Assembly (NCBI GenBank): GCA_902777125.1
Contig: CACYSQ010000008.1
Location: 1-64,000, forward strand
Origin: Ruminococcus flavefaciens
GTDB taxonomy: Bacteria > Bacillota > Clostridia > Oscillospirales > Ruminococcaceae
Direction: 5' to 3'
Length of the DNA: 64,000 nucleotides
Shown one piece after another: positions 1 to 64,000 of this stretch (its first letter is position 1; each line of letters opens with the position of its first letter). Made by a program: the position numbers and the translations under genes. The notes beneath the pieces were generated by a model that was given only the letters and a program-made list of their open reading frames with translations, ran no database searches and was not told the origin of the DNA.

Positions 1-37
1 TCTGAAGCTTAATGTAGCCAACTACTTTCTGTGCCAT
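1..37 (-). CDS. rplK: ribosomal protein L11, 5' end only
   Basis: Only the first 12 codons lie in the window, reading MAQKVVGYIKLQ, which is the usual N-terminus of bacterial L11. L11 binds 23S rRNA at the GTPase-associated centre. A GGAGGTG ribosome site stands seven bases before the ATG. The order rpmG-secE-nusG-rplK is the standard one, which supports the call despite the short length. Confidence 0.85.
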   Translation of the reverse strand, partial: MAQKVVGYIKLQ

Positions 38-57
38 GTATTCGCACCTCCATAAAT

Positions 58-97
58 GTGGTAAATGGCGAGGCAAGAATTATTTTACCTCTCCCAC
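58..97 (-). promoter_or_regulatory. structured rplK leader, possible L1-type autoregulatory site
   Basis: On the minus strand GTGG and GAGG (94-97, 88-91) can pair with CCTC and CCAC (70-73, 58-61), giving a two-part stem with a strongly asymmetric internal loop just upstream of the rplK ribosome site. A second hairpin (GAAGCC/GGCTTC, 99-115) precedes it. The L11-L1 operon is known to be repressed by L1 binding its leader in several bacteria. Assigning that role here is inference from position and shape. Confidence 0.35.
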
Positions 98-148
98 TGA
101 AGCCTTTCCGGCTTCGTTTTGACCTTTTGTGATACAGCCGATGCCGTA

Positions 149-676
149 TCAGTCCTCCACGGTAACTACCTGATTGATAGGGAGTGTAGTGGGGGTTTCG
201 CGGCCGAACATAGAGACCAGAAGGTCAACAGTACGGTCCTCGAGATTGATGTTCTGGACAACTCCGATGAAGCCGTCCATAGCGGTACCTGAGATCTGAA
301 CTCTGTCGCCGACCCTGAAATTGACCTCGACGGAAGAAACGTCGATGCCGAAGAGCTTCATTACCTCCTCCTCAGAAAGCGGAGTGGGTTCGGAAGCGGG
401 GCCGACAAAGCCTGTGCAGCCTCGGGTATTTCTTACAACGTACCATGAATCGTCTGTAACGATCATTTTGACAAGGACGTAGCCGGGATAGGTCTTACGT
501 TCGATGTCCTTGGTTTTTCCGTCAGTGATCTCGCTGACTCTTTCGGTAGGAACTCTAACCTCCTGGATCAGATCATGAAGCTTACGGTTTTCCACGACCT
601 TCTCGATATTCTGAGCCACCTTATTCTCGTAGCCTGAGTAAGTGTGGATAACATACCACTTAGCCGTTTCTGACAT
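149..676 (-). CDS. nusG: transcription termination/antitermination factor NusG
   Basis: The 175-residue protein has the NGN domain from about residue 5 to 115 (WYVIHTYSGYENKV at the start, then RKTYPGYVLVKM) and a C-terminal KOW domain beginning near FRVGDRVQISG. NusG binds RNA polymerase and couples elongation to Rho or to the ribosome; it has the standard short bacterial length. The ATG follows an AAGGAGG site. It lies 27 bases after secE and is probably co-transcribed with rpmG and secE from the promoter at 1313-1341. Nothing is unusual in the reading frame. Confidence 0.97.
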   Translation of the reverse strand: MSETAKWYVIHTYSGYENKVAQNIEKVVENRKLHDLIQEVRVPTERVSEITDGKTKDIERKTYPGYVLVKMIVTDDSWYVVRNTRGCTGFVGPASEPTPLSEEEVMKLFGIDVSSVEVNFRVGDRVQISGTAMDGFIGVVQNINLEDRTVDLLVSMFGRETPTTLPINQVVTVED

Positions 677-703
677 AATGATCCTCCTTAGAACTCCTGA
701 TGA

Positions 704-1045
704 TTAATAGCGGTAGATCGCACGGAACAGAGCGAGGAAGCCCTCGTCGAGCGCACCTACGACAGCAGCCGAAAGCACGATAACGCCGACAACGACCGAG
801 GTATTGTTTACAACGGTCTTCTTAGTGGGCCATACGACCTTTTTGAATTCGATCTTGAGGTCTCTGAACCACTTGCGGATCTTGCCGGGCTCCTTCTTTT
901 TTGAAGCCTGCACATTCTCCTTTGCTTTCTTCGGAGCAGACTTAGCTGTTTCCTTGGCAGCGTTCTTAGCCTTCTCTTCTTTCAGAGAGAGCTGCGTGTT
1001 TTCCTTATCGTCCTTCTTGGAGGACTGCGGATTCTCCTTAGCCAT
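704..1045 (-). CDS. secE: preprotein translocase subunit SecE with long basic N-terminal tail
   Basis: SecE clamps the SecYEG channel in the cytoplasmic membrane. The conserved amphipathic helix (WFRDLKIEFKKVVWPTKK, residues about 58-76) is followed by one membrane helix (residues about 80-102). Gram-positive SecE is usually 60-70 residues; here a Lys/Glu/Ser-rich, probably disordered stretch of about 52 residues precedes the conserved part, making 113. GGAGGG stands before the ATG. Its place between rpmG and nusG is canonical. Confidence 0.93.
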   Translation of the reverse strand: MAKENPQSSKKDDKENTQLSLKEEKAKNAAKETAKSAPKKAKENVQASKKKEPGKIRKWFRDLKIEFKKVVWPTKKTVVNNTSVVVGVIVLSAAVVGALDEGFLALFRAIYRY

Positions 1046-1063
1046 TAGAAATGCTCCCTCCGA

Positions 1064-1213
1064 TCACTTGGTTTCCTTGTGAAGAGTATGCTTGCGGCAG
1101 AACTTGCAGTGCTTCATCATTTCAATTCTGTCCGGGTCATTCTTCTTGTTCTTCTTAGAAACATAGTTGCGCTGCTTGCATTCGGTACAAGCTAAAGTAA
1201 CCTTTACTCTCAT
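1064..1213 (-). CDS. rpmG: ribosomal protein L33, zinc-binding form
   Basis: The 49-residue protein [16 protein letters not shown]... has two CxxC pairs (Cys9/12 and Cys36/39), the zinc-binding form of this 50S subunit protein. The ATG at 1213 follows AGGAGGTGCC at ideal spacing. An upstream in-frame start at 1276 would add 21 unrelated residues and lacks a ribosome site, so I reject it. It is the first gene of the rpmG-secE-nusG unit, with a near-consensus promoter about 100 bases upstream. Confidence 0.95.
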
Positions 1214-1312
1214 ATCGGCACCTCCTGAATTAGTACTTCCTCCGGCAAGCGGAGGTAGGTTGTTTGCCTCCCTCATGGGGCAAAAAAATAATACCCCAAA
1301 CGAGGTATAATT

Positions 1313-1341
1313 ATTATATCACATATTTCCGAGCTTGTCAA
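1313..1341 (-). promoter_or_regulatory. near-consensus sigma-A promoter of rpmG-secE-nusG
   Basis: Read on the minus strand, TTGACA (1336-1341) and TATAAT (1313-1318) are both perfect hexamers separated by exactly 17 bases. The promoter points at rpmG. A perfect match fits a strongly transcribed ribosomal/secretion operon. Confidence 0.88.
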
Positions 1342-1364
1342 GCCTTTTTTTGCAATTTTTCCCT

Positions 1365-1396
1365 TATTTTAACGAAGGGCGGGTATTCCCCCGCCC
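1365..1396 (-). terminator. probable terminator after the transketolase genes
   Basis: GGGCGGG (1377-1383) and CCCGCCC (1390-1396) form a strong GC stem just past the end of the downstream transketolase gene. On the minus strand it is followed by TTCGTTAAAA, only a modest U-tract, so the assignment is tentative. Confidence 0.5.
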
Positions 1397-1410
1397 CCTC
1401 TTATATTGCC

Positions 1411-2352
1411 TTACTTGATGTTAGCCTTGACCGTCTTTACGATGTTCTCAGCCGAGAGACCGAACTCCTTGAGGAGATCGACCGCAGGTCCGGAATGTCC
1501 GTACTCATCGTTCACGCCTATCTTTACTACCTTGACGGGACAGCTCTCCGTTACAGCCTCAGCAACAGCCGAACCAAGTCCGCCGATGATGCTGTGTTCC
1601 TCAGCAGTCACGATGAGACCTGTCTCCTTTGCACACTTAGCGATGAGCTCCTTGTCGAGGGGCTTGATAGTGTGGATATTGACCACTCTTGCGGAAATGC
1701 CGTCCGCAGCGAGAGTCTCCGCAGCCTGCAAAGCCTCATTGACCATGAGACCTGTTGCCACGATAGTGACGTCCTTGCCCTCACGCATAACAACGCCCTT
1801 GCCTATCTCGAACTTGTAGGTCGCAGCGTCGTTCACTACCGGAACTGCAAGACGTCCGAAGCGCATATAGACCGGACCGTTGAAGTCGAGGGCAGCCTTT
1901 ACAGCAGCCTTTGCCTCGACATCGTCGCAGGGATTGATGATAGTCATGCCGGGGATAGTCCTCATGAGGGCGATATCCTCGTTGCACTGATGTGTAGCGC
2001 CGTCCTCACCTACGGAAATTCCCGCGTGAGTTGCGCCTATCTTGACATTGAGGTGGGGATAGCCTATGGAATTGCGGACTATCTCGTAAGCTCTGCCAGC
2101 CGCGAACATTGCGAATGTCGAGGCGAAGGGTATCTTTCCGCATGCCGCAAGTCCCGCAGCAACGCCCATCATGTTAGCCTCCGCGATACCGCAGTCGAAG
2201 AAGCGCTCGGGGTGAGCCTTCTTGAAGATGCCGGTCTTTGTAGCCGCAGCGAGGTCAGCGTCGAGGACAACGAGGTCTTTGTATTCTGCCGCAAGGTCTC
2301 TCAGAGCCTCACCGTAGCTCTCTCTGGTAGCCTTTTTGATAACATCTGCCAT
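1411..2352 (-). CDS. transketolase, C-terminal subunit
   Basis: This 313-residue protein carries the pyrimidine-binding and C-terminal transketolase domains. The thiamine-activating glutamate is in FDCGIAEANMMGV, followed by FAMFAAGRAYE and GATHAGISVGEDGATHQ. With the neighbouring N-terminal subunit it forms the two-gene transketolase of many anaerobes, which moves two-carbon units in the non-oxidative pentose phosphate pathway. I start it at MADVIKK; an upstream start would add eight residues. It begins four bases after its partner ends, so the two are translationally coupled. Confidence 0.93.
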   Translation of the reverse strand: MADVIKKATRESYGEALRDLAAEYKDLVVLDADLAAATKTGIFKKAHPERFFDCGIAEANMMGVAAGLAACGKIPFASTFAMFAAGRAYEIVRNSIGYPHLNVKIGATHAGISVGEDGATHQCNEDIALMRTIPGMTIINPCDDVEAKAAVKAALDFNGPVYMRFGRLAVPVVNDAATYKFEIGKGVVMREGKDVTIVATGLMVNEALQAAETLAADGISARVVNIHTIKPLDKELIAKCAKETGLIVTAEEHSIIGGLGSAVAEAVTESCPVKVVKIGVNDEYGHSGPAVDLLKEFGLSAENIVKTVKANIK

Positions 2353-2356
2353 AGTC

Positions 2357-3196
2357 TTAGTCCTCCAATCCTGCAAGCTGAGCTCTCAGCTCTGACATTG
2401 CCTGTTCATACTGTTCCTTGTTGGGAGCTGCACCGTGCCAGCCGACCTGATTTTCCATGAAGGAAACGCCCTTGCCCTTTACGGACTTCTGGATTATAGC
2501 GACAGGCTGTCCCTTAACGGTATCAGCCTCCGCGAATGCAGCTTCGATGCTGTCGAAATCGTGAGCGTCCATAGTGATGACATGCCAGCCGAAAGCAGCG
2601 AACTTGTCCGTGATAGGCTCGGGAGAGCATACCTCAGTGACAGGACCGTCTATCTGCAAACCGTTGTTGTCAACAACAGCAACGAGGTTGTCGAGCTTGT
2701 AGTGAGCCGCGAACATTGCAGCCTCCCAAACCTGACCCTCCTCTATCTCGCCGTCGCCGAGAACTGTGTAAACTCTGTAGGACTTGCCGTCGAGCTTGCC
2801 GGCAAGAGCCATTCCGCAGGCAGCAGAGATGCCCTGTCCGAGCGAGCCGCTTGACATATCAATACCGGGGGTATGGATGCAGGGGTGTCCCTGAAGCATC
2901 GCACCGATATGGCGGAGAGACTTCAGCTCCTCCTCGGGGAAAAAGCCCTTCTGAGCGAGCACAGCGTAGAGTGCCGGTGCTGTATGTCCCTTTGAGAGCA
3001 CAAAGCGGTCTCTGTCGGCATTGTCAGGAGACTTCGGGTCGATGTTCATTCTGTCGAAGTACAGATAGGTCAGGAGATCGCTTATTGAGAGCGAGCCGCC
3101 GGGGTGTCCCGACTTAGCGTTATAGGTTCCCTCGATAACGCCCATTCTGACCTTGCAGGCTGTTTTCTGCAATTCCTTTTTGATTTTTGCGTCCAT
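2357..3196 (-). CDS. transketolase, N-terminal subunit
   Basis: The 279-residue protein is the thiamine-diphosphate-binding half of transketolase. It has HPGGSLSISDLL near residue 32, GSLGQGISAACGMA near 115 and the ThDP motif GDGEIEEGQVWEAAMFA with the partner Asn in AVVDNNGLQIDG. The ATG at 3196 follows GGAGGTTATT; the 17 extra codons upstream have no ribosome site and no homology. It precedes and pairs with the C-terminal subunit. The split into two genes is normal for Clostridia, not a frameshift. Confidence 0.93.
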   Translation of the reverse strand: MDAKIKKELQKTACKVRMGVIEGTYNAKSGHPGGSLSISDLLTYLYFDRMNIDPKSPDNADRDRFVLSKGHTAPALYAVLAQKGFFPEEELKSLRHIGAMLQGHPCIHTPGIDMSSGSLGQGISAACGMALAGKLDGKSYRVYTVLGDGEIEEGQVWEAAMFAAHYKLDNLVAVVDNNGLQIDGPVTEVCSPEPITDKFAAFGWHVITMDAHDFDSIEAAFAEADTVKGQPVAIIQKSVKGKGVSFMENQVGWHGAAPNKEQYEQAMSELRAQLAGLED

Positions 3197-3264
3197 AATA
3201 ACCTCCGTTTTATTGATTGGAAATATAGCAGCGAGGATCAGTATCAACTATCCTCAGACTATTA

Positions 3265-4587
3265 TCATTGAATTAATGGATTGTAGCCGTTGAACCTTAT
3301 CTCGGATATGCAGGTATCACTGTATTTGACCGAGTCCGAATCCACATCAGAGACAGTGAAAGTGAATTCAGCTTTTTTAATACAGCTGACCGGAAGCGCC
3401 CTGATGTAATTATTCGAGTAATAGGTCTGGAGAACATACTCCGTGTTGAAGCCGTCAGAAGATATGTTTATCTTTGAAGGACGGCAGTTCTTGTAGAAAG
3501 CCTCCGGATTGCTCCTCAGACCGCCGTATATCGTGACAAATGAGATATCGCGGTTTCCGGACGAAGAATACCGGAAAGACTCGCCGATGCCCACATCTTC
3601 TCTATCCTCACACCAGCAGGTAGTCATGTCGCCGTCCACAAGGTTTTTCGGATCGTAGTTATAGCTCTTTCCGCCGGAATTTATGTCTCCAAGCTGCGAG
3701 GAAGCGGTCAGTTCCGCAGAAGTATCGGTGCGGTCCGGAGCATAGATGATCTCAATATTCTGAAGAACAGGATCATACTTTTTCATGTCCGCCGGCATGA
3801 CATCATAACTTTTCCCGGTCGTGAGCCTGCCCTCATTCAGAGCGCGGTCAAGTTCGCCTTTCAGCTCAAAATGAAGCGCTACGACGCAGTTCCGGCTGCT
3901 ATGGAGATAATAGTACGCAAGCGACAGCGGACAGCCGCAGAACGTCACGCCGTTATCGCTTCCGGAAACCGGAAAATCGCCTATGATCTCAGCGCACTTC
4001 CTGTAGCTCATGCCTGTTCTGAACTGGTCTATCAGGGTCTCACGGCAGTTTATCTTTGTCACGATCGCGCGGCTCGCAGAGATCCTCCTCCGCAGTTCCT
4101 CATACCTGTATGTGGGAAGTGCATTCCCTTCCCACATATCGTCCCATGTGTGGTCTATGAAGTGGAACGTGACCCCGGGCATTTTAGCTTCGTTATGGAT
4201 ATAGTAATACCCGACGATCTCATCGCTTTCGACGTCGTAATCGCCGAAAAGATCTGCTATCTCGGCAACGGTCATTCCAGCCATATCGGTCGGGTCGATA
4301 CATATCTCGTCGATATCGCCGGGCTTCTGCGGAATAGAAAGGGTATGCGCCTCAGTCGCCGGCTCGGTCTTCGGGGAAATGCTCTCGCCCTTGCCGCGGA
4401 GCTTGTCCTCAGTGGTCGCCTCAGCATCAGCCTCGGTGGCAGACCCGGTATCGTTCTCCTCGCCGGAGGAAACGGTATTTCCGCTTGTTCCGGCAGCGCC
4501 GCTGTCGTCGGAGGAGTCTCCGCAGGCGGTCATTGCTCCGCTCACCATGCAAAGTGAGGCGATAATCGCGATTATCCTTCTGTTCAT
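3265..4587 (-). CDS. secreted lipoprotein with C-terminal discoidin-like domain
   Basis: The 440-residue precursor has a lipoprotein signal (lipobox MTAC, Cys22), then a Ser/Asp/Thr-rich linker to about residue 95. A middle region of unknown function follows (GMTVAEIADLFGDYDVE). The C-terminal ~140 residues have the pattern of an F5/8-type (discoidin, NADase-associated) carbohydrate-binding sandwich: NLVDGDMTTCWCE, then ISFVTIYGG and FTFTVSDV. Such domains bind surface or substrate glycans. It starts one base after the HAD gene and its ribosome site (AGAGGTG) lies inside that gene. Function otherwise unknown. Confidence 0.7.
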   Translation of the reverse strand: MNRRIIAIIASLCMVSGAMTACGDSSDDSGAAGTSGNTVSSGEENDTGSATEADAEATTEDKLRGKGESISPKTEPATEAHTLSIPQKPGDIDEICIDPTDMAGMTVAEIADLFGDYDVESDEIVGYYYIHNEAKMPGVTFHFIDHTWDDMWEGNALPTYRYEELRRRISASRAIVTKINCRETLIDQFRTGMSYRKCAEIIGDFPVSGSDNGVTFCGCPLSLAYYYLHSSRNCVVALHFELKGELDRALNEGRLTTGKSYDVMPADMKKYDPVLQNIEIIYAPDRTDTSAELTASSQLGDINSGGKSYNYDPKNLVDGDMTTCWCEDREDVGIGESFRYSSSGNRDISFVTIYGGLRSNPEAFYKNCRPSKINISSDGFNTEYVLQTYYSNNYIRALPVSCIKKAEFTFTVSDVDSDSVKYSDTCISEIRFNGYNPLIQ

Positions 4588-4588
4588 A

Positions 4589-5404
4589 TCAGCACCTCTT
4601 TATAATGTGATCTATGAGCTCAGCCACAGCGCCGTCCTCATTGGTGTGCTCCAGAACGAGGTCAGCGGCAGCCTTTACGCTGTCTTCGGCATTTGCCGGA
4701 CAAGCTCCGAGATCGGCAGCCTGTATCATCTCGATGTCATTGTCGAAGTCTCCCACCGATACGAAGGTGAAGTCCTCAAAGCCCGGGATACTGCGGTATT
4801 CCGTCAGTGCGGAGCCCTTGCTGACGCCCTCCGGGAGCATCTCCCAGAACATATCCGAAGAACGCACAAAGCTGACGTTCCGGCAGTCCATACGGCGGAT
4901 AAGCACCTCGAAATAGTCCATATCCTCCGGCGACATCGCAAACAGCACCTTGAGCCAGCCGCCGTCGGGGATATCGCGGAGTTCTGCGTAATCGGGTACG
5001 ATATTGCAGAGCTTCGTGTGGAGCTTCTGATAATCGGTGTTGCTGAAAACATATGTAGCGTCAAGCCTCAGGACCTCGCCGCCGATGTGGGGCATTTCAC
5101 GCATTATAGCCTCGGCAAGTTCCCTTGCGGTGTCGGGCAGCGGACGGACGCGGAGAGTTTCGCCCTTTGTGTAGTCGTGAATGGCGGCGCCGTTATACAT
5201 TATAATAGGGTCAGGCAGATCTATTACCGCCCGGAACTGCTCAAAGGACTGCACAGTTCTTCCGGTAGCGACCGTGAAGTGTCCGCCAAGCGCGGTAAAT
5301 CGCTCAATAGCGGCTCTGTCCTGCTGGGTTATCTGCTTTTTGCCGTTGAGGAGAGTGCCGTCCATGTCACTGAGGAGAATGACTTTGGTTATATCTTCAA
5401 ACAA
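4589..5404 (-). CDS. Cof-type HAD-superfamily phosphatase
   Basis: Motif I DMDGTLL (nucleophile Asp), motif II TVATGRT and motif IV SVGDFDNDIEMI place it in the Cof/YidA group of cytoplasmic HAD hydrolases, which dephosphorylate sugar phosphates or phosphorylated cofactors. At 271 residues it has family length. I choose a TTG start at 5404 because AGGAGGAACACA stands right before it. The in-frame ATG at 5467 lies inside rluD, would add 21 Cys/Arg-rich residues and lacks a ribosome site. It follows rluD by ten bases. The substrate cannot be told from sequence. Confidence 0.88.
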   Translation of the reverse strand: MFEDITKVILLSDMDGTLLNGKKQITQQDRAAIERFTALGGHFTVATGRTVQSFEQFRAVIDLPDPIIMYNGAAIHDYTKGETLRVRPLPDTARELAEAIMREMPHIGGEVLRLDATYVFSNTDYQKLHTKLCNIVPDYAELRDIPDGGWLKVLFAMSPEDMDYFEVLIRRMDCRNVSFVRSSDMFWEMLPEGVSKGSALTEYRSIPGFEDFTFVSVGDFDNDIEMIQAADLGACPANAEDSVKAAADLVLEHTNEDGAVAELIDHIIKRC

Positions 5405-5414
5405 TGTGTTCCTC

Positions 5415-6326
5415 CTACATCTTTTCGAGCTTCCGCAGCACTGCCTGAAAATACTCCGGCAGCTCACTCGAAAACTCCATATACTGTCCCGTCGAAGGGT
5501 GGATAAAGCCTATTTTTCGGGCGTGGAGACACTGTCCCTCCAGGCCCTTGCAGGGTTTGCCGTAGACGTCATCGCCCATGACCGGGTGCCCGATATACGC
5601 CATGTGGACCCTTATCTGATGCGTTCTGCCCGTTTCGAGGCGAAGTCTCAGGTGAGCGTAGCCGCCGTACTGTTTCAGCACCTCGTAGTGGGTGACGGCA
5701 TTCCGCGAATTTTCGGTCGTCACGCACATTTTCTTGCGATCAGTCTTATGCCTCCCGATAGGCGCATCGACTGTACCGGACTGCTCCTTCATCACACCGG
5801 TGACAACAGCCTCATACTCGCGCGTGAAGCTGTGCACCTTTATCTGCTCGGCAAGTTTCAGGTGCGCCGCGTCGTTCTTCGCGACTATCAGCAGACCGCT
5901 GGTGTTTTTGTCGATTCGGTGGACGATCCCGGGACGGATAACGCCGTTTATCCCGGAAAGGCTGTTCCCGCAGTGGTGCAGCAGGGCATTGACGAGAGTT
6001 CCGGTATAGTTCCCGTGCGCCGGGTGGACGACCATGCCCTTGGGCTTGTTCACGACAAGAAGGTCGGCGTCCTCATAGACGATGTCGAGTGGGATATCCT
6101 CCGGGACCGCGTCCATAGGCTCGGGCTCGGGTATCTCGACCGTGAGGCTCTCCCCTCCCCGGAGCTTCAGGTTCTTCGCGGCAGGCTTGCCGTCAGCGAG
6201 GACGAGTCCCTTTTCCATGAGGGACTGTACAGCCGACCGTGTCAGAGCAATATTGTCCGAAATATACCTGTCAGCCCTTGTGCCGGAGGCCTCCGCCGGA
6301 ACGCTCAGGGAAACTGTCTCACTCAT
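5415..6326 (-). CDS. rluD: 23S rRNA pseudouridine synthase, RluD family
   Basis: An N-terminal S4 RNA-binding domain (TRADRYISDNIALTRSAV, to about residue 75) precedes the RluA-type catalytic domain with the catalytic Asp in HRIDKNTSGLLIVAK and the later RTHQIRVHMAYIGHPV block. Enzymes of this type isomerise uridines in helix 69 of 23S rRNA. Length is 303 residues from ATG 6326, whose first eight bases overlap the end of lspA (ATGAGTGA). The lspA-rluD pairing is widespread in Firmicutes. Assigning it to RluD rather than another RluA-type paralogue rests on this context and the S4 domain. Confidence 0.88.
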   Translation of the reverse strand: MSETVSLSVPAEASGTRADRYISDNIALTRSAVQSLMEKGLVLADGKPAAKNLKLRGGESLTVEIPEPEPMDAVPEDIPLDIVYEDADLLVVNKPKGMVVHPAHGNYTGTLVNALLHHCGNSLSGINGVIRPGIVHRIDKNTSGLLIVAKNDAAHLKLAEQIKVHSFTREYEAVVTGVMKEQSGTVDAPIGRHKTDRKKMCVTTENSRNAVTHYEVLKQYGGYAHLRLRLETGRTHQIRVHMAYIGHPVMGDDVYGKPCKGLEGQCLHARKIGFIHPSTGQYMEFSSELPEYFQAVLRKLEKM

Positions 6327-6849
6327 CGCTGACGTCTCCATTCTCAGCCGGAAGAGACATCTCAGCCTCCGCTTTTTTAGCCTTTTCAATCTTGGGATCT
6401 ATGAAAATGCTGTACACTATCAGCATGGCAAACGCCACGGTGACATAGATATCCGCGACATTGAACACCGCGAACTTGAACAGCTTGATGTCGAACATAT
6501 CGACCACATACCCCAGCCTGATACGGTCGATTATATTGCCGATGCCTCCGGCGACAAACAGTGCGATTGCCGATGTTAAGACCTTTGAGCGCTTCATGAA
6601 CCTGAACATGAGGTATATGCCTCCGATGAGGACGAGCGAGGTGAAGCCGATGAGGAACCACCGCTGTCCGGACATACTTCCGAAGATCGCGCCGTCATTT
6701 TCGAGGTAGGTGAGGTCGAGTATCCTGAAGTCACCGATGTGTATGAACCTCATGCTGCCCTTGGGTTCAAGGGAATGCACTGCCCAGTATTTCACGAGCT
6801 GGTCAAGTCCTATCAGCAGCGCTATCGCCGCTGAAAGCAGTATCGCCAT
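6319..6849 (-). CDS. lspA: lipoprotein signal peptidase II
   Basis: This aspartyl protease of the membrane removes signal peptides from diacylglyceryl-modified prolipoproteins. Family motifs are present: NDGAIFG, GGIGNIIDRI (first catalytic Asp) and FAVFNVADI (second catalytic Asp), with four membrane helices. I start it at MAILLSAA (6849), seven bases after AAAGGA; an ATG six bases earlier is too close to that site. A Lys/Glu-rich tail of about 25 residues follows the last helix. Several lipoproteins in this window are its likely clients. Confidence 0.95.
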   Translation of the reverse strand: MAILLSAAIALLIGLDQLVKYWAVHSLEPKGSMRFIHIGDFRILDLTYLENDGAIFGSMSGQRWFLIGFTSLVLIGGIYLMFRFMKRSKVLTSAIALFVAGGIGNIIDRIRLGYVVDMFDIKLFKFAVFNVADIYVTVAFAMLIVYSIFIDPKIEKAKKAEAEMSLPAENGDVSDE

Positions 6850-6913
6850 AGACATATCCTTTCAAATAATACGCCTGCCGCCCAGTCCGGCAGCAGGCAA
6901 TATTGTCCTAATT

Positions 6914-9691
6914 TTACAGTTCAATAGCCACTGCACATCTCTCGCAGAGAGTGGGGTGGTCGTGGTTTGTGCCGACGTACTTGGAGTAGCACCAGCAGCG
7001 TTCGCACTTCTCGCCGTCAGCCTTTGCGACCTCGAACGAGGTCTCGCTGCCGGACTTCTCGACCTCAACGCCTGAAACGATGAGGATATCCTTGAGGTGG
7101 TCGGCGAGTGCAGCGTACCTGTCGTAATCGGCATCGCTGCTCTTGATGATTATCTTAGCCTCGAGGGACTTACCGATAGTCTTAGCATTTCTTGCCTCCT
7201 CGAGGACCTTGTTAGCAGCCTCGCGGGTGCTGTAGATGAAGCTCCACTTGTCTGTGAACTCTGCATCGAACGAAATACCGGACTTCTCGGGCATCTGGTT
7301 GAGGAAAACGCTCTCCTTGTCGTCACTTGCGGAGTGGGGCATGAACTGCCATATCTCCTCTGCTGTGAAGGAAATGATAGGAGCAGCAAGTCTTGCAACA
7401 GCGCTGAGAATGCGGTACATAGCGGTCTGAGCTGCACGGCGGAGAACGGAATCCTCCTTCTCGCAGTAGAGTCTGTCCTTGATGATGTCGAGGTAGAAGT
7501 TGGACATATCAATTACGCAGAAGTTATGGATAGCGTGGAATGCGATGTGGAAATCGAACGCCTCATAGCCCTCCTTGACCTTGTCGATGAGAGCATCGAG
7601 CTTCATAAGTGCCCATTTATCGAGCTCTGTGAGCTGGTCGTCGGAAACGCTGTCCTTGTCGGGATCAAAGCCCTTGCCGTTGCCGAGGTTTCCGAGAATG
7701 AACCTTGCGGTATTTCTTATCTTCTTGTAGGCATCTGAAAGCTGAGTGAGTATCGGCTTGGAGATGCGGATATCGCTGTGATAATCGGAGGAAGCTACCC
7801 ACAGACGGAGGATATCAGCGCCGTACTGGTCTGTTATCTCGTTGGGAGCGATGCCGTTTCCGAGGGACTTGTGCATAGCTCTGCCCTCGCCGTCAACTAC
7901 CCAGCCGTGGGTGCAGACTGCCTTGTAGGGGGCAGACCCCTTGTACACTACGGAAGTGAGGAGTGATGACTGGAACCAGCCTCTGTACTGGTCAGCGCCC
8001 TCGAGGTAGAGGTCAGCAGGCCATGTAAGGCTCGGGAAATCGTCGCCCTCCATAACAGAGGTATGGGAAACACCGCTGTCGAACCAAACGTCCATGATGT
8101 CGTATTCCTTGGTGAACTCGCCGCATCCGCACTCGCACTTAACATCGGCAGGAATGAACTCAGAGGGCTCCTTGGTCCACCATGAGTCACTGCCCTCCCT
8201 GCGGAAAAGGTCAGCGATAGCCTTGATAGTCTCGTCGGTGCAGATAGGCTTGCCGCAGTCCTTACAGTAAACAACGGGTATCGGAACGCCCCACGTTCTC
8301 TGACGGGAGATGCACCAGTCGCTTCTGTCGCGAACCATGCCCTTGATACGGTCCTCGCCCCAGTCGGGTATCCACTTTACGGACTCGATAGCCTTGATAG
8401 CCTCGTCCTTGAAGCCGTTCACCGAGCAGAACCACTGCTCAGTTGCTCTGTATATGATAGGGCTGTTGCAGCGCCAGCAGTGCGGATACTGGTGGACGAT
8501 CTTCTGAGTTGCGAGCATAGCGCCGAGCTCTGTGAGCTTTGTAGCGATAGCCTTGTTCGCCTCGTCAGTGTCCATACCTGCGAATTCGCCTGCCTCGGCA
8601 GTCTGCCTGCCCTTGTTGTCAACGCAAACGATGATGCCGATATCGTCGTACTTCTTGCAGACCTCGAAGTCCTCGACGCCGTAGCCGGGAGCGGTATGTA
8701 CGCAGCCGGTACCGCTTTCGAGAGTAACGTGGTCGCCTACGATTATCGGTGACGGACGGTCATAGAGGGGGTGCTTTGTCTTCATGCCTTCAAGCTCAGC
8801 GCCTGTGAAGCAGCCCTCGGTGGTATACTCAGTGATACCGGCTGTCTCCATAGTTGTGCGGACGAGCTCCTCCGCCATAACGTAATATTCATCACCAACA
8901 TGGACGAGGGTATAGTTGTACTCCGGTCCGAGGCAGATAGCGAGGTTGCCGGGGATAGTCCATGTGGTAGTCGTCCAGATAACGAAATAAATCTTTGAGA
9001 GGTCAAGTCCCATGCCGGCAAAGATGCCCTTGTCGTCGGTAACGTTGAACTTCACATAGATAGAATAGCAGGGATCGTTGGAATACTCGATCTCAGCCTC
9101 AGCAAGGGCGGTGTTGCAGTCGGGGCACCAGTAAACAGGCTTCAGACCCTTGTACATATAGCCCTTCTTTGCCATAGCGCCGAAAACCTCGACCTGACGC
9201 GCCTCATAAGCGGGACGGAGTGTGAGGTAGGGGTAATCGTAATCGCCGATAGTACCCAGTCTCTTGAACTGCTTCATCTGGTTCTTGACATGGGTCATAG
9301 CGAAATCGCGGCAGTGCTTTCTCAGCTCAGTAGGCGGGATAGCGCCGTCCTTGACGCCGATAGCCTTCATAGCCTTCAGCTCGATAGGGAGACCGTGAGT
9401 GTCCCAGCCGGGAACGTAGGGAGCACAGAATCCGCTCATATTCTTATACTTGACGATGAAATCCTTGAGAGTCTTATTGAGTGCGGTACCGATGTGTATC
9501 TCACCGTTAGCATAGGGAGGACCGTCGTGGAGGATATAGGACTTCTTGCCCTTATTCTTCTCGATCATCTTGTAATAAAGCCTCTGGCTCTCCCATTTTT
9601 CAAGGGTCTCAGGCTCTCTCTTGGGCAGATTTCCGCGCATGGGGAATTCTGTTACCGGTAAATTCAAGGTATTATTGTAATCCTGTGCCAT
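6914..9691 (-). CDS. ileS: isoleucyl-tRNA synthetase
   Basis: The 925-residue class I synthetase charges tRNA-Ile. It has the Rossmann signature DGPPYANGEIHIGTALNK, the tryptophan-rich IWTTTTWTIPGN of the CP1 editing domain, the KMSKS loop as AMHKSLGNG, an anticodon-binding domain, and a C-terminal zinc ribbon (CERCWC...CERC). The HxGH and KMSKS motifs read HIGT and MHKSLGN; I recall the same changes in clostridial homologues, so they need not mean loss of function. The start is MAQDYNN. No T-box leader is visible in the 255 bases upstream. Confidence 0.96.
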   Translation of the reverse strand: MAQDYNNTLNLPVTEFPMRGNLPKREPETLEKWESQRLYYKMIEKNKGKKSYILHDGPPYANGEIHIGTALNKTLKDFIVKYKNMSGFCAPYVPGWDTHGLPIELKAMKAIGVKDGAIPPTELRKHCRDFAMTHVKNQMKQFKRLGTIGDYDYPYLTLRPAYEARQVEVFGAMAKKGYMYKGLKPVYWCPDCNTALAEAEIEYSNDPCYSIYVKFNVTDDKGIFAGMGLDLSKIYFVIWTTTTWTIPGNLAICLGPEYNYTLVHVGDEYYVMAEELVRTTMETAGITEYTTEGCFTGAELEGMKTKHPLYDRPSPIIVGDHVTLESGTGCVHTAPGYGVEDFEVCKKYDDIGIIVCVDNKGRQTAEAGEFAGMDTDEANKAIATKLTELGAMLATQKIVHQYPHCWRCNSPIIYRATEQWFCSVNGFKDEAIKAIESVKWIPDWGEDRIKGMVRDRSDWCISRQRTWGVPIPVVYCKDCGKPICTDETIKAIADLFRREGSDSWWTKEPSEFIPADVKCECGCGEFTKEYDIMDVWFDSGVSHTSVMEGDDFPSLTWPADLYLEGADQYRGWFQSSLLTSVVYKGSAPYKAVCTHGWVVDGEGRAMHKSLGNGIAPNEITDQYGADILRLWVASSDYHSDIRISKPILTQLSDAYKKIRNTARFILGNLGNGKGFDPDKDSVSDDQLTELDKWALMKLDALIDKVKEGYEAFDFHIAFHAIHNFCVIDMSNFYLDIIKDRLYCEKEDSVLRRAAQTAMYRILSAVARLAAPIISFTAEEIWQFMPHSASDDKESVFLNQMPEKSGISFDAEFTDKWSFIYSTREAANKVLEEARNAKTIGKSLEAKIIIKSSDADYDRYAALADHLKDILIVSGVEVEKSGSETSFEVAKADGEKCERCWCYSKYVGTNHDHPTLCERCAVAIEL

Positions 9692-9775
9692 TTTCACGCG
9701 AGCATGACGCAAAATGCGCCAGCTCCTCCTTTCAAGCTGATTTTTGGGGGTTAAGTTATTAGTGCTTAGCTGGGG

Positions 9776-9916
9776 TGTCTGCCTTCCGGCAGACGGATCA
9801 GATTATGTTTAAACTGCCGATACCATTTTGCAGGAGCGCACAGTGTACGCCCGCAGTAACGTATACGGTACCAGGAATAAAAACGAACGTCGCGGGCGAA
9901 CGATGTTCGCACCTAC
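9776..9916. repeat. intergenic palindromic repeats between divIVA and ileS
   Basis: This 255-base gap holds no gene. It contains a GTCTGCC/GGCAGAC hairpin (9777-9794) and two members of the ~25-bp palindrome family that recurs through the window (9830-9856, GCAGGAGCGCACAGTG...; 9891-9916, CGCGGGCGAACGATGTTCG...). A low-complexity ACTTTCTGATTTCTTAGCTCTTAG tract follows up to divIVA. Confidence 0.75.
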
Positions 9917-9946
9917 ACTACTTTCTGATTTCTTAGCTCTTAGCTC

Positions 9947-10492
9947 TTATTCTGCTGCTATAGAGGCAGCGATCTCCTCTGCTGTTTCGGGCTCATAGCC
10001 TACAGCGTCCTCAAAGGTCTCGGGCATAGATGAAATGAGCTCGAGGTGGCTCTTGTACATATCGAACAGGCTCTTCTTGAACTCGGAGACCTGATTCTGA
10101 GCCTCCTTCAGAGCGTCCTTCTCGCGGGCGATCTCCTCACGGTTGCGCTCCATAGCCTCGGCGTGCTGACGGACAGCCTCGTCCTCGAGCTCGGCAGCCT
10201 TAGCCTGAGCCTCAGCGATGATAGCCTCAGCCTTTTCATTAGCCTCAGCAATTACCTGATGGCCCTGCTTCTGGGCACCGAGGAGAGCGTCCTTGAGGGC
10301 GTCCTCGTCCTTCATATACTCTCTCACCTTGTCGGCGAGGATCTGTATCTTGTTGTTTGCCTCAGCGCGTTCGCGCTCCATTTCGTCGAGTTCAGCCTCG
10401 AGCTGTGAAAGAAATTCGTCGATCTCCTCCTGCTTATAGCCGAAGGCAGCCTTCTCAAATCTCTTATTTCTTACGTCCTTTGAAGTTATCAT
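9947..10492 (-). CDS. divIVA: DivIVA-family cell division/polarity protein
   Basis: The N-terminus ITSKDVRNKRFEKAAFGY followed by EEIDEFL is the membrane-curvature-binding DivIVA head. It is followed by about 120 residues of Glu/Ala/Lys-rich coiled coil and a short acidic tail, 181 residues in all. DivIVA gathers at negatively curved membrane near septa and recruits division or wall-growth proteins. The ATG at 10492 follows GAGGTGAACGAA. It ends the sepF-ylmH-divIVA cluster, the standard Gram-positive order. Confidence 0.92.
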   Translation of the reverse strand: MITSKDVRNKRFEKAAFGYKQEEIDEFLSQLEAELDEMERERAEANNKIQILADKVREYMKDEDALKDALLGAQKQGHQVIAEANEKAEAIIAEAQAKAAELEDEAVRQHAEAMERNREEIAREKDALKEAQNQVSEFKKSLFDMYKSHLELISSMPETFEDAVGYEPETAEEIAASIAAE

Positions 10493-10503
10493 TTCGTTCA
10501 CCT

Positions 10504-11259
10504 CTAAATAAATTTGCGAATATCTATGTGTATGCGGTTCTTTTTAGTAAGACCGTCTATACCGTAAAGAATAAATCTTCCGCAGCCCCTTACGGAGAGG
10601 ATATCCCCCTCGCGCAGCTCCTGCGATACAGAAGCCGCCGGAAAATGGTTCACCCCGACCTTATCGGAGCGTATCAGCGCCGCAGCCTTCTCGCGGCTTA
10701 TACCGACCGCAAGGCTTACAACGCAGTCGAGCCTGAGCGAAGCGACAGTTCCGCTTATCGGCTTGAATTCCTGAGTATTCCCGAGGCATAGCTCCCTCTC
10801 ATCGGTGAGCTTAACGCCCACTCTGCCGATCTTGGTGACCGACTGCAAGAGGAGCTTCGCGGCAACGTCCGTGACGAAGCACTGGGCAATGCCCTCATCT
10901 GTCAGGATATCGCCAATGACCTCGCGTTTGAGCTGCTGAGCCATGAATGAGCCGAGGACATCACGGTGAGTGACCTTGTCCTCCGGGCGGAAGGTCAGGG
11001 TCAGGCACTTCATGGGAAAGTCCCCCTCCTCAGCGGGACAGTAATCGGGGTAGACCGCGAGCATTTTCCGCATCGCGCCCTCATAGCCGCCGTAAAGGGA
11101 GAAGCCGTGTCCTGCCGGCAGGTATCCGAGCCGCTGTTCCGCGAGAGCACACTGGCGCTCATCGAGGAACGCCGAAAAAACCGGTGCTCCATAGCGTTCA
11201 CAGCGGTCGGTCATATCGCTCAGTCTTGCCTCAAGGAGCTTGTCCTCAGAAGCGTTCAT
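10504..11259 (-). CDS. ylmH: YlmH-type S4-domain RNA-binding protein
   Basis: The 251-residue protein matches YlmH of the division cluster. An N-terminal region with FLDERQCALAEQRL and GGYEGAMRKM precedes a C-terminal S4 RNA-binding domain (LRLDCVVSLAVGISREKAAALIRSDKVGVN). In Bacillus the family member has been linked to cell division and, more recently, to rescue of stalled ribosomal subunits. Its ATG shares one base with the sepF stop (TGATG), so translation is coupled. Confidence 0.88.
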   Translation of the reverse strand: MNASEDKLLEARLSDMTDRCERYGAPVFSAFLDERQCALAEQRLGYLPAGHGFSLYGGYEGAMRKMLAVYPDYCPAEEGDFPMKCLTLTFRPEDKVTHRDVLGSFMAQQLKREVIGDILTDEGIAQCFVTDVAAKLLLQSVTKIGRVGVKLTDERELCLGNTQEFKPISGTVASLRLDCVVSLAVGISREKAAALIRSDKVGVNHFPAASVSQELREGDILSVRGCGRFILYGIDGLTKKNRIHIDIRKFI

Positions 11260-11744
11260 CAGATGAATACGCCGTTGTTCTCCAGCTCGCCGACAAGGTC
11301 CTCACCGATGAAGCCTACGTTGTAGGGAGTGATGATGTAGGTGAGGTTGGCTACAGGCTTTAGGCTTCCGCCGTTGGCATAGGCAACGCCTACGAGGAAG
11401 TCGATGATCCTTCTCTTGTTCTCAGGAGAAGCGGTCTCAAGGTTGAGAACTACAGTCTTCTTTGCGATGAGATGATCTGCGATCTGCTTTGCGTCTGTGA
11501 AAGCAGAGGGCTTAACGAGAACTACCTGAAGCTGAGCAGTGGTCTGGATATTTACCACCTTGTTTCTTCTGCCTGTGGGAGTTTCGCCTACAGGAGCAGC
11601 CGCAGCTGCGGGAGTCTCGGAAGGTTCGGGACGGGAATAGCCGCCGGGTCTGTCATCTCCGCCGCGCATAGGGACGTCAGCCTCGTCGAAATCGTCATCG
11701 TCTGAGGCAAAGAAAAAATCCTTGATTCCGTCAAAAAGTTTCAT
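11259..11744 (-). CDS. sepF: cell division protein SepF
   Basis: SepF polymerises on the membrane and helps anchor and bundle FtsZ at the septum. An N-terminal amphipathic helix (MKLFDGIKDFFF) is followed by an acidic/Pro/Gly-rich linker. The SepF core spans about residues 75-155 (VVLVKPSAFTDAKQIADHL, then VVLNLETASPENKRRIIDFL and YIITPYNV). The start is MKLF at 11744; seven upstream codons lack a ribosome site. It sits between the PLP protein and ylmH as in most Firmicutes. Confidence 0.93.
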   Translation of the reverse strand: MKLFDGIKDFFFASDDDDFDEADVPMRGGDDRPGGYSRPEPSETPAAAAAPVGETPTGRRNKVVNIQTTAQLQVVLVKPSAFTDAKQIADHLIAKKTVVLNLETASPENKRRIIDFLVGVAYANGGSLKPVANLTYIITPYNVGFIGEDLVGELENNGVFI

Positions 11745-11831
11745 TTTAATACTCCTTCTCCGCACTTTTGTTTTTATTTTTCTTCGGTGAAGCTATGCGG
11801 ACTTCACCTATTCTGCAACAGCATTCCGCTG

Positions 11832-12518
11832 TCAGGTGCTATAGTTTCTTGCGCCGAAAATACCTGTTCCCACTCTCACGAGAGTAGAGCCGTGGGCAAC
11901 AGCCGCCGCATAGTCATGGGTCATGCCCATAGAGAGCACGTCCATTGGGAAGTCCTCGGAGAGCCTGTCATAGAGCTCCTTCATTCTGCCGAGGAATATA
12001 TCGCTGTCAGACGGCGGAGGTATGGTCATCAGCCCTCTGAGGCGGACGCCCTCCGTATTAACAGCCGCAGTCAGGAGGTCTCTTATCTCCTCCGGGGAAA
12101 CGCCGCTCTTTGAGTCCTCACCGCCGATATTGACCTCGCAAAGGATATCCATAATCCTGCCGTTCTTCACGGCAAGGCGGCTTATCTCGGAGAGCAGCCT
12201 TTCGCTGTCAACGGACTGTATCATGCTGACATCGTTGATAATATATTTTACCTTATTTGTCTGGAGGTGCCCGATGATGTGGACCTCCGCTGAGCTTATA
12301 TACTGCTCCTTTTTGGATAGATATTCCTGAACGCGGTTCTCGCCGAGAAGTTCGATGCCGTCCTTTACGGCGCGGTTTATGAGCTCAGGGGCAACGGTCT
12401 TGGTGACCGCCATGAGCCTCACGCTTTTCGGCTCTCTTCCGGCTTTCGCACAGGCATTGCTGATAGTTCCGCGTATACGCCTGATATTCTCATCAACAAA
12501 GCTGAGAGCGTCTGTCAT
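11832..12518 (-). CDS. YggS/PROSC-family pyridoxal-phosphate homeostasis protein (YlmE type)
   Basis: The 228-residue protein has the alanine-racemase-like TIM barrel with the PLP lysine in LMAVTKTV, the IGHLQTNKVK motif, EVNIGGEDSKSG, and the phosphate-binding SMGMTHDYAAAV and VRVGTGIFG. These proteins bind PLP and buffer its level; no reaction is assigned. This is the gene usually upstream of sepF. The ATG overlaps the end of the HlyD-like gene. About 87 bases separate it from sepF. Confidence 0.93.
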   Translation of the reverse strand: MTDALSFVDENIRRIRGTISNACAKAGREPKSVRLMAVTKTVAPELINRAVKDGIELLGENRVQEYLSKKEQYISSAEVHIIGHLQTNKVKYIINDVSMIQSVDSERLLSEISRLAVKNGRIMDILCEVNIGGEDSKSGVSPEEIRDLLTAAVNTEGVRLRGLMTIPPPSDSDIFLGRMKELYDRLSEDFPMDVLSMGMTHDYAAAVAHGSTLVRVGTGIFGARNYST

Positions 12519-12519
12519 C

Positions 12520-13767
12520 TCAATCAACACCTTCGATCATGATATCGTCATAGAGTGCAAGGTAGCTTTCATCGCCTATATGCTCGAGGGACGAGAGAAC
12601 ATAATCGCTGCCCTCATAGATGACGTCTATCTTCTTGAACTCTATTTTTTCGCCGTTAAGGACATAAACGCCCTTGTAGGTGACGTCCTTTGTAACGCTG
12701 CTGCCATCCTCAGTGACCTCCTCATTTACGAAGCGTATCGCTTCACGGGGGACCTTCAGGCCGCGGTAATTTCCGCGGATAAGCTCGATATTCTCACATC
12801 TGTGCTGTACGAGCTCACTGCTGAATTCACGGCAGGCAAGTATCAGGACAGCCCTTTTCTGGTCTTCCTCACCGCGGATATCCTTGACCTCCGCAGTGAA
12901 GCTTTCGGAGCTTGATTCGGGTCTGATCCTCACATAGTCGCCGACCTTATACTCCTGATGTGAGTTGTCAACAACGCCTGCAAGGTACCAGTTATAGCCG
13001 CTTATGAGCTTTCCGACCACCTTCGGGTCATCGAGGCGGGTATCCGTGACCTGTTCTATCTGGTCAGCGGTCAGTGTATCGAGAGAGCTCACGGTGAGCT
13101 TGTCCTCATAGCCGTCGCAGTAGCTCACGAAATAGCCGGAGCTCTTGGAAGAAACGGTCTCTATGGGCTTTGAAGCCTCACGCTTGAGCTGGTCGAGGCG
13201 GGTCTGGATATCTATGACCTGCTGGCTGAAATCCGTGACCTCGTTAGTGATTATCTGATAGGTACTCATCTCGACGATGAGCTCGTCCTTGACGCTCTTA
13301 ACGCCGGGAAGATCCATTCTGTCGCGGCAGAAGAGAAATTCGCGGTAATCCTCGGATATATTCGCAGAGAGCTCGGAGGGCTGGGCAGATTCACGCGTAC
13401 CGGGGTTCTGTATCTTGAGGAGGATATCGAGCTCCTTTTCGAGAGCAGCCTGTTCGCGGTTGCGTTTTATCTGTGAATCGTCGGGGTAAGCGACTGCGAT
13501 TATGCCGTCGCTGCCGAGCTTGCCGCCGTCCGGCACACTGTAGCTGAGAATACCTCTTCCGCTGTAGGTTATCGGAGCTTCGTCCCTTATGAAAACTCCC
13601 CGGAATTCGGCTACGGCAGTAGCCTCGGAGATAAGGGCGCTCTCGGTATCGCTGTCGCGGTTCTTCTGATTGTAGATAACGCTCACAAAGATGACGAGGA
13701 ACAGCACGATAACGGTATTACGCAGTATCTTTACCAGCATACTGCTATCTGTTCCGGTAAAGCGCAT
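12520..13767 (-). CDS. HlyD-like membrane-anchored adaptor of the sepF cluster
   Basis: One N-terminal membrane helix (residues about 12-28) is followed by an extracytoplasmic part: a barrel-sandwich segment (AEFRGVFIRDEAPITYSGRG), a Glu/Lys/Arg-rich helical hairpin (about 95-210) and a second barrel region (GYFVSYCDGYED..., VGDYVRIRPESSS). This is the layout of HlyD/MFP adaptors, and a protein like it sits next to sepF in many Clostridia. No transporter gene is nearby, so its partner is unknown. It lies 13 bases after hfq. Confidence 0.75.
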   Translation of the reverse strand: MRFTGTDSSMLVKILRNTVIVLFLVIFVSVIYNQKNRDSDTESALISEATAVAEFRGVFIRDEAPITYSGRGILSYSVPDGGKLGSDGIIAVAYPDDSQIKRNREQAALEKELDILLKIQNPGTRESAQPSELSANISEDYREFLFCRDRMDLPGVKSVKDELIVEMSTYQIITNEVTDFSQQVIDIQTRLDQLKREASKPIETVSSKSSGYFVSYCDGYEDKLTVSSLDTLTADQIEQVTDTRLDDPKVVGKLISGYNWYLAGVVDNSHQEYKVGDYVRIRPESSSESFTAEVKDIRGEEDQKRAVLILACREFSSELVQHRCENIELIRGNYRGLKVPREAIRFVNEEVTEDGSSVTKDVTYKGVYVLNGEKIEFKKIDVIYEGSDYVLSSLEHIGDESYLALYDDIMIEGVD

Positions 13768-13779
13768 TCAGATCACACC

Positions 13780-14019
13780 TTATTCGCTTTTTTCGCCTGC
13801 GTCGAGGATAGAAACGGGTCTGTTGGGGATTATCGTGGAGATAGCGTGCTTGTAGACGAGCTGCTGCTTTCCGTCGCAGTCGAAGATAGCAACATAGCTG
13901 TCAAAGCCCCTTACCATGCCCTTGAACTGGAAGCCGTTGGTAAGGATTATGGTCACCATTATCCTGTCCTTTCTGCACTGGTTAAGAAAAACGTCCTGTA
14001 AATTCAATGCCTTGTTCAT
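13780..14019 (-). CDS. hfq: RNA chaperone Hfq
   Basis: The 79-residue protein has the Sm fold: Sm1 from [20 protein letters not shown] to [18 protein letters not shown], and Sm2 as [15 protein letters not shown] (the usual YKHA/ISTI). Hfq forms a hexameric ring that helps small RNAs pair with mRNAs. I start at MNKALN because AGGAGAATGTGT precedes it; an ATG-like start two codons earlier is too close to that site. It lies 100 bases downstream of miaA, the common miaA-hfq order. Confidence 0.95.
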
Positions 14020-14118
14020 ACACATTCTCCTGTTCCTTAATATTGCGGTATAAACGCCGCGGTCTTGATCTCTGATGTATTCCTGTCATGAGAACAAAAA
14101 TACACACAATACATTATA

Positions 14119-15075
14119 TCATATATTCCAGTATTTTGCTATACATTTTTTTGATTTTTCTGAAATTTCATTCAATTTAGCAAATTCGTCCAAAATAATC
14201 CACTGAATACGGTCATTTTTTCTAAACCATGTGAGCTGACGCTTGGCATAACGGCGGGTCTCCTGCTGTATCTTCGCTACGCACTCGTCAAGGGACTGCT
14301 CCCCCTTGAAGTAGGGTATGAGCTCCTTGTAGCCTATCGCGTTCGCGGAAGTCCTCATTCCACCGCTCTCCCAGAGAGCACGGGCTTCCTCAACGAGTCC
14401 CGCCTCCGCCATTTTCTCAACGCGGAGATCGGTCCTCCGGTAGAGCACTGCCCTGTCCGCGAAATTCAGCCCTATTATCAGGCTGTCGTAGGGACTTTCC
14501 TCGCGGCGGCTCTCAGCTTTCAGCTCACTGAAACGCCTGCCGGTAACATGGCAGACCTCCAGTGCCCTTATCACGCGGACCAGATTGTTAGGGTGGATAG
14601 CCGCAGCAGCCTCCGGGTCGAGCTCAGTGAGCCTCGCGTGGAGGGCTTCGTTGCCGTTTTCAGCCGCAAAAGCCGCAAGCTCCGCACGGTAAGCCTCATC
14701 GCTGCTGCACTCCGAGAACTGCACATTCCCGAGCAGACTGTCCACATAGAGACCCGTGCCGCCCACTATGACCGGGAGCTTTCCCCTGCCGTGTATCTCG
14801 GCTATCTTCTCCCTTGCGAGCCGGACGTAATCCGCCGCACTGAACGGCTCGTCCATATCGAGAACGCCTATCAGGTGGTGCGGAATGCCCCGCATCTCCT
14901 CAGCGGTCGGCTTAGCGGAAGCAATGTCCATGCCCTTGTAGATCTGCATGGAATCGGCAGAAACGACCTCTCCACCGTATACCGCGGCAAGCTCTGCGCC
15001 GAGGGCTGTCTTTCCGGAGGCGGTAGGTCCCACTATGGCAAGGACCCTCGGCTTATTTTCCGTGCTTATCGTCAT
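14119..15075 (-). CDS. miaA: tRNA dimethylallyltransferase
   Basis: The 318-residue enzyme adds a dimethylallyl group to A37 of tRNAs reading UNN codons. It has the P-loop IVGPTASGKTALGAEL, the substrate loop VVSADSMQIYKGMDI, GIPHHLIGVLD and VGGTGLYVDSLL, and the C-terminal RRYAKRQLTWFRKND. Its product is the substrate of MiaB, encoded 2.4 kb upstream in the same run. The first 23 bases overlap a small membrane-protein gene. Confidence 0.97.
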   Translation of the reverse strand: MTISTENKPRVLAIVGPTASGKTALGAELAAVYGGEVVSADSMQIYKGMDIASAKPTAEEMRGIPHHLIGVLDMDEPFSAADYVRLAREKIAEIHGRGKLPVIVGGTGLYVDSLLGNVQFSECSSDEAYRAELAAFAAENGNEALHARLTELDPEAAAAIHPNNLVRVIRALEVCHVTGRRFSELKAESRREESPYDSLIIGLNFADRAVLYRRTDLRVEKMAEAGLVEEARALWESGGMRTSANAIGYKELIPYFKGEQSLDECVAKIQQETRRYAKRQLTWFRKNDRIQWIILDEFAKLNEISEKSKKCIAKYWNI

Positions 15076-15217
15076 TTTTACCGTCCTTCCCGTCCTTGTC
15101 CGACTTGAAGATAACGCTCAGGACTATCGCAATGACAAGTCCCGCAAGAAGCACCAGTGATACCGGCGCAAAAAAGCTGTTGAGGTCACTTTTAGGGATA
15201 AGTGCAAGTAATTCCAT
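15053..15217 (-). CDS. 54-residue single-span membrane protein, unknown
   Basis: Between mutL and miaA an ATG preceded by AAGGAGGAAGCT opens a 54-codon frame. The product begins MELLALIPKSDLNSFF, has one strongly hydrophobic helix (about residues 17-37: PVSLVLLAGLVIAIVLSVIF) and ends in an Asp/Lys-rich tail (SDKDGKDGKNDDKHGK). It starts ten bases after mutL ends and overlaps the start of miaA by 23 bases. The strong ribosome site, exact fit and clear helix-plus-charged-tail design support a real gene. I recognise no family. Confidence 0.68.
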   Translation of the reverse strand: MELLALIPKSDLNSFFAPVSLVLLAGLVIAIVLSVIFKSDKDGKDGKNDDKHGK

Positions 15218-15227
15218 AGCTTCCTCC

Positions 15228-17237
15228 TTATGCCCTGCCGAACTGCCGCTCGATATTGGACTTGCTCAGCGTGAATATGACCGGTCTGCCGTGAGGACAG
15301 TGGCGTATCGTATCATCGGAGTAGACCCTGTCCGCAAGAGCCTGCAATTCCTCGGGAGTGTTCTTGTCATTGCCGCGTATCGCCGATTTGCAGGCAACCG
15401 TGTGCAGGAGGTCATCGAGGGCATGGGACTGTGGATCGTGCTTGTTGAGCCGGAGGTTCTTCGCTATCTCCGCGATTATCTCCTCCATGTCGAGCTCCAT
15501 GATAAACGTGGGAACGGCTGTTGCTACCGCGCACGGACGTTCCGAAAAATCGAACCGGAAGCCCATGTCCTCCAGCAGAGCGGTGTTTTCCTCCAGCGCC
15601 GAGAAATCGTCCCCCGCAAGCAGAACTCTCACGCCCGTGATGAGCCCCTGACTGTACTGCCGGCAGTTTCGGCGTTTCAGGTCCTCGAAGATTATCCTCT
15701 CGTGGGCAGCGTGTTTGTCGATCATTATCATGGTCTTGTCCTCAGCCTCGGCGATGATGTAAACGCCGAACATCTCCCCTATCACGCGAAGCTTGGGCTT
15801 TTCCGTCCATACCGAGGGAACAGGCTCCGCCGGCTTTTCCGGCTCGGCAGTCCTTGTGAGACTGCTCTGGCTGATGTAGCTGAAGCCCTCGACCTTCTCA
15901 GGCTCGGCAGCGGTCTCACTGTTATCTTGCGGAACGCTTTCCTGCACCTGTACAGGTGCATCGCCGAAGTCCTCCGCCTCATCGGAACTGTCGTCCGGAA
16001 CTTCGGGAGGTGCCGGAAGCTTTACTTCCCGGGGCTTTTCCTCAGTCCTGTTATATGCCGTAAACGGCGCAATATACGCGGTCTCCGGCTCATCAGATGC
16101 GGTCTCCACGGTCTTTGGAGCCGTAAGCTGCTTTTCAGCCTCGGCTATCTTGTCAACGGGCGTGAACATGAACTCCTGCTGCTTCATTTCCGGCTGCTCG
16201 AACGGCTTTTCCGTCCAGTCCACGCGCTTTTTCAGCTCAAATTCGTACAGCAGGTCAGCCTCCATGAAGGCGTTCCGGACCGCGTAATATATCGCGTCCG
16301 AGACCTTTTTCTCGTCCGTGAAGCGCACCTCAGCCTTTGCCGGGTGGATATTGACGTCCATAGCCGACGGTGCAAGGTCTATCAGAAGCACGCAGGCAGG
16401 GAATTTTCCGGTCATTATCATGTTGGTGTAGGCACTTTCGAGAGCCGCCGTGCAGAGCCTTGAACGGACATATCTGCCGTTCACGAAGAAGTTCTGGAAG
16501 CTCCTGTTTGCCCGGGAATACAGCGGTTTTACGGTAAATCCGCTGACCCTGACGCCCTCATAGGTGAAGTCCACCGGTATCATATCGCGGGCAAGGTCCT
16601 TGCCGTAGACCGCATATATCGCCGAATAGAGCTCTCCGTCGCCGGAGGAGTTGAACTCCGTGCGGTTGTCCCTTATCAGCTTGAACGCGATATCGGGACG
16701 TGACATGGTTATCTTCTGTAGTATCTGACTGACCGCATTTCCCTCTGTTACGTCCTTTTTGAGGAACTTCCGTCTCGCGGGGACGTTGTAGAAAAGGTCG
16801 CGGATTATCATGGTCGTGCCGTCGGGACAGCCTCCCCTCTCGTGGGAAAGCTCCTCGCTGCCGGAGATCTTGTAGATCGTGCCGAGCTCCTCACCGCGCT
16901 GCTTGGTCATGACCTCGACCTCGGCAACTGCCGAAACAGAGGCAAGAGCCTCGCCGCGGAAGCCGAGTGTCATAATGCTGTCAAGGTCGGAGGCAGCGGC
17001 TATCTTGCTGGTGGCATGACGCAGAAACGCCTTCGGTACCTCGTCAAACGGCATACCGCAGCCGTCGTCCGTGACGCGCATATAGGTCGCGCCGCCGTTT
17101 TTTATCTCGACTGTAATGTGTCTTGCACCGGAGTCGATGGAATTTTCCACAAGCTCCTTTATTACGGAAGCCGGACGCTCAATGACCTCTCCGGCTGCTA
17201 TAAGCTCGGATATCTCCTTGCTGAGTACATTTATCAC
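15228..17237 (-). CDS. mutL: DNA mismatch repair protein MutL
   Basis: The GHKL ATPase domain has IAAGEVIERPASVIKELVEN, DDGCGM and GFRGEALASV; the C-terminal domain has the endonuclease motif DKHAAHERIIFE and the zinc-site motif CPHGRP. This is therefore the nicking type of MutL found in bacteria without MutH. A Glu/Pro-rich linker of about 100 residues joins the halves. I read the start as GTG at 17237, seven bases after GGAGG. Its partner MutS is encoded 8 kb upstream on the same strand. Confidence 0.96.
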   Translation of the reverse strand: MINVLSKEISELIAAGEVIERPASVIKELVENSIDSGARHITVEIKNGGATYMRVTDDGCGMPFDEVPKAFLRHATSKIAAASDLDSIMTLGFRGEALASVSAVAEVEVMTKQRGEELGTIYKISGSEELSHERGGCPDGTTMIIRDLFYNVPARRKFLKKDVTEGNAVSQILQKITMSRPDIAFKLIRDNRTEFNSSGDGELYSAIYAVYGKDLARDMIPVDFTYEGVRVSGFTVKPLYSRANRSFQNFFVNGRYVRSRLCTAALESAYTNMIMTGKFPACVLLIDLAPSAMDVNIHPAKAEVRFTDEKKVSDAIYYAVRNAFMEADLLYEFELKKRVDWTEKPFEQPEMKQQEFMFTPVDKIAEAEKQLTAPKTVETASDEPETAYIAPFTAYNRTEEKPREVKLPAPPEVPDDSSDEAEDFGDAPVQVQESVPQDNSETAAEPEKVEGFSYISQSSLTRTAEPEKPAEPVPSVWTEKPKLRVIGEMFGVYIIAEAEDKTMIMIDKHAAHERIIFEDLKRRNCRQYSQGLITGVRVLLAGDDFSALEENTALLEDMGFRFDFSERPCAVATAVPTFIMELDMEEIIAEIAKNLRLNKHDPQSHALDDLLHTVACKSAIRGNDKNTPEELQALADRVYSDDTIRHCPHGRPVIFTLSKSNIERQFGRA

Positions 17238-17264
17238 TGTTTTTCCTCCATTTTAGGCAGTTCT

Positions 17265-17477
17265 TAGTTATCAGTGCATAGTGCTTAGAAGCAAGAAATC
17301 AGAAAGTAGAGAGTAGAAAGCAGCTATTAGACGTTAGCCGTTAGCTATTAGCTAAAAATATTGCTGTCGCGATATTATTTCAAATCCGTCTGCCGGGAGG
17401 CAGACACCATAAGCTAAAGGCTAACGGCTTTTAACTATGCACTATGAACTAAGAACTACTTTCTACTTTCTGATCAC
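17265..17477. repeat. low-complexity and inverted repeat tract between miaB and mutL
   Basis: The 240-base gap holds no gene. It contains AGACGTTAGCCGTTAGCTATTAGC (17329-17352) and, inverted, AGCTAAAGGCTAACGGC (17412-17428), which can pair into a long hairpin; a GTCTGCC/GGCAGAC stem; and stretches such as ACTATGCACTATGAACTAAG and ACTTTCTACTTTCTGATCAC that recur elsewhere in the window. Confidence 0.6.
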
Positions 17478-18851
17478 TTAGCTCTCAATTCTTCTTCCGA
17501 CGACAGCCCAGTTCATAGCACCGGTTATCTCGACATCGACGAAGCTGCCGATAAGCGAAGGCTCGCCCTCAAATTCCACGATGATGAACTCGCTGCTCTT
17601 GCCGGTCAGGAAGCCCTTTTTCTTCTTCGATACGTCGTCTGCGAGGACACGCATCGTCCTCCCGATGAACCGCTTGTAGTGCTCGGTGGATATCTCCCTC
17701 TGCACCTCAAGAAGCTCCCTCATGCGCTGTCCTTTGACCTCCTCGGAAGTGCCGTCCGGCATCTCCGCAGCCTTGGTGCCCGACCGTTTCGAGTAGATGA
17801 AAGAGTAGATATTGTCGTATTTCACGCGTTTTATGAGGTCGATAGTCGCTTGGAAGTCCTCGTCCGACTCGTCCGGGAAGCCGACTATTATATCGGTCGT
17901 TAGTGAGAAATCCGGGTCGCGCTCATAGATGCGGTCAACTATCGAGAGGTACTTTTCGGCTGTATAGCGCCGGTTCATTCGCCTGAGGACCTCGCTGCTG
18001 CCGCTCTGGACCGGGAGATGCAGGTGCTTTGCGACCTTATCGCACTCGAATATCGCGTCTATCAGCTCATCGGAGGCGTCCTTCGGGTGGGAGGACATGA
18101 AGCGCACGATGAAATCGCCGTCTATCGCGTTTATCTCCCTGAGAAGCTGCGGAAAGCTCATCTCTCCGCCGAGATCGCTGCCGTAGGAATTGACGTTCTG
18201 ACCAAGCAGCATTATCTCCTTGTAGCCCTTCGCGGCGAGCTCCCTGACCTCCGCGATTATGTCCTCAGGACGGCGGCTGCGTTCTCTGCCCCTGACGTAG
18301 GGTACGATGCAGTAGGTGCAGAAGTTGTTGCAGCCGAACATTATCGGCACGGAAGCCTTGAAGCTGCTCTCCCTTATCTGCGGAACGGCTGCCGAAAAAT
18401 CGCCGTATTCGGCTATATCCTCACCGTAGCGCACACCTCTGAGCCTGTCCATGAGAAGTGCCGGGAGACCGCTTATCGCGGACGTTCCGAGGACGATATC
18501 GACCTGCGGATATGAACGCTTAATCTTCTCTGCGATATGGCTCTGAGCGGTCATGCAGCCTGCGATGCCGATTATGAGGGAGGGCTTTGTCTCCTTGAGC
18601 TTTTTCATGCTGCCGACAATGCCGAAGACCCTGTCCTCGGCAGACTCCCTGACAGCACAGGTGTTGAGGATAATGAGGTCAGCCTCGTTCTCGTCCTCTG
18701 TGAAGCCGAAGCCCATTTCGCTGAGAAGTCCCTTTATCTTTTCGCCGTCCGAGACATTGAGCTGACAGCCGAAGCTCCGCACAAGGGCAGTATGTCTGTG
18801 TTCGCCGTAATAAGCCTTTATCTCGCTGATGATTTCGCTGTTTCCGTTCAA
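17478..18851 (-). CDS. miaB: tRNA-2-methylthio-N6-dimethylallyladenosine synthase
   Basis: MiaB is a radical SAM methylthiotransferase acting after MiaA on A37. The N-terminal MTTase domain has SFGCQLNVSDGEKI and LNTCAVRESAEDRVFG. The radical SAM cluster is CNNFCTYCIVPYVRGRERSR, and a C-terminal TRAM domain follows. I set a TTG start at 18851 because AGAGGTGCGGT precedes it. The in-frame ATG at 18923 would add 24 residues and overlaps the -35 box of the promoter. From TTG the protein has 457 residues, close to family length. Confidence 0.95.
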   Translation of the reverse strand: MNGNSEIISEIKAYYGEHRHTALVRSFGCQLNVSDGEKIKGLLSEMGFGFTEDENEADLIILNTCAVRESAEDRVFGIVGSMKKLKETKPSLIIGIAGCMTAQSHIAEKIKRSYPQVDIVLGTSAISGLPALLMDRLRGVRYGEDIAEYGDFSAAVPQIRESSFKASVPIMFGCNNFCTYCIVPYVRGRERSRRPEDIIAEVRELAAKGYKEIMLLGQNVNSYGSDLGGEMSFPQLLREINAIDGDFIVRFMSSHPKDASDELIDAIFECDKVAKHLHLPVQSGSSEVLRRMNRRYTAEKYLSIVDRIYERDPDFSLTTDIIVGFPDESDEDFQATIDLIKRVKYDNIYSFIYSKRSGTKAAEMPDGTSEEVKGQRMRELLEVQREISTEHYKRFIGRTMRVLADDVSKKKKGFLTGKSSEFIIVEFEGEPSLIGSFVDVEITGAMNWAVVGRRIES

Positions 18852-18894
18852 AACCGCACCTCTTTCCGCTCTCCATAAAAGAGCATATATAGTT

Positions 18895-18923
18895 ATTATA
18901 ACATATCTCCGGCGGTATTTCAA
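18895..18923 (-). promoter_or_regulatory. sigma-A promoter of miaB
   Basis: Minus strand TTGAAA (18918-18923) and TATAAT (18895-18900) are separated by 17 bases, with an extended TGT before the -10 box. It lies 44 bases upstream of the TTG start of miaB. Its position also argues against the longer miaB reading frame. Confidence 0.8.
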
Positions 18924-18971
18924 GCATTTTACCGCAGGCTAACGCCGCTTGCCGCTCTGAGAGATCAGAAA

Positions 18972-19251
18972 GTAGGGGTCGGCGTCCTCGACGTCCCACG
19001 TCTTACGTTGCGGCAAACACGAACCATATTCCGTGGGGAACGCCGCCCTCGGCATTCCTTGCCTTTCGATGCAGCAAACAAGACACGTTTGTAGGGGCGC
19101 ATTCCGTGCACCCGGGGATTATCGTAAAAATGCCAGAACCATTCTGTAGTGACGCCGTATCTGCATAATGAAAGGGACGCCCGGAGGCGTCCCTACACAA
19201 TGTTTCAGCATTGTTATTCCTGAACATCGGGCGTATAATATCCGCCCCTAC
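18972..19251. repeat. cluster of five palindromic intergenic repeats
   Basis: The 490-base gap between miaB and htpG holds no gene. It has at least five ~25-bp palindromes: 18972-18999 (GTAGGGGTCGGCGTCCTCGA...), 19035-19058 (GGGGAACGCCGCCC...), 19091-19117 (GTAGGGGCGCATTCCGTG...), 19173-19197 (GGGACGCCCGGAGGCGTCCC) and 19228-19251 (CGGGCGTATAATATCCGCCC). They share a flanking GTAGGG/CCCTAC and differ in the core, and lie in both orientations. Confidence 0.8.
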
Positions 19252-19341
19252 AATTAAACTGCCGTGTGCGAACGGAGACAGTACCTTCTCCACGAACGCA
19301 AGCCCCTTAGGGGCGACCCGTGGAAAACAGGCGTATGCCTG

Positions 19342-21237
19342 TCACATCAGCTCGCAGATGAGGTTGGAGAATTCGACCGGATCCTCGATGCTCAGACCCT
19401 CGATGAGAAGCGCCTGGTCGTAGAGTAGCTTAGCGTACTTGCCGAGCTTGTCCTTGTCGCCGGAAATGCTCTGGAGCTTGCCGAATATTTCGTGCTCCGG
19501 GTTTATCTCGAGCACCCTCTGAGCCTGTATCTTCTCGGTATTCGGCAGAGAATTGAGCACCTTCTCCATTTCGAGGGAGATATCGCCCTCGCTTGTAAGG
19601 CATACCGGGTGCGAACGGAGCCTCTGCGAGAGAACTACCTTTGCTACCTTGCCGGAAAGAGCCTCCGAGAGCTCCTTGAGAAGGTCGGAGTTCTCCTCCT
19701 CCTTAGCCTTGAGCTCCTCCTTTTTGTCGTCAGTCTCGATGCCGAGGTCGTCAGCGGAAACAGAGCGGAACTCCTTGTCCTTGTACTGGTGGAGTGCCTT
19801 TACAGCGAACTCGTCCACGCTGTCGGTGAGGTAGAGTATCTCATAGCCCTTGTCGCGGATAAGCTCGGACTGCGGGAGCTGCTCGATACGCGCGATGCTC
19901 TCGCCTGTTGCGTAGTAGATGTACTTCTGCTCCTCGCTCATGCCGGTAACGTACTCGTCGAGTGTAACGAGCTTCTTCTCCTTGGAGGAGGTGAACATGA
20001 TGAGCTCCTGAAGCTTGTCCTTGTGCATACCGTAATCGCTGTAAACGCCGTATTTAAGCTGTAGACCGAAAGCCTCCCAGAACTTTTCGTAGCTTTCGCG
20101 GTCGTTCTTCAGCATCTTTTTCAGCTCACTGCTGATGGTCTTTTCGATGCTCTTGGAGATAGCCTTGAGCTGACGGTCGTGCTGGAGCATCTCACGGGAA
20201 ATGTTCAGCGATAAGTCCTCGCTGTCAACGAGACCCTTCACGAAGCTGAAATAGTCCGGGAGAAGGTCGGCGCACTTGTCCATGATGAGGACGCCGTTCG
20301 AGTAGAGCTGGAGACCCTTTTCGTACTCCCTTGAATAGTAGTCGAAAGGAGCTTTTGACGGTATATAGAGCAATGCGTTGTATGCAGGCATCTCGTTGCT
20401 GATGTGGGAATATTTCAGCGGCTCATTGTAATCGTAGAACTTCTCGGTGTAGAAGTGCTTGTAGTCCTCCTCTTTGAGCTCGGACTTGTTCTTTTTCCAG
20501 AGCGGCACCATGCTGTTGAGGGTCTCGATCTCGATGTAATCCTCGTATTCAAGGGGCTTATTGGCTGCCTTGTCCTCCTCGGACTGCTCCTTCGGACGGC
20601 TGTGGGTCATCTCCATTTTAATGGGGAAACGGATATAGTCGGAATACTTCTTGACGAGAGCCTTTATCCTGTACTGTTCGAGGAATTCGGAATAGTTCTC
20701 GTCCTCGGTATCGTCGAGCATTTCGAGGATTATCTCGGTACCGGTGCTCTGCTTGTCGGCCTCGGAAATGGTGTAGCCGTCAATGCCCTCGGACTCCCAC
20801 TTGTAAGCCTTGTCGCTGCCGTAAGCCTTGGATATGACAGTTACCTTCTTTGCGACCATGAATGCGGAGTAGAAGCCTACGCCGAACTGTCCGATTATCT
20901 GGTTATCCTCCTCGAGCTTGTTCTCGTTCTTGAACTTGAACGAGCCGCTGTTGGCGATAGTACCGAGGTTGTTTTCGAGCTCCTCCTCGGTCATGCCGAT
21001 ACCGTTATCGGTAATGGTGAGGGTCTTCTTTTCGGGGTCGGACTTTATCCATATAGCGAAATCGTCCTTGCTCAGACCTACCTTATCGTCGGTGAGGGAC
21101 TTGAAATAGAGCTTGTCGATAGCATCGCTGGCGTTTGATATGAGCTCTCTCAGAAAGATCTCCTTATGAGTGTAGATAGAGTGGATCATCATTTCGAGGA
21201 GTCGTTTTGACTCTGCCTTGAACTGCTTTGTTTCCAT
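19342..21237 (-). CDS. htpG: molecular chaperone HtpG (bacterial Hsp90)
   Basis: The 631-residue chaperone has the GHKL ATPase N-domain ([23 protein letters not shown] and [12 protein letters not shown]), the middle domain ([19 protein letters not shown]) and the C-terminal dimerisation domain. It remodels client proteins in an ATP cycle. A CIRCE operator lies directly between the promoter and the start, so control by the HrcA repressor is expected. It ends by a gap rich in palindromic repeats. Confidence 0.97.
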
Positions 21238-21260
21238 TTAAAACATCTCCGTGTCATATT

Positions 21261-21287
21261 TTAGCACTCTCTATGTTCGAGTGCTAA
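21261..21287. promoter_or_regulatory. CIRCE operator (HrcA binding site) of htpG
   Basis: TTAGCACTC, nine bases, then GAGTGCTAA is a perfect CIRCE inverted repeat. It sits 23 bases upstream of the htpG ATG and just downstream of the -10 box, the usual place for HrcA repression. In Bacillus subtilis htpG is not in the HrcA regulon, so this wiring differs from the textbook case. Confidence 0.95.
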
Positions 21288-21291
21288 TACA

Positions 21292-21320
21292 AGTATATAA
21301 CTTCCTGCTGTAAAAATCAA
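21292..21320 (-). promoter_or_regulatory. sigma-A promoter of htpG
   Basis: Minus strand TTGATT (21315-21320) and TATACT (21292-21297) are 17 bases apart. The CIRCE element starts four bases downstream of the -10 box, so HrcA would occlude the start site. Confidence 0.8.
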
Positions 21321-21368
21321 GTCCGTTCACAGAAAGTTTACAATTTGTTCATATTGTGCTGCAAGGCA

Positions 21369-21502
21369 CGGGCAGATAATATCCGCCCCTACAGTTTAAT
21401 TTTTGATACTTGCATCGTAATACGCGGGCACACACTGTACGCCCCTACAAAACGTTTCATGTTTGTCTCAACGTAACTCCGGGCGTCGAAACAACGTCCC
21501 TA
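21369..21502. repeat. three palindromic intergenic repeats upstream of htpG
   Basis: The 375-base gap between ilvE and htpG has the htpG control region at its right end. Three palindromes of the common family follow: 21369-21393 (CGGGCAGATAATATCCGCCCC), 21425-21448 (CGGGCACACACTGTACGCCCC) and 21479-21502 (CGGGCGTCGAAACAACGTCCC). A CCATTCTCAATTCTGAATTCTC low-complexity tract (21546-21568) comes next. No gene is seen. Confidence 0.75.
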
Positions 21503-21583
21503 CAATAAATTCAGATCCGCCCGCGTCAGCGGACACCACCATTCTCCATTCTCAATTCTGAATTCTCAATTTAATTACGCATT

Positions 21584-21607
21584 AAAAAAGGACGCCCGAA
21601 GGCGTCC
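21584..21607 (-). terminator. rho-independent terminator of ilvE
   Basis: On the minus strand GGACGCC (21601-21607), a four-base loop TTCG and GGCGTCC (21590-21596) are followed by TTTTTT. It lies seven bases after the ilvE stop codon. The stem resembles the palindrome repeats, suggesting a repeat recruited as a terminator. Confidence 0.85.
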
Positions 21608-21613
21608 CTTTCA

Positions 21614-22681
21614 TTACTCGACCGGTACGATCCAGCCGAATGTATCCTCGATCTTGCCCCACTGGATACCTGTCATAGTATCGTAGAGCATCTGTGAGAT
21701 CTTGCCGATCTTGTTGCCGTTGATCTCCATAACCTTGTCGTTCCACTTGAGGTGGCCTACAGGAGAGATTACAGCAGCGGTACCTGTACCGAATACCTCA
21801 TCGAGCTTGCCGTTGTCATAGGCATCAGCGATCTCCTGAATGTCGATGCGTCTTTCCTCTACCTCGAGGCCCTTTGACTTGCAGACCTCGATAGCGGACT
21901 TTCTTGTGATTCCGGGGAGGATAGAGCCCTGAAGCATAGGTGTAACGACCTTGCCGTCGATAACGAAGAAGATGTTCATAGCGCCTACTTCCTCGATGTA
22001 CTTCTGCTCAACACCGTCGAGCCAGAGTACCTGAGAGTAGTTCTGCTTGTGAGCCTCGTCCTGACCGATGAGTGAAGCGGCGTAGTTTCCGCCTGTCTTT
22101 GCAAAGCCCATACCGCCTCTTACTGCACGGACGTACTTGCTCTCAACGTAGATATTTACAGGGTTGAGACCGCTCTCGTAGTATGCGCCGGAGGGTGAGA
22201 GGATTATCATGAAGAGATAGTGCTCACCGGGCTTAACGCCGAGGAACGGGTCAACTGCGATGATGAACGGACGGATATAAAGGGACTCGCCCTCCTTGCT
22301 GGGAACCCAGTCCTTCTCGACCTTGAGAAGCTCCATGAGGCACTTCATAGCGAGGTCCTCGGGAAGCTCCGGGATAACAAGTCTCTCGTTGGACTTGTTG
22401 AGACGCTTGAAGTTCTCCTGCGGACGGAAGAGCTGGACCTTGTTGTCAGCAGTTCTGTAAGCCTTCAGGCCCTCGAAAACCTCCTGACCGTAGTGGAAGC
22501 ACATAGCGGCCGGAGAGAGGTCGATATTGCCGTAGGGACGGATCTCGGGATCATGCCAGCCCTGACCCTCATCATAGGGCATAATGAGCATATAGTCTGT
22601 GAAGATGTGGCCGAAGCCGAGCTTATCGCCGGGCTTGGGCTTAGCCTTGAGCTGGTCTGCTTTTACGAATTTGATTTCCAT
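21614..22681 (-). CDS. ilvE: branched-chain amino acid aminotransferase
   Basis: This PLP enzyme of fold type IV interconverts Leu, Ile and Val with their 2-oxo acids. The PLP lysine is in [15 protein letters not shown], with the class signature from [15 protein letters not shown] through [11 protein letters not shown]. Length is 355 residues from ATG 22681, nine bases after AGAAGG; an in-frame TTG three codons earlier touches that site. A hairpin terminator follows directly. A 44-codon membrane-peptide gene lies 24 bases upstream, probably on the same transcript. Confidence 0.96.
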
Positions 22682-22705
22682 TTCATTCAACCTTCTTTTA
22701 AGTAT

Positions 22706-22840
22706 TTATGCTGCCGGTACGCTGACCGGGATATAGTGCTTCTCGAACAGTCTTCTGCAAACGATGATGCAGGCTGCACTGAGCCCTGCCGCACAGACTG
22801 TCGCCGCGGCTGCGGCAAAAATGATCTTTCCGTGCTTCAT
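22706..22840 (-). CDS. 44-residue membrane peptide upstream of ilvE, unknown
   Basis: An ATG preceded by AGGAGGAGATATC opens 44 codons. The product starts MKHGKIIFAAAAATV, has one Ala/Cys-rich membrane helix (residues about 6-27) containing three cysteines, then an RRLFEKHY segment and the end SVPAA. A good promoter (22897-22925) stands 57 bases upstream. It does not look like a leader peptide for attenuation, since Leu, Ile and Val codons are not clustered. Strong signals make it a likely gene, but I recognise no family. Confidence 0.6.
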   Translation of the reverse strand: MKHGKIIFAAAAATVCAAGLSAACIIVCRRLFEKHYIPVSVPAA

Positions 22841-22896
22841 GATATCTCCTCCTGTCAGTGGTACGTCAGCCGCCTCTCCATTGAGGTACTGATTTC

Positions 22897-22925
22897 ATTA
22901 TAGCACACTGAAAATGAGAATGCAA
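22897..22925 (-). promoter_or_regulatory. sigma-A promoter of the small peptide gene and ilvE
   Basis: Minus strand TTGCAT (22920-22925) and TATAAT (22897-22902) are separated by 17 bases, with extended TGC before the -10 box. It begins 27 bases after the preceding lipoprotein gene ends. Confidence 0.78.
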
Positions 22926-22952
22926 GAGTTTGAGGAAAAATTCTCCTGTTTC

Positions 22953-23696
22953 TCACATCATCAGCAGATTAGCAGCTGAAAGATACCATCTTCCGTTGAT
23001 GCAGATGCACAACAGGTCATCCTGTATGAGCGAGACGCCATAGCCTTCATCGTCCGGGTCTTCATACCACAGATCATACGCTACCGCTTTTTCAACGCCG
23101 AGATCGAGATACATCTGATCCAAGCTGTCCTTATCATCGGCCTCAGCAAACGCTTTTCGGACATCGTCCATATCTACTTCTCTAAAATTGCTGCGATCGA
23201 AGTGCCATTTGTCGGAATAAATGCCCTCATCCTCATAATCCTCCAATTTAAGGAGAAAATCCATTATTCCCTCTGAAAAGGCATCTATAACACCTTCTTC
23301 GGTCACCGTTTCACCGGATTCCTCGCTGTTGATCTCATTGAGGTAGTCAATGGTATACCTCAGATCGGGCTTGTAGATCATCTGCTCCACCTTGAGAGCA
23401 AGCTTTTTAAGAACTCTCATTTCAGCAGCCGGATTATCCCCTTCAACCAAATCATAAAACTCAAAAGGAATGCTTGTGTATGCGTCGAGAAGCTCATCGG
23501 GTGAACCGAAGCTCAGCTGCTCATAGTCAAAGCCGTAATCGTCCTCTGCGGGAACAACGCCCTTTAAGCCAGCCTCCCAACCGGCGGAAGACTTTCCCGA
23601 GCCGGCATCATCACCGTCGTCATCATCTCCGCAGCCTGCAAGTGACATTACTGTGAATGCCGCAAGAAAACCTGCAATTATTCTTTTTAGATCCAT
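22953..23696 (-). CDS. acidic lipoprotein, unknown function
   Basis: The precursor of 247 residues has a lipoprotein signal with lipobox LAGC (Cys22), followed by an Asp-rich linker (GDDDDGDDAGSG). The mature part is acidic, with several Asp/Glu-Tyr clusters (PAEDDYGFDYEQL, LEDYEDEGIYSDKWHFDR) and a C-terminal beta-rich end, CICINGRWYLSAANLL, seen in many clostridial lipoproteins. The ATG follows GGAGGAACG. It starts 15 bases after the radical SAM gene ends. I assign no function. Confidence 0.75.
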   Translation of the reverse strand: MDLKRIIAGFLAAFTVMSLAGCGDDDDGDDAGSGKSSAGWEAGLKGVVPAEDDYGFDYEQLSFGSPDELLDAYTSIPFEFYDLVEGDNPAAEMRVLKKLALKVEQMIYKPDLRYTIDYLNEINSEESGETVTEEGVIDAFSEGIMDFLLKLEDYEDEGIYSDKWHFDRSNFREVDMDDVRKAFAEADDKDSLDQMYLDLGVEKAVAYDLWYEDPDDEGYGVSLIQDDLLCICINGRWYLSAANLLMM

Positions 23697-23711
23697 GAAA
23701 ACGTTCCTCCG

Positions 23712-24326
23712 TCAGTCGTCGAACTTCCTCACTCTGAGGACAGCACCGAGTTTTTCGGCTATTTCACGCGATGCGTCTATCTGCTCCTGCGGGATAACGT
23801 CCACGACGGACATCACAACGTCAGCCTTTCCTGTGGCAACGCAGTCCGCAGTGAACTGCTGCATTGCCGTGAAAGCGTTTGAAAAGCGCGGACGTGTCAC
23901 CTTCATGTACTCATCCTCGGTACCGGCATTGAGGCTGACGGAAACGGTATCGACCGCCGTGCAGAGCTCTTCCGCGATGCTCCTGCCGTTGACGAGGTCG
24001 CCGAGACCATTGGTATTTATGCGGAGCTTAGCCTCCGGACAGACCTCCTTTATCCAGCCTGCGATGCTCACAACGGTATCAATGCGCTCGGTAGGCTCAC
24101 CGTAGCCGCAGAAGACGATCTCGCCGTATTTTGAGAGGTCGCGCTTACCGAGGTCAGCCTTTATCTCGTCCTCGGAGGGCTCATGCTCGAGCCAGAGCGG
24201 GTCGGAGCCGTAAGCGCCGTCAGCGTGGCTGCGAATGCAGAAGGTGCAGGCGCAGGGACACTTATTTGTGAAATTGAGGTAGAGGTTATCCCCGACCTCA
24301 TACGAAATAGTCATTGCCTTTTTCAT
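23712..24326 (-). CDS. TatD-associated radical SAM protein
   Basis: The 204-residue protein has the radical SAM cluster CPCACTFC (Cx3Cx2C) early, in NFTNKCPCACTFCIRSHADG, then GEIVFCGYGEPTERID and LRINTNGLGDL, and a short barrel. This matches the small family often encoded beside a TatD nuclease; its reaction is unknown. Here tatD is 8 kb away on the opposite strand (32250-33032), so the usual linkage has been broken. The ATG follows AGGAGGCAATGCC. Confidence 0.82.
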   Translation of the reverse strand: MKKAMTISYEVGDNLYLNFTNKCPCACTFCIRSHADGAYGSDPLWLEHEPSEDEIKADLGKRDLSKYGEIVFCGYGEPTERIDTVVSIAGWIKEVCPEAKLRINTNGLGDLVNGRSIAEELCTAVDTVSVSLNAGTEDEYMKVTRPRFSNAFTAMQQFTADCVATGKADVVMSVVDVIPQEQIDASREIAEKLGAVLRVRKFDD

Positions 24327-24405
24327 GGCATTGCCTCCTTTTCAAATCTTCTTGCAGAGGACGGCGTCCCCTGTCATAATGATGCGACAATCCAAAAGCC
24401 ATTCG

Positions 24406-24494
24406 CAGGGGCGAACATCGTTTGCCCGCGCCGTTTGTATTTATTCCCAGCAGCGTATTCGGTAATCCCCCGGGCGGATAATATCCGCCCCTAC
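24406..24494. repeat. two palindromic intergenic repeats
   Basis: The 179-base gap contains GCAGGGGCGAACATCGTTTGCCCGC (24406-24430) and CGGGCGGATAATATCCGCCCCTAC (24471-24494), both of the window-wide palindrome family. No gene is seen. Confidence 0.75.
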
Positions 24495-24505
24495 GATCTT
24501 ACCTC

Positions 24506-25120
24506 TCACATGATAATGTAGTTCAGGTTCGTGAGGACTATGCCGCCGACATGGAATGTCTGCGCGTCGAAGTAGCCCTCCGGGAGCTTTTTGCGCTGTA
24601 TCTCCGATACCAGTGCGTAGGGATTTGCCGCAGGGAGCTTCCACTTTCCGAATTCAGCCCCGGGTACGAGCTCGCCCTTGGTCTCGGTAGCGGTCTGTAT
24701 GGTCTGTATCGAGGGCATATGCCATACCCCCATGAGAAAGCGCAGGAGCCGCTCTGCCGGACCGCGCATGACGATGCCCTTGCCGTTGATGATCTCGTCC
24801 TCGGGTATCAGCAGCTCATAGGCAAATCTGCCGCTATCAGGGTAATTATTGAGGAACATACCTCTCACGGACGAAAAGCCGTCAAGGTCATAGACCGTCT
24901 GGTAGTAGTCGTCCTCCTCGTCCGGGCCGGGCTCGAAATCCGTATCGAGAAGCAGCTGATTGCGGCTTATTATCTCGTTTTCAGTCATTTCCGCGGCGGC
25001 GAGATAACCCTCGCGGAAGGTGAGACCTGCGTGTCTGAGGTAGAACGCAAGCTCGCTGACGGTCTTATGCGTAATGGACTTTCGCTCAAATTCTATGAAA
25101 ATACTGAAATATGCAGGCAT
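24506..25120 (-). CDS. hypothetical protein, 204 residues
   Basis: The ATG at 25120 follows GGAGGAATGGGA. The soluble protein starts MPAYFSIFIEFERKS, has an acidic patch (FEPGPDEEDDYYQTV) near residue 70 and a Trp/Pro-containing C-terminal half (FGKWKLPAANPYALV). No signal peptide, membrane segment or known motif is visible. It follows another unknown gene by 42 bases and both lie directly after mutS, so they may be co-transcribed with it. I do not recognise the family. Confidence 0.7.
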   Translation of the reverse strand: MPAYFSIFIEFERKSITHKTVSELAFYLRHAGLTFREGYLAAAEMTENEIISRNQLLLDTDFEPGPDEEDDYYQTVYDLDGFSSVRGMFLNNYPDSGRFAYELLIPEDEIINGKGIVMRGPAERLLRFLMGVWHMPSIQTIQTATETKGELVPGAEFGKWKLPAANPYALVSEIQRKKLPEGYFDAQTFHVGGIVLTNLNYIIM

Positions 25121-25162
25121 TCCCATTCCTCCGTTCATTATTGCGTATACGTCCGCAGCAGA

Positions 25163-25567
25163 TCATATCCAGTTCCCAATGAAGCTCAGCAATTCCGCCG
25201 AATTTTCACGCTGTCCGGGGAACTGTGCGAATATCCTGTGGGGGATTATCAGCTTGTAGCGGTATCTTTCCCCCTCATAAACTCCGCCTATCCTCAGGAT
25301 ATGGCTCGGCAGCAGCGCAGCCTTCTTCAATTCAGGATCATCTGCTTCATTTCTTGCTATGGCAATGTGCTTTCCCTCTCCTGGACCATCTATGTACAGC
25401 AGAAGCTCGTTACTCTCTGTACAGGCGATGAAGGCTGTTCTCGGGTGAGCGCAGTATGAAAAAGCCTTCGTTATATCGTAAGCGGAAGCAAAGCATGGGT
25501 AACAGTAGTCAACGCCGAATTTCCGGAGCTCCTCCCGCATCGTCCTCTGAGAAGGGGCAAGGTGCAT
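25163..25567 (-). CDS. hypothetical protein, 134 residues
   Basis: The gene starts two bases after the mutS stop, and its ribosome site (GGAGGGATAGCT) lies in the last mutS codons. The soluble product has several Cys (VDYCYPCFASAYD) near residue 20 and a beta-rich C-terminus (YRYKLIIPHRIFAQFPG). No catalytic motif is visible. Context suggests co-transcription with mutS; function unknown. Confidence 0.7.
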   Translation of the reverse strand: MHLAPSQRTMREELRKFGVDYCYPCFASAYDITKAFSYCAHPRTAFIACTESNELLLYIDGPGEGKHIAIARNEADDPELKKAALLPSHILRIGGVYEGERYRYKLIIPHRIFAQFPGQRENSAELLSFIGNWI

Positions 25568-25569
25568 AG

Positions 25570-28191
25570 CTATCCCTCCATTGTCAGGAGCATATCCTTT
25601 AGCAGCTCACGGCATTCCGCATCTGTGAGCTCGTCAATATTTGTTTTTTTCAGCATGGCGAGAGCGTTCTCACTGCCGGCAGCACCGAAGCTCATCTGTG
25701 CCTCTCCGCTGTCAGCCGGGACCTTCTGTCCGGAGGTATGAGCCCTCTCCATTTCCGCAAGGAGCTCCCTTGCCCTCTCGACCACCTTTGCAGGCAGTCC
25801 GGCAAGCTTTGCTACGTCAACGCCGTAGCTCTCGTCAACTCCTCCGCGGACTATCTTTCTCAGAAAGCGTATCGTACCGCCGTGCTTGTTCACGGCGATG
25901 CTGTAGTTCTTGACGCCCTCGAGCTCGTTTTCGAGACCGATGAGCTCATGGTAGTGGGTAGCGAAAAGCGTCTTGCAGCCGAGCTTTTTCGAGGAGCAGA
26001 TATGCTCCGCAACAGCACGGGCAATGCTCACGCCGTCAAATGTCGAGGTGCCTCTGCCGACCTCATCGAGAATGACAAGGCTGTCGGGAGTGGCATTTCT
26101 TAGTATATCCGAGACCTCGCTCATCTCCACCATGAAGGTGGACTGTCCCGCTGTGAGGTCGTCCGAGGCTCCCACGCGGGTGAATATCTTGTCAACAACG
26201 GATATCCTTGCGGAATCCGCCGGAACGAAGCTTCCGATCTGAGCCATGAGCACGATGAGTGCAGTCTGGCGCATATAAGTGGATTTACCGGACATATTCG
26301 GACCTGTGATTATGGACATACGGTCCGCTTTTTTGTCGATGTGAATATCGTTGGGAACGAATATCTCGTCATTGAGCATGAGCTCGACAACAGGGTGGCG
26401 TCCGGCTTTGATGTCGATAGCACCGTCAAGGGTGATATCCGGCTTGACGTACTGGTTCCGCATCGCAGCGTCGGCAAAGGAACGGAGAACGTCCACTGCC
26501 GCGACCGCAGACGCAGTCTTCTGCACCTGAACGAGCTTTGTTGCGAGGAAATCACGGACCTCCGTGAAGATGTCCCATTCGAGGGAGAGAGCCTTGTCCT
26601 TGGCACCGAGAATGGTATTTTCGGCAGTTTTCAGCTCCTCCGTGATAAAACGCTCGGCATTGGCGAGGGTCTGCTTCCTTATCCAGCCCTCGGGTATCAT
26701 GTCGTAGTAGGAACGTGTTACCTCGAGGTAGTAGCCGAATACGCGGTTATAGCCTGTTTTCAGGCTCTTTATACCGGTGGCGTCCCTCTCACGCTGGACG
26801 ATCTCCTCGATGAAGCCCTTGCCGTTGGTCATTATCCCGCGGAGACGGTCGAGCTCCTCGTTGAAGCCCTCCTTTATGACGCCGCCCTCCTTTGCGGATA
26901 TCGGCGGATCGTCGAATATCGCGTTCTCCACAAGGTTTACGAGCTCGCTGAGATCCTGTATATCATTGCTGAGTGAGGTCAGGAGCTTGCTGTCACCGAG
27001 CTTTGCGAGCTCCTCCTTTATCAGGGGAAGCTGCTGCGCTGTTGCGGAAAGAGCCTTGAGATCGCGGGGATTAGCGGTCTTGTACATGACTTTGGTCATG
27101 AGCCTTTCGAGGTCGTAGACCTTTTCAAGAAGCTCCGCGATGTCCGCTGCATGAACGCTCTTGCGGCAGAACGCCTCGACCGCGTCCAGTCTCTCAATGA
27201 TACGTGCCGGACTTTTGAGCGGCTGCTCTATCCAGTTTTTGAGCATACGCCTTCCCATCGAGGTCTTGGTGTAGTCCAGCACCCACAGCAGCGAGCCCTT
27301 TTTCTCCTTGCTCCTGAGAGTCTCCGTGAGCTCGAGGTTGCGTCTTGCGTTGAGGTCAAGTCCCATGAACTGGTCCTCGCCGAGCACCTCTACCCTCGTA
27401 AACCTCGGAACGGTCGTTTTCTGGGTATCGTTTATGTAGGCGAACAGTCCGCACAGGGCGGCACAGTCCGCTCCGTCAGGGCTGAGTGTCAGCCCTGACG
27501 CCGCCGCGTCTCCTATGAGAGCTCTCATATCATCAGAATCCCGCGGCGGCGTGAAGCTTTCAGCTTCACGGAGCGTGACGGAGCAGCCCAGCCTGAGCTT
27601 GACGAAATCAGCAACGCCCTTCATGCTGAAAAAGCTGTCCGTAAATACTATCTCCGCAGGTCTGAGGCGGCTCAGTTCATTTATGACGCCGGCTTCAAGG
27701 TCGCGTCCCTCATGGAGGGTAACGGCAGCCTCTCCGGTGGAGATATCCGCCGAAGCAACGCCGCAGGTCTTGGCTTTCTCATCGTAGAAAATACCGCAGA
27801 TGTAGTTGTTCCTGCCGTCATCGAGCATGGTCGATTCCGTAAGAGTACCGGGAGTTACCACGCGGATAACGTCCCTTACGACGATGCCCTTTGTCTCTGC
27901 AGGGTCGGTGAGCTGCTCGCAGACCGCGACCTTGTAGCCGAGGTCTATGAGCTTCTTTATATAAACATCGGCTGCATGATACGGAACTCCGCACATCGGA
28001 GCCCGTTCCTCCAGACCGCAGTCCCTTCCCGTGAGGGTAAGCTCGAGCTCCTTCGATATCCTTATCGCATCGTCGAAGAACATCTCGTAGAAGTCCCCGA
28101 GACGGAAAAACAGGATACAATCGCTGTACTTATCCTTCATTTCGAGGTATTGCAGCATCATCGGGGAAATTTTGCTTCTGTCGATCTCCAT
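25570..28191 (-). CDS. mutS: DNA mismatch recognition protein MutS
   Basis: MutS binds mispairs and, with MutL, starts repair. The mismatch-wedging Phe/Glu are in GDFYEMFF near residue 36. The ATPase domain has the P-loop TGPNMSGKST near residue 620, the Walker B DEVGRGTSTFDG and FATHYHEL. At 873 residues it has full length, and its C-terminal tail is short. It follows ylbF by 14 bases; the ATG is preceded by GAGGAACGG. Confidence 0.97.
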   Translation of the reverse strand: MEIDRSKISPMMLQYLEMKDKYSDCILFFRLGDFYEMFFDDAIRISKELELTLTGRDCGLEERAPMCGVPYHAADVYIKKLIDLGYKVAVCEQLTDPAETKGIVVRDVIRVVTPGTLTESTMLDDGRNNYICGIFYDEKAKTCGVASADISTGEAAVTLHEGRDLEAGVINELSRLRPAEIVFTDSFFSMKGVADFVKLRLGCSVTLREAESFTPPRDSDDMRALIGDAAASGLTLSPDGADCAALCGLFAYINDTQKTTVPRFTRVEVLGEDQFMGLDLNARRNLELTETLRSKEKKGSLLWVLDYTKTSMGRRMLKNWIEQPLKSPARIIERLDAVEAFCRKSVHAADIAELLEKVYDLERLMTKVMYKTANPRDLKALSATAQQLPLIKEELAKLGDSKLLTSLSNDIQDLSELVNLVENAIFDDPPISAKEGGVIKEGFNEELDRLRGIMTNGKGFIEEIVQRERDATGIKSLKTGYNRVFGYYLEVTRSYYDMIPEGWIRKQTLANAERFITEELKTAENTILGAKDKALSLEWDIFTEVRDFLATKLVQVQKTASAVAAVDVLRSFADAAMRNQYVKPDITLDGAIDIKAGRHPVVELMLNDEIFVPNDIHIDKKADRMSIITGPNMSGKSTYMRQTALIVLMAQIGSFVPADSARISVVDKIFTRVGASDDLTAGQSTFMVEMSEVSDILRNATPDSLVILDEVGRGTSTFDGVSIARAVAEHICSSKKLGCKTLFATHYHELIGLENELEGVKNYSIAVNKHGGTIRFLRKIVRGGVDESYGVDVAKLAGLPAKVVERARELLAEMERAHTSGQKVPADSGEAQMSFGAAGSENALAMLKKTNIDELTDAECRELLKDMLLTMEG

Positions 28192-28205
28192 AGCCGTTCC
28201 TCTTA

Positions 28206-28610
28206 TCAGCCGCAGCCGCCGCAGGAAGCACAGCTTCCGGAGCAGCCTGTTGAGGGCTGGCAGGTATCAGGGTCCTCACCGTTGGCGCAGAGTGAGATTA
28301 TCTGTGTCATATTGCTGACAAGGCTTTCGAGAGCCTTCTGTGCAGCGGTGAAAACGATCATGTTCTTATTGCTCATGATCTTGTTGTAGGTGGACTTTAT
28401 GTCCTCGTCGAGCTTCTGGATAAGGTCAGTGTCCTTGTCCTCACAGCTCATTGCATTGGTGAGATCGAGACGGAACTGAGTGAATTTCTCGATGTCCGCA
28501 TTGAGCTCCTTGTCCTCATCGTTCACCTGCTTTGCGAGGTTGTATGCGATATATCTGTCGTCCTGCTGGAGAGCCTTTCCCAGCTCTCTTGTAAGTTCGA
28601 TAACGTCCAT
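28206..28610 (-). CDS. YlbF-family protein with cysteine-rich tail
   Basis: The 134-residue helical protein (MDVIELTRELGKALQQDDRY, then KIMSNKNMIVFTAAQKALE) matches the YlbF/YmcA group. In Bacillus these form the RicA-RicF-RicT complex that carries iron-sulfur clusters and affects RNA processing and development. The last 17 residues hold five cysteines (CSGSC, CGGC-type spacing), fitting metal or cluster binding. I start at MDVIEL (28610); longer frames lack a ribosome site. It lies just upstream of mutS. Confidence 0.8.
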   Translation of the reverse strand: MDVIELTRELGKALQQDDRYIAYNLAKQVNDEDKELNADIEKFTQFRLDLTNAMSCEDKDTDLIQKLDEDIKSTYNKIMSNKNMIVFTAAQKALESLVSNMTQIISLCANGEDPDTCQPSTGCSGSCASCGGCG

Positions 28611-28648
28611 TTTTCTTCTCCTTATATTGATTTTATTCAGAATTCTTT

Positions 28649-28678
28649 GTAGGGGTCGATGCCTACATCGACCCGAGG
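28649..28678. repeat. palindromic repeat between alr and ylbF
   Basis: GTAGGGGTCGATGCCTACATCGACCC is a member of the window-wide palindrome family with a GTCGATG/CATCGAC core. The rest of this 120-base gap is featureless. Confidence 0.7.
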
Positions 28679-28731
28679 TGTCAAATAAGATCTGGTGGTA
28701 CGATGTGTGCATCGCCCCCTACTTTCCGCTG

Positions 28732-29871
28732 TCATTCAACATAAATGCGCGGTACACGCTTCGATATGCCGCAGACTACCTCATATCCGATAGTCCCGTA
28801 GACCGATGCGAGCTCGTCGGCAGTTATCATCTCGTCCCCGTCACGCCCGATAAGCGTCACTATATCGCCCGATACAGCCTCAGGAACGTCCGAAACGTCT
28901 ATCATGAGCTGGTCCATGCAGACCCTTCCCACGATACGGCAGCGCTTTCCGCGTACCAGTATCTCGCCCTTTGAGCTGAGGAGCCTCGAATAGCCGTCCG
29001 CATAGCCGATAGTTACCGTTGCGATACGCATCTCGTGCTCCGAGGTGAACGTTCTTCCGTAGCTTATGCAGGTGCCTGCCGGAACAGTCTTGACCTGCGA
29101 AATGACAGCCTTTAGCTCCATAACAGGCTCAAGTCCCTCGGGTATGTCAAGGCTGATATCGGGGTGAAGACCGTAGATTATGATGCCTGCGCGCGAGAGA
29201 GTGCTCCTTGCGCTGTTCCTGTAGCAGGTCGCGGCGCTGTTCATGAAATGAACGTGCGGGAGCTTTATCCCGAGCTTCACAAGCTCATCGTAGGTATCCG
29301 TGATGAATTTCTCCTGACGGTCGGTATAGGCTACATTGTCAGGGTCATCGCTGTCCGCGACCGCGAAATGAGTGTAGATGCCCTCCGCGGAAAGCCCTTC
29401 TACTCCGCAGATACGCGCTATCTCAGCCGCACATTCAGCCGGAGTGTCATACCTCAGACCTATCCTGCCCATGCCGGTATCTATCTTGATGTGGCAGCGT
29501 ACCTTTTCGCTGCTGTTCTTGCAGAGAGCCTGAGCATATTCCATAGAGACTACGCCCTGAATGATGTTGTTCCCGGAAATCTCATGCGCGTATTCCGGCG
29601 GAGTATAGCCGAGAATGAGAATATCAGCGTCCGGGCAGAGCTCCCTCACGGCGATAGCCTCGTCAAGATTTGAGACAGCGAAATACTTTATCCCGCATTC
29701 CCCGGCAAGGCACTCGCATACCCTGTCGTAGCCGTGACCGTAGGCGTCCGCCTTAACAACAGCCATTATCTCTGTTCCCGGGGCGTTGAGTTCCCGGATA
29801 ATCCCGATATTCTTCCTGAGCTGGGGAAGGCTTACCTCCGCCCATGCTCTTTTCAGATAGGGTGTCATCAT
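28732..29871 (-). CDS. alr: alanine racemase
   Basis: This PLP enzyme makes D-alanine for peptidoglycan. The PLP lysine is in AVVKADAYGHG and the second catalytic residue, a tyrosine, in CISYGRTF. The fold markers IKIDTGMGRIGLR, HFMNSAATC and RVCMDQLMIDVS are all present. I place the start at the MMTPYLKRAW pair (29871) after AAAGGAAATG. The open frame runs 71 codons further but that stretch overlaps repeats and looks non-coding. Length is then 379 residues, the usual size. Confidence 0.95.
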   Translation of the reverse strand: MMTPYLKRAWAEVSLPQLRKNIGIIRELNAPGTEIMAVVKADAYGHGYDRVCECLAGECGIKYFAVSNLDEAIAVRELCPDADILILGYTPPEYAHEISGNNIIQGVVSMEYAQALCKNSSEKVRCHIKIDTGMGRIGLRYDTPAECAAEIARICGVEGLSAEGIYTHFAVADSDDPDNVAYTDRQEKFITDTYDELVKLGIKLPHVHFMNSAATCYRNSARSTLSRAGIIIYGLHPDISLDIPEGLEPVMELKAVISQVKTVPAGTCISYGRTFTSEHEMRIATVTIGYADGYSRLLSSKGEILVRGKRCRIVGRVCMDQLMIDVSDVPEAVSGDIVTLIGRDGDEMITADELASVYGTIGYEVVCGISKRVPRIYVE

Positions 29872-29978
29872 TCTATCATTTCCTTTCGGACAGCTGCAAT
29901 GCAGCCGGTCTTGGTCAATACATAATTCGTATGCGTAATTGTGGTGTCCGCTGCGCGGACGGATTAAAAAATATCGCT

Positions 29979-30110
29979 GTAGGGGCGCATTCCGTGCGCC
30001 CGGGGAGCAACGGAGTGCAAGAACGACCATTAGGCGTCCGTGCCTTCTGAATTTGTATGAGGCAGCATTATTGTCAATTGGCATGGAACGCCGAGGGCGG
30101 CGTTCCCTAC
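29979..30110. repeat. two palindromic repeats in the alr/SLOG divergent gap
   Basis: The 374-base gap between the divergent alr and SLOG genes contains GTAGGGGCGCATTCCGTGCGCCC (29979-30004) and GGAACGCCGAGGGCGGCGTTCC (30084-30106). The promoter of the plus-strand gene follows at 30159. No gene is seen in the gap. Confidence 0.75.
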
Positions 30111-30158
30111 TTTCTTATCTCTTGTTCTTAGTCTTGCTGTAAAAAAATCAAAAACGCC

Positions 30159-30187
30159 TTGAAATCTGTACTATTATATGTTATAAT
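30159..30187 (+). promoter_or_regulatory. sigma-A promoter of the SLOG gene
   Basis: TTGAAA (30159-30164) and TATAAT (30182-30187) are spaced by 17 bases, with extended TGT. It lies 59 bases upstream of the ATG at 30246. Confidence 0.8.
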
Positions 30188-30245
30188 CTTAAAGGTGCGT
30201 TCTTTCATGGACCGCACCGGAGCATATGGCTCTCGGAGGTGTTGT

Positions 30246-30956
30246 ATGTTAAGGTCGCTGAACTCCGGCATTTGGACTGCCAGTCCGGAGGAATTCATAC
30301 CGCGCACGGACAGGACCGTGTGCATCACAGGTCACCGTACAAAGGGCGTTATCCCCTTCCGCGGCGATCCGGCGCTTTTCCGCCAGACAGTCTGCTGTGT
30401 CCGCATGATGCTCGGAAGATACATCGACCTCGCATATAAGGCAGGCTACACCGATTTCATGGACGGTCTCGCCTCCGGCACGGACCTTTGGGTGGCAAAG
30501 CATATCCTCCTCCGCAAAAGGGATGGCTGGGATATCCGTCTGATAGGCGTGATGCCCTATCTCCGCCACGCTGAATACTTCAGCCGTCAGGACAAAGCCG
30601 CTCTCACTGAGGCTGAGCTCTCCTGCGACGCTCTCATATGCACCAACAGCGATCCGGACATCATCTATTCCCATACCGGTGAGGGAAGTGCTCTCTACCG
30701 TAACAGGAATTACTACATGGCGGACAGCTCATCGGTCGGGATAGCGTTTCTCAACAGCGATTCACGGCGTTCCGGAACCGGTCAGACTGTCGCGAGGCTG
30801 CTTTCACAGGGGAAAGACGCCGCGGTCTTCGGCTCTGAGGAAGCCCACCTCATAATGGAGAAAGCAGACTGCGATACTACTGCTTTTTCGCGGTATATCG
30901 CGGAGATCCCCGATCCGTTCAGCGGAGCCGCAAAGATGCTCCCGGGGTTTACATAA
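30246..30956 (+). CDS. SLOG-family (YpsA/DUF1273-like) nucleotide-binding protein
   Basis: The 236-residue protein has a Rossmann-like SLOG fold: the nucleotide motif VCITGHRTKG near residue 32 and FMDGLASGTDLWVAKHIL near residue 80. A middle region with MPYLRHAEYFSRQDK and a late SVGIAFLNSD strand follow. SLOG proteins bind nucleotides or their derivatives; Bacillus YpsA influences cell division, but other members differ. I choose ATG 30246 after CGGAGGTG; a longer frame would run through the promoter. It is monocistronic by position. Confidence 0.82.
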   Translation: MLRSLNSGIWTASPEEFIPRTDRTVCITGHRTKGVIPFRGDPALFRQTVCCVRMMLGRYIDLAYKAGYTDFMDGLASGTDLWVAKHILLRKRDGWDIRLIGVMPYLRHAEYFSRQDKAALTEAELSCDALICTNSDPDIIYSHTGEGSALYRNRNYYMADSSSVGIAFLNSDSRRSGTGQTVARLLSQGKDAAVFGSEEAHLIMEKADCDTTAFSRYIAEIPDPFSGAAKMLPGFT

Positions 30957-31036
30957 TTTTATTATACCACATTTACAAAATTTTGCAAGTTAATTATACA
31001 AAAAAAATCGGGCTTCGTCATTTTTTCACCCGTTTT

Positions 31037-31078
31037 TTCAACAGACTGTTGAATTGACAGTTTAAACATTCACTGTCA
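31037..31078. promoter_or_regulatory. palindromes upstream of the LCP-like gene
   Basis: A perfect 17-base palindrome TTCAACAGACTGTTGAA (31037-31053) is followed at once by TGACAGT...ACTGTCA (31055-31061 and 31072-31078). The 275-base gap before 31232 holds no other feature beyond AT-rich sequence; no clean promoter could be picked. The palindromes could be operators. Confidence 0.4.
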
Positions 31079-31231
31079 GCTTTCAAGGTTGAAAATGTTG
31101 AAAGTTCTGTTGATAACCGGTATTGTGCGGACAGGTTTTTAACATCGGCGTCCGGTATCAAAAATATATTCATTCAGAAATGAATAATCTATAACAGAAT
31201 ATACCATCGGTAATAAAGGAGAGTATGCAAA

Positions 31232-32248
31232 ATGTCAGAAAATAAGAAAAAGCTCAGGGAAAACAAGAAAAAAATCAAGGATAATCCCCCTGTTCAGGGC
31301 AAAAAGCCCCTTCAGCCGGTCATGGTCTACGACGAGGAAGAGCCCAAAAAGCGCACAGGCAGTATCGCTATCCCCTTCCTTGTGACTATATTCATAGGTC
31401 TTCTCATAGTCGGAGGCATCGCTTACTTCATCTACGGCAAGGTCAAGATAACCGGAAAATCTCCCTCCAACCCCAAGCCGAGAAGCGTTGATATCTCCGT
31501 AAGTCCCGAGGACAGCCATACCACGCTCTTTATATATGACGACCCGGAATCCGGAAAGGCTCTCACTACCTTCGTCCTCATGCGTTCCGTCCCCTGCAAG
31601 AAGGAGCTCCTCCTCATCGGCATACCCTCCAACTCGATAATCTACTCCGAAAAGGAAAAGGGTCAGGTCGTACTGAGAGAAGCCTACGAGCGCGGCGGTG
31701 CTCCGGCAGCCGTTGACTTCGTAAAGCAGGTAATGCAGTTCGATTTTGACAAGTACATGGTCCTCGACAAAAACGCTTTTTCCAAGATGTGCGATACCTT
31801 CGGCGGCGTTGAATACCCCGTTGACATCGACTTCGGTCACTTCACCGGCGACGGCTCCATACAGAAGCTCGAGGCAGATGACGTTATAAAATATCTCACC
31901 TACACACGTTTCAGCGGCGGAGAAGTTGACCGTGCATTCAAGTCCGCCTCCCTTATGAGCGAGATGATAAACGGCGCAGACGGAAGCCGTATCTCCGAGA
32001 ACCTCGACAGATACTTCGCGGAGATAAGCAGCGCTTCACCTATGACCAACATCTCTGCTACCTCCTACGACAAGTACAAGGGTGCTATAAAGTATATGTT
32101 CAGCTTCGGCATCGACCCTGAGCTCGGCAGAAGCATCGCTTTCCCGTGGAAAATTGACGGCGTTACCTCCGATAACTACTTTATCCCCAGCGACAACGTC
32201 AAGGAGAATATCCCCGACGAATACTTTGAAACTGCGGAGGCTAAGTGA
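31232..32248 (+). CDS. LytR-CpsA-Psr-like membrane protein, degenerate active site
   Basis: A basic cytoplasmic tail (about 48 residues) and one membrane helix (IPFLVTIFIGLLIVGGIAYF) precede an extracellular domain with LCP landmarks: TLFIYDDPESGKALTTFVLM, the helix REAYERGGAPAAVDFV, FDFDKYMVLDKNAF and FGGVEYPVD. LCP enzymes attach polymers to peptidoglycan using conserved Arg/Asp around IPRDT. Here that segment reads IPSNS, so the usual catalytic residues are missing. It may be a regulator or a non-enzymatic relative. tatD follows two bases later. Confidence 0.65.
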   Translation: MSENKKKLRENKKKIKDNPPVQGKKPLQPVMVYDEEEPKKRTGSIAIPFLVTIFIGLLIVGGIAYFIYGKVKITGKSPSNPKPRSVDISVSPEDSHTTLFIYDDPESGKALTTFVLMRSVPCKKELLLIGIPSNSIIYSEKEKGQVVLREAYERGGAPAAVDFVKQVMQFDFDKYMVLDKNAFSKMCDTFGGVEYPVDIDFGHFTGDGSIQKLEADDVIKYLTYTRFSGGEVDRAFKSASLMSEMINGADGSRISENLDRYFAEISSASPMTNISATSYDKYKGAIKYMFSFGIDPELGRSIAFPWKIDGVTSDNYFIPSDNVKENIPDEYFETAEAK

Positions 32249-32249
32249 T

Positions 32250-33032
32250 ATGTCCGGATATACAGGCGTTTTCGACACCCATGCCCACTATGCCGACCCT
32301 GCCTTCGATGAGGACAGGGACGCTGTCCTTGAAGCTCTCCCCTCACTCGGCGTGAAATACGTCATGCTTGCCGCCTCAAACTGCGAGGACACTGCGGAAA
32401 ATGCCGTTCTCGCACAGAAATACGGCTATATATGGTCAGCAGCAGGCGTTCACCCGGAATTCGCGGACAATGTTCCCGCAGACTATCTCGATACAGTCAG
32501 AAATACCATTTCTTCAAACGCTAAGACCGTCGCCCTCGGTGAGATAGGTCTCGACTACCACTATGAGGGCTACGACCGCGAGGCTCAGATAAGGCTTTTC
32601 CGTGAACAGCTCGCCCTCGCAAGAGAGCTTGACGTTCCGGTCATAGTCCACAGCCGCGATGCCTGCGAGGACACCCTCGCACAGCTCCGGGAGTTCCGTC
32701 CGCGCGGAGTTGTCCACTGTTTCAGCGGTTCAGCCGAAACTGCCGCCGAGATAGTGAAGCTCGGTATGTACATCGGCTTCACGGGAGTTATCACCTTCAA
32801 GAACGCAAAAAGGGCTTTACGCGCACTCGAGGCGGTCCCGAATGACAGGCTCGTCCTTGAGACAGACTGTCCGTACATGGCACCTGTGCCTTTCCGCGGA
32901 AAGCGCTGCGACAGCTCCATGATAGCCTATACAGCCGAAAAAGCCGCCGAGATAAAGGGAATGCCGGTGCAGGAGCTCATTGATATGACCTGCCGGAACG
33001 GTCTCGCGCTGTTCAATATCAAAGATATCTGA
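32250..33032 (+). CDS. tatD: TatD-family metal-dependent hydrolase (DNase)
   Basis: The 260-residue TIM barrel has the metal ligands and motifs of TatD: DTHAHYAD at the start, AAGVHPEF, GEIGLDYHY, VIVHSRDA, VVHCFSGS and LETDCPYMAP. TatD proteins are 3'-exonucleases implicated in DNA repair and quality control. ATG 32250 lies two bases after the preceding stop, indicating coupled translation. The radical SAM partner often found next to tatD is at 23712-24326. Confidence 0.93.
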   Translation: MSGYTGVFDTHAHYADPAFDEDRDAVLEALPSLGVKYVMLAASNCEDTAENAVLAQKYGYIWSAAGVHPEFADNVPADYLDTVRNTISSNAKTVALGEIGLDYHYEGYDREAQIRLFREQLALARELDVPVIVHSRDACEDTLAQLREFRPRGVVHCFSGSAETAAEIVKLGMYIGFTGVITFKNAKRALRALEAVPNDRLVLETDCPYMAPVPFRGKRCDSSMIAYTAEKAAEIKGMPVQELIDMTCRNGLALFNIKDI

Positions 33033-33182
33033 ATTGAGAATTGAGAATGTAGCCCGTGTCTTACGGCACAATTGCCACGAAACAGATTGTAGGGGCGAAC
33101 GCTGTTCGTCCCTACTATGAACTATGCACTCTGAACTACTTTCTACTTTCTTATTTCTCAACTCTCAGCTCTTAGTTCTCAA
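33028..33182. repeat. low-complexity tract plus palindrome between tatD and the phosphatase
   Basis: This short gap contains TGAATTGAGAATTGAGAATG (33031-33050), the palindrome GTAGGGGCGAACGCTGTTCGTCCCTAC (33089-33115) and repeated ACTATGAACTATGCACT / ACTACTTTCTACTTTCTTAT stretches up to 33182. The same strings recur at 9.9, 17.4 and 21.5 kb. No gene is seen. Confidence 0.65.
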
Positions 33183-33198
33183 TAAAAAGGAGTTTTAT

Positions 33199-33951
33199 AT
33201 GTATTATTGCTGCGGTCTGACCGACAAGGGCATTATGCCCCATAATGAGGACGCTCTGCTGATCTTCAGGAGCGTCATTGACGAGGGCTCCTCCGAGCAG
33301 ACGCTCGATGCCCCGTTCATTGCTGCCGTTTCTGACGGCGTTTCCGGCGAGAGCTCCGGAGAAGTCGCCTCCCGCACCTGCCTCGAAATGCTCAGTGAGC
33401 TGCACTACAGCAGCCGTACCGACCTCGCACAGGAGCTCCTCTCCATTCACGAAAGGCTCGCTCAGAAAAGTGCCGAGACACCTGAGCTGCGGAATATGCA
33501 GGCTACCCTCTGCGGCATTGCCGTTGACGAGCACGGAGGTGCTGTCTCGTTCAATGTCGGGGACTCACGCCTTTACCGCTTCCGCGGCGGCAGAATGACA
33601 CAGCTCTCCCGCGACCAGTCCCTCGTCCAGCTTCTCTACGAGGAGGGCACTATCACCCTCGCCGAACGCCGCACCCATATCCACCGAAATATCATCTTCC
33701 CTGCTTTCGGCAACCTTAATACTCCCCCGAAAATAGACATCGTCCCTATCGAGGGCGGACTCTGCTACGGCGACGTCCTCCTGATGTGCAGCGACGGTCT
33801 CTCGGACTACATCTCGCCGCTCGATATGGAGGAGATACTCGAGCTTCCGGCGAGTCTCCCGGAAAGACTTTCCATGCTCGTTAAAAAAGCCTCCGCGAAC
33901 CAGAGCAAGGACAATATCACGGTCGTCGCCGTTGTCTACACGGGCGATTGA
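33199..33951 (+). CDS. PP2C-family serine/threonine phosphatase
   Basis: The 250-residue protein has the PP2C metal motifs in order: GLTDKGIMPHNEDAL, AVSDGVSGESSGEVA, FNVGDSRLYRFRGG, CSDGLSDYI and SKDNITVVAVVY. Such stand-alone enzymes reverse phosphorylation by PASTA-type or other Ser/Thr kinases. There is no kinase gene next to it here. ATG 33199 follows AAAAAGGAG; the frame extends 25 codons upstream through a repeat tract, which I reject. Confidence 0.9.
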   Translation: MYYCCGLTDKGIMPHNEDALLIFRSVIDEGSSEQTLDAPFIAAVSDGVSGESSGEVASRTCLEMLSELHYSSRTDLAQELLSIHERLAQKSAETPELRNMQATLCGIAVDEHGGAVSFNVGDSRLYRFRGGRMTQLSRDQSLVQLLYEEGTITLAERRTHIHRNIIFPAFGNLNTPPKIDIVPIEGGLCYGDVLLMCSDGLSDYISPLDMEEILELPASLPERLSMLVKKASANQSKDNITVVAVVYTGD

Positions 33952-33976
33952 ACATTTGCAGCCGCAGCGTATGACG

Positions 33977-34113
33977 CGGGCGGATAATATCCGCCCCTCC
34001 CCATCGTTAGCGGTAATATATACGTTAACACGCGGGCGGCGGAACGCCGCCTCTACAAATTGAGCCTTTGCGGTTTATTCGTTATTTACGGGCGCACACT
34101 GTGCGCCCCTACA
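33977..34113. repeat. three palindromic repeats upstream of the dockerin esterase
   Basis: The 271-base gap contains GCGGGCGGATAATATCCGCCCC (33977-33999), GCGGGCGGCGGAACGCCGCCTC (34032-34056) and CGGGCGCACACTGTGCGCCCCTAC (34089-34113), followed by the esterase promoter. No gene is seen. Confidence 0.8.
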
Positions 34114-34156
34114 CCACTTTCTGATCTCTCAACCCGCAGCTGTTCATATTTTCCGC

Positions 34157-34185
34157 TTGACACATACGAAAAAAAATAATATAAT
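34157..34185 (+). promoter_or_regulatory. consensus sigma-A promoter of the dockerin esterase
   Basis: TTGACA (34157-34162) and TATAAT (34180-34185) are perfect hexamers with a 17-base, A-rich spacer. The start codon is 38 bases downstream of the -10 box. A strong constitutive promoter is implied. Confidence 0.88.
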
Positions 34186-34222
34186 TGTTACAGGGGAATT
34201 TCCCCGGAAGGAGTGATATCTT

Positions 34223-35572
34223 ATGAAAAGATTCATCGCAGCTGTGCTCGCTGCCGCTATGACTGCCGGTGCTGCCGGTTCATACGCCGTTACAGCAGCA
34301 GATGCAAAAAACACAGACCACGATATCGTTATTTTCGGAGACAGTATCGCCGCCGGCTACGGTCTCGACACTAAAACAGAATACAATTACGGTCAGATAT
34401 GCGCCGATTACCTCGGAGGCACCGTCGCTAACTACGCCGTTTCAGGCGATACCACCGATGATATGCTCAAGGTCATCGGTTCGCTCGACGCCTCCCAGAA
34501 GCAGGCTCTCAAAAATGCGGAATATGTCGTTATCTCTATCGGAGGCAATGACCTCATACACTACGCTGTAAAGTATGTGCTCAACTATGCCGCTGAGAAC
34601 AACCTCCTCGTCAGCGGAAAAACAGCAGCCGATATCCCCGCTGAACCGACTGCCTCCCACCTCCTCACGCTTCTCGACAGGAGCAAGCTCAGTGCTTACG
34701 CTTCAAACACGAATAACGCTGCAGATCTTCTTGTTACGCTCAAAAAGCTCTGCAATAACCTCATGGTCAAGAACGAGTCGTATGAGGGCGTTATCCCCGA
34801 AAAAGTCATTCCCAATATCAAAACAGCCGTAAAGAACATCAAGGCTATAAACCCCAATGCAAGAATTATCGTACAGACCATTTACCAGCCTATTCAGTTC
34901 GATAAGGAGTACCTCGCCGCAAATTACGGTTCAAACGCTTCTACATATGTGAAGCTCTTCGGTCAGCTCCGCTCCAACTTTGAAAAGGTGCTCCAGCTTT
35001 ACGCTAAGGAGCTCGGCGGTATAGACGGCATCGAGATCGCAGATGTCAACCATGAGTTCACCTCCCTCAAAGAGGGCGAGGCTCAGAACAACGACAATCC
35101 CGGTCACGCCGCATACTTCGTCAATATCCAGGAGTCCGGCAGCAAAAGGGATATCCACCCCAATCAGAAGGGTCACCTCGCTATCGCTTCAACTATACTG
35201 AATACTATCGGCGAGCTCCACGACGATTCCGGTCTGCTCTCCGGCATCTTCAAGAGCCTCACGGACACCTCTGCCTACCCGCTCATCGCAGTCGATACCT
35301 ATAAGAAAGCTGCCGGCAACCTCATGCTCGGCGATGTTAACTTCGATGAGAAGATAGACGCCCGTGATGCGAGCCGTGTCCTGAAAAACTACACCTATAT
35401 CGCCGATGATCCGAATTCCGCTATTCTCTCGGAGATCCAGCTCAAGCAGTCCGATGTGAACGGAGATACTCTCAGCGATGCAAAGGACGCCTCCGCACTT
35501 CTCCGCTTCTATGCTTACCTCTCCAACAACGAATACTGCCCGATAGACGAATTCCTGAAAAGCGGAAAGTGA
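34223..35572 (+). CDS. secreted GDSL/SGNH esterase with C-terminal type I dockerin
   Basis: A signal peptide (about residues 1-26, ending AVTAADA) precedes an SGNH hydrolase domain: the nucleophile Ser in IVIFGDSIAAGYGL, the Gly and Asn blocks (ISIGGND) and the catalytic Asp/His in DIHPNQKGHLA. The last ~75 residues are a dockerin with two F-hand calcium repeats (GDVNFDEKIDARDAS and SDVNGDTLSDAKDAS). Dockerins plug into scaffoldin cohesins, so the enzyme is probably a cellulosome-type or cell-surface polysaccharide or lipid esterase. It has its own promoter and terminator. Confidence 0.9.
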   Translation: MKRFIAAVLAAAMTAGAAGSYAVTAADAKNTDHDIVIFGDSIAAGYGLDTKTEYNYGQICADYLGGTVANYAVSGDTTDDMLKVIGSLDASQKQALKNAEYVVISIGGNDLIHYAVKYVLNYAAENNLLVSGKTAADIPAEPTASHLLTLLDRSKLSAYASNTNNAADLLVTLKKLCNNLMVKNESYEGVIPEKVIPNIKTAVKNIKAINPNARIIVQTIYQPIQFDKEYLAANYGSNASTYVKLFGQLRSNFEKVLQLYAKELGGIDGIEIADVNHEFTSLKEGEAQNNDNPGHAAYFVNIQESGSKRDIHPNQKGHLAIASTILNTIGELHDDSGLLSGIFKSLTDTSAYPLIAVDTYKKAAGNLMLGDVNFDEKIDARDASRVLKNYTYIADDPNSAILSEIQLKQSDVNGDTLSDAKDASALLRFYAYLSNNEYCPIDEFLKSGK

Positions 35573-35666
35573 TCGCGGCTAAGGTCCGGACTAAGCAAAC
35601 TGACTCCATGCAGGACATTGCCGTAAAGCACGGTCTATCGCGTATACAGCCATCATAACACAAATA

Positions 35667-35698
35667 AGGCGGACGCTTTTCAGCGTCCGCCTGTTTTC
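35667..35698 (+). terminator. rho-independent terminator after the dockerin esterase
   Basis: AGGCGGACGC and GCGTCCGCCT form a perfect ten-base-pair stem around TTTTCA, followed by GTTTTC. It lies about 95 bases after the stop codon of the esterase gene. Confidence 0.85.
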
Positions 35699-35813
35699 GT
35701 ATTTTCAAAAGTTTGTATCGTGACATCTGCCGTAAGCGAAAGCAGACTTCCCTTTCCGTAAAGACGGAGCGAGCCTGCGAGCGCCCCCGTGGTCGGGAGC
35801 GCAGGCTCTGCGC

Positions 35814-35888
35814 TGGAGCAGATAACGGGGGTCGAACCCGCCTCCTCAGTTTGGGAAACTGAAGTAATAGCCGCTATACTATATCTGC
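35814..35888 (-). tRNA. tRNA-Gly(CCC)
   Basis: Read on the minus strand the 75 bases fold as a tRNA. The acceptor stem is GCAGATA/TATCTGC. The anticodon arm is TCAGT-TTCCCAA-ACTGA with anticodon CCC, and the T arm is GCGGG-TTCGACC-CCCGT. Discriminator U and an encoded CCA (35814-35816) follow. A perfect promoter lies upstream at 35897-35925. A GC-rich hairpin (GCCTGCG/CGCAGGC, about 35774-35805) downstream may end the transcript. Confidence 0.93.
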
Positions 35889-35896
35889 ATACCCTT

Positions 35897-35925
35897 ATTA
35901 TACATCTATATGGTACGCTTGTCAA
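35897..35925 (-). promoter_or_regulatory. consensus promoter of tRNA-Gly
   Basis: Minus strand TTGACA (35920-35925) and TATAAT (35897-35902) are perfect hexamers spaced by 17 bases, with the tRNA starting nine bases after the -10 box. Confidence 0.88.
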
Positions 35926-36027
35926 TAGGTTTGAACATCTCAGTCCGCAGGTTTATCATAAACCGTGTCGAACGGTGCAGAAAGCGTCCCGGCTGCACTG
36001 AACTTTGTCCTCAGCTTTTTAAAGTGC

Positions 36028-36171
36028 TTGCAATCCTGAAATATTTGTGGTATAATATCATCAAAGAAGATATTATACCTTATCAAAAAGCCCTCGCAGA
36101 TACGCAGATCAAAGATCTGTCCCCTGCAGATAGGGCAATTATATCACAACACTTCGTTTTTGTGATATAAT
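36028..36171 (+). promoter_or_regulatory. promoter and highly structured leader of metG
   Basis: TTGCAA (36028-36033) and TATAAT (36051-36056) are 17 bases apart with extended TGG. The -10 box lies inside an 11-base perfect inverted repeat GGTATAATATC/GATATTATACC (36049-36059, 36069-36079). Nested stems follow: GCCCT/AGGGC enclosing CAGATC/GATCTG. An 11-base inverted repeat ATTATATCACA/TGTGATATAAT (36139-36149, 36161-36171) comes last, and its right arm contains a second TATAAT. No T-box or SAM-riboswitch signature is visible. Confidence 0.65.
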
Positions 36172-36201
36172 AGTAAACCACTATGATTAGGAGCGATTTT
36201 T

Positions 36202-38193
36202 ATGTCAAAGAAACCCTTTTACATCACTACACCTATTTATTATCCTTCGGGCGATCCGCATATCGGTCACTGCTACACAACAGTTGCCTGCGATTCCATT
36301 GCCCGTTATAAGCGAATGCAGGGCTATGACGTAATGTTCCTCACCGGTACTGACGAGCACGGTCTTAAAATAGAGCAGAAGGCTGCCGAACAGGGCATAA
36401 CTCCCAAGGAGTACGTTGATATTATCGTTGATAAGTTCAAGAAGCTCTGGAGCTATATGAACATCTCCTACGACAGATATATCCGTACCACCGACGATTA
36501 CCACGTTGAGGCTGTTCAGAAGATCTTCAAGGCCCTCTACGACAAGGGCTATATCTACAAGGGCGAATATTCCGGAAAATACTGCACTCCCTGCGAGAGC
36601 TTCTGGACCGAGTCGCAGCTCGATGAGCACGGCTGCTGTCCCGAGTGCCACAGACCTGTGAAATTTGCCAAGGAGGAGGCTTACTTCTTCAAGATGTCTC
36701 CCTTTGCAGAGCGCATCGAGAAGCTTCTCCTCGAAACTGACTACCTCCGTCCCAAGACAAGAGCTGTTGAGCTGGTAAACAACTTCATCAAGCCCGGTCT
36801 TGAGGACCTCTGCGTTTCGAGAACTTCGTTCACATGGGGCGTTCCGGTATCCTTCGACGAAAAGCACGTTGTATACGTTTGGATAGACGCACTTTCCAAC
36901 TATATCACGGCTCTCGGCTATGAGAACTCCGCTCATAACGACTATGAGAAGTACTGGCCTGCTGATGTCCACATGGTAGCAAAGGACATCATGCGCTTCC
37001 ACGCTATCATATGGCCTGCAATGCTCATGGCACTGGATCTGCCTCTGCCTAAGCACCTTGCTGTTCACGGCTATATCACCATGCAGAGTAAGGGCGGCGA
37101 AAGCGTGAAGATGTCCAAGTCACTGGGCAACGTCGTTGATCCTTTTGTACTGGGCGAGCGCTACGGCTGCGACTCTATCAGATACCATATCCTCCGCGAA
37201 ATGGCTCTGGGCGCAGACAGCCTTTTCTCCAACGAGATAATGATAAACCGCATCAACTCCGACCTCGCAAACGGCTTTGGCAACCTCGTTTCACGTACCG
37301 TTGCAATGGCTGACAAGTACTTCGGCGGAACTCTCCCCACAGAGCGCGAGGCTGCCGATATCGACGAGGACTTCAAGTCTGTCATACTCGGACTTCGTTC
37401 CGCTGTTGACGGCTTCATCGACGAGACCAAGATAAAGCAGGCGCTCGAGACCATTTTCGAGGGCGTTTCACGCGCAAACAAGTACATCGACGAGACTGAG
37501 CCGTGGAAGCTCGGCAAGGACGACGCTACGAAGCCGAGACTTGCTGCTGTTCTCTATAACCTCCTCGAGACTATCCGCATAACCTCCGCACTCCTTGCGC
37601 CGTTCATGCCTACGACCATGCCGAAGGTATGGGAGCAGATAGGCGCCTCCGCAGAGGACGTAAAGTACGATAATCTCGATAAATTCGGCGTTCTCCCGGC
37701 AAATGTCACCGTTCACAAGGGCGAGATTCTCTTCCCGCGTATCGACGTTGACAAGGAGATCGAGGAGCTCAATGCTATCCTTACCAAGAACATGGAGGCG
37801 GCAAAGGCAAAGCTGTCCTCAGAGGAAAAGGGCGAGGCTGCTGCCGAGCCTGAGAAGATCGAGCTCAAGCCTGAGATAACCATTGACGACTTCGCAAAGG
37901 TCGAGATCAGGGTAGCTAAGGTAGTCGCCTGCGAAAAGGTTAAGAAGTCCGACAAGCTCCTGTGCTTGCAGCTCGACGACGGCATGGGCGGACGTCAGGT
38001 CGTTTCCGGTATCGCTCAGTATTACCAGCCGGAAGACCTCATCGGAAAGAAGCTCCAGCTCATCGCGAACCTCAAGCCCGTGAAGCTCCGCGGAGTTGAC
38101 AGCAACGGCATGATTTGCGCGGCTGATACTCCCGATGGCGTCAAGGTCATATTCGTTGACGACAGCATTCCTGTCGGCTCAAAGATAAGATAA
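36202..38193 (+). CDS. metG: methionyl-tRNA synthetase with C-terminal tRNA-binding domain
   Basis: The 663-residue synthetase has the HIGH motif in GDPHIGHCYTTVA, the zinc knuckle CTPCESFW...CCPEC, and KMSKS in VKMSKSLGNVVDP. A Glu/Lys-rich linker joins a C-terminal Trbp111/EMAP-type tRNA-binding domain (FAKVEIRVAKVVACEKV, from about residue 558). It charges both initiator and elongator tRNA-Met. The ATG follows TAGGAGCG. A perfect hairpin terminator overlaps the last bases of the gene. Confidence 0.97.
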   Translation: MSKKPFYITTPIYYPSGDPHIGHCYTTVACDSIARYKRMQGYDVMFLTGTDEHGLKIEQKAAEQGITPKEYVDIIVDKFKKLWSYMNISYDRYIRTTDDYHVEAVQKIFKALYDKGYIYKGEYSGKYCTPCESFWTESQLDEHGCCPECHRPVKFAKEEAYFFKMSPFAERIEKLLLETDYLRPKTRAVELVNNFIKPGLEDLCVSRTSFTWGVPVSFDEKHVVYVWIDALSNYITALGYENSAHNDYEKYWPADVHMVAKDIMRFHAIIWPAMLMALDLPLPKHLAVHGYITMQSKGGESVKMSKSLGNVVDPFVLGERYGCDSIRYHILREMALGADSLFSNEIMINRINSDLANGFGNLVSRTVAMADKYFGGTLPTEREAADIDEDFKSVILGLRSAVDGFIDETKIKQALETIFEGVSRANKYIDETEPWKLGKDDATKPRLAAVLYNLLETIRITSALLAPFMPTTMPKVWEQIGASAEDVKYDNLDKFGVLPANVTVHKGEILFPRIDVDKEIEELNAILTKNMEAAKAKLSSEEKGEAAAEPEKIELKPEITIDDFAKVEIRVAKVVACEKVKKSDKLLCLQLDDGMGGRQVVSGIAQYYQPEDLIGKKLQLIANLKPVKLRGVDSNGMICAADTPDGVKVIFVDDSIPVGSKIR

Positions 38194-38231
38194 AAAATAA
38201 CCGGAAGCTGTGAAGCTTCCGGTTATTTTTT
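38192..38231 (+). terminator. terminator of metG
   Basis: AAAAAATAACCGGAAGCT and AGCTTCCGGTTATTTTTT form an 18-base perfect stem with a GTGA loop. It works in either direction on paper and lies between convergent metG and tetR. Its right edge abuts the dispersed repeat at 38231. Confidence 0.92.
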
Positions 38232-38351
38232 ATACCATTGTGAAAAAACTAAAGTAAGGCTCTGAATAGAGTTTGGAAGCACTTTCATCAAAATGGCTTG
38301 CTCCAATAATTCTAATATACTTCTATATAAGCACCACGGTAAGGCGTGTCC
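38231..38351. repeat. ~120-bp dispersed element, copy A
   Basis: From TATACCATTGTGAAAAAACT to GGCGTGTCC this stretch matches 41866-41990 over its whole length with scattered substitutions (by eye above 80 percent). The best-conserved block is CTAAAGTAAGGCT and the following TAGAGTTTG and AAGCACTTTCATCAAAA. In both copies a CCGGAAGC hairpin lies just to the left. No reading frame spans it; nature unknown. Confidence 0.75.
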
Positions 38352-38353
38352 GT

Positions 38354-39001
38354 TTATCTCTTTCTAACGTACTCTACGGCGGTATTTACAAGCATTTCGA
38401 GCTCCTTATAGCCCTCGCTGAAATTGTCTGTTGGCAGGATCTCGCCGCGGAGAAGCTTCTTTGCAAGCTCCATCATAGCGTGTCCGTAGGTGACGTAAAG
38501 GAGGTGGAAATCAACGTCCTCGCGTATGCTGCCGTCGGCAACTCCGCGCTTGCAGGCTGCCTCGTATACCACATAGAAATTGATTATGGACTGGTCGTAC
38601 TCCTCCAGCTCGGACTTCGGGACCTTTTCTCTTATCATCATGAGGTCGAATTCGCCGAGAAGCTTCATGAAATCCTTGTGTGCCTCATACAGCACGGTAT
38701 ACATTCTCATGAGTTCGGAAAGCTGTTTCAGTCCGGACTGTGCAAGAAAGACCTCGGATTCAAAAATGCCGCTGAACATACCTTTCAGCTCGTTCCAGAG
38801 GTGAGTCATCGCGGCAATGGTTATGCCGGTCTTAGTGCCGAAATAGCGGTAAAGGGTAGCTACGCCGACGCCGCTCGCATCAGCGATATCGGTCATTTTC
38901 ACGTTCTCTATGCCGTTTTTCAGGAACATATCGGCGGATATCGCGACAGCACGCTTTATTCTTCGACCCTTCATATTCTCATTCTGAAACTCAATCATCA
39001 T
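38354..39001 (-). CDS. TetR-family transcriptional regulator
   Basis: The N-terminal helix-turn-helix (ISADMFLKNGIENVKMTDIA, then GVGVATLYRYFGTKTGI) is typical of TetR repressors; the C-terminal 150 residues form the ligand-binding and dimerisation part. The ligand and targets are unknown. It is transcribed from its own consensus-like promoter and lies next to the SulP gene, 183 bases from its stop, which makes SulP a possible but unproven target. The ATG follows GGGAGG. Confidence 0.88.
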   Translation of the reverse strand: MMIEFQNENMKGRRIKRAVAISADMFLKNGIENVKMTDIADASGVGVATLYRYFGTKTGITIAAMTHLWNELKGMFSGIFESEVFLAQSGLKQLSELMRMYTVLYEAHKDFMKLLGEFDLMMIREKVPKSELEEYDQSIINFYVVYEAACKRGVADGSIREDVDFHLLYVTYGHAMMELAKKLLRGEILPTDNFSEGYKELEMLVNTAVEYVRKR

Positions 39002-39047
39002 TGCAAAGCCTCCCTTACAAAAAGATATATTCGTTTAGCTTTGCTAT

Positions 39048-39076
39048 ATTTTAACATATTTTATTGTTTTTGTCAA
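39048..39076 (-). promoter_or_regulatory. sigma-A promoter of the tetR gene
   Basis: Minus strand TTGACA (39071-39076) and TAAAAT (39048-39053) are spaced by 17 bases, 46 bases upstream of the ATG. Confidence 0.8.
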
Positions 39077-39184
39077 GAAAAAAACATCGTTCAAGATGAA
39101 AATAATTTATGAACTTTTCTTTTCCGCGAATGCTGTAAGGTCCATATAAAAAAGTCCGGAAGCATTAACGTGAGTTCTTTTTCA

Positions 39185-40873
39185 TCATGCTCTCGCGGCA
39201 GCTATCTGCTTTTCAAGCTCGGCTGCACGGAGAAGTGCCGTGTCGATATGGTCGCAGAAGTTCTCGCTTCCGACACGCTCGGTAAAGCCAGCCTTCTTCA
39301 TGGCGTTCATCGGCTGCTCGTTGACATGGGAGAATATCACCTTTATACCGCGCTTTTCGCAGCGCTTCACGATGTTGTTCAGCGCCTCGATACCGGTCGC
39401 GTCTATCGCGGGAACGTTCCTCATTCTGATGCAGAGAATGTCGAACTTCTTATTGTCCTCGAGGACGTACCTGTACTTGTCGGAAGCCGCAAAGAACATC
39501 GGTCCGTTTATCTCATAGACACGGGTATTCGCAGGTATCTTCTTGAGGGCGATGTTGTCGGGGTCGGTGTCCTCATCGTCAATGTCGACCCAGTTGTGAG
39601 CCTCGGTAACGTCCGCCATGCGCTTCATAAAGAGGAGTGCGGCGAGCACAAGGCCAACTCCGATAGCGACTACGAGGTCGAACACAACGGTGAACACAAG
39701 CGTTACGAAAAGAACCATTACGTCGCTCTTGGGAGCAGTTTTTACGGTGTAGACGATGTTCTTCCAGCCGCACATATTGTATGCAACGATAAAGAGTATC
39801 GCGGCGATAGTGGGCATGGGTATGAGCTTTGCGTAGGGCATGAGCGAAACGAGTATAACAAGCACTACTATCGAGTGAACTATGCCTGCGATAGGCGTTC
39901 TTCCGCCGTTCTTGACGTTAGCGGCGGTACGGGCGATAGCGCCTGTAGCAGGTATTCCGCCGAAAAGTGACGAGCCGATGTTTGCGGCACCCTGAGCTAT
40001 GAGCTCCATGTTCGAGCGGTGCTTAGATCCGATCATACCGTCGGAAACAACGCAGGAGAGCAGTGATTCGACCGCTGCGAGAACTGCGATAGTGAAGGCG
40101 TCCGGAACGAGAGCCTTCATCTTGGAGAAACTGAACTCAGGTGCGGAGAACTTCGGAGGTGCGGAGGATATCGAGTAGAGGTCGCCTATCGTGTTGACGT
40201 TGACGTCAGCAAGGTTCACGACGAGCGAACAGACGATGACTGCGATGAGCGAGGCGGGTATCTTTTCGAGCTTCTTCGGCCAGAGAATGAGTATCGCAAG
40301 GGAAAGGCAGCCTATCAGGAATGCCGAGAAATTGAAGCTGTCAAGGTTTTTGCAGATAGCCTCGACCTTGTCAACGGTCTCAACGGGAGACTTGAAGTCC
40401 AGTCCGAAGAAGTCCTTGATCTGACCTATGAGAATGGTGACGGCAATGCCGAATGTGAAGCCGGTAGTTATCGTGCCGGGGATATATTTTATGAGGACGC
40501 CGAAACGGCACAGTCCCATCAGCACCATGAGGATACCAGCCATAATCGTAGCCATGATGAGACCGTCCATGCCCTCATCGGCGACAATGCCTGCAACTAT
40601 TGTGGCAAATGCGGCGGTAGGACCGGCTATCTGTACGCGGCTTCCTCCGAGGAGTGCCACGATGAAGCCTGCGACTATCGCGGTGTAAAGACCCTGCTCG
40701 GGACCTACTCCGGAGGCGAGTGCAAGGGCTATAGAGAGCGGAATGGCGATGATAGCAACAACGATGCCGGCAACGATGTCCTTGAAAAACTGTTCGCGGG
40801 AGTAATTCTTCATGACCGAGATAAGTTTCGGTTTGAGCTTCTCCTCACTGGGCTTGACTGCTTTTGAGTCCAT
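39185..40873 (-). CDS. SulP-family anion transporter with STAS domain
   Basis: The 562-residue protein has about 11-12 membrane helices with the SulP landmarks IAIPLSIALALASGVGPEQG and VQIAGPTAAFATIVAGI. A cytoplasmic STAS domain spans residues about 450-540 (TRVYEINGPMFFAASDKY, VPAIDATGIEAL). Family members move sulfate, bicarbonate or other anions; the substrate cannot be told here. I start at MDSKAVK (40873); a GTG two codons earlier, closer to GAGG, is also possible. Confidence 0.9.
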   Translation of the reverse strand: MDSKAVKPSEEKLKPKLISVMKNYSREQFFKDIVAGIVVAIIAIPLSIALALASGVGPEQGLYTAIVAGFIVALLGGSRVQIAGPTAAFATIVAGIVADEGMDGLIMATIMAGILMVLMGLCRFGVLIKYIPGTITTGFTFGIAVTILIGQIKDFFGLDFKSPVETVDKVEAICKNLDSFNFSAFLIGCLSLAILILWPKKLEKIPASLIAVIVCSLVVNLADVNVNTIGDLYSISSAPPKFSAPEFSFSKMKALVPDAFTIAVLAAVESLLSCVVSDGMIGSKHRSNMELIAQGAANIGSSLFGGIPATGAIARTAANVKNGGRTPIAGIVHSIVVLVILVSLMPYAKLIPMPTIAAILFIVAYNMCGWKNIVYTVKTAPKSDVMVLFVTLVFTVVFDLVVAIGVGLVLAALLFMKRMADVTEAHNWVDIDDEDTDPDNIALKKIPANTRVYEINGPMFFAASDKYRYVLEDNKKFDILCIRMRNVPAIDATGIEALNNIVKRCEKRGIKVIFSHVNEQPMNAMKKAGFTERVGSENFCDHIDTALLRAAELEKQIAAARA

Positions 40874-40924
40874 ATTCACAAAAACCTCAATTCTATGCAA
40901 TATCAGCGCAAACGCGCGATTACA

Positions 40925-40953
40925 ATTATACTACTAAAAATAGCCGATTTCAA
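40925..40953 (-). promoter_or_regulatory. sigma-A promoter of the sulP gene
   Basis: Minus strand TTGAAA (40948-40953) and TATAAT (40925-40930) are separated by 17 bases. It lies in the divergent gap with the rubrerythrin gene. Confidence 0.75.
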
Positions 40954-41051
40954 GGGAAAGACAGAATTTTGTCGAAGTATATAAAATAGTTGCGGAAAGA
41001 CGATGAATATTATTGATTTTCAGGAGGATAATAGCTCTGAGGTGAATTGAA

Positions 41052-41663
41052 ATGAGCTTACAGCTTGAAAAAAGTCAGACGCTTACAAATCTCATGAGGG
41101 CTTTTGCCGGGGAAAGCATGGCGCAGATGCGGTATATCCTTGCGGCGGACGAGGCTCAGAAGCAGAAATTCGCGGCGATAGCAAGGGTATTCCGGTTCAC
41201 GGCTGAGCAGGAGAAGCAGCACGCTAAGGTCTTCGGAGGCTTCCTTTCGGACTTTCCGGGCATGAGCATCGACATCGCGGCAGGCTTTCCGGCGGACAAC
41301 ACCTGCGATATGCAGCAGCTCCTCGACCTTGCCGCGAACGATGAGGACGCCGAAGCCGGTACGGTCTATCCCTCTTTTGCACGTATCGCAAGGGACGAGG
41401 GCTTCACGGATATCGCGGACAAATTCGCAATGATAGGTGCGATAGAGGATACTCACAGGAAGCGCTTCGCATATTACGCCGAGCTTATGCGGTCGGGAAA
41501 GCTCCTGCGTTCAGACATCACGGAGGAACGCTGGATATGCCTGAACTGCGGTCATATCCACACGGGAAGCGAGCCGCCGGAGGTCTGTCCGGTATGCGGT
41601 GTTGACCATGGCTGGTCGATCCGCGAGGCAGAGGCGGATATGACGTTCGCGAATATGCTGTGA
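41052..41663 (+). CDS. rubrerythrin
   Basis: The 203-residue protein has a ferritin-like diiron domain (GESMAQMRYILAADEA, AEQEKQHAKVF, EDAEAGTVYPSFARIARDEG, IEDTHRKRF) and a C-terminal rubredoxin domain (CLNCGHIHTG...CPVCG). Rubrerythrin reduces hydrogen peroxide in the cytoplasm of anaerobes. The ATG follows GAGGTGAATTGA. No PerR-like box was identified upstream. It stands alone, divergent from sulP. Confidence 0.95.
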   Translation: MSLQLEKSQTLTNLMRAFAGESMAQMRYILAADEAQKQKFAAIARVFRFTAEQEKQHAKVFGGFLSDFPGMSIDIAAGFPADNTCDMQQLLDLAANDEDAEAGTVYPSFARIARDEGFTDIADKFAMIGAIEDTHRKRFAYYAELMRSGKLLRSDITEERWICLNCGHIHTGSEPPEVCPVCGVDHGWSIREAEADMTFANML

Positions 41664-41729
41664 CGGCACATACAGAAAAAAAGTGACGCCATAACTGTGA
41701 TACTCATATGGAAGTATTATGAGAACTAA

Positions 41730-41766
41730 CTGGGGAAAACCTTTCTGAGGAAAGGTTCTTCCCCAG
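41730..41766. repeat. hairpin of the CTGGGGAAAACCTTTCT type
   Basis: CTGGGGAA-AACCTTTC and GAAAGGTT-c-TTCCCCAG form a long stem, followed by ACCCCCTTTCCAAAGACTTT. I recall similar strings recurring in other clostridial genomes. It is followed 26 bases later by the left arm of a 21-base inverted repeat. It could act as the terminator of the rubrerythrin gene, 66 bases upstream. Confidence 0.6.
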
Positions 41767-41792
41767 ACCCCCTTTCCAAAGACTTTATTATG

Positions 41793-41884
41793 GTTTTTTC
41801 CACAATGGTATAATGCTCACGCACAAAAAAATAATCCGGAAGCAACTATGCTTCTGGACATTTTTATACCATTGTGGAAAAAAC
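41793..41884. repeat. 21-bp perfect inverted repeat flanking a hairpin
   Basis: GTTTTTTCCACAATGGTATAA (41793-41813) is the exact reverse complement of 41864-41884. Between them lie about 50 bases with a TCCGGAAGC/GCTTCTGGA hairpin (41834-41858). The right arm is also the left edge of the dispersed element copy B. Confidence 0.8.
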
Positions 41885-41990
41885 TAAAGTAAGGCTTAGA
41901 ATAGAGTTTGAAAGCACTTTCATCAAAAGGGCTTGCCTCAACAATTCTGATAAATACTGCTATACAAGTACCACCGTTATGGTGTCCCTT
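41866..41990. repeat. ~120-bp dispersed element, copy B
   Basis: This copy matches 38231-38351 nearly throughout, starting TATACCATTGTGGAAAAAAC and ending near GGTGTCCC. It lies in the 430-base gap between rubrerythrin and the ligase gene. Beyond it are a palindrome repeat (41996-42020) and the ligase terminator; no gene is seen in the gap. Confidence 0.75.
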
Positions 41991-42051
41991 TTGACGTAGG
42001 GGCGGTTATTATCCGCCCGCATTCAAGGGGACAGTCACTTGCCGTCCCTGC

Positions 42052-42081
42052 AAAAAAAGCGGACGCCCTGCGGCGTCCGCT
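42052..42081 (-). terminator. terminator of the acyl-CoA synthetase gene
   Basis: On the minus strand AGCGGACGCC and GGCGTCCGCT form a ten-base stem with a four-base loop followed by TTTTTTT. It stands 12 bases after the stop codon. Confidence 0.9.
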
Positions 42082-42093
42082 TCGTTTATGATA

Positions 42094-43728
42094 TCAGTTG
42101 CGTATCTGCTTTGCAACAAGGCTCTCGCCGCAGTATTTCTCGCGGAGCTTCGGCTTCTCTATCTTGCCGGTGGGATTTCTCGGAACATCGGCAAATATGA
42201 GCTTATGGGGCCTCTTGTACCTCGGGAGCTTCTGACAGAAGGTGTTGATATCGTCCTCGGTGCAGGTCATGCCGTCCTTGACGGAGATTATAGCCGCAGC
42301 TATCTCGCCGAGACGCTTGTCCGGCAGACCGATAACGGCAACGTCCTTGACAGCCGGGTGAGCACGGAGGAAGTCCTCGATCTGAACGGGGTAGAGGTTC
42401 TCGCCGCCGCTGATGATAACGTCCTTTTTGCGGTCAACGAGGTAGATGAAGCCGTCCTCGTCCTCCTGAGCCATATCGCCCGTGAGGAGCCAGCCGTCCT
42501 TCAGAGTCTCCGCGGTAGCCTTTTCGTCGCGGTAATAGCAGGTCATGAGACCGGGACCCTTTACGCAGAGCTCGCCGACCTCGCCGCGCTTAACGGTATT
42601 GAAATTCTCGTCTGTGATCTTGACCTCCCAGCCGAAGCCAGCCTTTCCGATAGCGCCGACCTTGTGGATATTCTCCACGCCGAGGTGAACGCAGCCGGGA
42701 CCTATAGACTCGCTGAGACCGTAGTTCGTATCGTACTGATGATCGGGGAAGACCTTCTTCCACCTTGCGATGAGCGAGGGCGGAACAGGCTGTGCGCCGA
42801 TGTGCATGAGCCTCCACTGACTGAGCTGATAATTGCTGAGGTCAATGTCGCCGCGGTCGATAGCATCGAGGATATCCTGAGCCCACGGAACGAGCAGCCA
42901 CACGATAGTGCAGCCCTCATCGGAAACGGTCTCGAGGATAGTCTTCGGCTTGATGCCCTTGAGGAGAACAGCCTTGCTTCCGGAGTAGAGGCTGCCGAAC
43001 CAGTGCATTTTCGCGCCGGTGTGGTAGAGGGGCGGAATGCAGAGAAAGATATCATCGCGGGTCTGACCGTGGTGGTTCTGCTCGACCTTTGCGGAGTGCA
43101 TGAGGCTCTCGTGATTATGGAGTATAGCCTTGGGGAAGCCGGTCGTTCCGGAGGAGAAGTAGATAGCGGCGTTATCCGCGTCAGTGAGCTTTATACCGGG
43201 AGCAGCGCTCGCGCAGTTAGCAACGAGGCTGTCGTAGTGCTCGGCGAAAGTGGGACAGCCCTCGCCCACATAGAAAAGCAGACGGTTGCGGCTGATCTCA
43301 TCGGCGATCTCCTCAACTCTGCCGATGAATTCCGGACCGAACATAAGGATATCTACCTCGGCAAGGTCGAGGCAGTACTTTATCTCATCGGCAGTGTAGC
43401 GGTAATTCAGCGGAACGGCAAGTGCGCCGGTCTTGAGCACGCCGAAGTATATAGGCAGCCATTCGAGGCAGTTCATCAGGAGGATACCGACCTTGTCGCC
43501 CTTTTTCACGCCTCTTTCGAGGAGGAGATTAGCGAAGCGGTTAGCCTTTTCATCGAAGACCTTCCAAGTTATCTCGCGTCTGTAGTGGCAGACCGGGTCG
43601 GGCTCGATGAGCTCGTAGTCCTTCCATGTTATTCTTTTGACCTCGGATATTTCAGGATTGACCTCAACGAGAGCGACGTCGTTCCCGTAGAGTTTAGCGT
43701 TTCTTTCGAGCAATTCTGTAATTGGCAT
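42094..43728 (-). CDS. acyl-CoA synthetase, class I adenylate-forming enzyme
   Basis: The 544-residue enzyme has the AMP-binding motif YFSSGTTGFPKA near residue 190, YGLSESIG near 337, TGDMAQEDEDGFIYLVDR near 420 and the C-terminal lysine motif PRNPTGKIEKPK. It activates a carboxylic acid as an acyl-adenylate and passes it to CoA. The overall pattern suits a medium- or long-chain acyl-CoA synthetase, but the substrate is not shown. An insertion after the first 40 residues (DYELIEPDPVCHYRRE) precedes ITWKVFDEKANRFA. Own promoter and terminator; monocistronic. Confidence 0.88.
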   Translation of the reverse strand: MPITELLERNAKLYGNDVALVEVNPEISEVKRITWKDYELIEPDPVCHYRREITWKVFDEKANRFANLLLERGVKKGDKVGILLMNCLEWLPIYFGVLKTGALAVPLNYRYTADEIKYCLDLAEVDILMFGPEFIGRVEEIADEISRNRLLFYVGEGCPTFAEHYDSLVANCASAAPGIKLTDADNAAIYFSSGTTGFPKAILHNHESLMHSAKVEQNHHGQTRDDIFLCIPPLYHTGAKMHWFGSLYSGSKAVLLKGIKPKTILETVSDEGCTIVWLLVPWAQDILDAIDRGDIDLSNYQLSQWRLMHIGAQPVPPSLIARWKKVFPDHQYDTNYGLSESIGPGCVHLGVENIHKVGAIGKAGFGWEVKITDENFNTVKRGEVGELCVKGPGLMTCYYRDEKATAETLKDGWLLTGDMAQEDEDGFIYLVDRKKDVIISGGENLYPVQIEDFLRAHPAVKDVAVIGLPDKRLGEIAAAIISVKDGMTCTEDDINTFCQKLPRYKRPHKLIFADVPRNPTGKIEKPKLREKYCGESLVAKQIRN

Positions 43729-43769
43729 TGTAACGTTCCTTTCTCGCCGCAGGGCGATAAACTATGTAT

Positions 43770-43798
43770 ATTTTAACACAAAAAAGTGAAAAAGTAAA
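43770..43798 (-). promoter_or_regulatory. probable promoter of the acyl-CoA synthetase gene
   Basis: Minus strand TTTACT (43793-43798) and TAAAAT (43770-43775) are 17 bases apart, with extended TGT before the -10 box. The gene starts 41 bases downstream. Confidence 0.65.
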
Positions 43799-43956
43799 GC
43801 TTTTTCCGACGTATTATTACACAAATTCCCGTCCTCTATTTCAGCGCTTTGCACAAACAGGCATACGCCTGTTTTCCACGTTGACACTCGCAAGCTCGTT
43901 CTGTTTGTACAAAACGGAAGTCTCCGTTCGCACACAACGTTCATACTGTAGCATCT

Positions 43957-44014
43957 TGTAGGGAACGCCGCCCTCGGCGTTCCTCACCTGTAGGGGCGGA
44001 TATTATCCGCCCGC
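43957..44014. repeat. two palindromic repeats upstream of the acyl-CoA synthetase gene
   Basis: The 353-base gap between the ligase and zinc-ribbon genes contains the ligase promoter. It also holds a CAGGCATACGCCTG hairpin (about 43858-43871) and two family members, GTAGGGAACGCCGCCCTCGGCGTTCC (43957-43983) and GTAGGGGCGGATATTATCCGCCC (43989-44013). No gene is seen. Confidence 0.75.
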
Positions 44015-44041
44015 GTTTCAAACTGCCTCCGCATTCCCAAA

Positions 44042-44066
44042 CAAAAAGGACGCACAATGTGCGTCC
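44042..44066 (-). terminator. terminator of the zinc-ribbon gene
   Basis: Minus strand GGACGCAC-ATT-GTGCGTCC followed by TTTTTG, 15 bases after the stop codon. The stem again resembles the palindrome repeat family. Confidence 0.8.
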
Positions 44067-44081
44067 CTTAGCGTAAGCTGT

Positions 44082-44624
44082 TTACTTTTCGAGTTCTTCT
44101 CCGCATTTTTCGCAGAATTTCTGGTCATCGGCAACAGGCTCGCCGCAGTTCGGGCAAACACGGTCAACGACCACAGCAGAGGCTTCGGCAGACGCCGCTT
44201 CCTCCTCGGGCTTAGCATCGTTGAAGCCCTCGATGATCGGCGGCTCGGGTCTTTCGACCTTGGCACCGCAGTTGTCGCAGAACTTCTGATTTTTCGAGAG
44301 AGAAGCGCCGCATTCAGCACAGTGCTGCTTATCCTCCATTGAAGCGAGGAGAAGCCTGAATTTTTCGAGCCTTTCGCTCTTTTCCTTTATCGTCGTGATA
44401 TCGTCAGCGTATTCCTCGCCGGGAGCAGCTGAATTGAGCTCGACGTACCTCTTGCCAATCTCGATGTAGGCGTTTTTGATATCGTTCTCGAGAGAAGAGA
44501 TCTCCTTCTTGACCTTGGACTTTTCGGCTATCTTCTTTGAGCTTTCCGAAACGCTTTTGGCGCCTCTTTCAAAGGAATTTCCGACCTTTTCGGCAAGTCC
44601 CTTTACTGAATCCATAAATCCCAT
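44082..44624 (-). CDS. coiled-coil protein with two zinc ribbons
   Basis: The 180-residue soluble protein has an N-terminal Lys/Glu-rich helical region (MGFMDSVKGLAEKVG, then a coiled coil to about residue 95) and two zinc ribbons. These are CAECGASLSKNQKFCDNCG near residue 102 and CPNCGEPVADDQKFCEKCG at the C-terminus, separated by an acidic/Ala-rich linker. No membrane segment is present. Such ribbons often mediate protein contacts; no function is assigned. The ATG follows AAGGAGG. It lies 36 bases after the repeat lipoprotein gene. Confidence 0.82.
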   Translation of the reverse strand: MGFMDSVKGLAEKVGNSFERGAKSVSESSKKIAEKSKVKKEISSLENDIKNAYIEIGKRYVELNSAAPGEEYADDITTIKEKSERLEKFRLLLASMEDKQHCAECGASLSKNQKFCDNCGAKVERPEPPIIEGFNDAKPEEEAASAEASAVVVDRVCPNCGEPVADDQKFCEKCGEELEK

Positions 44625-44660
44625 TGTGATTACCTCCTTGATTCCTTCATTATGTTTTTT

Positions 44661-45389
44661 TTAGTCGAGCAGGATATCGTCCTGTATTTTTATATCGGTA
44701 TAGTGCTTGACATCGGCATGGATATAGCCGTCGAGAACAGCCGTTCCGCCCGGAGCAAGTCCTCCGCTCGGAAAATAGAGCGAAACCGTTGTCACAACGG
44801 AGCTGCCGTTGTAGATGCAAGCCTTGACGCAGCCCTTAATGGTCTTTCTGCCGTTGTTTCTGACGTTGACATACAGGTTTTTGCCTGAGATCCTTTTGTT
44901 GGTGAAGCTGAGATCGCTGAACAGGGTATTCCCGCCGTTTCTTTTTATAGATGAGCTGCCCTCGAGCAGGATATCGTCCTGTATCACGATATTGGTATAA
45001 CCGCTCACATTTTCCGAGATATAGGAATTTACCACGACTGTTTCACCGGGCTGGACTCCTCCGCCCGGAAGATAGATCGAGGTGTTTGCGATTATTTCGT
45101 TTCCCTTGTATATGTAGACCTTCAGGCTTCCCTTTATCACCTTTCCGCCATTGTTTTTCACATCGACGTAGAGGTTCTTGCCGGATATCCTCTTGCTCGG
45201 GAAGCTGAGGTTGCTGAACAGGCTGCCGCTTGTCTTTCCCGAACTGTAATAGTCATAGCTGTCGTAGTTGGAATACTTGCTGCTGCGGCTGCCTGTATAT
45301 TTTGAGGATATAGGGGTATCGTCGTCGTCTCCGCAGCCTGCGGTCAGGCAGAGCGGCAAGGCGAGCAGAATTAAAAGAGATTTTTTCAT
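44661..45389 (-). CDS. lipoprotein with two tandem ~85-residue repeats
   Basis: A lipoprotein signal (lipobox LTAGC, Cys19) and a Ser/Tyr-rich linker precede two copies of one domain: residues about 57-140 (LFSNLSFPSKRISGKNLYVD...IQDDILLE) and about 155-242 (LFSDLSFTNKRISGKNLYVN...IQDDILLD). The pattern suggests an immunoglobulin-like beta sandwich resembling FxLYD or CARDB domains. The copies are very similar, so the duplication looks recent. Function unknown; probably co-transcribed with the zinc-ribbon gene. Confidence 0.78.
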   Translation of the reverse strand: MKKSLLILLALPLCLTAGCGDDDDTPISSKYTGSRSSKYSNYDSYDYYSSGKTSGSLFSNLSFPSKRISGKNLYVDVKNNGGKVIKGSLKVYIYKGNEIIANTSIYLPGGGVQPGETVVVNSYISENVSGYTNIVIQDDILLEGSSSIKRNGGNTLFSDLSFTNKRISGKNLYVNVRNNGRKTIKGCVKACIYNGSSVVTTVSLYFPSGGLAPGGTAVLDGYIHADVKHYTDIKIQDDILLD

Positions 45390-45459
45390 ATTTCCTCCGC
45401 TTTATGAATATTATACCACGGCATATCGTTCATGTCAATCGCCGCGGATATGTGCCTTC

Positions 45460-46740
45460 TCACCTGTCACCGGAGATCATTCTGTCGGTGCGGCGCCTCC
45501 CGAGGGCATTGAGCGCACGGAGAGCCGCCTCGGAGAAATCGCTGCAAATAGAGGAATAGAGCGTCATTATCGGGTCGCCGGCAGTGAGCTTGTCTCCGAT
45601 AGTGCAGTGCATTACAAGACCTGCGGACATATCAATATTGTCATCGCGGGTGAGTCTTCCTGCGCCGAGAAGCAGCGATACCATGCCAATCTCCTCGCAG
45701 TTCATGTATGTGACCTCGATATCGTAGGAAGCCCTGATGATGTAGCTGCATCTTGCCTGCGGAAGAAGTGAACTGTCATCGCAGACCCTCGGGTCACCGC
45801 CCTGAAGCTCGATAGTTCTGCGGAAGACCTCGAGAGCACGTCCGGAGGAAATAGCCTCCTCCGCCATAGCACGGCACTCCTCATGGGTGCCTTTTCCGGC
45901 GAGCTCGAGCATATCGGCGGTGAGGTCCATGCAGACATTGTAAAGCTGTCCCCTGTCATTGCCGCGGAGGACTTCGAGAGCCTCTGCGACCTCAAGGGCA
46001 TTTCCGACATTCCTTCCGAGGGGAACGTTCATATCGGTAACGTCCGCCTTGCACTTCTTACCGGCAGCCTTGCCTATTTTTTCCATGAGCCGTGCGAGCT
46101 TTTCAGCCTCACTGCGTTCCTTCATGAAAGCACCCGTGCCGTATTTAACGTCAAGGAGGAGGCAATCCGCCTCGACAGCGAGCTTTTTGCTCATTATGCT
46201 TGCACAGATAAGCGGAATACTCTCCACTGTACCGGAGGCGCTTCTGAGGGAGTACATCTTCTTGTCAGCCGGACAAAGCTCCTCGCTCTGAGCCACTACC
46301 GAGAAGCCGGTCTCCTTTACGACAGCCTCGAATTCCTTGAGACTGAGGTCTGTACGGAAGCCGGGAATGCTCTCGAGCTTGTCGATAGTACCGCCGGTAT
46401 GTCCAAGACCTCTGCCGGACATTTTAGCGACATTGACGCCGCAGGCAGCCGCAGCCGGACCGATTATCATGCTTGTCTTGTCGCCGACGCCGCCGGTGCT
46501 GTGCTTGTCTACGGTCATGGGGATATTGAGCCTTATGGTGTCGCCGCTGTCACGCATCGCGTAGGTGAGGGCGAGAGTTTCCTCCTCGGTCAGCCCGTTG
46601 AGACAGACTGCCATGAGCCATGCGGACATCTGGTAATCGGGTATAAGTCCCGAGGTATAGCTTCTTACGAGCCATGAGATCTCCTCATACGAGAGAGTCT
46701 GTGAGCGTTTGGTCTTATTGATGATATCAATAGCGTTCAT
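45460..46740 (-). CDS. pdp: pyrimidine-nucleoside phosphorylase
   Basis: The 426-residue enzyme has the family signature around VDKHSTGGVGDKTSM, then MSGRGLGHTGGTIDKLES and the C-terminal LTAGDPIMTLYS. It cleaves uridine, thymidine or deoxyuridine with phosphate to base plus (deoxy)ribose 1-phosphate for salvage or catabolism. Gram-positive enzymes of this type usually accept both uridine and thymidine, hence pdp rather than deoA; the distinction is by lineage. AGGAGGTGG precedes the ATG. Confidence 0.92.
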   Translation of the reverse strand: MNAIDIINKTKRSQTLSYEEISWLVRSYTSGLIPDYQMSAWLMAVCLNGLTEEETLALTYAMRDSGDTIRLNIPMTVDKHSTGGVGDKTSMIIGPAAAACGVNVAKMSGRGLGHTGGTIDKLESIPGFRTDLSLKEFEAVVKETGFSVVAQSEELCPADKKMYSLRSASGTVESIPLICASIMSKKLAVEADCLLLDVKYGTGAFMKERSEAEKLARLMEKIGKAAGKKCKADVTDMNVPLGRNVGNALEVAEALEVLRGNDRGQLYNVCMDLTADMLELAGKGTHEECRAMAEEAISSGRALEVFRRTIELQGGDPRVCDDSSLLPQARCSYIIRASYDIEVTYMNCEEIGMVSLLLGAGRLTRDDNIDMSAGLVMHCTIGDKLTAGDPIMTLYSSICSDFSEAALRALNALGRRRTDRMISGDR

Positions 46741-46797
46741 ATTCCACCTCCTGCGGATAAAATTTCGATTACACAGGGATATTATTCCCCTACATAA

Positions 46798-46825
46798 ATT
46801 TTACCATATTATACAGAAAAGTCAA
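46798..46825 (-). promoter_or_regulatory. promoter of the pdp gene
   Basis: Minus strand TTGACT (46820-46825) and TAAAAT (46798-46803) are 16 bases apart, 58 bases upstream of the ATG. It is the one promoter here with a 16-base spacer. Confidence 0.65.
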
Positions 46826-46842
46826 GCGAATTATAAAAAAAT

Positions 46843-47097
46843 TCACACAATTTTAAGTATTACAAGGAATATGACGAACGGCACACCGAGAACGGTGCTT
46901 CCGCAGACGCTCATAGCGTTGAGCGGCAGCCATGTGTTGAAGCTCTCGCCGTAGCGGTTGAGGATAAAAAGGGCGGCAAGTCCCGTGAGAGAGCCGAAAA
47001 GAAAGGCTCTGAGCCTTCTCTCGCGGCGTATGTAGTAGAGTACCATGATGAGAACGGCAGCCGCACAGACAGCCGCGAATATGATATCCGTATCCAT
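46843..47097 (-). CDS. bofA: BofA-family protein (pro-sigma-K processing inhibitor type)
   Basis: The 84-residue protein has two hydrophobic segments (DIIFAAVCAAAVLIMVLYYI and GVPFVIFLVILKIV). The BofA signature lies between and into the second: FILNRYGESF, then LPLNAMSVCGSTVLG. In Bacillus BofA holds the sigma-K processing protease inactive in the mother cell during sporulation. Many Clostridia carry BofA-like proteins whose roles are untested. GGAGGTGG precedes the ATG. It points towards a spore-forming ancestry. Confidence 0.8.
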   Translation of the reverse strand: MDTDIIFAAVCAAAVLIMVLYYIRRERRLRAFLFGSLTGLAALFILNRYGESFNTWLPLNAMSVCGSTVLGVPFVIFLVILKIV

Positions 47098-47170
47098 TTT
47101 CCACCTCCGTTTCTCTTGCAGGGACGCACGGAATGCGCCTGTGCCCGAACGTGCAAATTACATGAACGTC

Positions 47171-47291
47171 TGTAGGGGACGGCGTCCTCGACGTCCCACC
47201 GGTTTTTTCTGCCTTACGGCAGACGGACTGTCGGGGACGCCTGCCCCTGCAATAAATACGCATTGTGCGGGCGTATAATACCCGTTCCTGC
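47171..47291. repeat. palindromic repeats between bofA and a small gene cluster
   Basis: The gap contains GTAGGGGACGGCGTCCTCGACGTCCC (47172-47197), a shorter GGGGACGCCTGCCCC (47233-47247) and GCGGGCGTATAATACCCGTTCC (47268-47288). They are members or variants of the window-wide family. No gene is seen. Confidence 0.65.
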
Positions 47292-47293
47292 GG

Positions 47294-47578
47294 TCAGAAT
47301 AGTATGTAGGCAAGGGCAAGGATCAGCCTTTTGTCGCCGCCGTCCTTTATCAGAAGGAGAAGCAGTGCCGCGATGAGAAGCTTATCCGCATCAAGTCCGC
47401 CGGCAAGCTCGGAGAGCATTCCGAGAGGAGAGGCATTTCCGGCAGAGGTAGGCTGCTTCGGGATATCAGCCGGACTTCCGCCCTGAGAATAGTGGAAGGA
47501 ATGGCTCTGCTGTCCGTTTTCCCGGCTCTCAGCGTCCTGTTTCATACCGTTTGACCTCCGGCTGTAAAGCTCCGGCAT
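47294..47578 (-). CDS. small hypothetical protein, third gene of a three-gene cluster
   Basis: From ATG 47578 (after GGGGAGGGTGAATG) the 94-residue product has a polar Ser/Gln-rich N-terminal half. It ends with a Leu-rich segment, LDADKLLIAALLLLLIKDGG, followed by DKRLILALAYILF. The C-terminal pattern resembles short unknown proteins common in Clostridia. It follows the next gene by 48 bases. Function unknown; the Leu-rich part could be a membrane hairpin or an amphipathic helix pair. Confidence 0.65.
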   Translation of the reverse strand: MPELYSRRSNGMKQDAESRENGQQSHSFHYSQGGSPADIPKQPTSAGNASPLGMLSELAGGLDADKLLIAALLLLLIKDGGDKRLILALAYILF

Positions 47579-47626
47579 AGCATTCACCCTCCCCTGTAGA
47601 AGCAAGACGCAGAACTCTGAGCTCCG

Positions 47627-47962
47627 TTACAGTATATCGTTCAGCAGACCGCTCTCCTTGGCGATATTCCATACCGCTATGAGCTTCAGCAGCTTTATCG
47701 CCTTATCCACCCTTTTCTGCCTTTCGGCGCTGAGATGCGGCTTCAGTGCGAGAAGCAGCTCGGCGTTCCTGTCACTCTGGGAGAAAGCCCCCATAAGCCC
47801 GCTGAGCTTCATTATTGCCCCGAGATCAGGGGCAGGAGCTTCGCCGTCAGCCTCGCCCTCTCCGCCGCCCTCCGACATGAGCATCTGCGCCAGCTCGGCA
47901 AGCTGCTTCACGCTCTCCTCGTCAGAGAGAAGCTCGCCGAGCTTTCCCATAATATCGTCCAA
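47627..47962 (-). CDS. small hypothetical protein, second gene of the cluster
   Basis: I read a TTG start at 47962, seven bases after AGGAG; the first in-frame ATG lies four codons later without a site. The 111-residue product is helical: LGELLSDEESVKQLAELAQM, an acidic Gly/Glu/Ala-rich loop, then LLALKPHLSAERQKRVDKAI and LKLIAVWNIAKESGLLNDIL. No metal site or membrane segment is evident. Function unknown; it lies between two other small genes on the same strand. Confidence 0.68.
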   Translation of the reverse strand: MDDIMGKLGELLSDEESVKQLAELAQMLMSEGGGEGEADGEAPAPDLGAIMKLSGLMGAFSQSDRNAELLLALKPHLSAERQKRVDKAIKLLKLIAVWNIAKESGLLNDIL

Positions 47963-47983
47963 TTCTCCGCTCCTGTACCTGTA

Positions 47984-48235
47984 CTATTTTTCGCCCGAAA
48001 GCTTCTTGTAGAGCGCCTTTGCCTGCGGCGTGCTCATCATCTTCTCAACAAGTCCCGGATTGTTCACAGCCTGCCGGAACTTCGCGGCATCGCTGCTGTT
48101 CATCGCCGCAAGCGCACTGTCGAACTTTCCCTCCTCCAGCTCACTGCGGAGCTTTTCCGGCGGAACACCTATCTTTTTGCTTACAACTCCGAGCAGACCA
48201 TTGAGTTTTTTCGGATCAATACCATTCTTATTCAT
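47984..48235 (-). CDS. small hypothetical protein, first gene of the cluster
   Basis: The ATG follows TTTAGGAGGAACTC. The 83-residue, Lys-rich, probably helical product begins MNKNGIDPKKLNGLLGVVSK and ends LVEKMMSTPQAKALYKKLSGEK in two pieces, with no signal or membrane segment. With the next two genes it forms a tight minus-strand cluster. No family recognised. Confidence 0.68.
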   Translation of the reverse strand: MNKNGIDPKKLNGLLGVVSKKIGVPPEKLRSELEEGKFDSALAAMNSSDAAKFRQAVNNPGLVEKMMSTPQAKALYKKLSGEK

Positions 48236-48276
48236 GAGTTCCTCCTAAAATTCATAATTATTTTGCGTCAAACCCC

Positions 48277-48305
48277 TTGATTTTTTGTGCATTTTGTGAT
48301 ATAAT
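48277..48305 (+). promoter_or_regulatory. promoter of the phosphodiesterase gene
   Basis: TTGATT (48277-48282) and TATAAT (48300-48305) have a 17-base spacer, 75 bases upstream of the ATG. Confidence 0.75.
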
Positions 48306-48380
48306 ATAAAAAACATATATCTCAGCACTATTGTACGACTCTGTGCTGTTAACATCACCCGATCTTACAGGAGCATTATT

Positions 48381-48863
48381 ATGCGTATCATCGTCATTTC
48401 AGATACACACGGCAATTACCAGAACCTCGAAAAGGTCCTCATGCGAAATACCGACGCCCAGTGGATATTCCACCTCGGCGACGGTGAGCTCGAGCTCGAC
48501 CGCTTTGCGATCGCACACCCTATCCTCTCCCCCAAGATAATCCACGTTGCCGGAAACTGCGATTACGACAGCCTCAGCCCGGATTTTTTCACTATCCCTG
48601 CCGGTGTACATAAAATATTCGCTGCCCACGGCCATAAATTCAGCGTCGGCAGCTCTCTCGACAAGCTGAAAAAAGCTGCCCTCGACAACGAATGCGATAT
48701 CATTCTCTACGGTCATACCCATGCGCGGTTCATGACCTATGCGGACGGCATTTGGATAATGAACCCCGGCAGCGCTGCCATTCCCCGCGACGGCAGCAAC
48801 CCTTCCTTCGGCTGCATTGATATATCGGAATACGGCGTTCTCATGAACATTGCTGATATCTGA
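48381..48863 (+). CDS. YfcE-type metallophosphoesterase
   Basis: The 160-residue protein has the metal motifs of the MJ0936/YfcE phosphodiesterases: ISDTHGN at residue 6, FHLGDGE, VAGNCDYD, FAAHGHKF and LYGHTHARF, and the late NPGSAAIPR. These act on small phosphodiester substrates in vitro; the physiological one is unknown. AGGAGC precedes the ATG. The following membrane protein gene starts 50 bases later and may share the transcript. Confidence 0.9.
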   Translation: MRIIVISDTHGNYQNLEKVLMRNTDAQWIFHLGDGELELDRFAIAHPILSPKIIHVAGNCDYDSLSPDFFTIPAGVHKIFAAHGHKFSVGSSLDKLKKAALDNECDIILYGHTHARFMTYADGIWIMNPGSAAIPRDGSNPSFGCIDISEYGVLMNIADI

Positions 48864-48913
48864 ACGCCTGCCCCTTTCTGCGTCCTTTTATATTATATTC
48901 AGGAGAAGAAAAA

Positions 48914-49543
48914 ATGTTACCTGAGAATAAGATCTCCGAAAAACAAATCGAAATGTCACGGAACAAGCAGGAATTCAACCGCTGCAACAGGATATACCAA
49001 TTTACAGCGATACCAAATCTCGGAGCAATGGCTCTCATGATAATTTCATCGGTTCCCGGTGCTTTATACAGCCTGCTCAACGCACAGCCCGAACGTTCCG
49101 TGTCCTCACTTATCTGCGGCGTCCTGCTCTGTCCGGCGGCGTGTGCGCTGGCAATACTTTGCGGATATTTGAAAAAGGATATCCTCAGCCTTTACGCTCT
49201 GCTGCCGATCGCTGCGGCTTTCCTGCTTAACATTATGCTTGAGGTGGACGGCGACGGCAATCCCCTCATTGCGGCTGCCGTAACGCTTATCACTGCCGCA
49301 CCTACGATCTATGCGAACCATAGGTACCGATACCTCGAAACGCAGGAGGGCTTTCCGCATTTCTCCGAGCTGCTGAATGAACAGCAGAAAAAATCGGAGG
49401 AATTCAAGGAGCATGACCCCTATGAGGAAGCCGCAAAGCGCCGAAAACTCACGGCAAGCCGCGAAATGACCGGACTTGAGCTTAACGGAAAGTTCATCGC
49501 TCCAAAGACTACCGGTAATAACGACCAAATGGAAAGTATATGA
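48914..49543 (+). CDS. membrane protein with four predicted helices, unknown
   Basis: The 209-residue product has a basic N-terminal segment and four hydrophobic helices: about 36-56 (GAMALMIISSVPGALYSLL), 66-86 (ICGVLLCPAACALAILCGYL), 90-107 and 116-132. A charged C-terminal tail follows (NEQQKKSEEFKEHDPYEEAA). AGGAGAAG precedes the ATG. No family recognised. A convergent terminator-like hairpin follows. Confidence 0.72.
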   Translation: MLPENKISEKQIEMSRNKQEFNRCNRIYQFTAIPNLGAMALMIISSVPGALYSLLNAQPERSVSSLICGVLLCPAACALAILCGYLKKDILSLYALLPIAAAFLLNIMLEVDGDGNPLIAAAVTLITAAPTIYANHRYRYLETQEGFPHFSELLNEQQKKSEEFKEHDPYEEAAKRRKLTASREMTGLELNGKFIAPKTTGNNDQMESI

Positions 49544-49578
49544 AAACACGCCCGTTAAAAATTCCCAATACAAAAACT

Positions 49579-49612
49579 ATGCCCCGAAGCGTTTCAAAGC
49601 GCCCCGGGGCAT
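49579..49612 (+). terminator. terminator between convergent genes
   Basis: ATGCCCCG and CGGGGCAT enclose an imperfect GCG-TTTC-AAAGCG inner stem, followed by TTTCATTTTC. It serves the membrane protein gene and possibly also the convergent transglutaminase gene. Confidence 0.7.
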
Positions 49613-49684
49613 TTTCATTTTCTGTTTCAGCTCAGGAGAGCTGTTCGGCTATACCTCCATTGTACGGTACAAAGCCTTTTTCCG

Positions 49685-51109
49685 TCAGAAGCAGAAGCTT
49701 ACGGCTGTATCCGGCTTGCAGTCGTTAACATCGAAGGTCGCAAAGCCGCTGTAGCAGTACAGATCATTACCGGTCACCTTTTTGAGGTCGCTGCCATATA
49801 CAAAGCGGTTAACGTCCACTGTCAGGTCTAACTCGATCCAGCCGTCGCCCGAGATGTAGGCCGCGTTCCAAGCGTGTCTGGTGTTGTTAAGGACTACGCA
49901 GGGTATTCCTGCCTCGCGGCACATGATCGCGAATATGCACGAGAAATCAAGGCACACGCCGGTATTGTTCTTTGAGAGATACATCATGGTGTTCAGAACT
50001 CCGTTGGCGAAATAGCGCGGATATTTCAGGACATTGACCTTGTAGTAGTCGTATTTCATGTTTGACGTCATCCAGTCGTGCAGAATGAGAAGCTTTCTGC
50101 CGGCATTGATATTGCCGTATTTATCGAGTATCTCATGCGACTTGTTTCTCCAGAACTTTGTATCGCTGTTGGTCCTGTTCGCACAAAAAGGATAGATGAC
50201 ATCGGGATTGAGCGCTTTTGATATGGTAACGTCCTCGGAAGCGAGCAGGTCAGTGAGTTCATTCCGTCTTTTTGCAGGTGAGAAATTATCGGAGACCTTG
50301 CGCTGTTCACCGTAGCAGATGTAGAACTCATAGTCGGAAGGTCTGTCAGACTTACAGTTCACGAACATATAGAGCTGACAGTGCTGGGGTCTGCCTTTGA
50401 AGGTATACTCTGCGTCGATCTTGTAGATGCCGTTCACGAAGCACTGATCGTAGAGGTCGGCGCCGAGCGTCATCTGGAGGGAACCGCTCTTTTTCCTGTT
50501 GAGGTTGGTTTTGAGCTTAGCGTTCTTGTTCTGTGAGAGCGTCATGGTGATATTCTTGCAGACGATATCGTCCTTGATGGAATTGAATTTCACCGTGAGA
50601 TACCTGTTGTTCTCGATCTTCGCATAGAGCTGACCGTATCCCGAGGAGTGGAACTGATCGCCGTTGATACCGATACCGGTCACACCGATTTTGCTCATGT
50701 GGTAGAAGTACCATTTCCATGAATTTGAAACGGTGAAGAGGTCGTTGCTCTTTTTGAGGTAGACCATGCGGTCCTCGATTTTTTTCCCGTTTTCGACCGA
50801 TAAGTAGTTCAGGTACTTCTGACGGGCAGGCTTTTGGGTCGTGCTGCTGTAGTTCTGCTTTTTGTAGCTGCCGGCAGAGGTCGTGGTGGTCGTGGTCGTG
50901 GTGACGTAGTACTGTCTTTGTGAGCGTGTCACCTTTGTGGAAGATGATGAGCTGCTTCCTGAGCCGGAATATCCCGAGCTGTAAGACGAGCTGCAGCTAT
51001 AGCTGTAGGACTGGGCTGAATAAGCAGCGCCGGCGTCCTTTCCTCCTGTGAGACCTGCGGCAGAGACCGCCATAACTGTTGAGAGTAATAATGAGATAAG
51101 CTTTTTCAT
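49685..51109 (-). CDS. secreted transglutaminase-like protein, LytTR-controlled
   Basis: A signal peptide (MKKLISLLLSTVMAVSAAG) precedes a Ser/Tyr/Gly-rich stretch with a run of eight threonines (about residues 30-95). A beta-rich middle region of unknown type follows (VYLKKSNDLFTVSNSWKW, LKTNLNRKKSGSLQMTLG). The C-terminal transglutaminase-core domain has the catalytic triad as Cys in TGVCLDFSCIFAIMCREAGI, His in NNTRHAWNAAYI and Asp in WIELDLTVD. Such secreted proteins act as cysteine proteases or cross-linkers; which one is unknown. LytTR promoter site 1 lies 52 bases upstream. Confidence 0.85.
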   Translation of the reverse strand: MKKLISLLLSTVMAVSAAGLTGGKDAGAAYSAQSYSYSCSSSYSSGYSGSGSSSSSSTKVTRSQRQYYVTTTTTTTTSAGSYKKQNYSSTTQKPARQKYLNYLSVENGKKIEDRMVYLKKSNDLFTVSNSWKWYFYHMSKIGVTGIGINGDQFHSSGYGQLYAKIENNRYLTVKFNSIKDDIVCKNITMTLSQNKNAKLKTNLNRKKSGSLQMTLGADLYDQCFVNGIYKIDAEYTFKGRPQHCQLYMFVNCKSDRPSDYEFYICYGEQRKVSDNFSPAKRRNELTDLLASEDVTISKALNPDVIYPFCANRTNSDTKFWRNKSHEILDKYGNINAGRKLLILHDWMTSNMKYDYYKVNVLKYPRYFANGVLNTMMYLSKNNTGVCLDFSCIFAIMCREAGIPCVVLNNTRHAWNAAYISGDGWIELDLTVDVNRFVYGSDLKKVTGNDLYCYSGFATFDVNDCKPDTAVSFCF

Positions 51110-51160
51110 ATCATGTACCTCCGTATCTTTATTTTTGAACCGTTCTCCGGCTCTGGTTAC

Positions 51161-51229
51161 ATGATATCACATATCTCCTGCTTAATGGGAAAAATGTCGC
51201 GGAATGACGTTCTGATGTCGTGAAATGCA
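51161..51229 (-). promoter_or_regulatory. LytTR promoter site 1, upstream of the transglutaminase-like gene
   Basis: Two direct half-sites (plus-strand reading TGTCGCGGAATGA at 51195-51207 and TGTCGTGAAATGCA at 51216-51229) start 21 bases apart, two helical turns. Exactly 28 bases separate the near half-site from an extended -10 box, TGATATCAT on the minus strand (TATCAT at 51161-51166). There is no good -35 box, as expected for an activator-dependent promoter. Two further sites with the same geometry lie at 52708 and 55298. Confidence 0.82.
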
Positions 51230-51240
51230 AAGCTTCCGGC

Positions 51241-51942
51241 TCAGAAAGCCTCCTTGCTTATGTATGACATGAATGCGTCCTTGAACTCATGCTCCTTGGC
51301 TCTTGCAACGGGCAGTTTGAAGCCTCCCGCGACGGTTATCTCCTTGCCGGAGATGCCCGCTATCTTCGAGAGCGAGACCATGTAGCTGCGGTGTATGCGG
51401 AAGAAGCCCTCCTGACGGAGCTGTACCTCATAATCGTTCAGCTTGCCGCGTATCTCATGGCTGCCGGAGAGAGTGTACACGATGAGGTTCTGATCCTGTG
51501 CCTCGATAAAGACTATCTCCGAGAGCCACACTCTGCGTTCGCCGTCACGGTTTTTCAGCCACAGCGACTTCTCACTGCTCTGCTTCTTCAAAACGTGGTC
51601 GAGCACCTCGTGGACGCTCTCCTCAGTCGCCGGCTTTGTGAGGTAGCGGAGTGCATTCACCTCATAGCCCTTGAGTGCGTATTCGATATGGCCTGTCAGG
51701 AAGACTATATAAACGTCCTCGCTGAGCTCCCGCAGCTTTCTGGCGAGGGATATACCGTCCAGTCCCGGCATTTCGATATCGAGGAAGACGATATCGTACT
51801 TCACGCTCCGGAAGCTCTGCAAGAGCTGAACTCCGTCCGAAAACTCGTCCACCGCGATATCAAGACTGCGGTAAAGTCTCTCTACTATCGCGGAAAAATC
51901 ACTGACGAACCTCTTTTCATCGTCGCATACTGCTATCCTCAT
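51241..51942 (-). CDS. LytTR-family response regulator
   Basis: The 233-residue regulator has a receiver domain (acidic CDDE near residue 7, phospho-acceptor Asp in VFLDIEMPGLDG, Lys in LTKPA). Its LytTR DNA-binding domain runs from about residue 135 (SEIVFIEAQDQNLIVYT, then FFRIHRSYMVSLSKI). LytTR proteins bind pairs of direct repeats about 21 bases apart, which is exactly what is seen at three promoters around this gene. It follows the zinc-ribbon gene at 52009 and is probably transcribed with it from site 2, giving autoregulation. AAGGAGGAG precedes ATG 51942. Confidence 0.93.
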   Translation of the reverse strand: MRIAVCDDEKRFVSDFSAIVERLYRSLDIAVDEFSDGVQLLQSFRSVKYDIVFLDIEMPGLDGISLARKLRELSEDVYIVFLTGHIEYALKGYEVNALRYLTKPATEESVHEVLDHVLKKQSSEKSLWLKNRDGERRVWLSEIVFIEAQDQNLIVYTLSGSHEIRGKLNDYEVQLRQEGFFRIHRSYMVSLSKIAGISGKEITVAGGFKLPVARAKEHEFKDAFMSYISKEAF

Positions 51943-52008
51943 TTTTACTCCTCCTTGAAAGCGACTAAAGCCGCACCGCTTATGCAGTGCAGCCAAGTCC
52001 TTATTGTT

Positions 52009-52617
52009 TTACTTTATTTTTACTGTATCGAGCAGCTCCTCGAAGCAGCTCTCATCGCTCTTATTTCCGCCGACAACCAGCAAGATCACTTCATCATCGG
52101 TGACGTAAAGCTCATTGATCTCATAGTATTTAATACCTGCTATATCCTTACGGCAGCATTTGATCGTGCTGCCTTTCAATGTGACATCTGAACAAGAGCG
52201 TTCATTTATCATTTTCTTATAAACTTCTTCAGCATACTCTTCCGCAGAGAGACTTTTCTCGTTTTTATGAACGAACTGATTGAAGTATACGGTACCGTTG
52301 CCCAATTCGTTAAAATTGCGTCCCTTCTCCATGTCCTCCGGCAGTTCAATGGAAAAGCTTTCGTAATCGTATGTCTTGAGACTGGGTCTCTTGTTTTCTT
52401 TGACTTTTCTGTAGGTATTGACAAAATTGATACCGCCCAGTACGAGCAGGACGATAAGCATGAAAACGAGGACCGGGTGCTTTTTCTTTGCCTTGACAGG
52501 CTTAGCCTTATCGGCGCACAAGGGCTGTACGGGAGCTGTCTGATGTACGGTAGGACCGCAGCTTCGGCAGAACTTGACTCCGTTGTTGATCTTCTTTCCA
52601 CAATTCATGCAATACAT
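52009..52617 (-). CDS. zinc-ribbon membrane protein ZR2, LytTR-controlled
   Basis: An N-terminal zinc ribbon (CMNCGKKINNGVKFCRSCG) faces the cytoplasm, then a linker and one membrane helix (VLVFMLIVLLVLGGINFV, about 50-67). An extracytoplasmic domain of about 130 residues follows (YDYESFSIELPEDMEKG... LYVDDEV-like strands). The layout matches the neighbour at 52786 and the short protein at 55043. Site 2 lies 90 bases upstream; the response regulator gene follows 66 bases downstream. Role unknown; a membrane sensor or response protein of this regulon is a reasonable guess. Confidence 0.8.
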   Translation of the reverse strand: MYCMNCGKKINNGVKFCRSCGPTVHQTAPVQPLCADKAKPVKAKKKHPVLVFMLIVLLVLGGINFVNTYRKVKENKRPSLKTYDYESFSIELPEDMEKGRNFNELGNGTVYFNQFVHKNEKSLSAEEYAEEVYKKMINERSCSDVTLKGSTIKCCRKDIAGIKYYEINELYVTDDEVILLVVGGNKSDESCFEELLDTVKIK

Positions 52618-52707
52618 AATGATTCCTCCTGATATTATAATACTTGCCGTTTCCGGCGTTATTCAAGGTTTTGTGAGCTTTGGCGCTCTGTCCTTTGCTC
52701 TGATATT

Positions 52708-52776
52708 ATAATACCATACAGAAACGCGTATTGGTGAAAAATGTCGCGAACGGTATGAACCGTGTCGTGAAATGCA
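52708..52776 (-). promoter_or_regulatory. LytTR promoter site 2, upstream of ZR2 and the response regulator
   Basis: Direct half-sites TGTCGCGAACGG (from 52742) and TGTCGTGAAATGCA (52763-52776) start 21 bases apart. Then exactly 28 bases lead to an extended -10 box, TGGTATTAT on the minus strand (TATTAT at 52708-52713). A second TATAAT reading three bases further exists, but the 28-base geometry favours the first. Confidence 0.82.
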
Positions 52777-52785
52777 GATCTGTAC

Positions 52786-53544
52786 TTATTGTCTGACCTC
52801 TATGGTCGAGAGCCATGAGGTGAACAGATTTTCGTAGTCGTGTCTGCTGTAAAAGCCGCATACTACGATCCTGTGGTCCATGACTATCTCACGGGCGTAG
52901 ACGTAGCAGGTCATTCCGTTGTAATCGACCGTATAGCGCACGATATCGCCGGATACTTTGTAAGGCTCAGCCTTGTACTCTTTATTGTAGGTAAGCCACT
53001 TGCTTCCGAGATAATGCGAAAGTTCGCCGGGGTTGTCCTTTATGAGACCGGTGTAATGAGCGTCATCGTAATGATGTGAAGAATATGCAAAGAAGTTTGC
53101 TTTTTCAGAGCGGTAACCATAGCATTTATATGCCCACTCGAAATGTTTGCCGCCTATCTCGAGATCCTGGATATAATTACCGTATGTATTAGCCTCGTCC
53201 AAAATCATATCGGGCTGCATTGATATTGAAAAGTCATCAAATCTGTACCTTATCTTTTCCGCCTCGCCGACAACGTCGTTTTTAACAAAGCCGAGCATGA
53301 ATATGTCGATCACCAATATGAGAAAAAGCATGAAAATGAGCGGTACTATCCGCGGTATCCCACGGTCTGTGCCTTTCTTAGCCTTTGCCGGCTTTACGGA
53401 AGGAGCCTCCGGGGACTGTACCATCTGCGGCTGGACTTCCTGTGCCTGCGGCTGGAGAACCTGAGCCGCTGTGAGCTGTGTACCGCATTGCCGGCAAAAT
53501 CTCGCGTTTTCGGGACAATTGTTTCCGCATTTATTGCAAATCAT
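52786..53544 (-). CDS. zinc-ribbon membrane protein ZR1, coupled to the kinase
   Basis: The 252-residue protein has the same plan as ZR2: zinc ribbon CNKCGNNCPENARFCRQCG at residue 3, a Gln/Pro-rich linker, one membrane helix (IVPLIFMLFLILVIDIFMLG, about 68-87) and an extracytoplasmic domain of about 160 residues (FDDFSISMQPDMILDEAN). Its ATG overlaps the kinase stop (ATGA), so it is translated with the kinase. That coupling suggests the protein works with the kinase, perhaps as a co-sensor; this is inference. Confidence 0.8.
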   Translation of the reverse strand: MICNKCGNNCPENARFCRQCGTQLTAAQVLQPQAQEVQPQMVQSPEAPSVKPAKAKKGTDRGIPRIVPLIFMLFLILVIDIFMLGFVKNDVVGEAEKIRYRFDDFSISMQPDMILDEANTYGNYIQDLEIGGKHFEWAYKCYGYRSEKANFFAYSSHHYDDAHYTGLIKDNPGELSHYLGSKWLTYNKEYKAEPYKVSGDIVRYTVDYNGMTCYVYAREIVMDHRIVVCGFYSRHDYENLFTSWLSTIEVRQ

Positions 53545-54950
53545 ATACGAACCCCCGATCTCATGATAATGACAGATGCCGCAAATTCCGTATCACTGCT
53601 CTCAAAACGCACCATTGCACCATTCTTCTCAGCGGTATCCTTGATATTCTTCACGCCGAAGCCATGTCTGCTGCGGTCAGTCTTTGATGTATAGTGCGAG
53701 CCGTCACCAAGATGAGCGCAGTCCACCATATATGCGGAGCTGTTTCGCACGGTTATAATGCGCTGGAGCTCGGTCTTGCGAAGAGTGACAGAGATGTACT
53801 TCTCTGCACCTGTGACCTTCTCACAGGCTTCAACGGCGTTGTCGAGCATATTCGCAAACACCGCACAGATATCTATCGGCTTCCAGCCGATACCACCGTC
53901 AATGACGCCGTCCAGCATGAAGCGTATGCCCTTTTTCTCGATAGCAGGCAGCTTCGAGGATATGAGCGAATCGAGCATATCGTCCCCTGTGACTACTCGC
54001 GGCGAGAACGACGAGAGTTTGCCGCACAGACCGTTGATGTACTCCTCAGCCTCGGTGAACTGTCCCTTTTTCATCATCGCCGATACCAGCGAGAGGTTGT
54101 TGTTCATGTCGTGACGGAATGCGCGTGTGTCCTCCTGCGACTGCTTGTAGGCGTTCGAGGCAACAAGCTCCGCCTCAAGAAACTGCTCGTTGCGCGTGCT
54201 CATCTCGCTGTAGTAGGAGGTCTGACGGTTCCTGATTATCATCAGCGGCATGACGAAAAGCAGCACGAGGACAACGACCATTTCCGATGCCCTTATGATC
54301 AGCGGCAGTGACTCGTTAGAACGTGCCGTTATCATAACGAAGCTGTAGATTGCAGCCGAATAGTACACCAGAAACAAAACGGTATCGGTCACGCTCAGCT
54401 TCAGGAAGACCTTCTTCCGCACGAAGCTGACATACAGCCATATGCACACAATAAGTCCGATAAAAAGCGCCAGCAACATAGCAGCACCGGTCATATTCCC
54501 GAACACCGAGATCATCGTATCAATGCCGCTCTCCATGATCTTCATTATTTGCAGCAGCTTGATGATCAGCACTGAGGCTGCCACCGCACACATTAAATAG
54601 ATGTTGTACACGATAAAGAACATTATGATGCCCTCTATATAGTACATCTTCCTCATGCCGTACCGGTACAGGAATACTATCGGGTGGAACACAAAGAATA
54701 CCAGCAGCATGGGTATACTGCTCAGTGCGGTGTAAACGTCCGGACTGATATCCACCGATGACCTTGTCAAAAGCACCAAAAGTAAAAGGTATACTAAATA
54801 CGCGATGGCACTGCCGAAGCATATCAGGACGCGCTTCCGAGAAAGCTCAACGCGGTCGTCATAGAAGGTCTTGACCGCGAATGCAGGAGTCAGCGAAATA
54901 AAGGGCAGCAATACAAAAAACACTGCTGCAATTACATATTTAAGGGCCAT
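53541..54950 (-). CDS. GHKL sensor histidine kinase (AgrC/LytS-like)
   Basis: The first ~215 residues are six or seven membrane helices without a large extracellular domain. A linker helix follows, then the H-box AFRHDMNNNLSLVSAM (phospho-His). The GHKL ATPase domain comes last, with N-box FANMLDNAVEACEKV and G-box HGFGVKNIK. This is the class that pairs with LytTR regulators, and one lies 1.6 kb downstream. No AgrB/AgrD peptide genes are adjacent, so the signal is unknown. I start at MALKYVI (54950). Confidence 0.93.
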   Translation of the reverse strand: MALKYVIAAVFFVLLPFISLTPAFAVKTFYDDRVELSRKRVLICFGSAIAYLVYLLLLVLLTRSSVDISPDVYTALSSIPMLLVFFVFHPIVFLYRYGMRKMYYIEGIIMFFIVYNIYLMCAVAASVLIIKLLQIMKIMESGIDTMISVFGNMTGAAMLLALFIGLIVCIWLYVSFVRKKVFLKLSVTDTVLFLVYYSAAIYSFVMITARSNESLPLIIRASEMVVVLVLLFVMPLMIIRNRQTSYYSEMSTRNEQFLEAELVASNAYKQSQEDTRAFRHDMNNNLSLVSAMMKKGQFTEAEEYINGLCGKLSSFSPRVVTGDDMLDSLISSKLPAIEKKGIRFMLDGVIDGGIGWKPIDICAVFANMLDNAVEACEKVTGAEKYISVTLRKTELQRIITVRNSSAYMVDCAHLGDGSHYTSKTDRSRHGFGVKNIKDTAEKNGAMVRFESSDTEFAASVIIMRSGVRI

Positions 54951-54986
54951 GACAGTTATCCCCTTTTCCAAGATTTTTGCATATAC

Positions 54987-55013
54987 ATTATAATTGTACC
55001 AAAAAGCTGTAAA
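54987..55013 (-). promoter_or_regulatory. possible promoter of the kinase/ZR1 genes
   Basis: Minus strand TTTACA (55008-55013) and TATAAT (54987-54992) are only 15 bases apart. The -10 is perfect but the spacing is short. No LytTR half-sites are visible here, so the kinase operon does not seem to belong to the regulon. Confidence 0.35.
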
Positions 55014-55042
55014 CAGATGATGAATAAATGATTAACAGACTA

Positions 55043-55261
55043 TTAACGCCAGACGCTCCTTCCCATTAAATAGACGGCCAGAATCGCTGCTGCTATCACA
55101 GCCGCAATAAACAGCGCTGTGCGAAACCTTTCCGCTTTCATACGCCGCAGCTCTGAACGTTCGAGCTCTGCAAGGTCCGCGATAGGCTCACCGCACCGGC
55201 AGCAGCTTCCAGCCGCCGTGTTCACAAGCTTGCCGCATCTGCTGCAATACACCATTGACAT
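55043..55261 (-). CDS. short zinc-ribbon membrane protein ZR3, LytTR-controlled
   Basis: The 72-residue product has a zinc ribbon (CSRCGKLVNTAAGSCCRCG), a basic linker (ELRRMKAERFR) and one membrane helix (ALFIAAVIAAAILAVYLMG) ending in RSVWR. Unlike ZR1 and ZR2 it has no extracytoplasmic domain. GAGGTGG precedes ATG 55261. LytTR site 3 lies 37 bases upstream. It is the third zinc-ribbon membrane gene of the locus; function unknown. Confidence 0.8.
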   Translation of the reverse strand: MSMVYCSRCGKLVNTAAGSCCRCGEPIADLAELERSELRRMKAERFRTALFIAAVIAAAILAVYLMGRSVWR

Positions 55262-55297
55262 CGTTACCACCTCGTTCCGTTTCTGTTCTATGGCTAT

Positions 55298-55366
55298 ATG
55301 ATATCACAGAATATCTGCCGATGTGCAAAAGCGTCGTGAAGTGTATACTATATGTCGTGAATTGCA
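55298..55366 (-). promoter_or_regulatory. LytTR promoter site 3, upstream of ZR3
   Basis: Direct half-sites CGTCGTGAAGTGTA (55332-55345) and TGTCGTGAATTGCA (55353-55366) start 21 bases apart. Exactly 28 bases lead to TATCAT with extended TGA on the minus strand (55298-55303), as at site 1. Outside the half-sites and the -10 box the three sites are not alike, so the pattern is not a simple duplication. Confidence 0.82.
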
Positions 55367-55397
55367 AAGGTCCGCTTTATTCATTACTCCTGCTCAT

Positions 55398-55461
55398 AAA
55401 ATGAGCCCCGCTAATTCTTTAGCGGGGCGCTGTTGTATTGGCATGACTAAAAAGATGACAT
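55398..55461. repeat. hairpin repeat, left copy (GAGCCCCG...)
   Basis: AAAATGAGCCCCGCT...AGCGGGGCGCTG continues TGTATTGGCATGACTAAAAA and GATGACAT. The layout and many bases are shared with 55937-56000. The stem GCCCCGCT/AGCGGGGC (55405-55428) could also terminate transcription. Confidence 0.6.
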
Positions 55462-55822
55462 TCATTTTTTATTCTCTTTTGCAGTTTTCAGAGAAGCTGT
55501 AAGTATCTTTTTTATTTCAAGGCAGTCATTCAGCATTGATTCTCCGTGGGCTTTTTCAATATAATCAGTCAGGATCAATAGCCTCAGCCAATATTCAGTC
55601 TCTGCGGTTTCTTTTAACGCTATCTGCATTTTCGCTATAAAATCAGCAACGCTCACTCCATATGCTGCTTCATTTGCGTTTGCACCGATAGAAGTTCCGC
55701 TTCTGATTATCTGCTTTGAGATAATTGATTCTTTCTTCTATTTTACAAGATACTGATATAATTTTACTATCCGTGCTGCGAATGCAAGAGATTTATCTAA
55801 AAGAGGATTGTGTTTATCCATA
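55462..55822 (-). pseudogene. four-helix-bundle (S23/IVP-like) protein gene, broken
   Basis: A family-length frame can be followed from ATG 55822 (MDKHNPLLDKSLAFAARIVK, then LYQYLVK) to 55462 (ASLKTAKENKK). It contains the hallmark SKQIIRSGTSIGANANEA and VSVADFIAKMQIALKETAET. Two lesions break it: an extra T in a T5 run about 22 bases in (near 55801) shifts the frame, and an in-frame TAG follows after LVK (55738-55740). The 64-codon remnant from 55656 is only its 3' part. The family is often linked to mobile DNA and rRNA intervening sequences. Confidence 0.82.
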
Positions 55823-55841
55823 AATAATATCACCGATTTCA

Positions 55842-55935
55842 ATGAATAATGAAAAATGAATAGCGAAGAATGAATAATACAGAAACGCCCCCGAGAGCAT
55901 ATATTCTTAATTATTCATTATTCACTATTCATTAT
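55842..55935. repeat. imperfect inverted repeat of ATTCATT units
   Basis: TGAATAATGAAAAATGAATAG (55842-55862) faces TTATTCATTATTCACTATTC (55912-55931) in inverted orientation around about 50 bases. The arrangement is like a small MITE or a hairpin, next to the right hairpin repeat. No gene is seen in 55823-56034. Confidence 0.5.
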
Positions 55936-55936
55936 A

Positions 55937-56000
55937 AATTGAGCCCCGGCGCGTCAGCGTCGGGGCGTTCCTGTCTGGGCATAACAAAATTGATGACATA
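55937..56000. repeat. hairpin repeat, right copy (GAGCCCCG...)
   Basis: AAATTGAGCCCCGGCG...CGTCGGGGCGTTCCTG continues TCTGGGCATAACAAAATTG and ATGACAT, parallel to 55398-55461 and in the same orientation. The two copies bracket the broken four-helix-bundle gene. Confidence 0.6.
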
Positions 56001-56034
56001 TGTAAAATGGCTATTTTGCGATGATATTTATCTT

Positions 56035-56592
56035 TTATCGGTCATAATGATGATCAATTATCGCTCTCAGGTTATCAAAAATGAAAGACTGCGCCTGAAC
56101 CGAGTACAGATTGAGATAATATTCTTCACCATTTGCTCTCGTCTTTAATTTAGAAGATATTCCTATATCTTCACCTTCGCTTGTTGCAACACGTCTTCCT
56201 TCGGCATTTCTGCATAACATTCCAATACTTTCGAGCCAGTCGTTTATCCATGCCGCCTGCATTTTCTTTGAGCCGTTTGGCTCAATAACTCTGTTGATCT
56301 CATTTGCAATATCACTTACCCTGCATTCACCATAGTTAAACTTTAATTCTGCAAGCTGCTCGTCTGTAATGAAAGTTTGTACTCTTTTAGGCTTTTTTGA
56401 AGGTTTTTCACTATGCTCAAAAGCTTCTATCTCCCAGCCAAGCACGCGGGAAATATACTCGAAGCAGGCAATAACACGGCTGTCACGGACAATATCATCG
56501 ACGTGAACTCTATTGCCTGAGTTGGGATCAATTCCGTTTGCAAGCTTGTCCATATACAGCTTTGCGCGTTTAAGTTTATTGATCTCGTTCAT
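56035..56592 (-). CDS. 185-residue partner protein of the helicase cassette, unknown
   Basis: The helicase stop TAA abuts this ATG (TAAATG), so translation is coupled. The protein has an N-terminal segment LKRAKLYMDKLANGIDPNSG with a following CFEYISRVLGW. I recall similar starts in small unknown proteins encoded beside helicases in Clostridia. A middle basic helix region follows (FITDEQLAELKFNYGECRVS, then NDWLESIGML, possibly helix-turn-helix) and a C-terminal part. No catalytic motif is visible. Base composition is AT-rich like the rest of the island. Confidence 0.75.
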   Translation of the reverse strand: MNEINKLKRAKLYMDKLANGIDPNSGNRVHVDDIVRDSRVIACFEYISRVLGWEIEAFEHSEKPSKKPKRVQTFITDEQLAELKFNYGECRVSDIANEINRVIEPNGSKKMQAAWINDWLESIGMLCRNAEGRRVATSEGEDIGISSKLKTRANGEEYYLNLYSVQAQSFIFDNLRAIIDHHYDR

Positions 56593-59500
56593 TTATTTTC
56601 GCCTCTTTCCAAAATAGTCGATAAGTACGCTCTTAATGAAGTTATACCTACGGGCGTATGAGTTCTCGACACGGATAAGCTCAAAGCCGTGGTCGCGGCA
56701 AATCTTGTTCTTCTTGCGGTCACGTTCACGGACTATCTCACTCTCGATATGCTCTTTGCCGTCAAGCTCTATAGCAAGAACCGGCATTTTTCGGTTGCTG
56801 TAATCACGCTGGTAAATGACGAAATCAAAGCGTCCAGTGTAAAACAAGTCTGAACATGAAGGATTGTCCATGAATACCTGAGATATTGCTACCTCACGCT
56901 CAACGCTGCATCTACCTTCATTGAGCAAAATATTGTCAAGGGCGTGATTAAGGTTTTGCAGGAACGCTTCTTCAGTTTCAGTACTGTAAGGCTTAATTCC
57001 GAGAGCTCGTGAAGATACATCTTTAGGAGTAACCTCAGTTTTGCCATTGCTGGCAACATAATTCACAAGTTCATATATATCGTCAGGTTGATCCGGATCG
57101 TGTAGTCTTTCGAGTTCCTTTTTGCTTGAAAGAACTATGAGTTGTTCCTTCGCTCTTGATACCGCAACATTTACAAGCTCGCGGTTGTTTTTTAGCCAGT
57201 CGTAAGTCTTAGGATTAGTTTTGTCTGTGAGTGCAAGCGAAAAGAGTATAATATCCTTTTCATCGCCCTGAAAAGCGTGAACAGTTCCGCAGGTGACATT
57301 ATCAAGTTTAGCTTCGTGCAGAGCCTTCTGTATGCAGTCACGCTGATTGGCAAACGGGGTAATTATGCCGATAGACTTGTCCTTATTCATCTTGACGAAC
57401 TGGACTATCTTGTCAGCTTCCGCAGGAGCTGTGTTCTTGTAATCTGTCGTATTGTACTGTATATCACTGAAAATCAATGAATTTGCCGATAATTCACCTG
57501 TTTTTATTTTCAGCCTGCCATTGTAGTATTTCTTGTTATTGAATTCAATTATCTTTTTATCGCAGCGATAATGATAGCTCAGAAGTATTTCATCGCTGAC
57601 TGAATCGCAGGCAAGAAAGGTCTTATAAACAGAATTAGCAATATAGTCATATTCAGGTGCAACATTGTATTTCTTCCGTAGGCTGTCATTAATGCTATGA
57701 TCCAAAAGAACAACAGGATTGAGCTGCTGAGGATCGCCGACAAGCAACAGATTGTTTCCGCGTATTATAGGTACAAGCGACATAGCCGTATTGCACTGGC
57801 TCGCCTCATCCATAATGACCATATCAAAATACTGAGCTGGTTTACCGAGCTTATGCGCCGAAATACAGGTCGTAGCGATAACCGGAAATACTCTTTGTAG
57901 CTTGCGGAGATTCTCGTCGTCGCTTACCCAGCGATTGAATTCATTGATACGCTCCTCTTTGTTAGTCATATCAAGTATCTTTATAAAGTCAGAGTATTTC
58001 GGTTCTTCAAGTCTTTTGATATACATAGCAGAGGTGTAGAATAGATACTTGCGAAACGCCTCCTGATCGTCGGTGAGTAGGGAGAGCGCCTCCTCGTCTG
58101 TAACTGTTCCAATTTCTTTCATACGCTGCTGGACCTGATACAATTGACGCTGCTCAAGATCAGTCTGGAAGTTCATATTGTCGTTCAGCTTGTAAAGGTC
58201 GGAAATAGCATCTCTGCGTTCTTTCAGTTCAATTCGCTCTTCATGCTTTTTCAACAGCTCAGTGAGCTTTTTTGTCTGTTCGGTCTTGTCAGACTTATTC
58301 TTGTTAAGCGTACTGCCATAGATATTGATTGTTCTTGTGTAATCAAACAATCCCTTTATACGCTCGATAGCTTCCTCCACCTTTTTATTGCTTCCAAGCC
58401 TGAGAATCGGGAAAGGTATGATACGATCACGGTACTTCATACTTCTGAGCACATCGAACACGCCGTCTATAGGATGATTATTGTATGACGAAAACAGAAC
58501 TGTTTTCTCGTTAAAGAACGCTGAGATTATAGTATTGACTATGGTATTGCTTTTACCTGTCCCGGGAGGGCCCTGAACATATACAACCGGATATTTCAGG
58601 GCGTTATGTATGGCAAGCAACTGGTCGAGGTTTATCTTATTATTCAACAGCGTTATGGGATAATCCTTGCGTCGACGTGAAGGAGCTGTCAGGTCACCGA
58701 AAAAAGCCTTGATTGGAACTGTAACTCTGTCTTCCTCGTACATATCAAGTATTTCACGGTATTCAATTGAAAGATCGACAAGGTGCTCACTCTCGATACA
58801 AATGAGATACGGCATATCGTCAACGCCGTTTATCTGCGAATTTGAAGCCGTTATCCTGTCCTTTATCACTTCGGCGTACTTCTCAAAATCTTCAAGCAGA
58901 TAGTAGTCGTCAGCGTCAAGGAATTGACGGATACTTTTCTTTTCGCCAGCAATAGTGAACTCCTTGCAGATAGTAATTTCTTCGCTCGGACGTAGTGTTT
59001 GGCTTTTCACATCAAGCTCCAATCTGCGATAAGCAAGAACATAAAGTCCTCTTTTTGTATTTACGCTGAGGAGATTAAGACATAACTGAGTAACTTTCCG
59101 GCGTTGATATTCCCTCTCAAAGCGTTTGCGAAAGCTCTTTACAATAGACTTGAACTGTTCTTCATCAAGTATGTATCCGGCAGGAGTCAGCTTATCGCCG
59201 TCAATACGCTCTATAAGGTCATACTCCGATTTATATGGAATCGAATCAAGCTTATTGCAATCGGCAAGGTAGTTGAGTATTTTCAGGTTGGCAGTATTGG
59301 TAAAGATAAAGGCGTATTTATTCGGATTAAGCTTTATGTCTTCAATAAGTCGTTCATTGACAGGCTGATATGTGCCGTCAAGCAGTTTTGTTGATTTGAT
59401 CTTATCTATGTAAATTGTCAGTTCCATATTCTGAAAGCTGCCAAGATGAAGTCCCTCAACTCGCAGGCTCTTATATCTGGTATCAATGTCATATATGCCT

Positions 59501-59601
59501 ATCCAGTATTTAGTAAGACTTCCTTGTTTATTGCGGTATTCGATACTAAGCCACTTGCCTTCATGTATTGCTTTGAATATATCCCTGCCTATGCTGTTCA
59601 T
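56593..59601 (-). CDS. WYL-like/SF1 helicase/nuclease fusion protein
   Basis: Residues about 5-75 (IFKAIHEGKWLSIEYRNKQG ... YIDKI) resemble a WYL domain. The SF1 helicase core (AAA_11/AAA_12, Dna2/Upf1-like) follows: Walker A GPPGTGKSNT near 345, a coiled-coil insertion, Walker B MDEASQCN near 590, GDPQQLNPVV, HAFQGDEKD near 779 and VAVSRAKEQ near 814. The C-terminal ~110 residues look like a DUF2726/DUF559-type PD-(D/E)xK nuclease (RFDFVIYQRD, LAIELDGKEH, then FELIRVENSY). It should unwind and cut nucleic acid. I start at MNSIGRD (59601) after AGGTGAACTG. Confidence 0.85.
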   Translation of the reverse strand: MNSIGRDIFKAIHEGKWLSIEYRNKQGSLTKYWIGIYDIDTRYKSLRVEGLHLGSFQNMELTIYIDKIKSTKLLDGTYQPVNERLIEDIKLNPNKYAFIFTNTANLKILNYLADCNKLDSIPYKSEYDLIERIDGDKLTPAGYILDEEQFKSIVKSFRKRFEREYQRRKVTQLCLNLLSVNTKRGLYVLAYRRLELDVKSQTLRPSEEITICKEFTIAGEKKSIRQFLDADDYYLLEDFEKYAEVIKDRITASNSQINGVDDMPYLICIESEHLVDLSIEYREILDMYEEDRVTVPIKAFFGDLTAPSRRRKDYPITLLNNKINLDQLLAIHNALKYPVVYVQGPPGTGKSNTIVNTIISAFFNEKTVLFSSYNNHPIDGVFDVLRSMKYRDRIIPFPILRLGSNKKVEEAIERIKGLFDYTRTINIYGSTLNKNKSDKTEQTKKLTELLKKHEERIELKERRDAISDLYKLNDNMNFQTDLEQRQLYQVQQRMKEIGTVTDEEALSLLTDDQEAFRKYLFYTSAMYIKRLEEPKYSDFIKILDMTNKEERINEFNRWVSDDENLRKLQRVFPVIATTCISAHKLGKPAQYFDMVIMDEASQCNTAMSLVPIIRGNNLLLVGDPQQLNPVVLLDHSINDSLRKKYNVAPEYDYIANSVYKTFLACDSVSDEILLSYHYRCDKKIIEFNNKKYYNGRLKIKTGELSANSLIFSDIQYNTTDYKNTAPAEADKIVQFVKMNKDKSIGIITPFANQRDCIQKALHEAKLDNVTCGTVHAFQGDEKDIILFSLALTDKTNPKTYDWLKNNRELVNVAVSRAKEQLIVLSSKKELERLHDPDQPDDIYELVNYVASNGKTEVTPKDVSSRALGIKPYSTETEEAFLQNLNHALDNILLNEGRCSVEREVAISQVFMDNPSCSDLFYTGRFDFVIYQRDYSNRKMPVLAIELDGKEHIESEIVRERDRKKNKICRDHGFELIRVENSYARRYNFIKSVLIDYFGKRRK

Positions 59602-59669
59602 CAGTTCACCTGCTTCCATTGCGGTCTTGCCTAAAAATGTGGGCGTACAGTTTCTTGTATATCTTCCGA

Positions 59670-62273
59670 TTATTCAATATCTTCAAAGTTGTAATACTCT
59701 ATTGCTTTTTTGGTCATATCAACATATTTCTGATATTCTGAGCTGCCAGTTTGGTCGACTATGTCCTCCCAGATAGAAAGTGCTTCTTTTAACATAGCTG
59801 CCTTCATTTCTGGCAATGCAACTGTAACACCTATGTTGTAATACAACCTTGCAAGCTTATCAAAATCTTTAACTTTGCTTGTTTCATCTGCCATTTCGAA
59901 TCTTATGTCAATAGAACGTGTTATATATGAAAAAGTTTCTTCCGGATCATCTCCGTATTCCTCACAAATAATTGCAGCATTTTCAAGTGCCGATGCAAGC
60001 ATATCCTTTGAATAATCCGACTTCAACTCTTCATTAAGATGCTCCCGTAAATGAAGGCATTCTCTTGCGAACGATATTGCCTCTCCGAATTGGTGCTGCT
60101 TTTTGCGAAGTGAGCTCATATCCGAATACATTGAAGCGAGCAGTTCTGTGGCTGAAGGCAAACCGTTTGAACTAACAACTATTCGTTGAAGCTGGATTGC
60201 TTTATCCAGATGATTTTTTGATTTGCGGGACTGATCATTTAAAAGATACGCTTTAGAACATTTGTAATATGCAAGTGCAAGTTCTCGTTCAGTTTCGATC
60301 GAATCTGATCCGGTCGAGAGTTTTTGCATAAGCTGCAGATATTTTTCGTAGTGTTCCAAAGCTAAAGCAATCTTGTTGTTATAGTAATATACATCTCCAA
60401 GATTAAGATGACTGACCGCTATATCACGTCTTGCTTCAAAAGAATCTGCTTTCTCAAGGAGATCGTTCTTAATATCAAAACTCTGCATATAGCTGCTTTC
60501 AGCATTTTCATAATCTTGTCTGTATAAATAAAGATCACCTAATTGATCTAACGTAACAGCAGCATTCCTTCGAGCGTGAATATTATTGCTCCGATGCGCC
60601 ACTTTGTTATATATATTCAGACTCTTTATATAATTCTCTGCTGCCTGTGGAACATCGTCATTATTCTTGAAGATATCTCCTATGCGACCGTAAACAAGTG
60701 CCAGATTATTATTGATATGATCAAGATCACGGCGTTTTATCAACTTTTCAAAAATATCACGAGAATTTTGCTGGTATCCTAATGCCGCTTTATCATTACC
60801 TCTTTTATATGCAATATCACCCATTTGTGTATATGTTCTGGCAAGCTGATCCTGTACTTCAAATATTTCAGAATCTGAGAAATACTTTATTGAAAGCACC
60901 AATGATTTGTGAAAACAGTCTTCTGCTAAATCTACACAGTTCTCACTTGTATACAAATCACCAAGAAATGTATAAATCTTTGTAATATTAAACCTGGTTT
61001 GATAGGATTCAGACACCGCTGAAAGTTCTTCGGCGAGGTTTAGTGCTGTTTTAAAGCTTTGTTCGGCTTTTTCTGATTCTCTGTTTGAAGAGTGTAAATT
61101 TCCAAGGTTATAGTATCCCATAAGGACATCAGCTTTATCAATAAGTTCCGAAGAATCTGTAATAATAGTTTTGTGTATGTTTATTCCTTGTTCATAATAC
61201 TTGATAGCATCATCGTTTTTTCCTGATTTAACACAGGTTTCTCCAAGACAGTAATACACCTCGGCAAACCTGCGCACAAAATAGGGCGAATCTGAAAGCT
61301 CCATACAGCTTTTCAGAAGTTTTGAACAGCCGTCGTAGTATATCAGTGCTTTTTCAGGAATATGCATATCAAAATTCAAATCACCAAGTACCTGCCAGAT
61401 AAGATACATATCCCATAATGCAGTTGGATCTTTATCCTTAACTAAAATGTCCGCATACCTAGAAGCTTCGTCAAACAGTGATATTGCTCTTTCATAGTCT
61501 TTTTTATTCTTGTATGCATATCCCAGCTTGCAAAGCAATGGATAAACAATTTGAGGGTACTCATTTTCAATATTTTTTCTGCACTCATCATATATGTATA
61601 TGGCTTCATCAGTATATCCAAGAAAACGTAAAAAATCGCCCAAATTACAGCAAGTACCAATCCATGCCTGAAGAGTTGATTCGCTTTTTTGTTTATTATA
61701 GTCTTTTCGGGCGATAGACATACAACGTGATTCCCAGATCAATGCCATTTTGTATTCGTGTCGGATATGAATACCTGACCGGTTCATATTTATAAGCTTT
61801 GAAATAATATCAGGATTGTCTTTTTCGCTTATAAAATCTTCCTGCATACCGACCATGAGCAGCATTTTTACGAGCAACGATAGCCGCTGTTCAAAAGAAA
61901 GCCCGACCTCTTCATCTTCTGTAGGAGCGATAAATAATACATTCGGATATTGTTCGGAGAAATCATAGGATATATATTTTTCAAGAAATACAGGAATGAA
62001 AGGGATACTATGACTTAAAGCATGTGGTGCGATAATATCATGGGCTTTGTTTGGCTTATAAAGGTATTTACTCGTAACAAATGTCAGTATGAGATCAACA
62101 TTATTGAGTATTTCCTCTATTTCGCTATCATTAATAGTATTATCATCTTCGAAATAAACGATATCACAGAGATCAAGTTTTTCAACAAGTCCTTCTAACA
62201 TTTTTCGGTTTTGATTTAGGTCGTACGAATAACCTGTTACATATATCACAGCTCTATTCTCATACTTGGACAT
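59670..62273 (-). CDS. TIR-like domain plus tetratricopeptide repeat protein
   Basis: Residues about 5-140 have the order of strands and helices of a bacterial TIR domain: RAVIYVTGYSYDL, VDLILTFVTSKYLYKP, then SIPFIPVFLEKY and the YPNVLFIAP tail. The helix that usually holds the catalytic Glu reads AHDIIAPHAL, so NADase activity is doubtful. From about 190 to the end are a dozen or more TPR units (LGDLYLYRQDYENAESSYMQ is a clear one). It heads the cassette; its stop is 68 bases before the helicase start. MSKYENR (62273) is the likely start after GGGAGGG. Confidence 0.78.
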   Translation of the reverse strand: MSKYENRAVIYVTGYSYDLNQNRKMLEGLVEKLDLCDIVYFEDDNTINDSEIEEILNNVDLILTFVTSKYLYKPNKAHDIIAPHALSHSIPFIPVFLEKYISYDFSEQYPNVLFIAPTEDEEVGLSFEQRLSLLVKMLLMVGMQEDFISEKDNPDIISKLINMNRSGIHIRHEYKMALIWESRCMSIARKDYNKQKSESTLQAWIGTCCNLGDFLRFLGYTDEAIYIYDECRKNIENEYPQIVYPLLCKLGYAYKNKKDYERAISLFDEASRYADILVKDKDPTALWDMYLIWQVLGDLNFDMHIPEKALIYYDGCSKLLKSCMELSDSPYFVRRFAEVYYCLGETCVKSGKNDDAIKYYEQGINIHKTIITDSSELIDKADVLMGYYNLGNLHSSNRESEKAEQSFKTALNLAEELSAVSESYQTRFNITKIYTFLGDLYTSENCVDLAEDCFHKSLVLSIKYFSDSEIFEVQDQLARTYTQMGDIAYKRGNDKAALGYQQNSRDIFEKLIKRRDLDHINNNLALVYGRIGDIFKNNDDVPQAAENYIKSLNIYNKVAHRSNNIHARRNAAVTLDQLGDLYLYRQDYENAESSYMQSFDIKNDLLEKADSFEARRDIAVSHLNLGDVYYYNNKIALALEHYEKYLQLMQKLSTGSDSIETERELALAYYKCSKAYLLNDQSRKSKNHLDKAIQLQRIVVSSNGLPSATELLASMYSDMSSLRKKQHQFGEAISFARECLHLREHLNEELKSDYSKDMLASALENAAIICEEYGDDPEETFSYITRSIDIRFEMADETSKVKDFDKLARLYYNIGVTVALPEMKAAMLKEALSIWEDIVDQTGSSEYQKYVDMTKKAIEYYNFEDIE

Positions 62274-62380
62274 AAATATCATCCCTCCCGAACAAGCTCA
62301 ACAGAAAGCACAGGCGTTTGGCAGTTATAGTACTGATAATGCTATTAATTATTTATACTCAGTGCTACTGTTTTTTCTAA

Positions 62381-62409
62381 ATTATAACATATATAAAGGT
62401 TATATTCAA
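62381..62409 (-). promoter_or_regulatory. promoter of the TIR-TPR/helicase cassette
   Basis: Minus strand TTGAAT (62404-62409) and TATAAT (62381-62386) have a 17-base spacer and extended TGT, 108 bases upstream of the first gene. It lies inside the gap shared with the divergent transposase. Confidence 0.75.
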
Positions 62410-62531
62410 GCTTTATCACAATCAAGTTTTTGAGTGCCCTATACAATATGTGTTAATTATGTGCTATAATTATTACTATGCCCACTCAGGATGCCATGAA
62501 TGGACAAATCCAGGAAAAGGGAATAGTAATA

Positions 62532-63638
62532 ATGAAAAAAATCTCAGATTACAAAAAGCATAAGATCATTAAGCGCTATCTTAACGGTGAAAAAGTCGAA
62601 CAGATTTCAAAATCGGCAAAAGTTTCAAAAAGTACAATTTACTCGTGGATAAGGCAATATAACGAAAAGCGTGATAATATTGGCAATGAAGTGACTGAAC
62701 TAAAAAAGCTGGTGGAGCATCAGCAGCAGATGATTGAAATACTCAAGACGATCGATTGTACAGTAAGCGCACCGCTTAAAGAGAAGCTGTCCGCAATGGA
62801 AAAACTGTATGGGAAATACAATAACCACCTGCTATGCGAGACTATGGAGGTGGATAGAGGAACCTTCCTTAACCACATAAAACGCAGCAAAGGTGAGGAT
62901 AACTGGTACAATCAGCGCCGTGAGGAATTGAAGATTCAAATTCAGAAACTCTTTGAATATAACAACCAGATATATGGCTCAAAGAAGATAACTGCGCTAT
63001 TGAAAAAACAGTATGTTAACGTGAGCGAAGAAATGGTCAGGGAGCTTATGAATGAATTGGGCTTGAAGAGTATACGAACAACTTCAAAGAAGGAATATGT
63101 CAAAGAGAAACGGAAGCGGAACATACTTAAACAGCAGTTCAATGCCGATGCGCCGAATATAGTGTGGGTGAGCGATGTTACCGTTTTCAGTTATGGCGAT
63201 TACTATTACTACATATGCGCGATAATTGACCTGTTTTCCCGCAAGGTTGTAGCATATGGTATCAGTAAACATAACAGCACTCAGATTGTGAAATCGACTA
63301 TGAAAAGAGCGATTACATCAAGAAAGCCGTCGCCCGGTCTGATTTTTCACACGGATAACGGCAGCAACTTCTGTTCAAGGACTTTTGAAAAATATCTGAA
63401 AGAGAATGAAGTGGTACATTCTTTTTCGCGTTCGGGCACTCCTCACGATAACGCAGTTGCGGAATCCTTCTTTTCTTCATTAAAGCAGGAGGAGCTTTAC
63501 CGAAGGAAAATAAACAGTGAAGCTGAGCTTTACAGGATAATTGATAAATATATCAATTTCTATAATTCTGAACGTCTTCATTCAGCTGATCACTATAAAT
63601 CTCCTGATGAATATGAGGATGAGTATAATAAAAAGTGA
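62532..63638 (+). mobile_element. IS3-family transposase (HTH plus DDE integrase core)
   Basis: A single 368-residue frame holds an N-terminal helix-turn-helix (RYLNGEKVEQISKSAKVSKS), a coiled coil, an HTH_21-like segment (YGSKKITALLKKQY) and the rve core. The DDE triad is Asp in VWVSDVTVF, Asp in FHTDNGSNF and Glu in VAESFFSSLKQE. It cuts and joins insertion-sequence ends. IS3 elements usually split this into two frames joined by frameshifting; here it is fused. I start at MKKISDYK. No terminal inverted repeats could be identified, so the element ends are unknown. Confidence 0.88.
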
Positions 63639-63764
63639 AAAAAGTGCAGATTACTCCAATTTTTATTTTCTGAATTCAGATTTTTTTGTCGTATCATAAC
63701 CAATTTTTTCAGATAAAAAGAAAAGCCGTAATTGCCAATATATAGGCAACAACAGCTTGTAAAT

Positions 63765-63800
63765 GAAAAACCTTTCTGAACGTGCGGGCTCAGAAAGGTT
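63765..63800 (-). terminator. terminator of tRNA-Gln
   Basis: AACCTTTCTGA (63769-63779) and TCAGAAAGGTT (63790-63800) pair perfectly; on the minus strand the stem is followed by TTTTCATTT. It lies 14 bases downstream of the tRNA CCA end. Confidence 0.85.
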
Positions 63801-63813
63801 TAGTCATATCATA

Positions 63814-63889
63814 TGGTTGGGGTGGAAGGATTTGAACCCTCGAAATAACGGAGTCAGAGTCCGCTGCCTTACCGCTTGGCGACACCCCA
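63814..63889 (-). tRNA. tRNA-Gln(CUG)
   Basis: Read on the minus strand the 76 bases fold as a tRNA. The acceptor stem is TGGGGTG/CACCCCA and the D-arm GCCAAGCGGTAAGGC. The anticodon loop is CTCTGAC with anticodon CTG, the T-loop TTCAAAT, discriminator A and an encoded CCA (63814-63816). It has its own consensus promoter and terminator. Its position at the edge of the AT-rich island makes it a candidate integration landmark. Confidence 0.95.
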
Positions 63890-63919
63890 GAATATACTGC
63901 TGAATTACTCAGCTTTATT

Positions 63920-63948
63920 ATTATACCACTGAAATAACCGTTTGTCAA
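63920..63948 (-). promoter_or_regulatory. consensus promoter of tRNA-Gln
   Basis: Minus strand TTGACA (63943-63948) and TATAAT (63920-63925) are perfect with a 17-base spacer and extended TGG, 30 bases upstream of the tRNA. The last 50 bases of the window show nothing further. Confidence 0.88.
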
Positions 63949-64000
63949 TAGCGAATAATATATTTTTATATTTTAATTATATACTCCCGGTATTGAAAAT

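What the first reader, a model, noticed from the sequence alone, without database searches (positions are those of the whole stretch)
51161..55366. Three promoters share one LytTR architecture: half-sites 21 bp apart, 28 bp from the -10 box
At 51195/51216, 52742/52763 and 55332/55353 a half-site close to YGTCGYGAAnTGnA occurs twice with starts exactly 21 bases apart. In each case exactly 28 bases separate the near half-site from an extended -10 box (TATCAT, TATTAT, TATCAT on the minus strand). Spacing of two helical turns is the known LytTR/AgrA binding mode, and a LytTR regulator is encoded between the sites. Identical geometry at three unlike promoters is very unlikely by chance. It gives a testable consensus for this regulator.
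Basis: partly seen in the sequence, partly recalled or inferred. Interest (0 to 1): 0.82.

Follow-up and report, generated by a model that had tools for sequence, protein, structure and literature searches.

The report
Self-regulated LytTR promoters in Ruminococcus
Three promoters in a Ruminococcus-group bacterium carry the same two-part binding site at the same distance from the start signal, and comparison with relatives suggests that they are the private targets of the one regulator of its type found in this genome, switching on the regulator, its sensor and a secreted enzyme together.

Summary
It is not chance. A profile built from 32 sites of relatives, with no window letters in it, finds only these three places in the 2.62-Mb genome. 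In 297 genomes strong profile matches occur in 6 of 7 that hold an orthologous regulator and in 0 of 290 others (five of those six are the own genome or gave training sites). One LytTR domain was found in the genome, that of the regulator between the sites, and no AgrB.

The three sites head three transcription units of one cluster: zinc-ribbon protein, GHKL kinase, zinc-ribbon protein; zinc-ribbon protein and regulator; transglutaminase-like protein. Best reading: an autoregulated two-component system with a secreted effector. In relatives the same site often precedes a transglutaminase or a CPBP/Rce1-like membrane protease.

This is the textbook LytTR arrangement, so a new member of a known kind. 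The more novel extension: paralogous systems, some with AgrB, keep the frame TTCRNNNCA twice at 21 bp and 28 bp to TGnTATnAT but change the inner triplet (CGA, CCA, TTA, TGA), which suggests a recognition code. Binding and activation are not tested.

The parts
51216..51229 (-). site 1, distal half-site (TGCATTTCACGACA on the promoter strand)
51195..51208 (-). site 1, near half-site (GTCATTCCGCGACA)
51161..51166 (-). site 1, extended -10 TGaTATCAT, 28 bases from the near half-site
52763..52776 (-). site 2, distal half-site (TGCATTTCACGACA)
52742..52755 (-). site 2, near half-site (TACCGTTCGCGACA)
52708..52713 (-). site 2, extended -10 TGgTATTAT
55353..55366 (-). site 3, distal half-site (TGCAATTCACGACA)
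55332..55345 (-). site 3, near half-site (TACACTTCACGACG)
55298..55303 (-). site 3, extended -10 TGaTATCAT
51241..51942 (-). LytTR response regulator (receiver + LytTR), the only LytTR domain found in the genome; second gene behind site 2
   Evidence: Pfam; genome-wide family search
52009..52617 (-). zinc-ribbon protein with one predicted long helix (probable membrane anchor); first gene behind site 2
   Evidence: zinc ribbon, just under Pfam's cut-off; low-confidence model
53541..54950 (-). GHKL-type (HATPase_c_5) sensor kinase; second gene behind site 3
52786..53544 (-). zinc-ribbon protein with a long helix and a weakly PsbP/Mog1-like domain behind it; third gene behind site 3, overlaps the kinase gene by 4 bases
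   Evidence: best Foldseek E 8.7e-4, low TM-score
55043..55270 (-). small zinc-ribbon protein; first gene behind site 3
   Evidence: under cut-off; ortholog with the same upstream site in L014
49685..51109 (-). transglutaminase-like protein, N-terminus looks like a signal peptide (by eye); gene behind site 1
   Evidence: Pfam Transglut_core 3.4e-12
55405..55428 (.). terminator-like hairpin just upstream of site 3, listed on both strands
49579..49612 (-). terminator-like hairpin behind the transglutaminase gene

Best explanation
The three repeats are binding sites of the LytTR response regulator encoded at 51241-51942. When its GHKL partner kinase phosphorylates it (inferred), a dimer binds the two half-sites on one face of the DNA, two turns apart, just upstream of a poor -35 region, and recruits RNA polymerase to the extended -10 box 28 bp away. 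It thereby turns on all three units of its own cluster: zinc-ribbon protein, kinase and zinc-ribbon protein (site 3); zinc-ribbon protein and regulator (site 2); secreted transglutaminase-like protein (site 1). That makes a positive-feedback switch with a secreted effector. Shown here: geometry, uniqueness in the genome, conservation, link to the regulator clade, a single LytTR domain found. Inferred: binding, phosphorylation, activation rather than repression, unit boundaries, the nature of the signal.
For: Geometry exact. Only 3 profile matches in the genome. One LytTR domain found in the genome. In 44 ortholog loci, half-site pairs of score 20 or more of 26 occur 25 times at spacing 21 and 0-2 times at each other spacing from 14 to 35; resampled sequences 0-1. 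The best -10-like word lies at 28 (22 sites) or 29 (5 sites) of 33. Of 297 genomes, profile matches at E<=1e-7 occur in 6 of the 7 with an ortholog at E<=1e-50 and in 0 of 290 others; the seventh, G121, carries a variant site close to the start of its regulator gene. Window and L014 promoters keep half-sites and -10 while spacers drift. Terminator-like hairpins lie at both ends of the cluster.
Against: No binding or expression data. Only 18 of 44 ortholog loci carry a site at score 20 or more (25). The relaxed scan gave none in 25 of 44; four of these (L022, L024, L050, L053) do have sites, which leaves 21 of 44 without one, among them 15 of the 17 loci L031-L047 (L047 and L018 have weak candidates). 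The 32 training sites were chosen with a matrix seeded by the window half-sites, so the profile test is not fully independent, though -10 boxes played no part in the choice. Five of the six genomes with strong matches are the own genome or gave training sites. Repression is not excluded by sequence.
Confidence: 0.87

Rival explanations
1. The sites are bound by the regulator, but it represses or only fine-tunes basal transcription.
For: Sequence alone does not give the sign of regulation.
Against: The repeats lie upstream of the -35 region rather than over the promoter, as at promoters activated by HdrR (PMC6193735, passages), AgrA (PMC4227749, passages) and SilA (PMC2766830, passages); the -35 regions are poor: the consensus scan lists only site 3 of the three, at 9 of 12.
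Confidence: 0.08
2. Another DNA-binding protein, not this regulator, reads the sites.
For: No direct binding data; the assembly is rated 97.5% complete, so a second LytTR gene could be missing.
Against: One LytTR domain found in the genome; the site occurs with orthologs of this regulator and varies between regulator groups.
Confidence: 0.04
3. The repeats are leftovers of a duplication or mobile element without function.
For: Three similar stretches within 4.2 kb.
Against: Spacers and flanks differ between the three; half-sites are kept while spacers drift in L014; the same frame stands before unrelated genes elsewhere.
Confidence: 0.01

Closest known systems
LytTR direct-repeat promoters of HdrR/BrsR in Streptococcus mutans (LytTR Regulatory Systems, PMC6193735, passages only)
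   Same: Two direct repeats, 9 bp with mostly 12 bp between (21-bp period), just upstream of -35 with a strong bias to 10 bp, an extended -10 at hdrRM, autoregulation. By my arithmetic the 9-bp core here ends about 9 bp above a -35 placed 17 bp from the -10.
   Different: Those regulators work with a membrane inhibitor; here the regulator has a receiver domain and a GHKL kinase. Half-sites here are conserved over about 12-14 bp.
agr-type quorum sensing (AgrA/AgrC) and Sil (SilA, PMC2766830, passages only)
   Same: Two-component system with a LytTR regulator and paired direct repeats; AgrA's repeats are centred near -60 (PMC4227749, passages), here about -58 if the start is 7 bases below the -10 (my arithmetic). 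AgrA's FFRCHNS motif matches FFRIHRS in this regulator.
   Different: No AgrB found in the genome and no AgrD recognised; SilA uses 10-bp repeats with an 11-bp spacer; targets here are a transglutaminase and zinc-ribbon proteins.
AgrB-bearing LytTR-type loci of other genomes of the genus (L151-L153, L161)
   Same: Same frame: TTCRNNNCA twice at 21 bp, 28 bp to TGnTATnAT, up to 1 mismatch; AgrB by Pfam in L152, L153 and L161, just under the cut-off in L151.
   Different: Inner triplet TTA, TGA or a mixed one instead of CGA; an AgrB gene stands behind the site. A LytTR gene was found near the site in L151 and L161 only.

Membership tests
LytTR (AgrA/AlgR/LytR-type) regulated direct-repeat promoter | regulator with a LytTR DNA-binding domain, here with a receiver domain | tested here: met
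   Pfam LytTR 1.4e-19, Response_reg 4.8e-21; the only one found in the genome
LytTR (AgrA/AlgR/LytR-type) regulated direct-repeat promoter | two direct repeats with an 11-13 bp spacer (about 21-bp period) | tested here: met
   spacing histogram; known spacing from PMC6193735 and PMC2766830 (passages)
LytTR (AgrA/AlgR/LytR-type) regulated direct-repeat promoter | repeats just upstream of the -35 region, at a set distance from the -10 | tested here: met
   28 bases in all three; 28 or 29 in 27 of 33 sites
LytTR (AgrA/AlgR/LytR-type) regulated direct-repeat promoter | regulator binds the repeats and activates transcription | not testable with these tools
   needs footprinting and transcript data
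agr quorum-sensing system | AgrB maturation protease and AgrD peptide | tested here: not met
   no AgrB match at E<=0.001 in the own genome; the seven proteins hold none; AgrD was not searched for
agr quorum-sensing system | GHKL-type multi-pass sensor kinase | tested here: met
   HATPase_c_5 1.8e-21; membrane helices by eye only
LytTR Regulatory System (LRS) | LytTR regulator with a cognate membrane inhibitor protein | tested here: inconclusive
   the regulator carries a receiver and has a kinase in the cluster; three zinc-ribbon proteins lie in the cluster, inhibitor role untested

The most novel reading that the evidence does not exclude
In Ruminococcus and its relatives, paralogous LytTR systems share one rigid promoter frame (TTCRNNNCA twice, 21 bp apart, 28 bp to TGnTATnAT) and are insulated from each other mainly by the inner NNN triplet, read by the loop of the LytTR domain that reads EAQDQN in the window's regulator; the window's clade reads CGA. 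This would be a natural recognition code for the LytTR fold.
Probability: 0.45. Interest if true: 0.7.

Novelty: new member of a known kind. Interest (0 to 1): 0.5.

Why it matters
It gives a well-supported consensus and a small, apparently closed regulon for a LytTR two-component system in Ruminococcus; in eight searches of the held library (listings, not all papers opened) I saw no description of it. Because one LytTR protein and three sites were found in the genome, it is a clean test bed. The wider pattern, one promoter frame with different triplets for different paralogs, would make it possible to test how the beta-rich LytTR fold chooses its DNA and how parallel systems avoid cross-talk.

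Tried and rejected
Considered and dropped: that the sites belong to a different LytTR paralog (one LytTR domain found in the genome); that the system is an agr locus (no AgrB found); that period 21 is universal: the intended control with period 22 gave 21 matches in 11 of 297 genomes (backwards control 3), 10 of them in one genome (G088), nine of which form a real-looking TTCACTGCA class (counted by eye), so spacing differs between classes and that search is not a clean null. The idea that the last loop residue (N/Y versus K) sets the triplet's middle base rests on L171 and L018 and is contradicted by L047 (EAQNQK with a weak CGA-like site). In the strict-pattern search of 297 genomes the backwards control gave 3 matches against 2 outside the own genome, so the count there proves nothing; only the place of the two matches, beside the ortholog, does. 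The motif-blind scan also counted a run of N in L024 as self-similar at the listed spacing. Solved-structure search showed the best 60 of 273 matches, in none of which I saw a named LytTR-DNA complex. The model of one zinc-ribbon protein (mean pLDDT 61.9) was too poor to search with; the other gave only weak PsbP/Mog1-like matches. Passages of PMC6222199 concern an OmpR-type regulator and were not used.

Full report
WHAT IS THERE. Read on the strand of transcription (minus), each promoter is TGCAnTTCACGACA - 7 bp - a second, looser copy - 28 bp - TGnTATnAT. The sites face three genes: transglutaminase-like protein (49685-51109), zinc-ribbon protein (52009-52617) and small zinc-ribbon protein (55043-55270). 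Behind the second lies the LytTR response regulator (51241-51942), behind the third the GHKL kinase (53541-54950) and another zinc-ribbon protein (52786-53544) (domains; the ribbons score near or under Pfam's cut-off). Terminator-like hairpins stand just upstream of site 3 (55405-55428, listed on both strands) and behind the transglutaminase (49579-49612) (15 terminator-like matches found against 5.4 expected, so each alone is weak). So the three sites appear to head every transcription unit of one cluster.

IS IT CHANCE. The strict window pattern occurs three times in the 2.62-Mb genome, backwards control none. For a test with other data, 80 loci encoding relatives of the regulator were fetched (the best 80 of 392 confirmed): 44 at 42-82% identity (called orthologs here, L014-L057) and 36 at 30-37% (paralogs, L058-L093) (the split is by identity gap, no tree was built). 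Half-site pairs with at least 20 of 26 matches: 18 of 44 ortholog and 6 of 36 paralog loci. In the ortholog loci they number 25 at spacing 21 and 0-2 at each other spacing between 14 and 35; resampled sequences gave 0-1. The best -10-like word starts 28 bases (22) or 29 bases (5) below the near half-site in 33 sites, which include the window's; the other six lie elsewhere. A scan blind to the motif (extended -10 plus any self-similar 14-mers) also peaks at spacing 21: 33-34 counts at gaps 28-29 in orthologs and 28 at gap 28 in paralogs, against at most 17 at any other spacing between 17 and 25 (threshold 9 of 14; counts at neighbouring gaps overlap).

PROFILE WITHOUT THE WINDOW. From the 38 matrix hits, I dropped the three window sites and three low scorers and aligned the other 32, from 23 loci (T.CA.TTCACGACA ... 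TACC.TTCACGACA ... TGTGnTATnAT). The matrix was seeded with the window half-sites, so the choice is not blind, but it did not look at the -10. The profile finds in the own genome exactly the three sites at E<=10 (150 of 663 first-look candidates were scored). In 297 genomes 18 have a match at E<=0.001. At E<=1e-7 there are six genomes: G000, G002, G045, G066, G075 and G095. The ortholog at E<=1e-50 occurs in seven: those six and G121. Of the six, G002, G066 and G075 gave training sites and so did G045, whose contig is that of L019; G000 and G095 did not. In these six genomes the strong matches lie from about 12 bp (window site 1, at the 3' end of the regulator gene) to about 3.4 kb (window site 3) from a regulator gene. 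G095 has a second ortholog (L171) with two variant sites of its own, TTCGCACTG/TTCGCAATA. G121 has a variant, TTCGTGCCA/TTCGTGACG, about 55 bp above the aligned start of its regulator. In the own genome one LytTR domain and no AgrB were found.

TARGETS. Behind the 32 sites of the ortholog loci, the first gene is a transglutaminase in L014, L015, L016 and L017 (Pfam), as in the window; a CPBP/Rce1-like membrane protease in nine (L019 through its copy L011, L026, L027, L028, L029, L041, L049, L052, L057; Pfam; in L026 604 bases away) and by similarity in two more (L050, L054; and the listed sequence); the regulator itself in L022 and L024; a zinc-ribbon protein for two sites of L014 and one of L016. 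The other 12 have small, unassigned or distant genes or none before the contig end. L014, the closest relative, keeps all three promoters and the gene order apart from one extra open frame, and there half-sites and -10 are kept while spacers are not. So the theme is a kinase-regulator pair that drives itself in some loci and, at 15 of the 32 sites, a transglutaminase or a membrane protease.

HOW IT MOST LIKELY WORKS. Published LytTR activators bind 9-10-bp direct repeats with 11-13 bp between them, just upstream of -35 with a strong bias to 10 bp for one group, and activate their own operons (PMC6193735, PMC4227749, PMC2766830; passages only). Taking the 9-bp core here as positions 2-10 of the half-site, it ends about 9 bp above a -35 placed 17 bp from the -10: the same arrangement. 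The regulator keeps the FFRxHxS motif (FFRIHRS). I therefore expect phosphorylation by the kinase, dimer binding and activation with positive feedback. The signal is unknown; no AgrB was found, and the zinc-ribbon proteins, one with a weakly PsbP/Mog1-like domain, are candidates for a sensing or damping role (inference).

THE WIDER PATTERN. Weaker profile matches turned out in part to be variants in the same frame. A pattern that leaves the inner triplets free, TTCRNNNCA-N12-TTCRNNNCA-N25-TGNTATNAT with one mismatch, gave 32 matches in 27 of 297 genomes, backwards control 1. The two free triplets of a match are identical in 19 of 32 (shuffled pairing 3.5, 0 of 10,000 as high); without the CGA class 12 of 25 (2.5, 0 of 10,000) (the genomes are related, so these are not independent). 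Classes with identical triplets: CGA 7, CCA 5, TTA 4, TGA 2, TCC 1. The same pattern with period 22 gave 21 matches in 11 genomes, about half of them one other class in a single genome. CCA sites precede an operon with a peptidase M13 protein, FtsX, ABC, regulator and kinase in L063 (M13 by Pfam) and similar operons in other loci. TTA sites (L151, L152) and a TGA site (L153) stand near AgrB genes, as does a mixed one (L161) (in L151 the AgrB score is just under the cut-off). Many of the fetched matches have no LytTR gene in the stretch, L152 and L153 among them, and those with unequal triplets may be chance. The LytTR loop differs between groups (EAQ[DN]Q[NY] in 16 of 25 CGA rows, EADNN[ST] in 9 of 9 CCA rows, some of them duplicates, EAKTHN in G121), which fits a code but is confounded with ancestry.

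VERDICT. Real, well supported, and of a known kind. The consensus, the apparently closed regulon of three sites with a single LytTR protein, and the shared frame with changing triplets are what is worth taking further.

Noticed in passing
L184-L190 (genome G088): A LytTR-like site class with a 22-bp period, TTCACTGCA twice, occurs nine times in one genome of the genus (counted by eye); of eight located, five stand shortly before genes for small proteins with signal-peptide-like starts: perhaps a scattered regulon of a different paralog.
   Followed up: partly
L019 1043-1077 and L020 745-779: In the R. flavefaciens FD-1 locus and its close relative the site has extended -10-like words on both sides at 28-29 bases, so one repeat pair may serve the CPBP protease gene and the divergent regulator gene.
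   Followed up: no
L092 4713-4722: Two CCA-like repeat pairs on opposite strands lie between divergent genes.
   Followed up: no
L171, L018, L172, L047: LytTR loop and site seem to change together (EAQNQK with TTCGCACTG/TTCGCAATA in L171 and a weak similar site in L018; EAKTHN with TTCGTGCCA in L172), with L047 as an exception.
   Followed up: partly
window 51150-51155 and 52697-52702: A few bases below the -10, where transcription should start, sites 1 and 2 and several relatives read CAGAGC; site 3 reads CATAGA.
   Followed up: no
window 55462-55656: Short gene matching the 23S rRNA-intervening-sequence protein family lies next to the cluster.
   Followed up: no
L151 6235-8025: A TTA-class site in an AgrB-like locus lies beside and faces a gene for a protein with a dockerin domain, hinting at control of a cellulosome-type protein by an agr-like system.
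   Followed up: no
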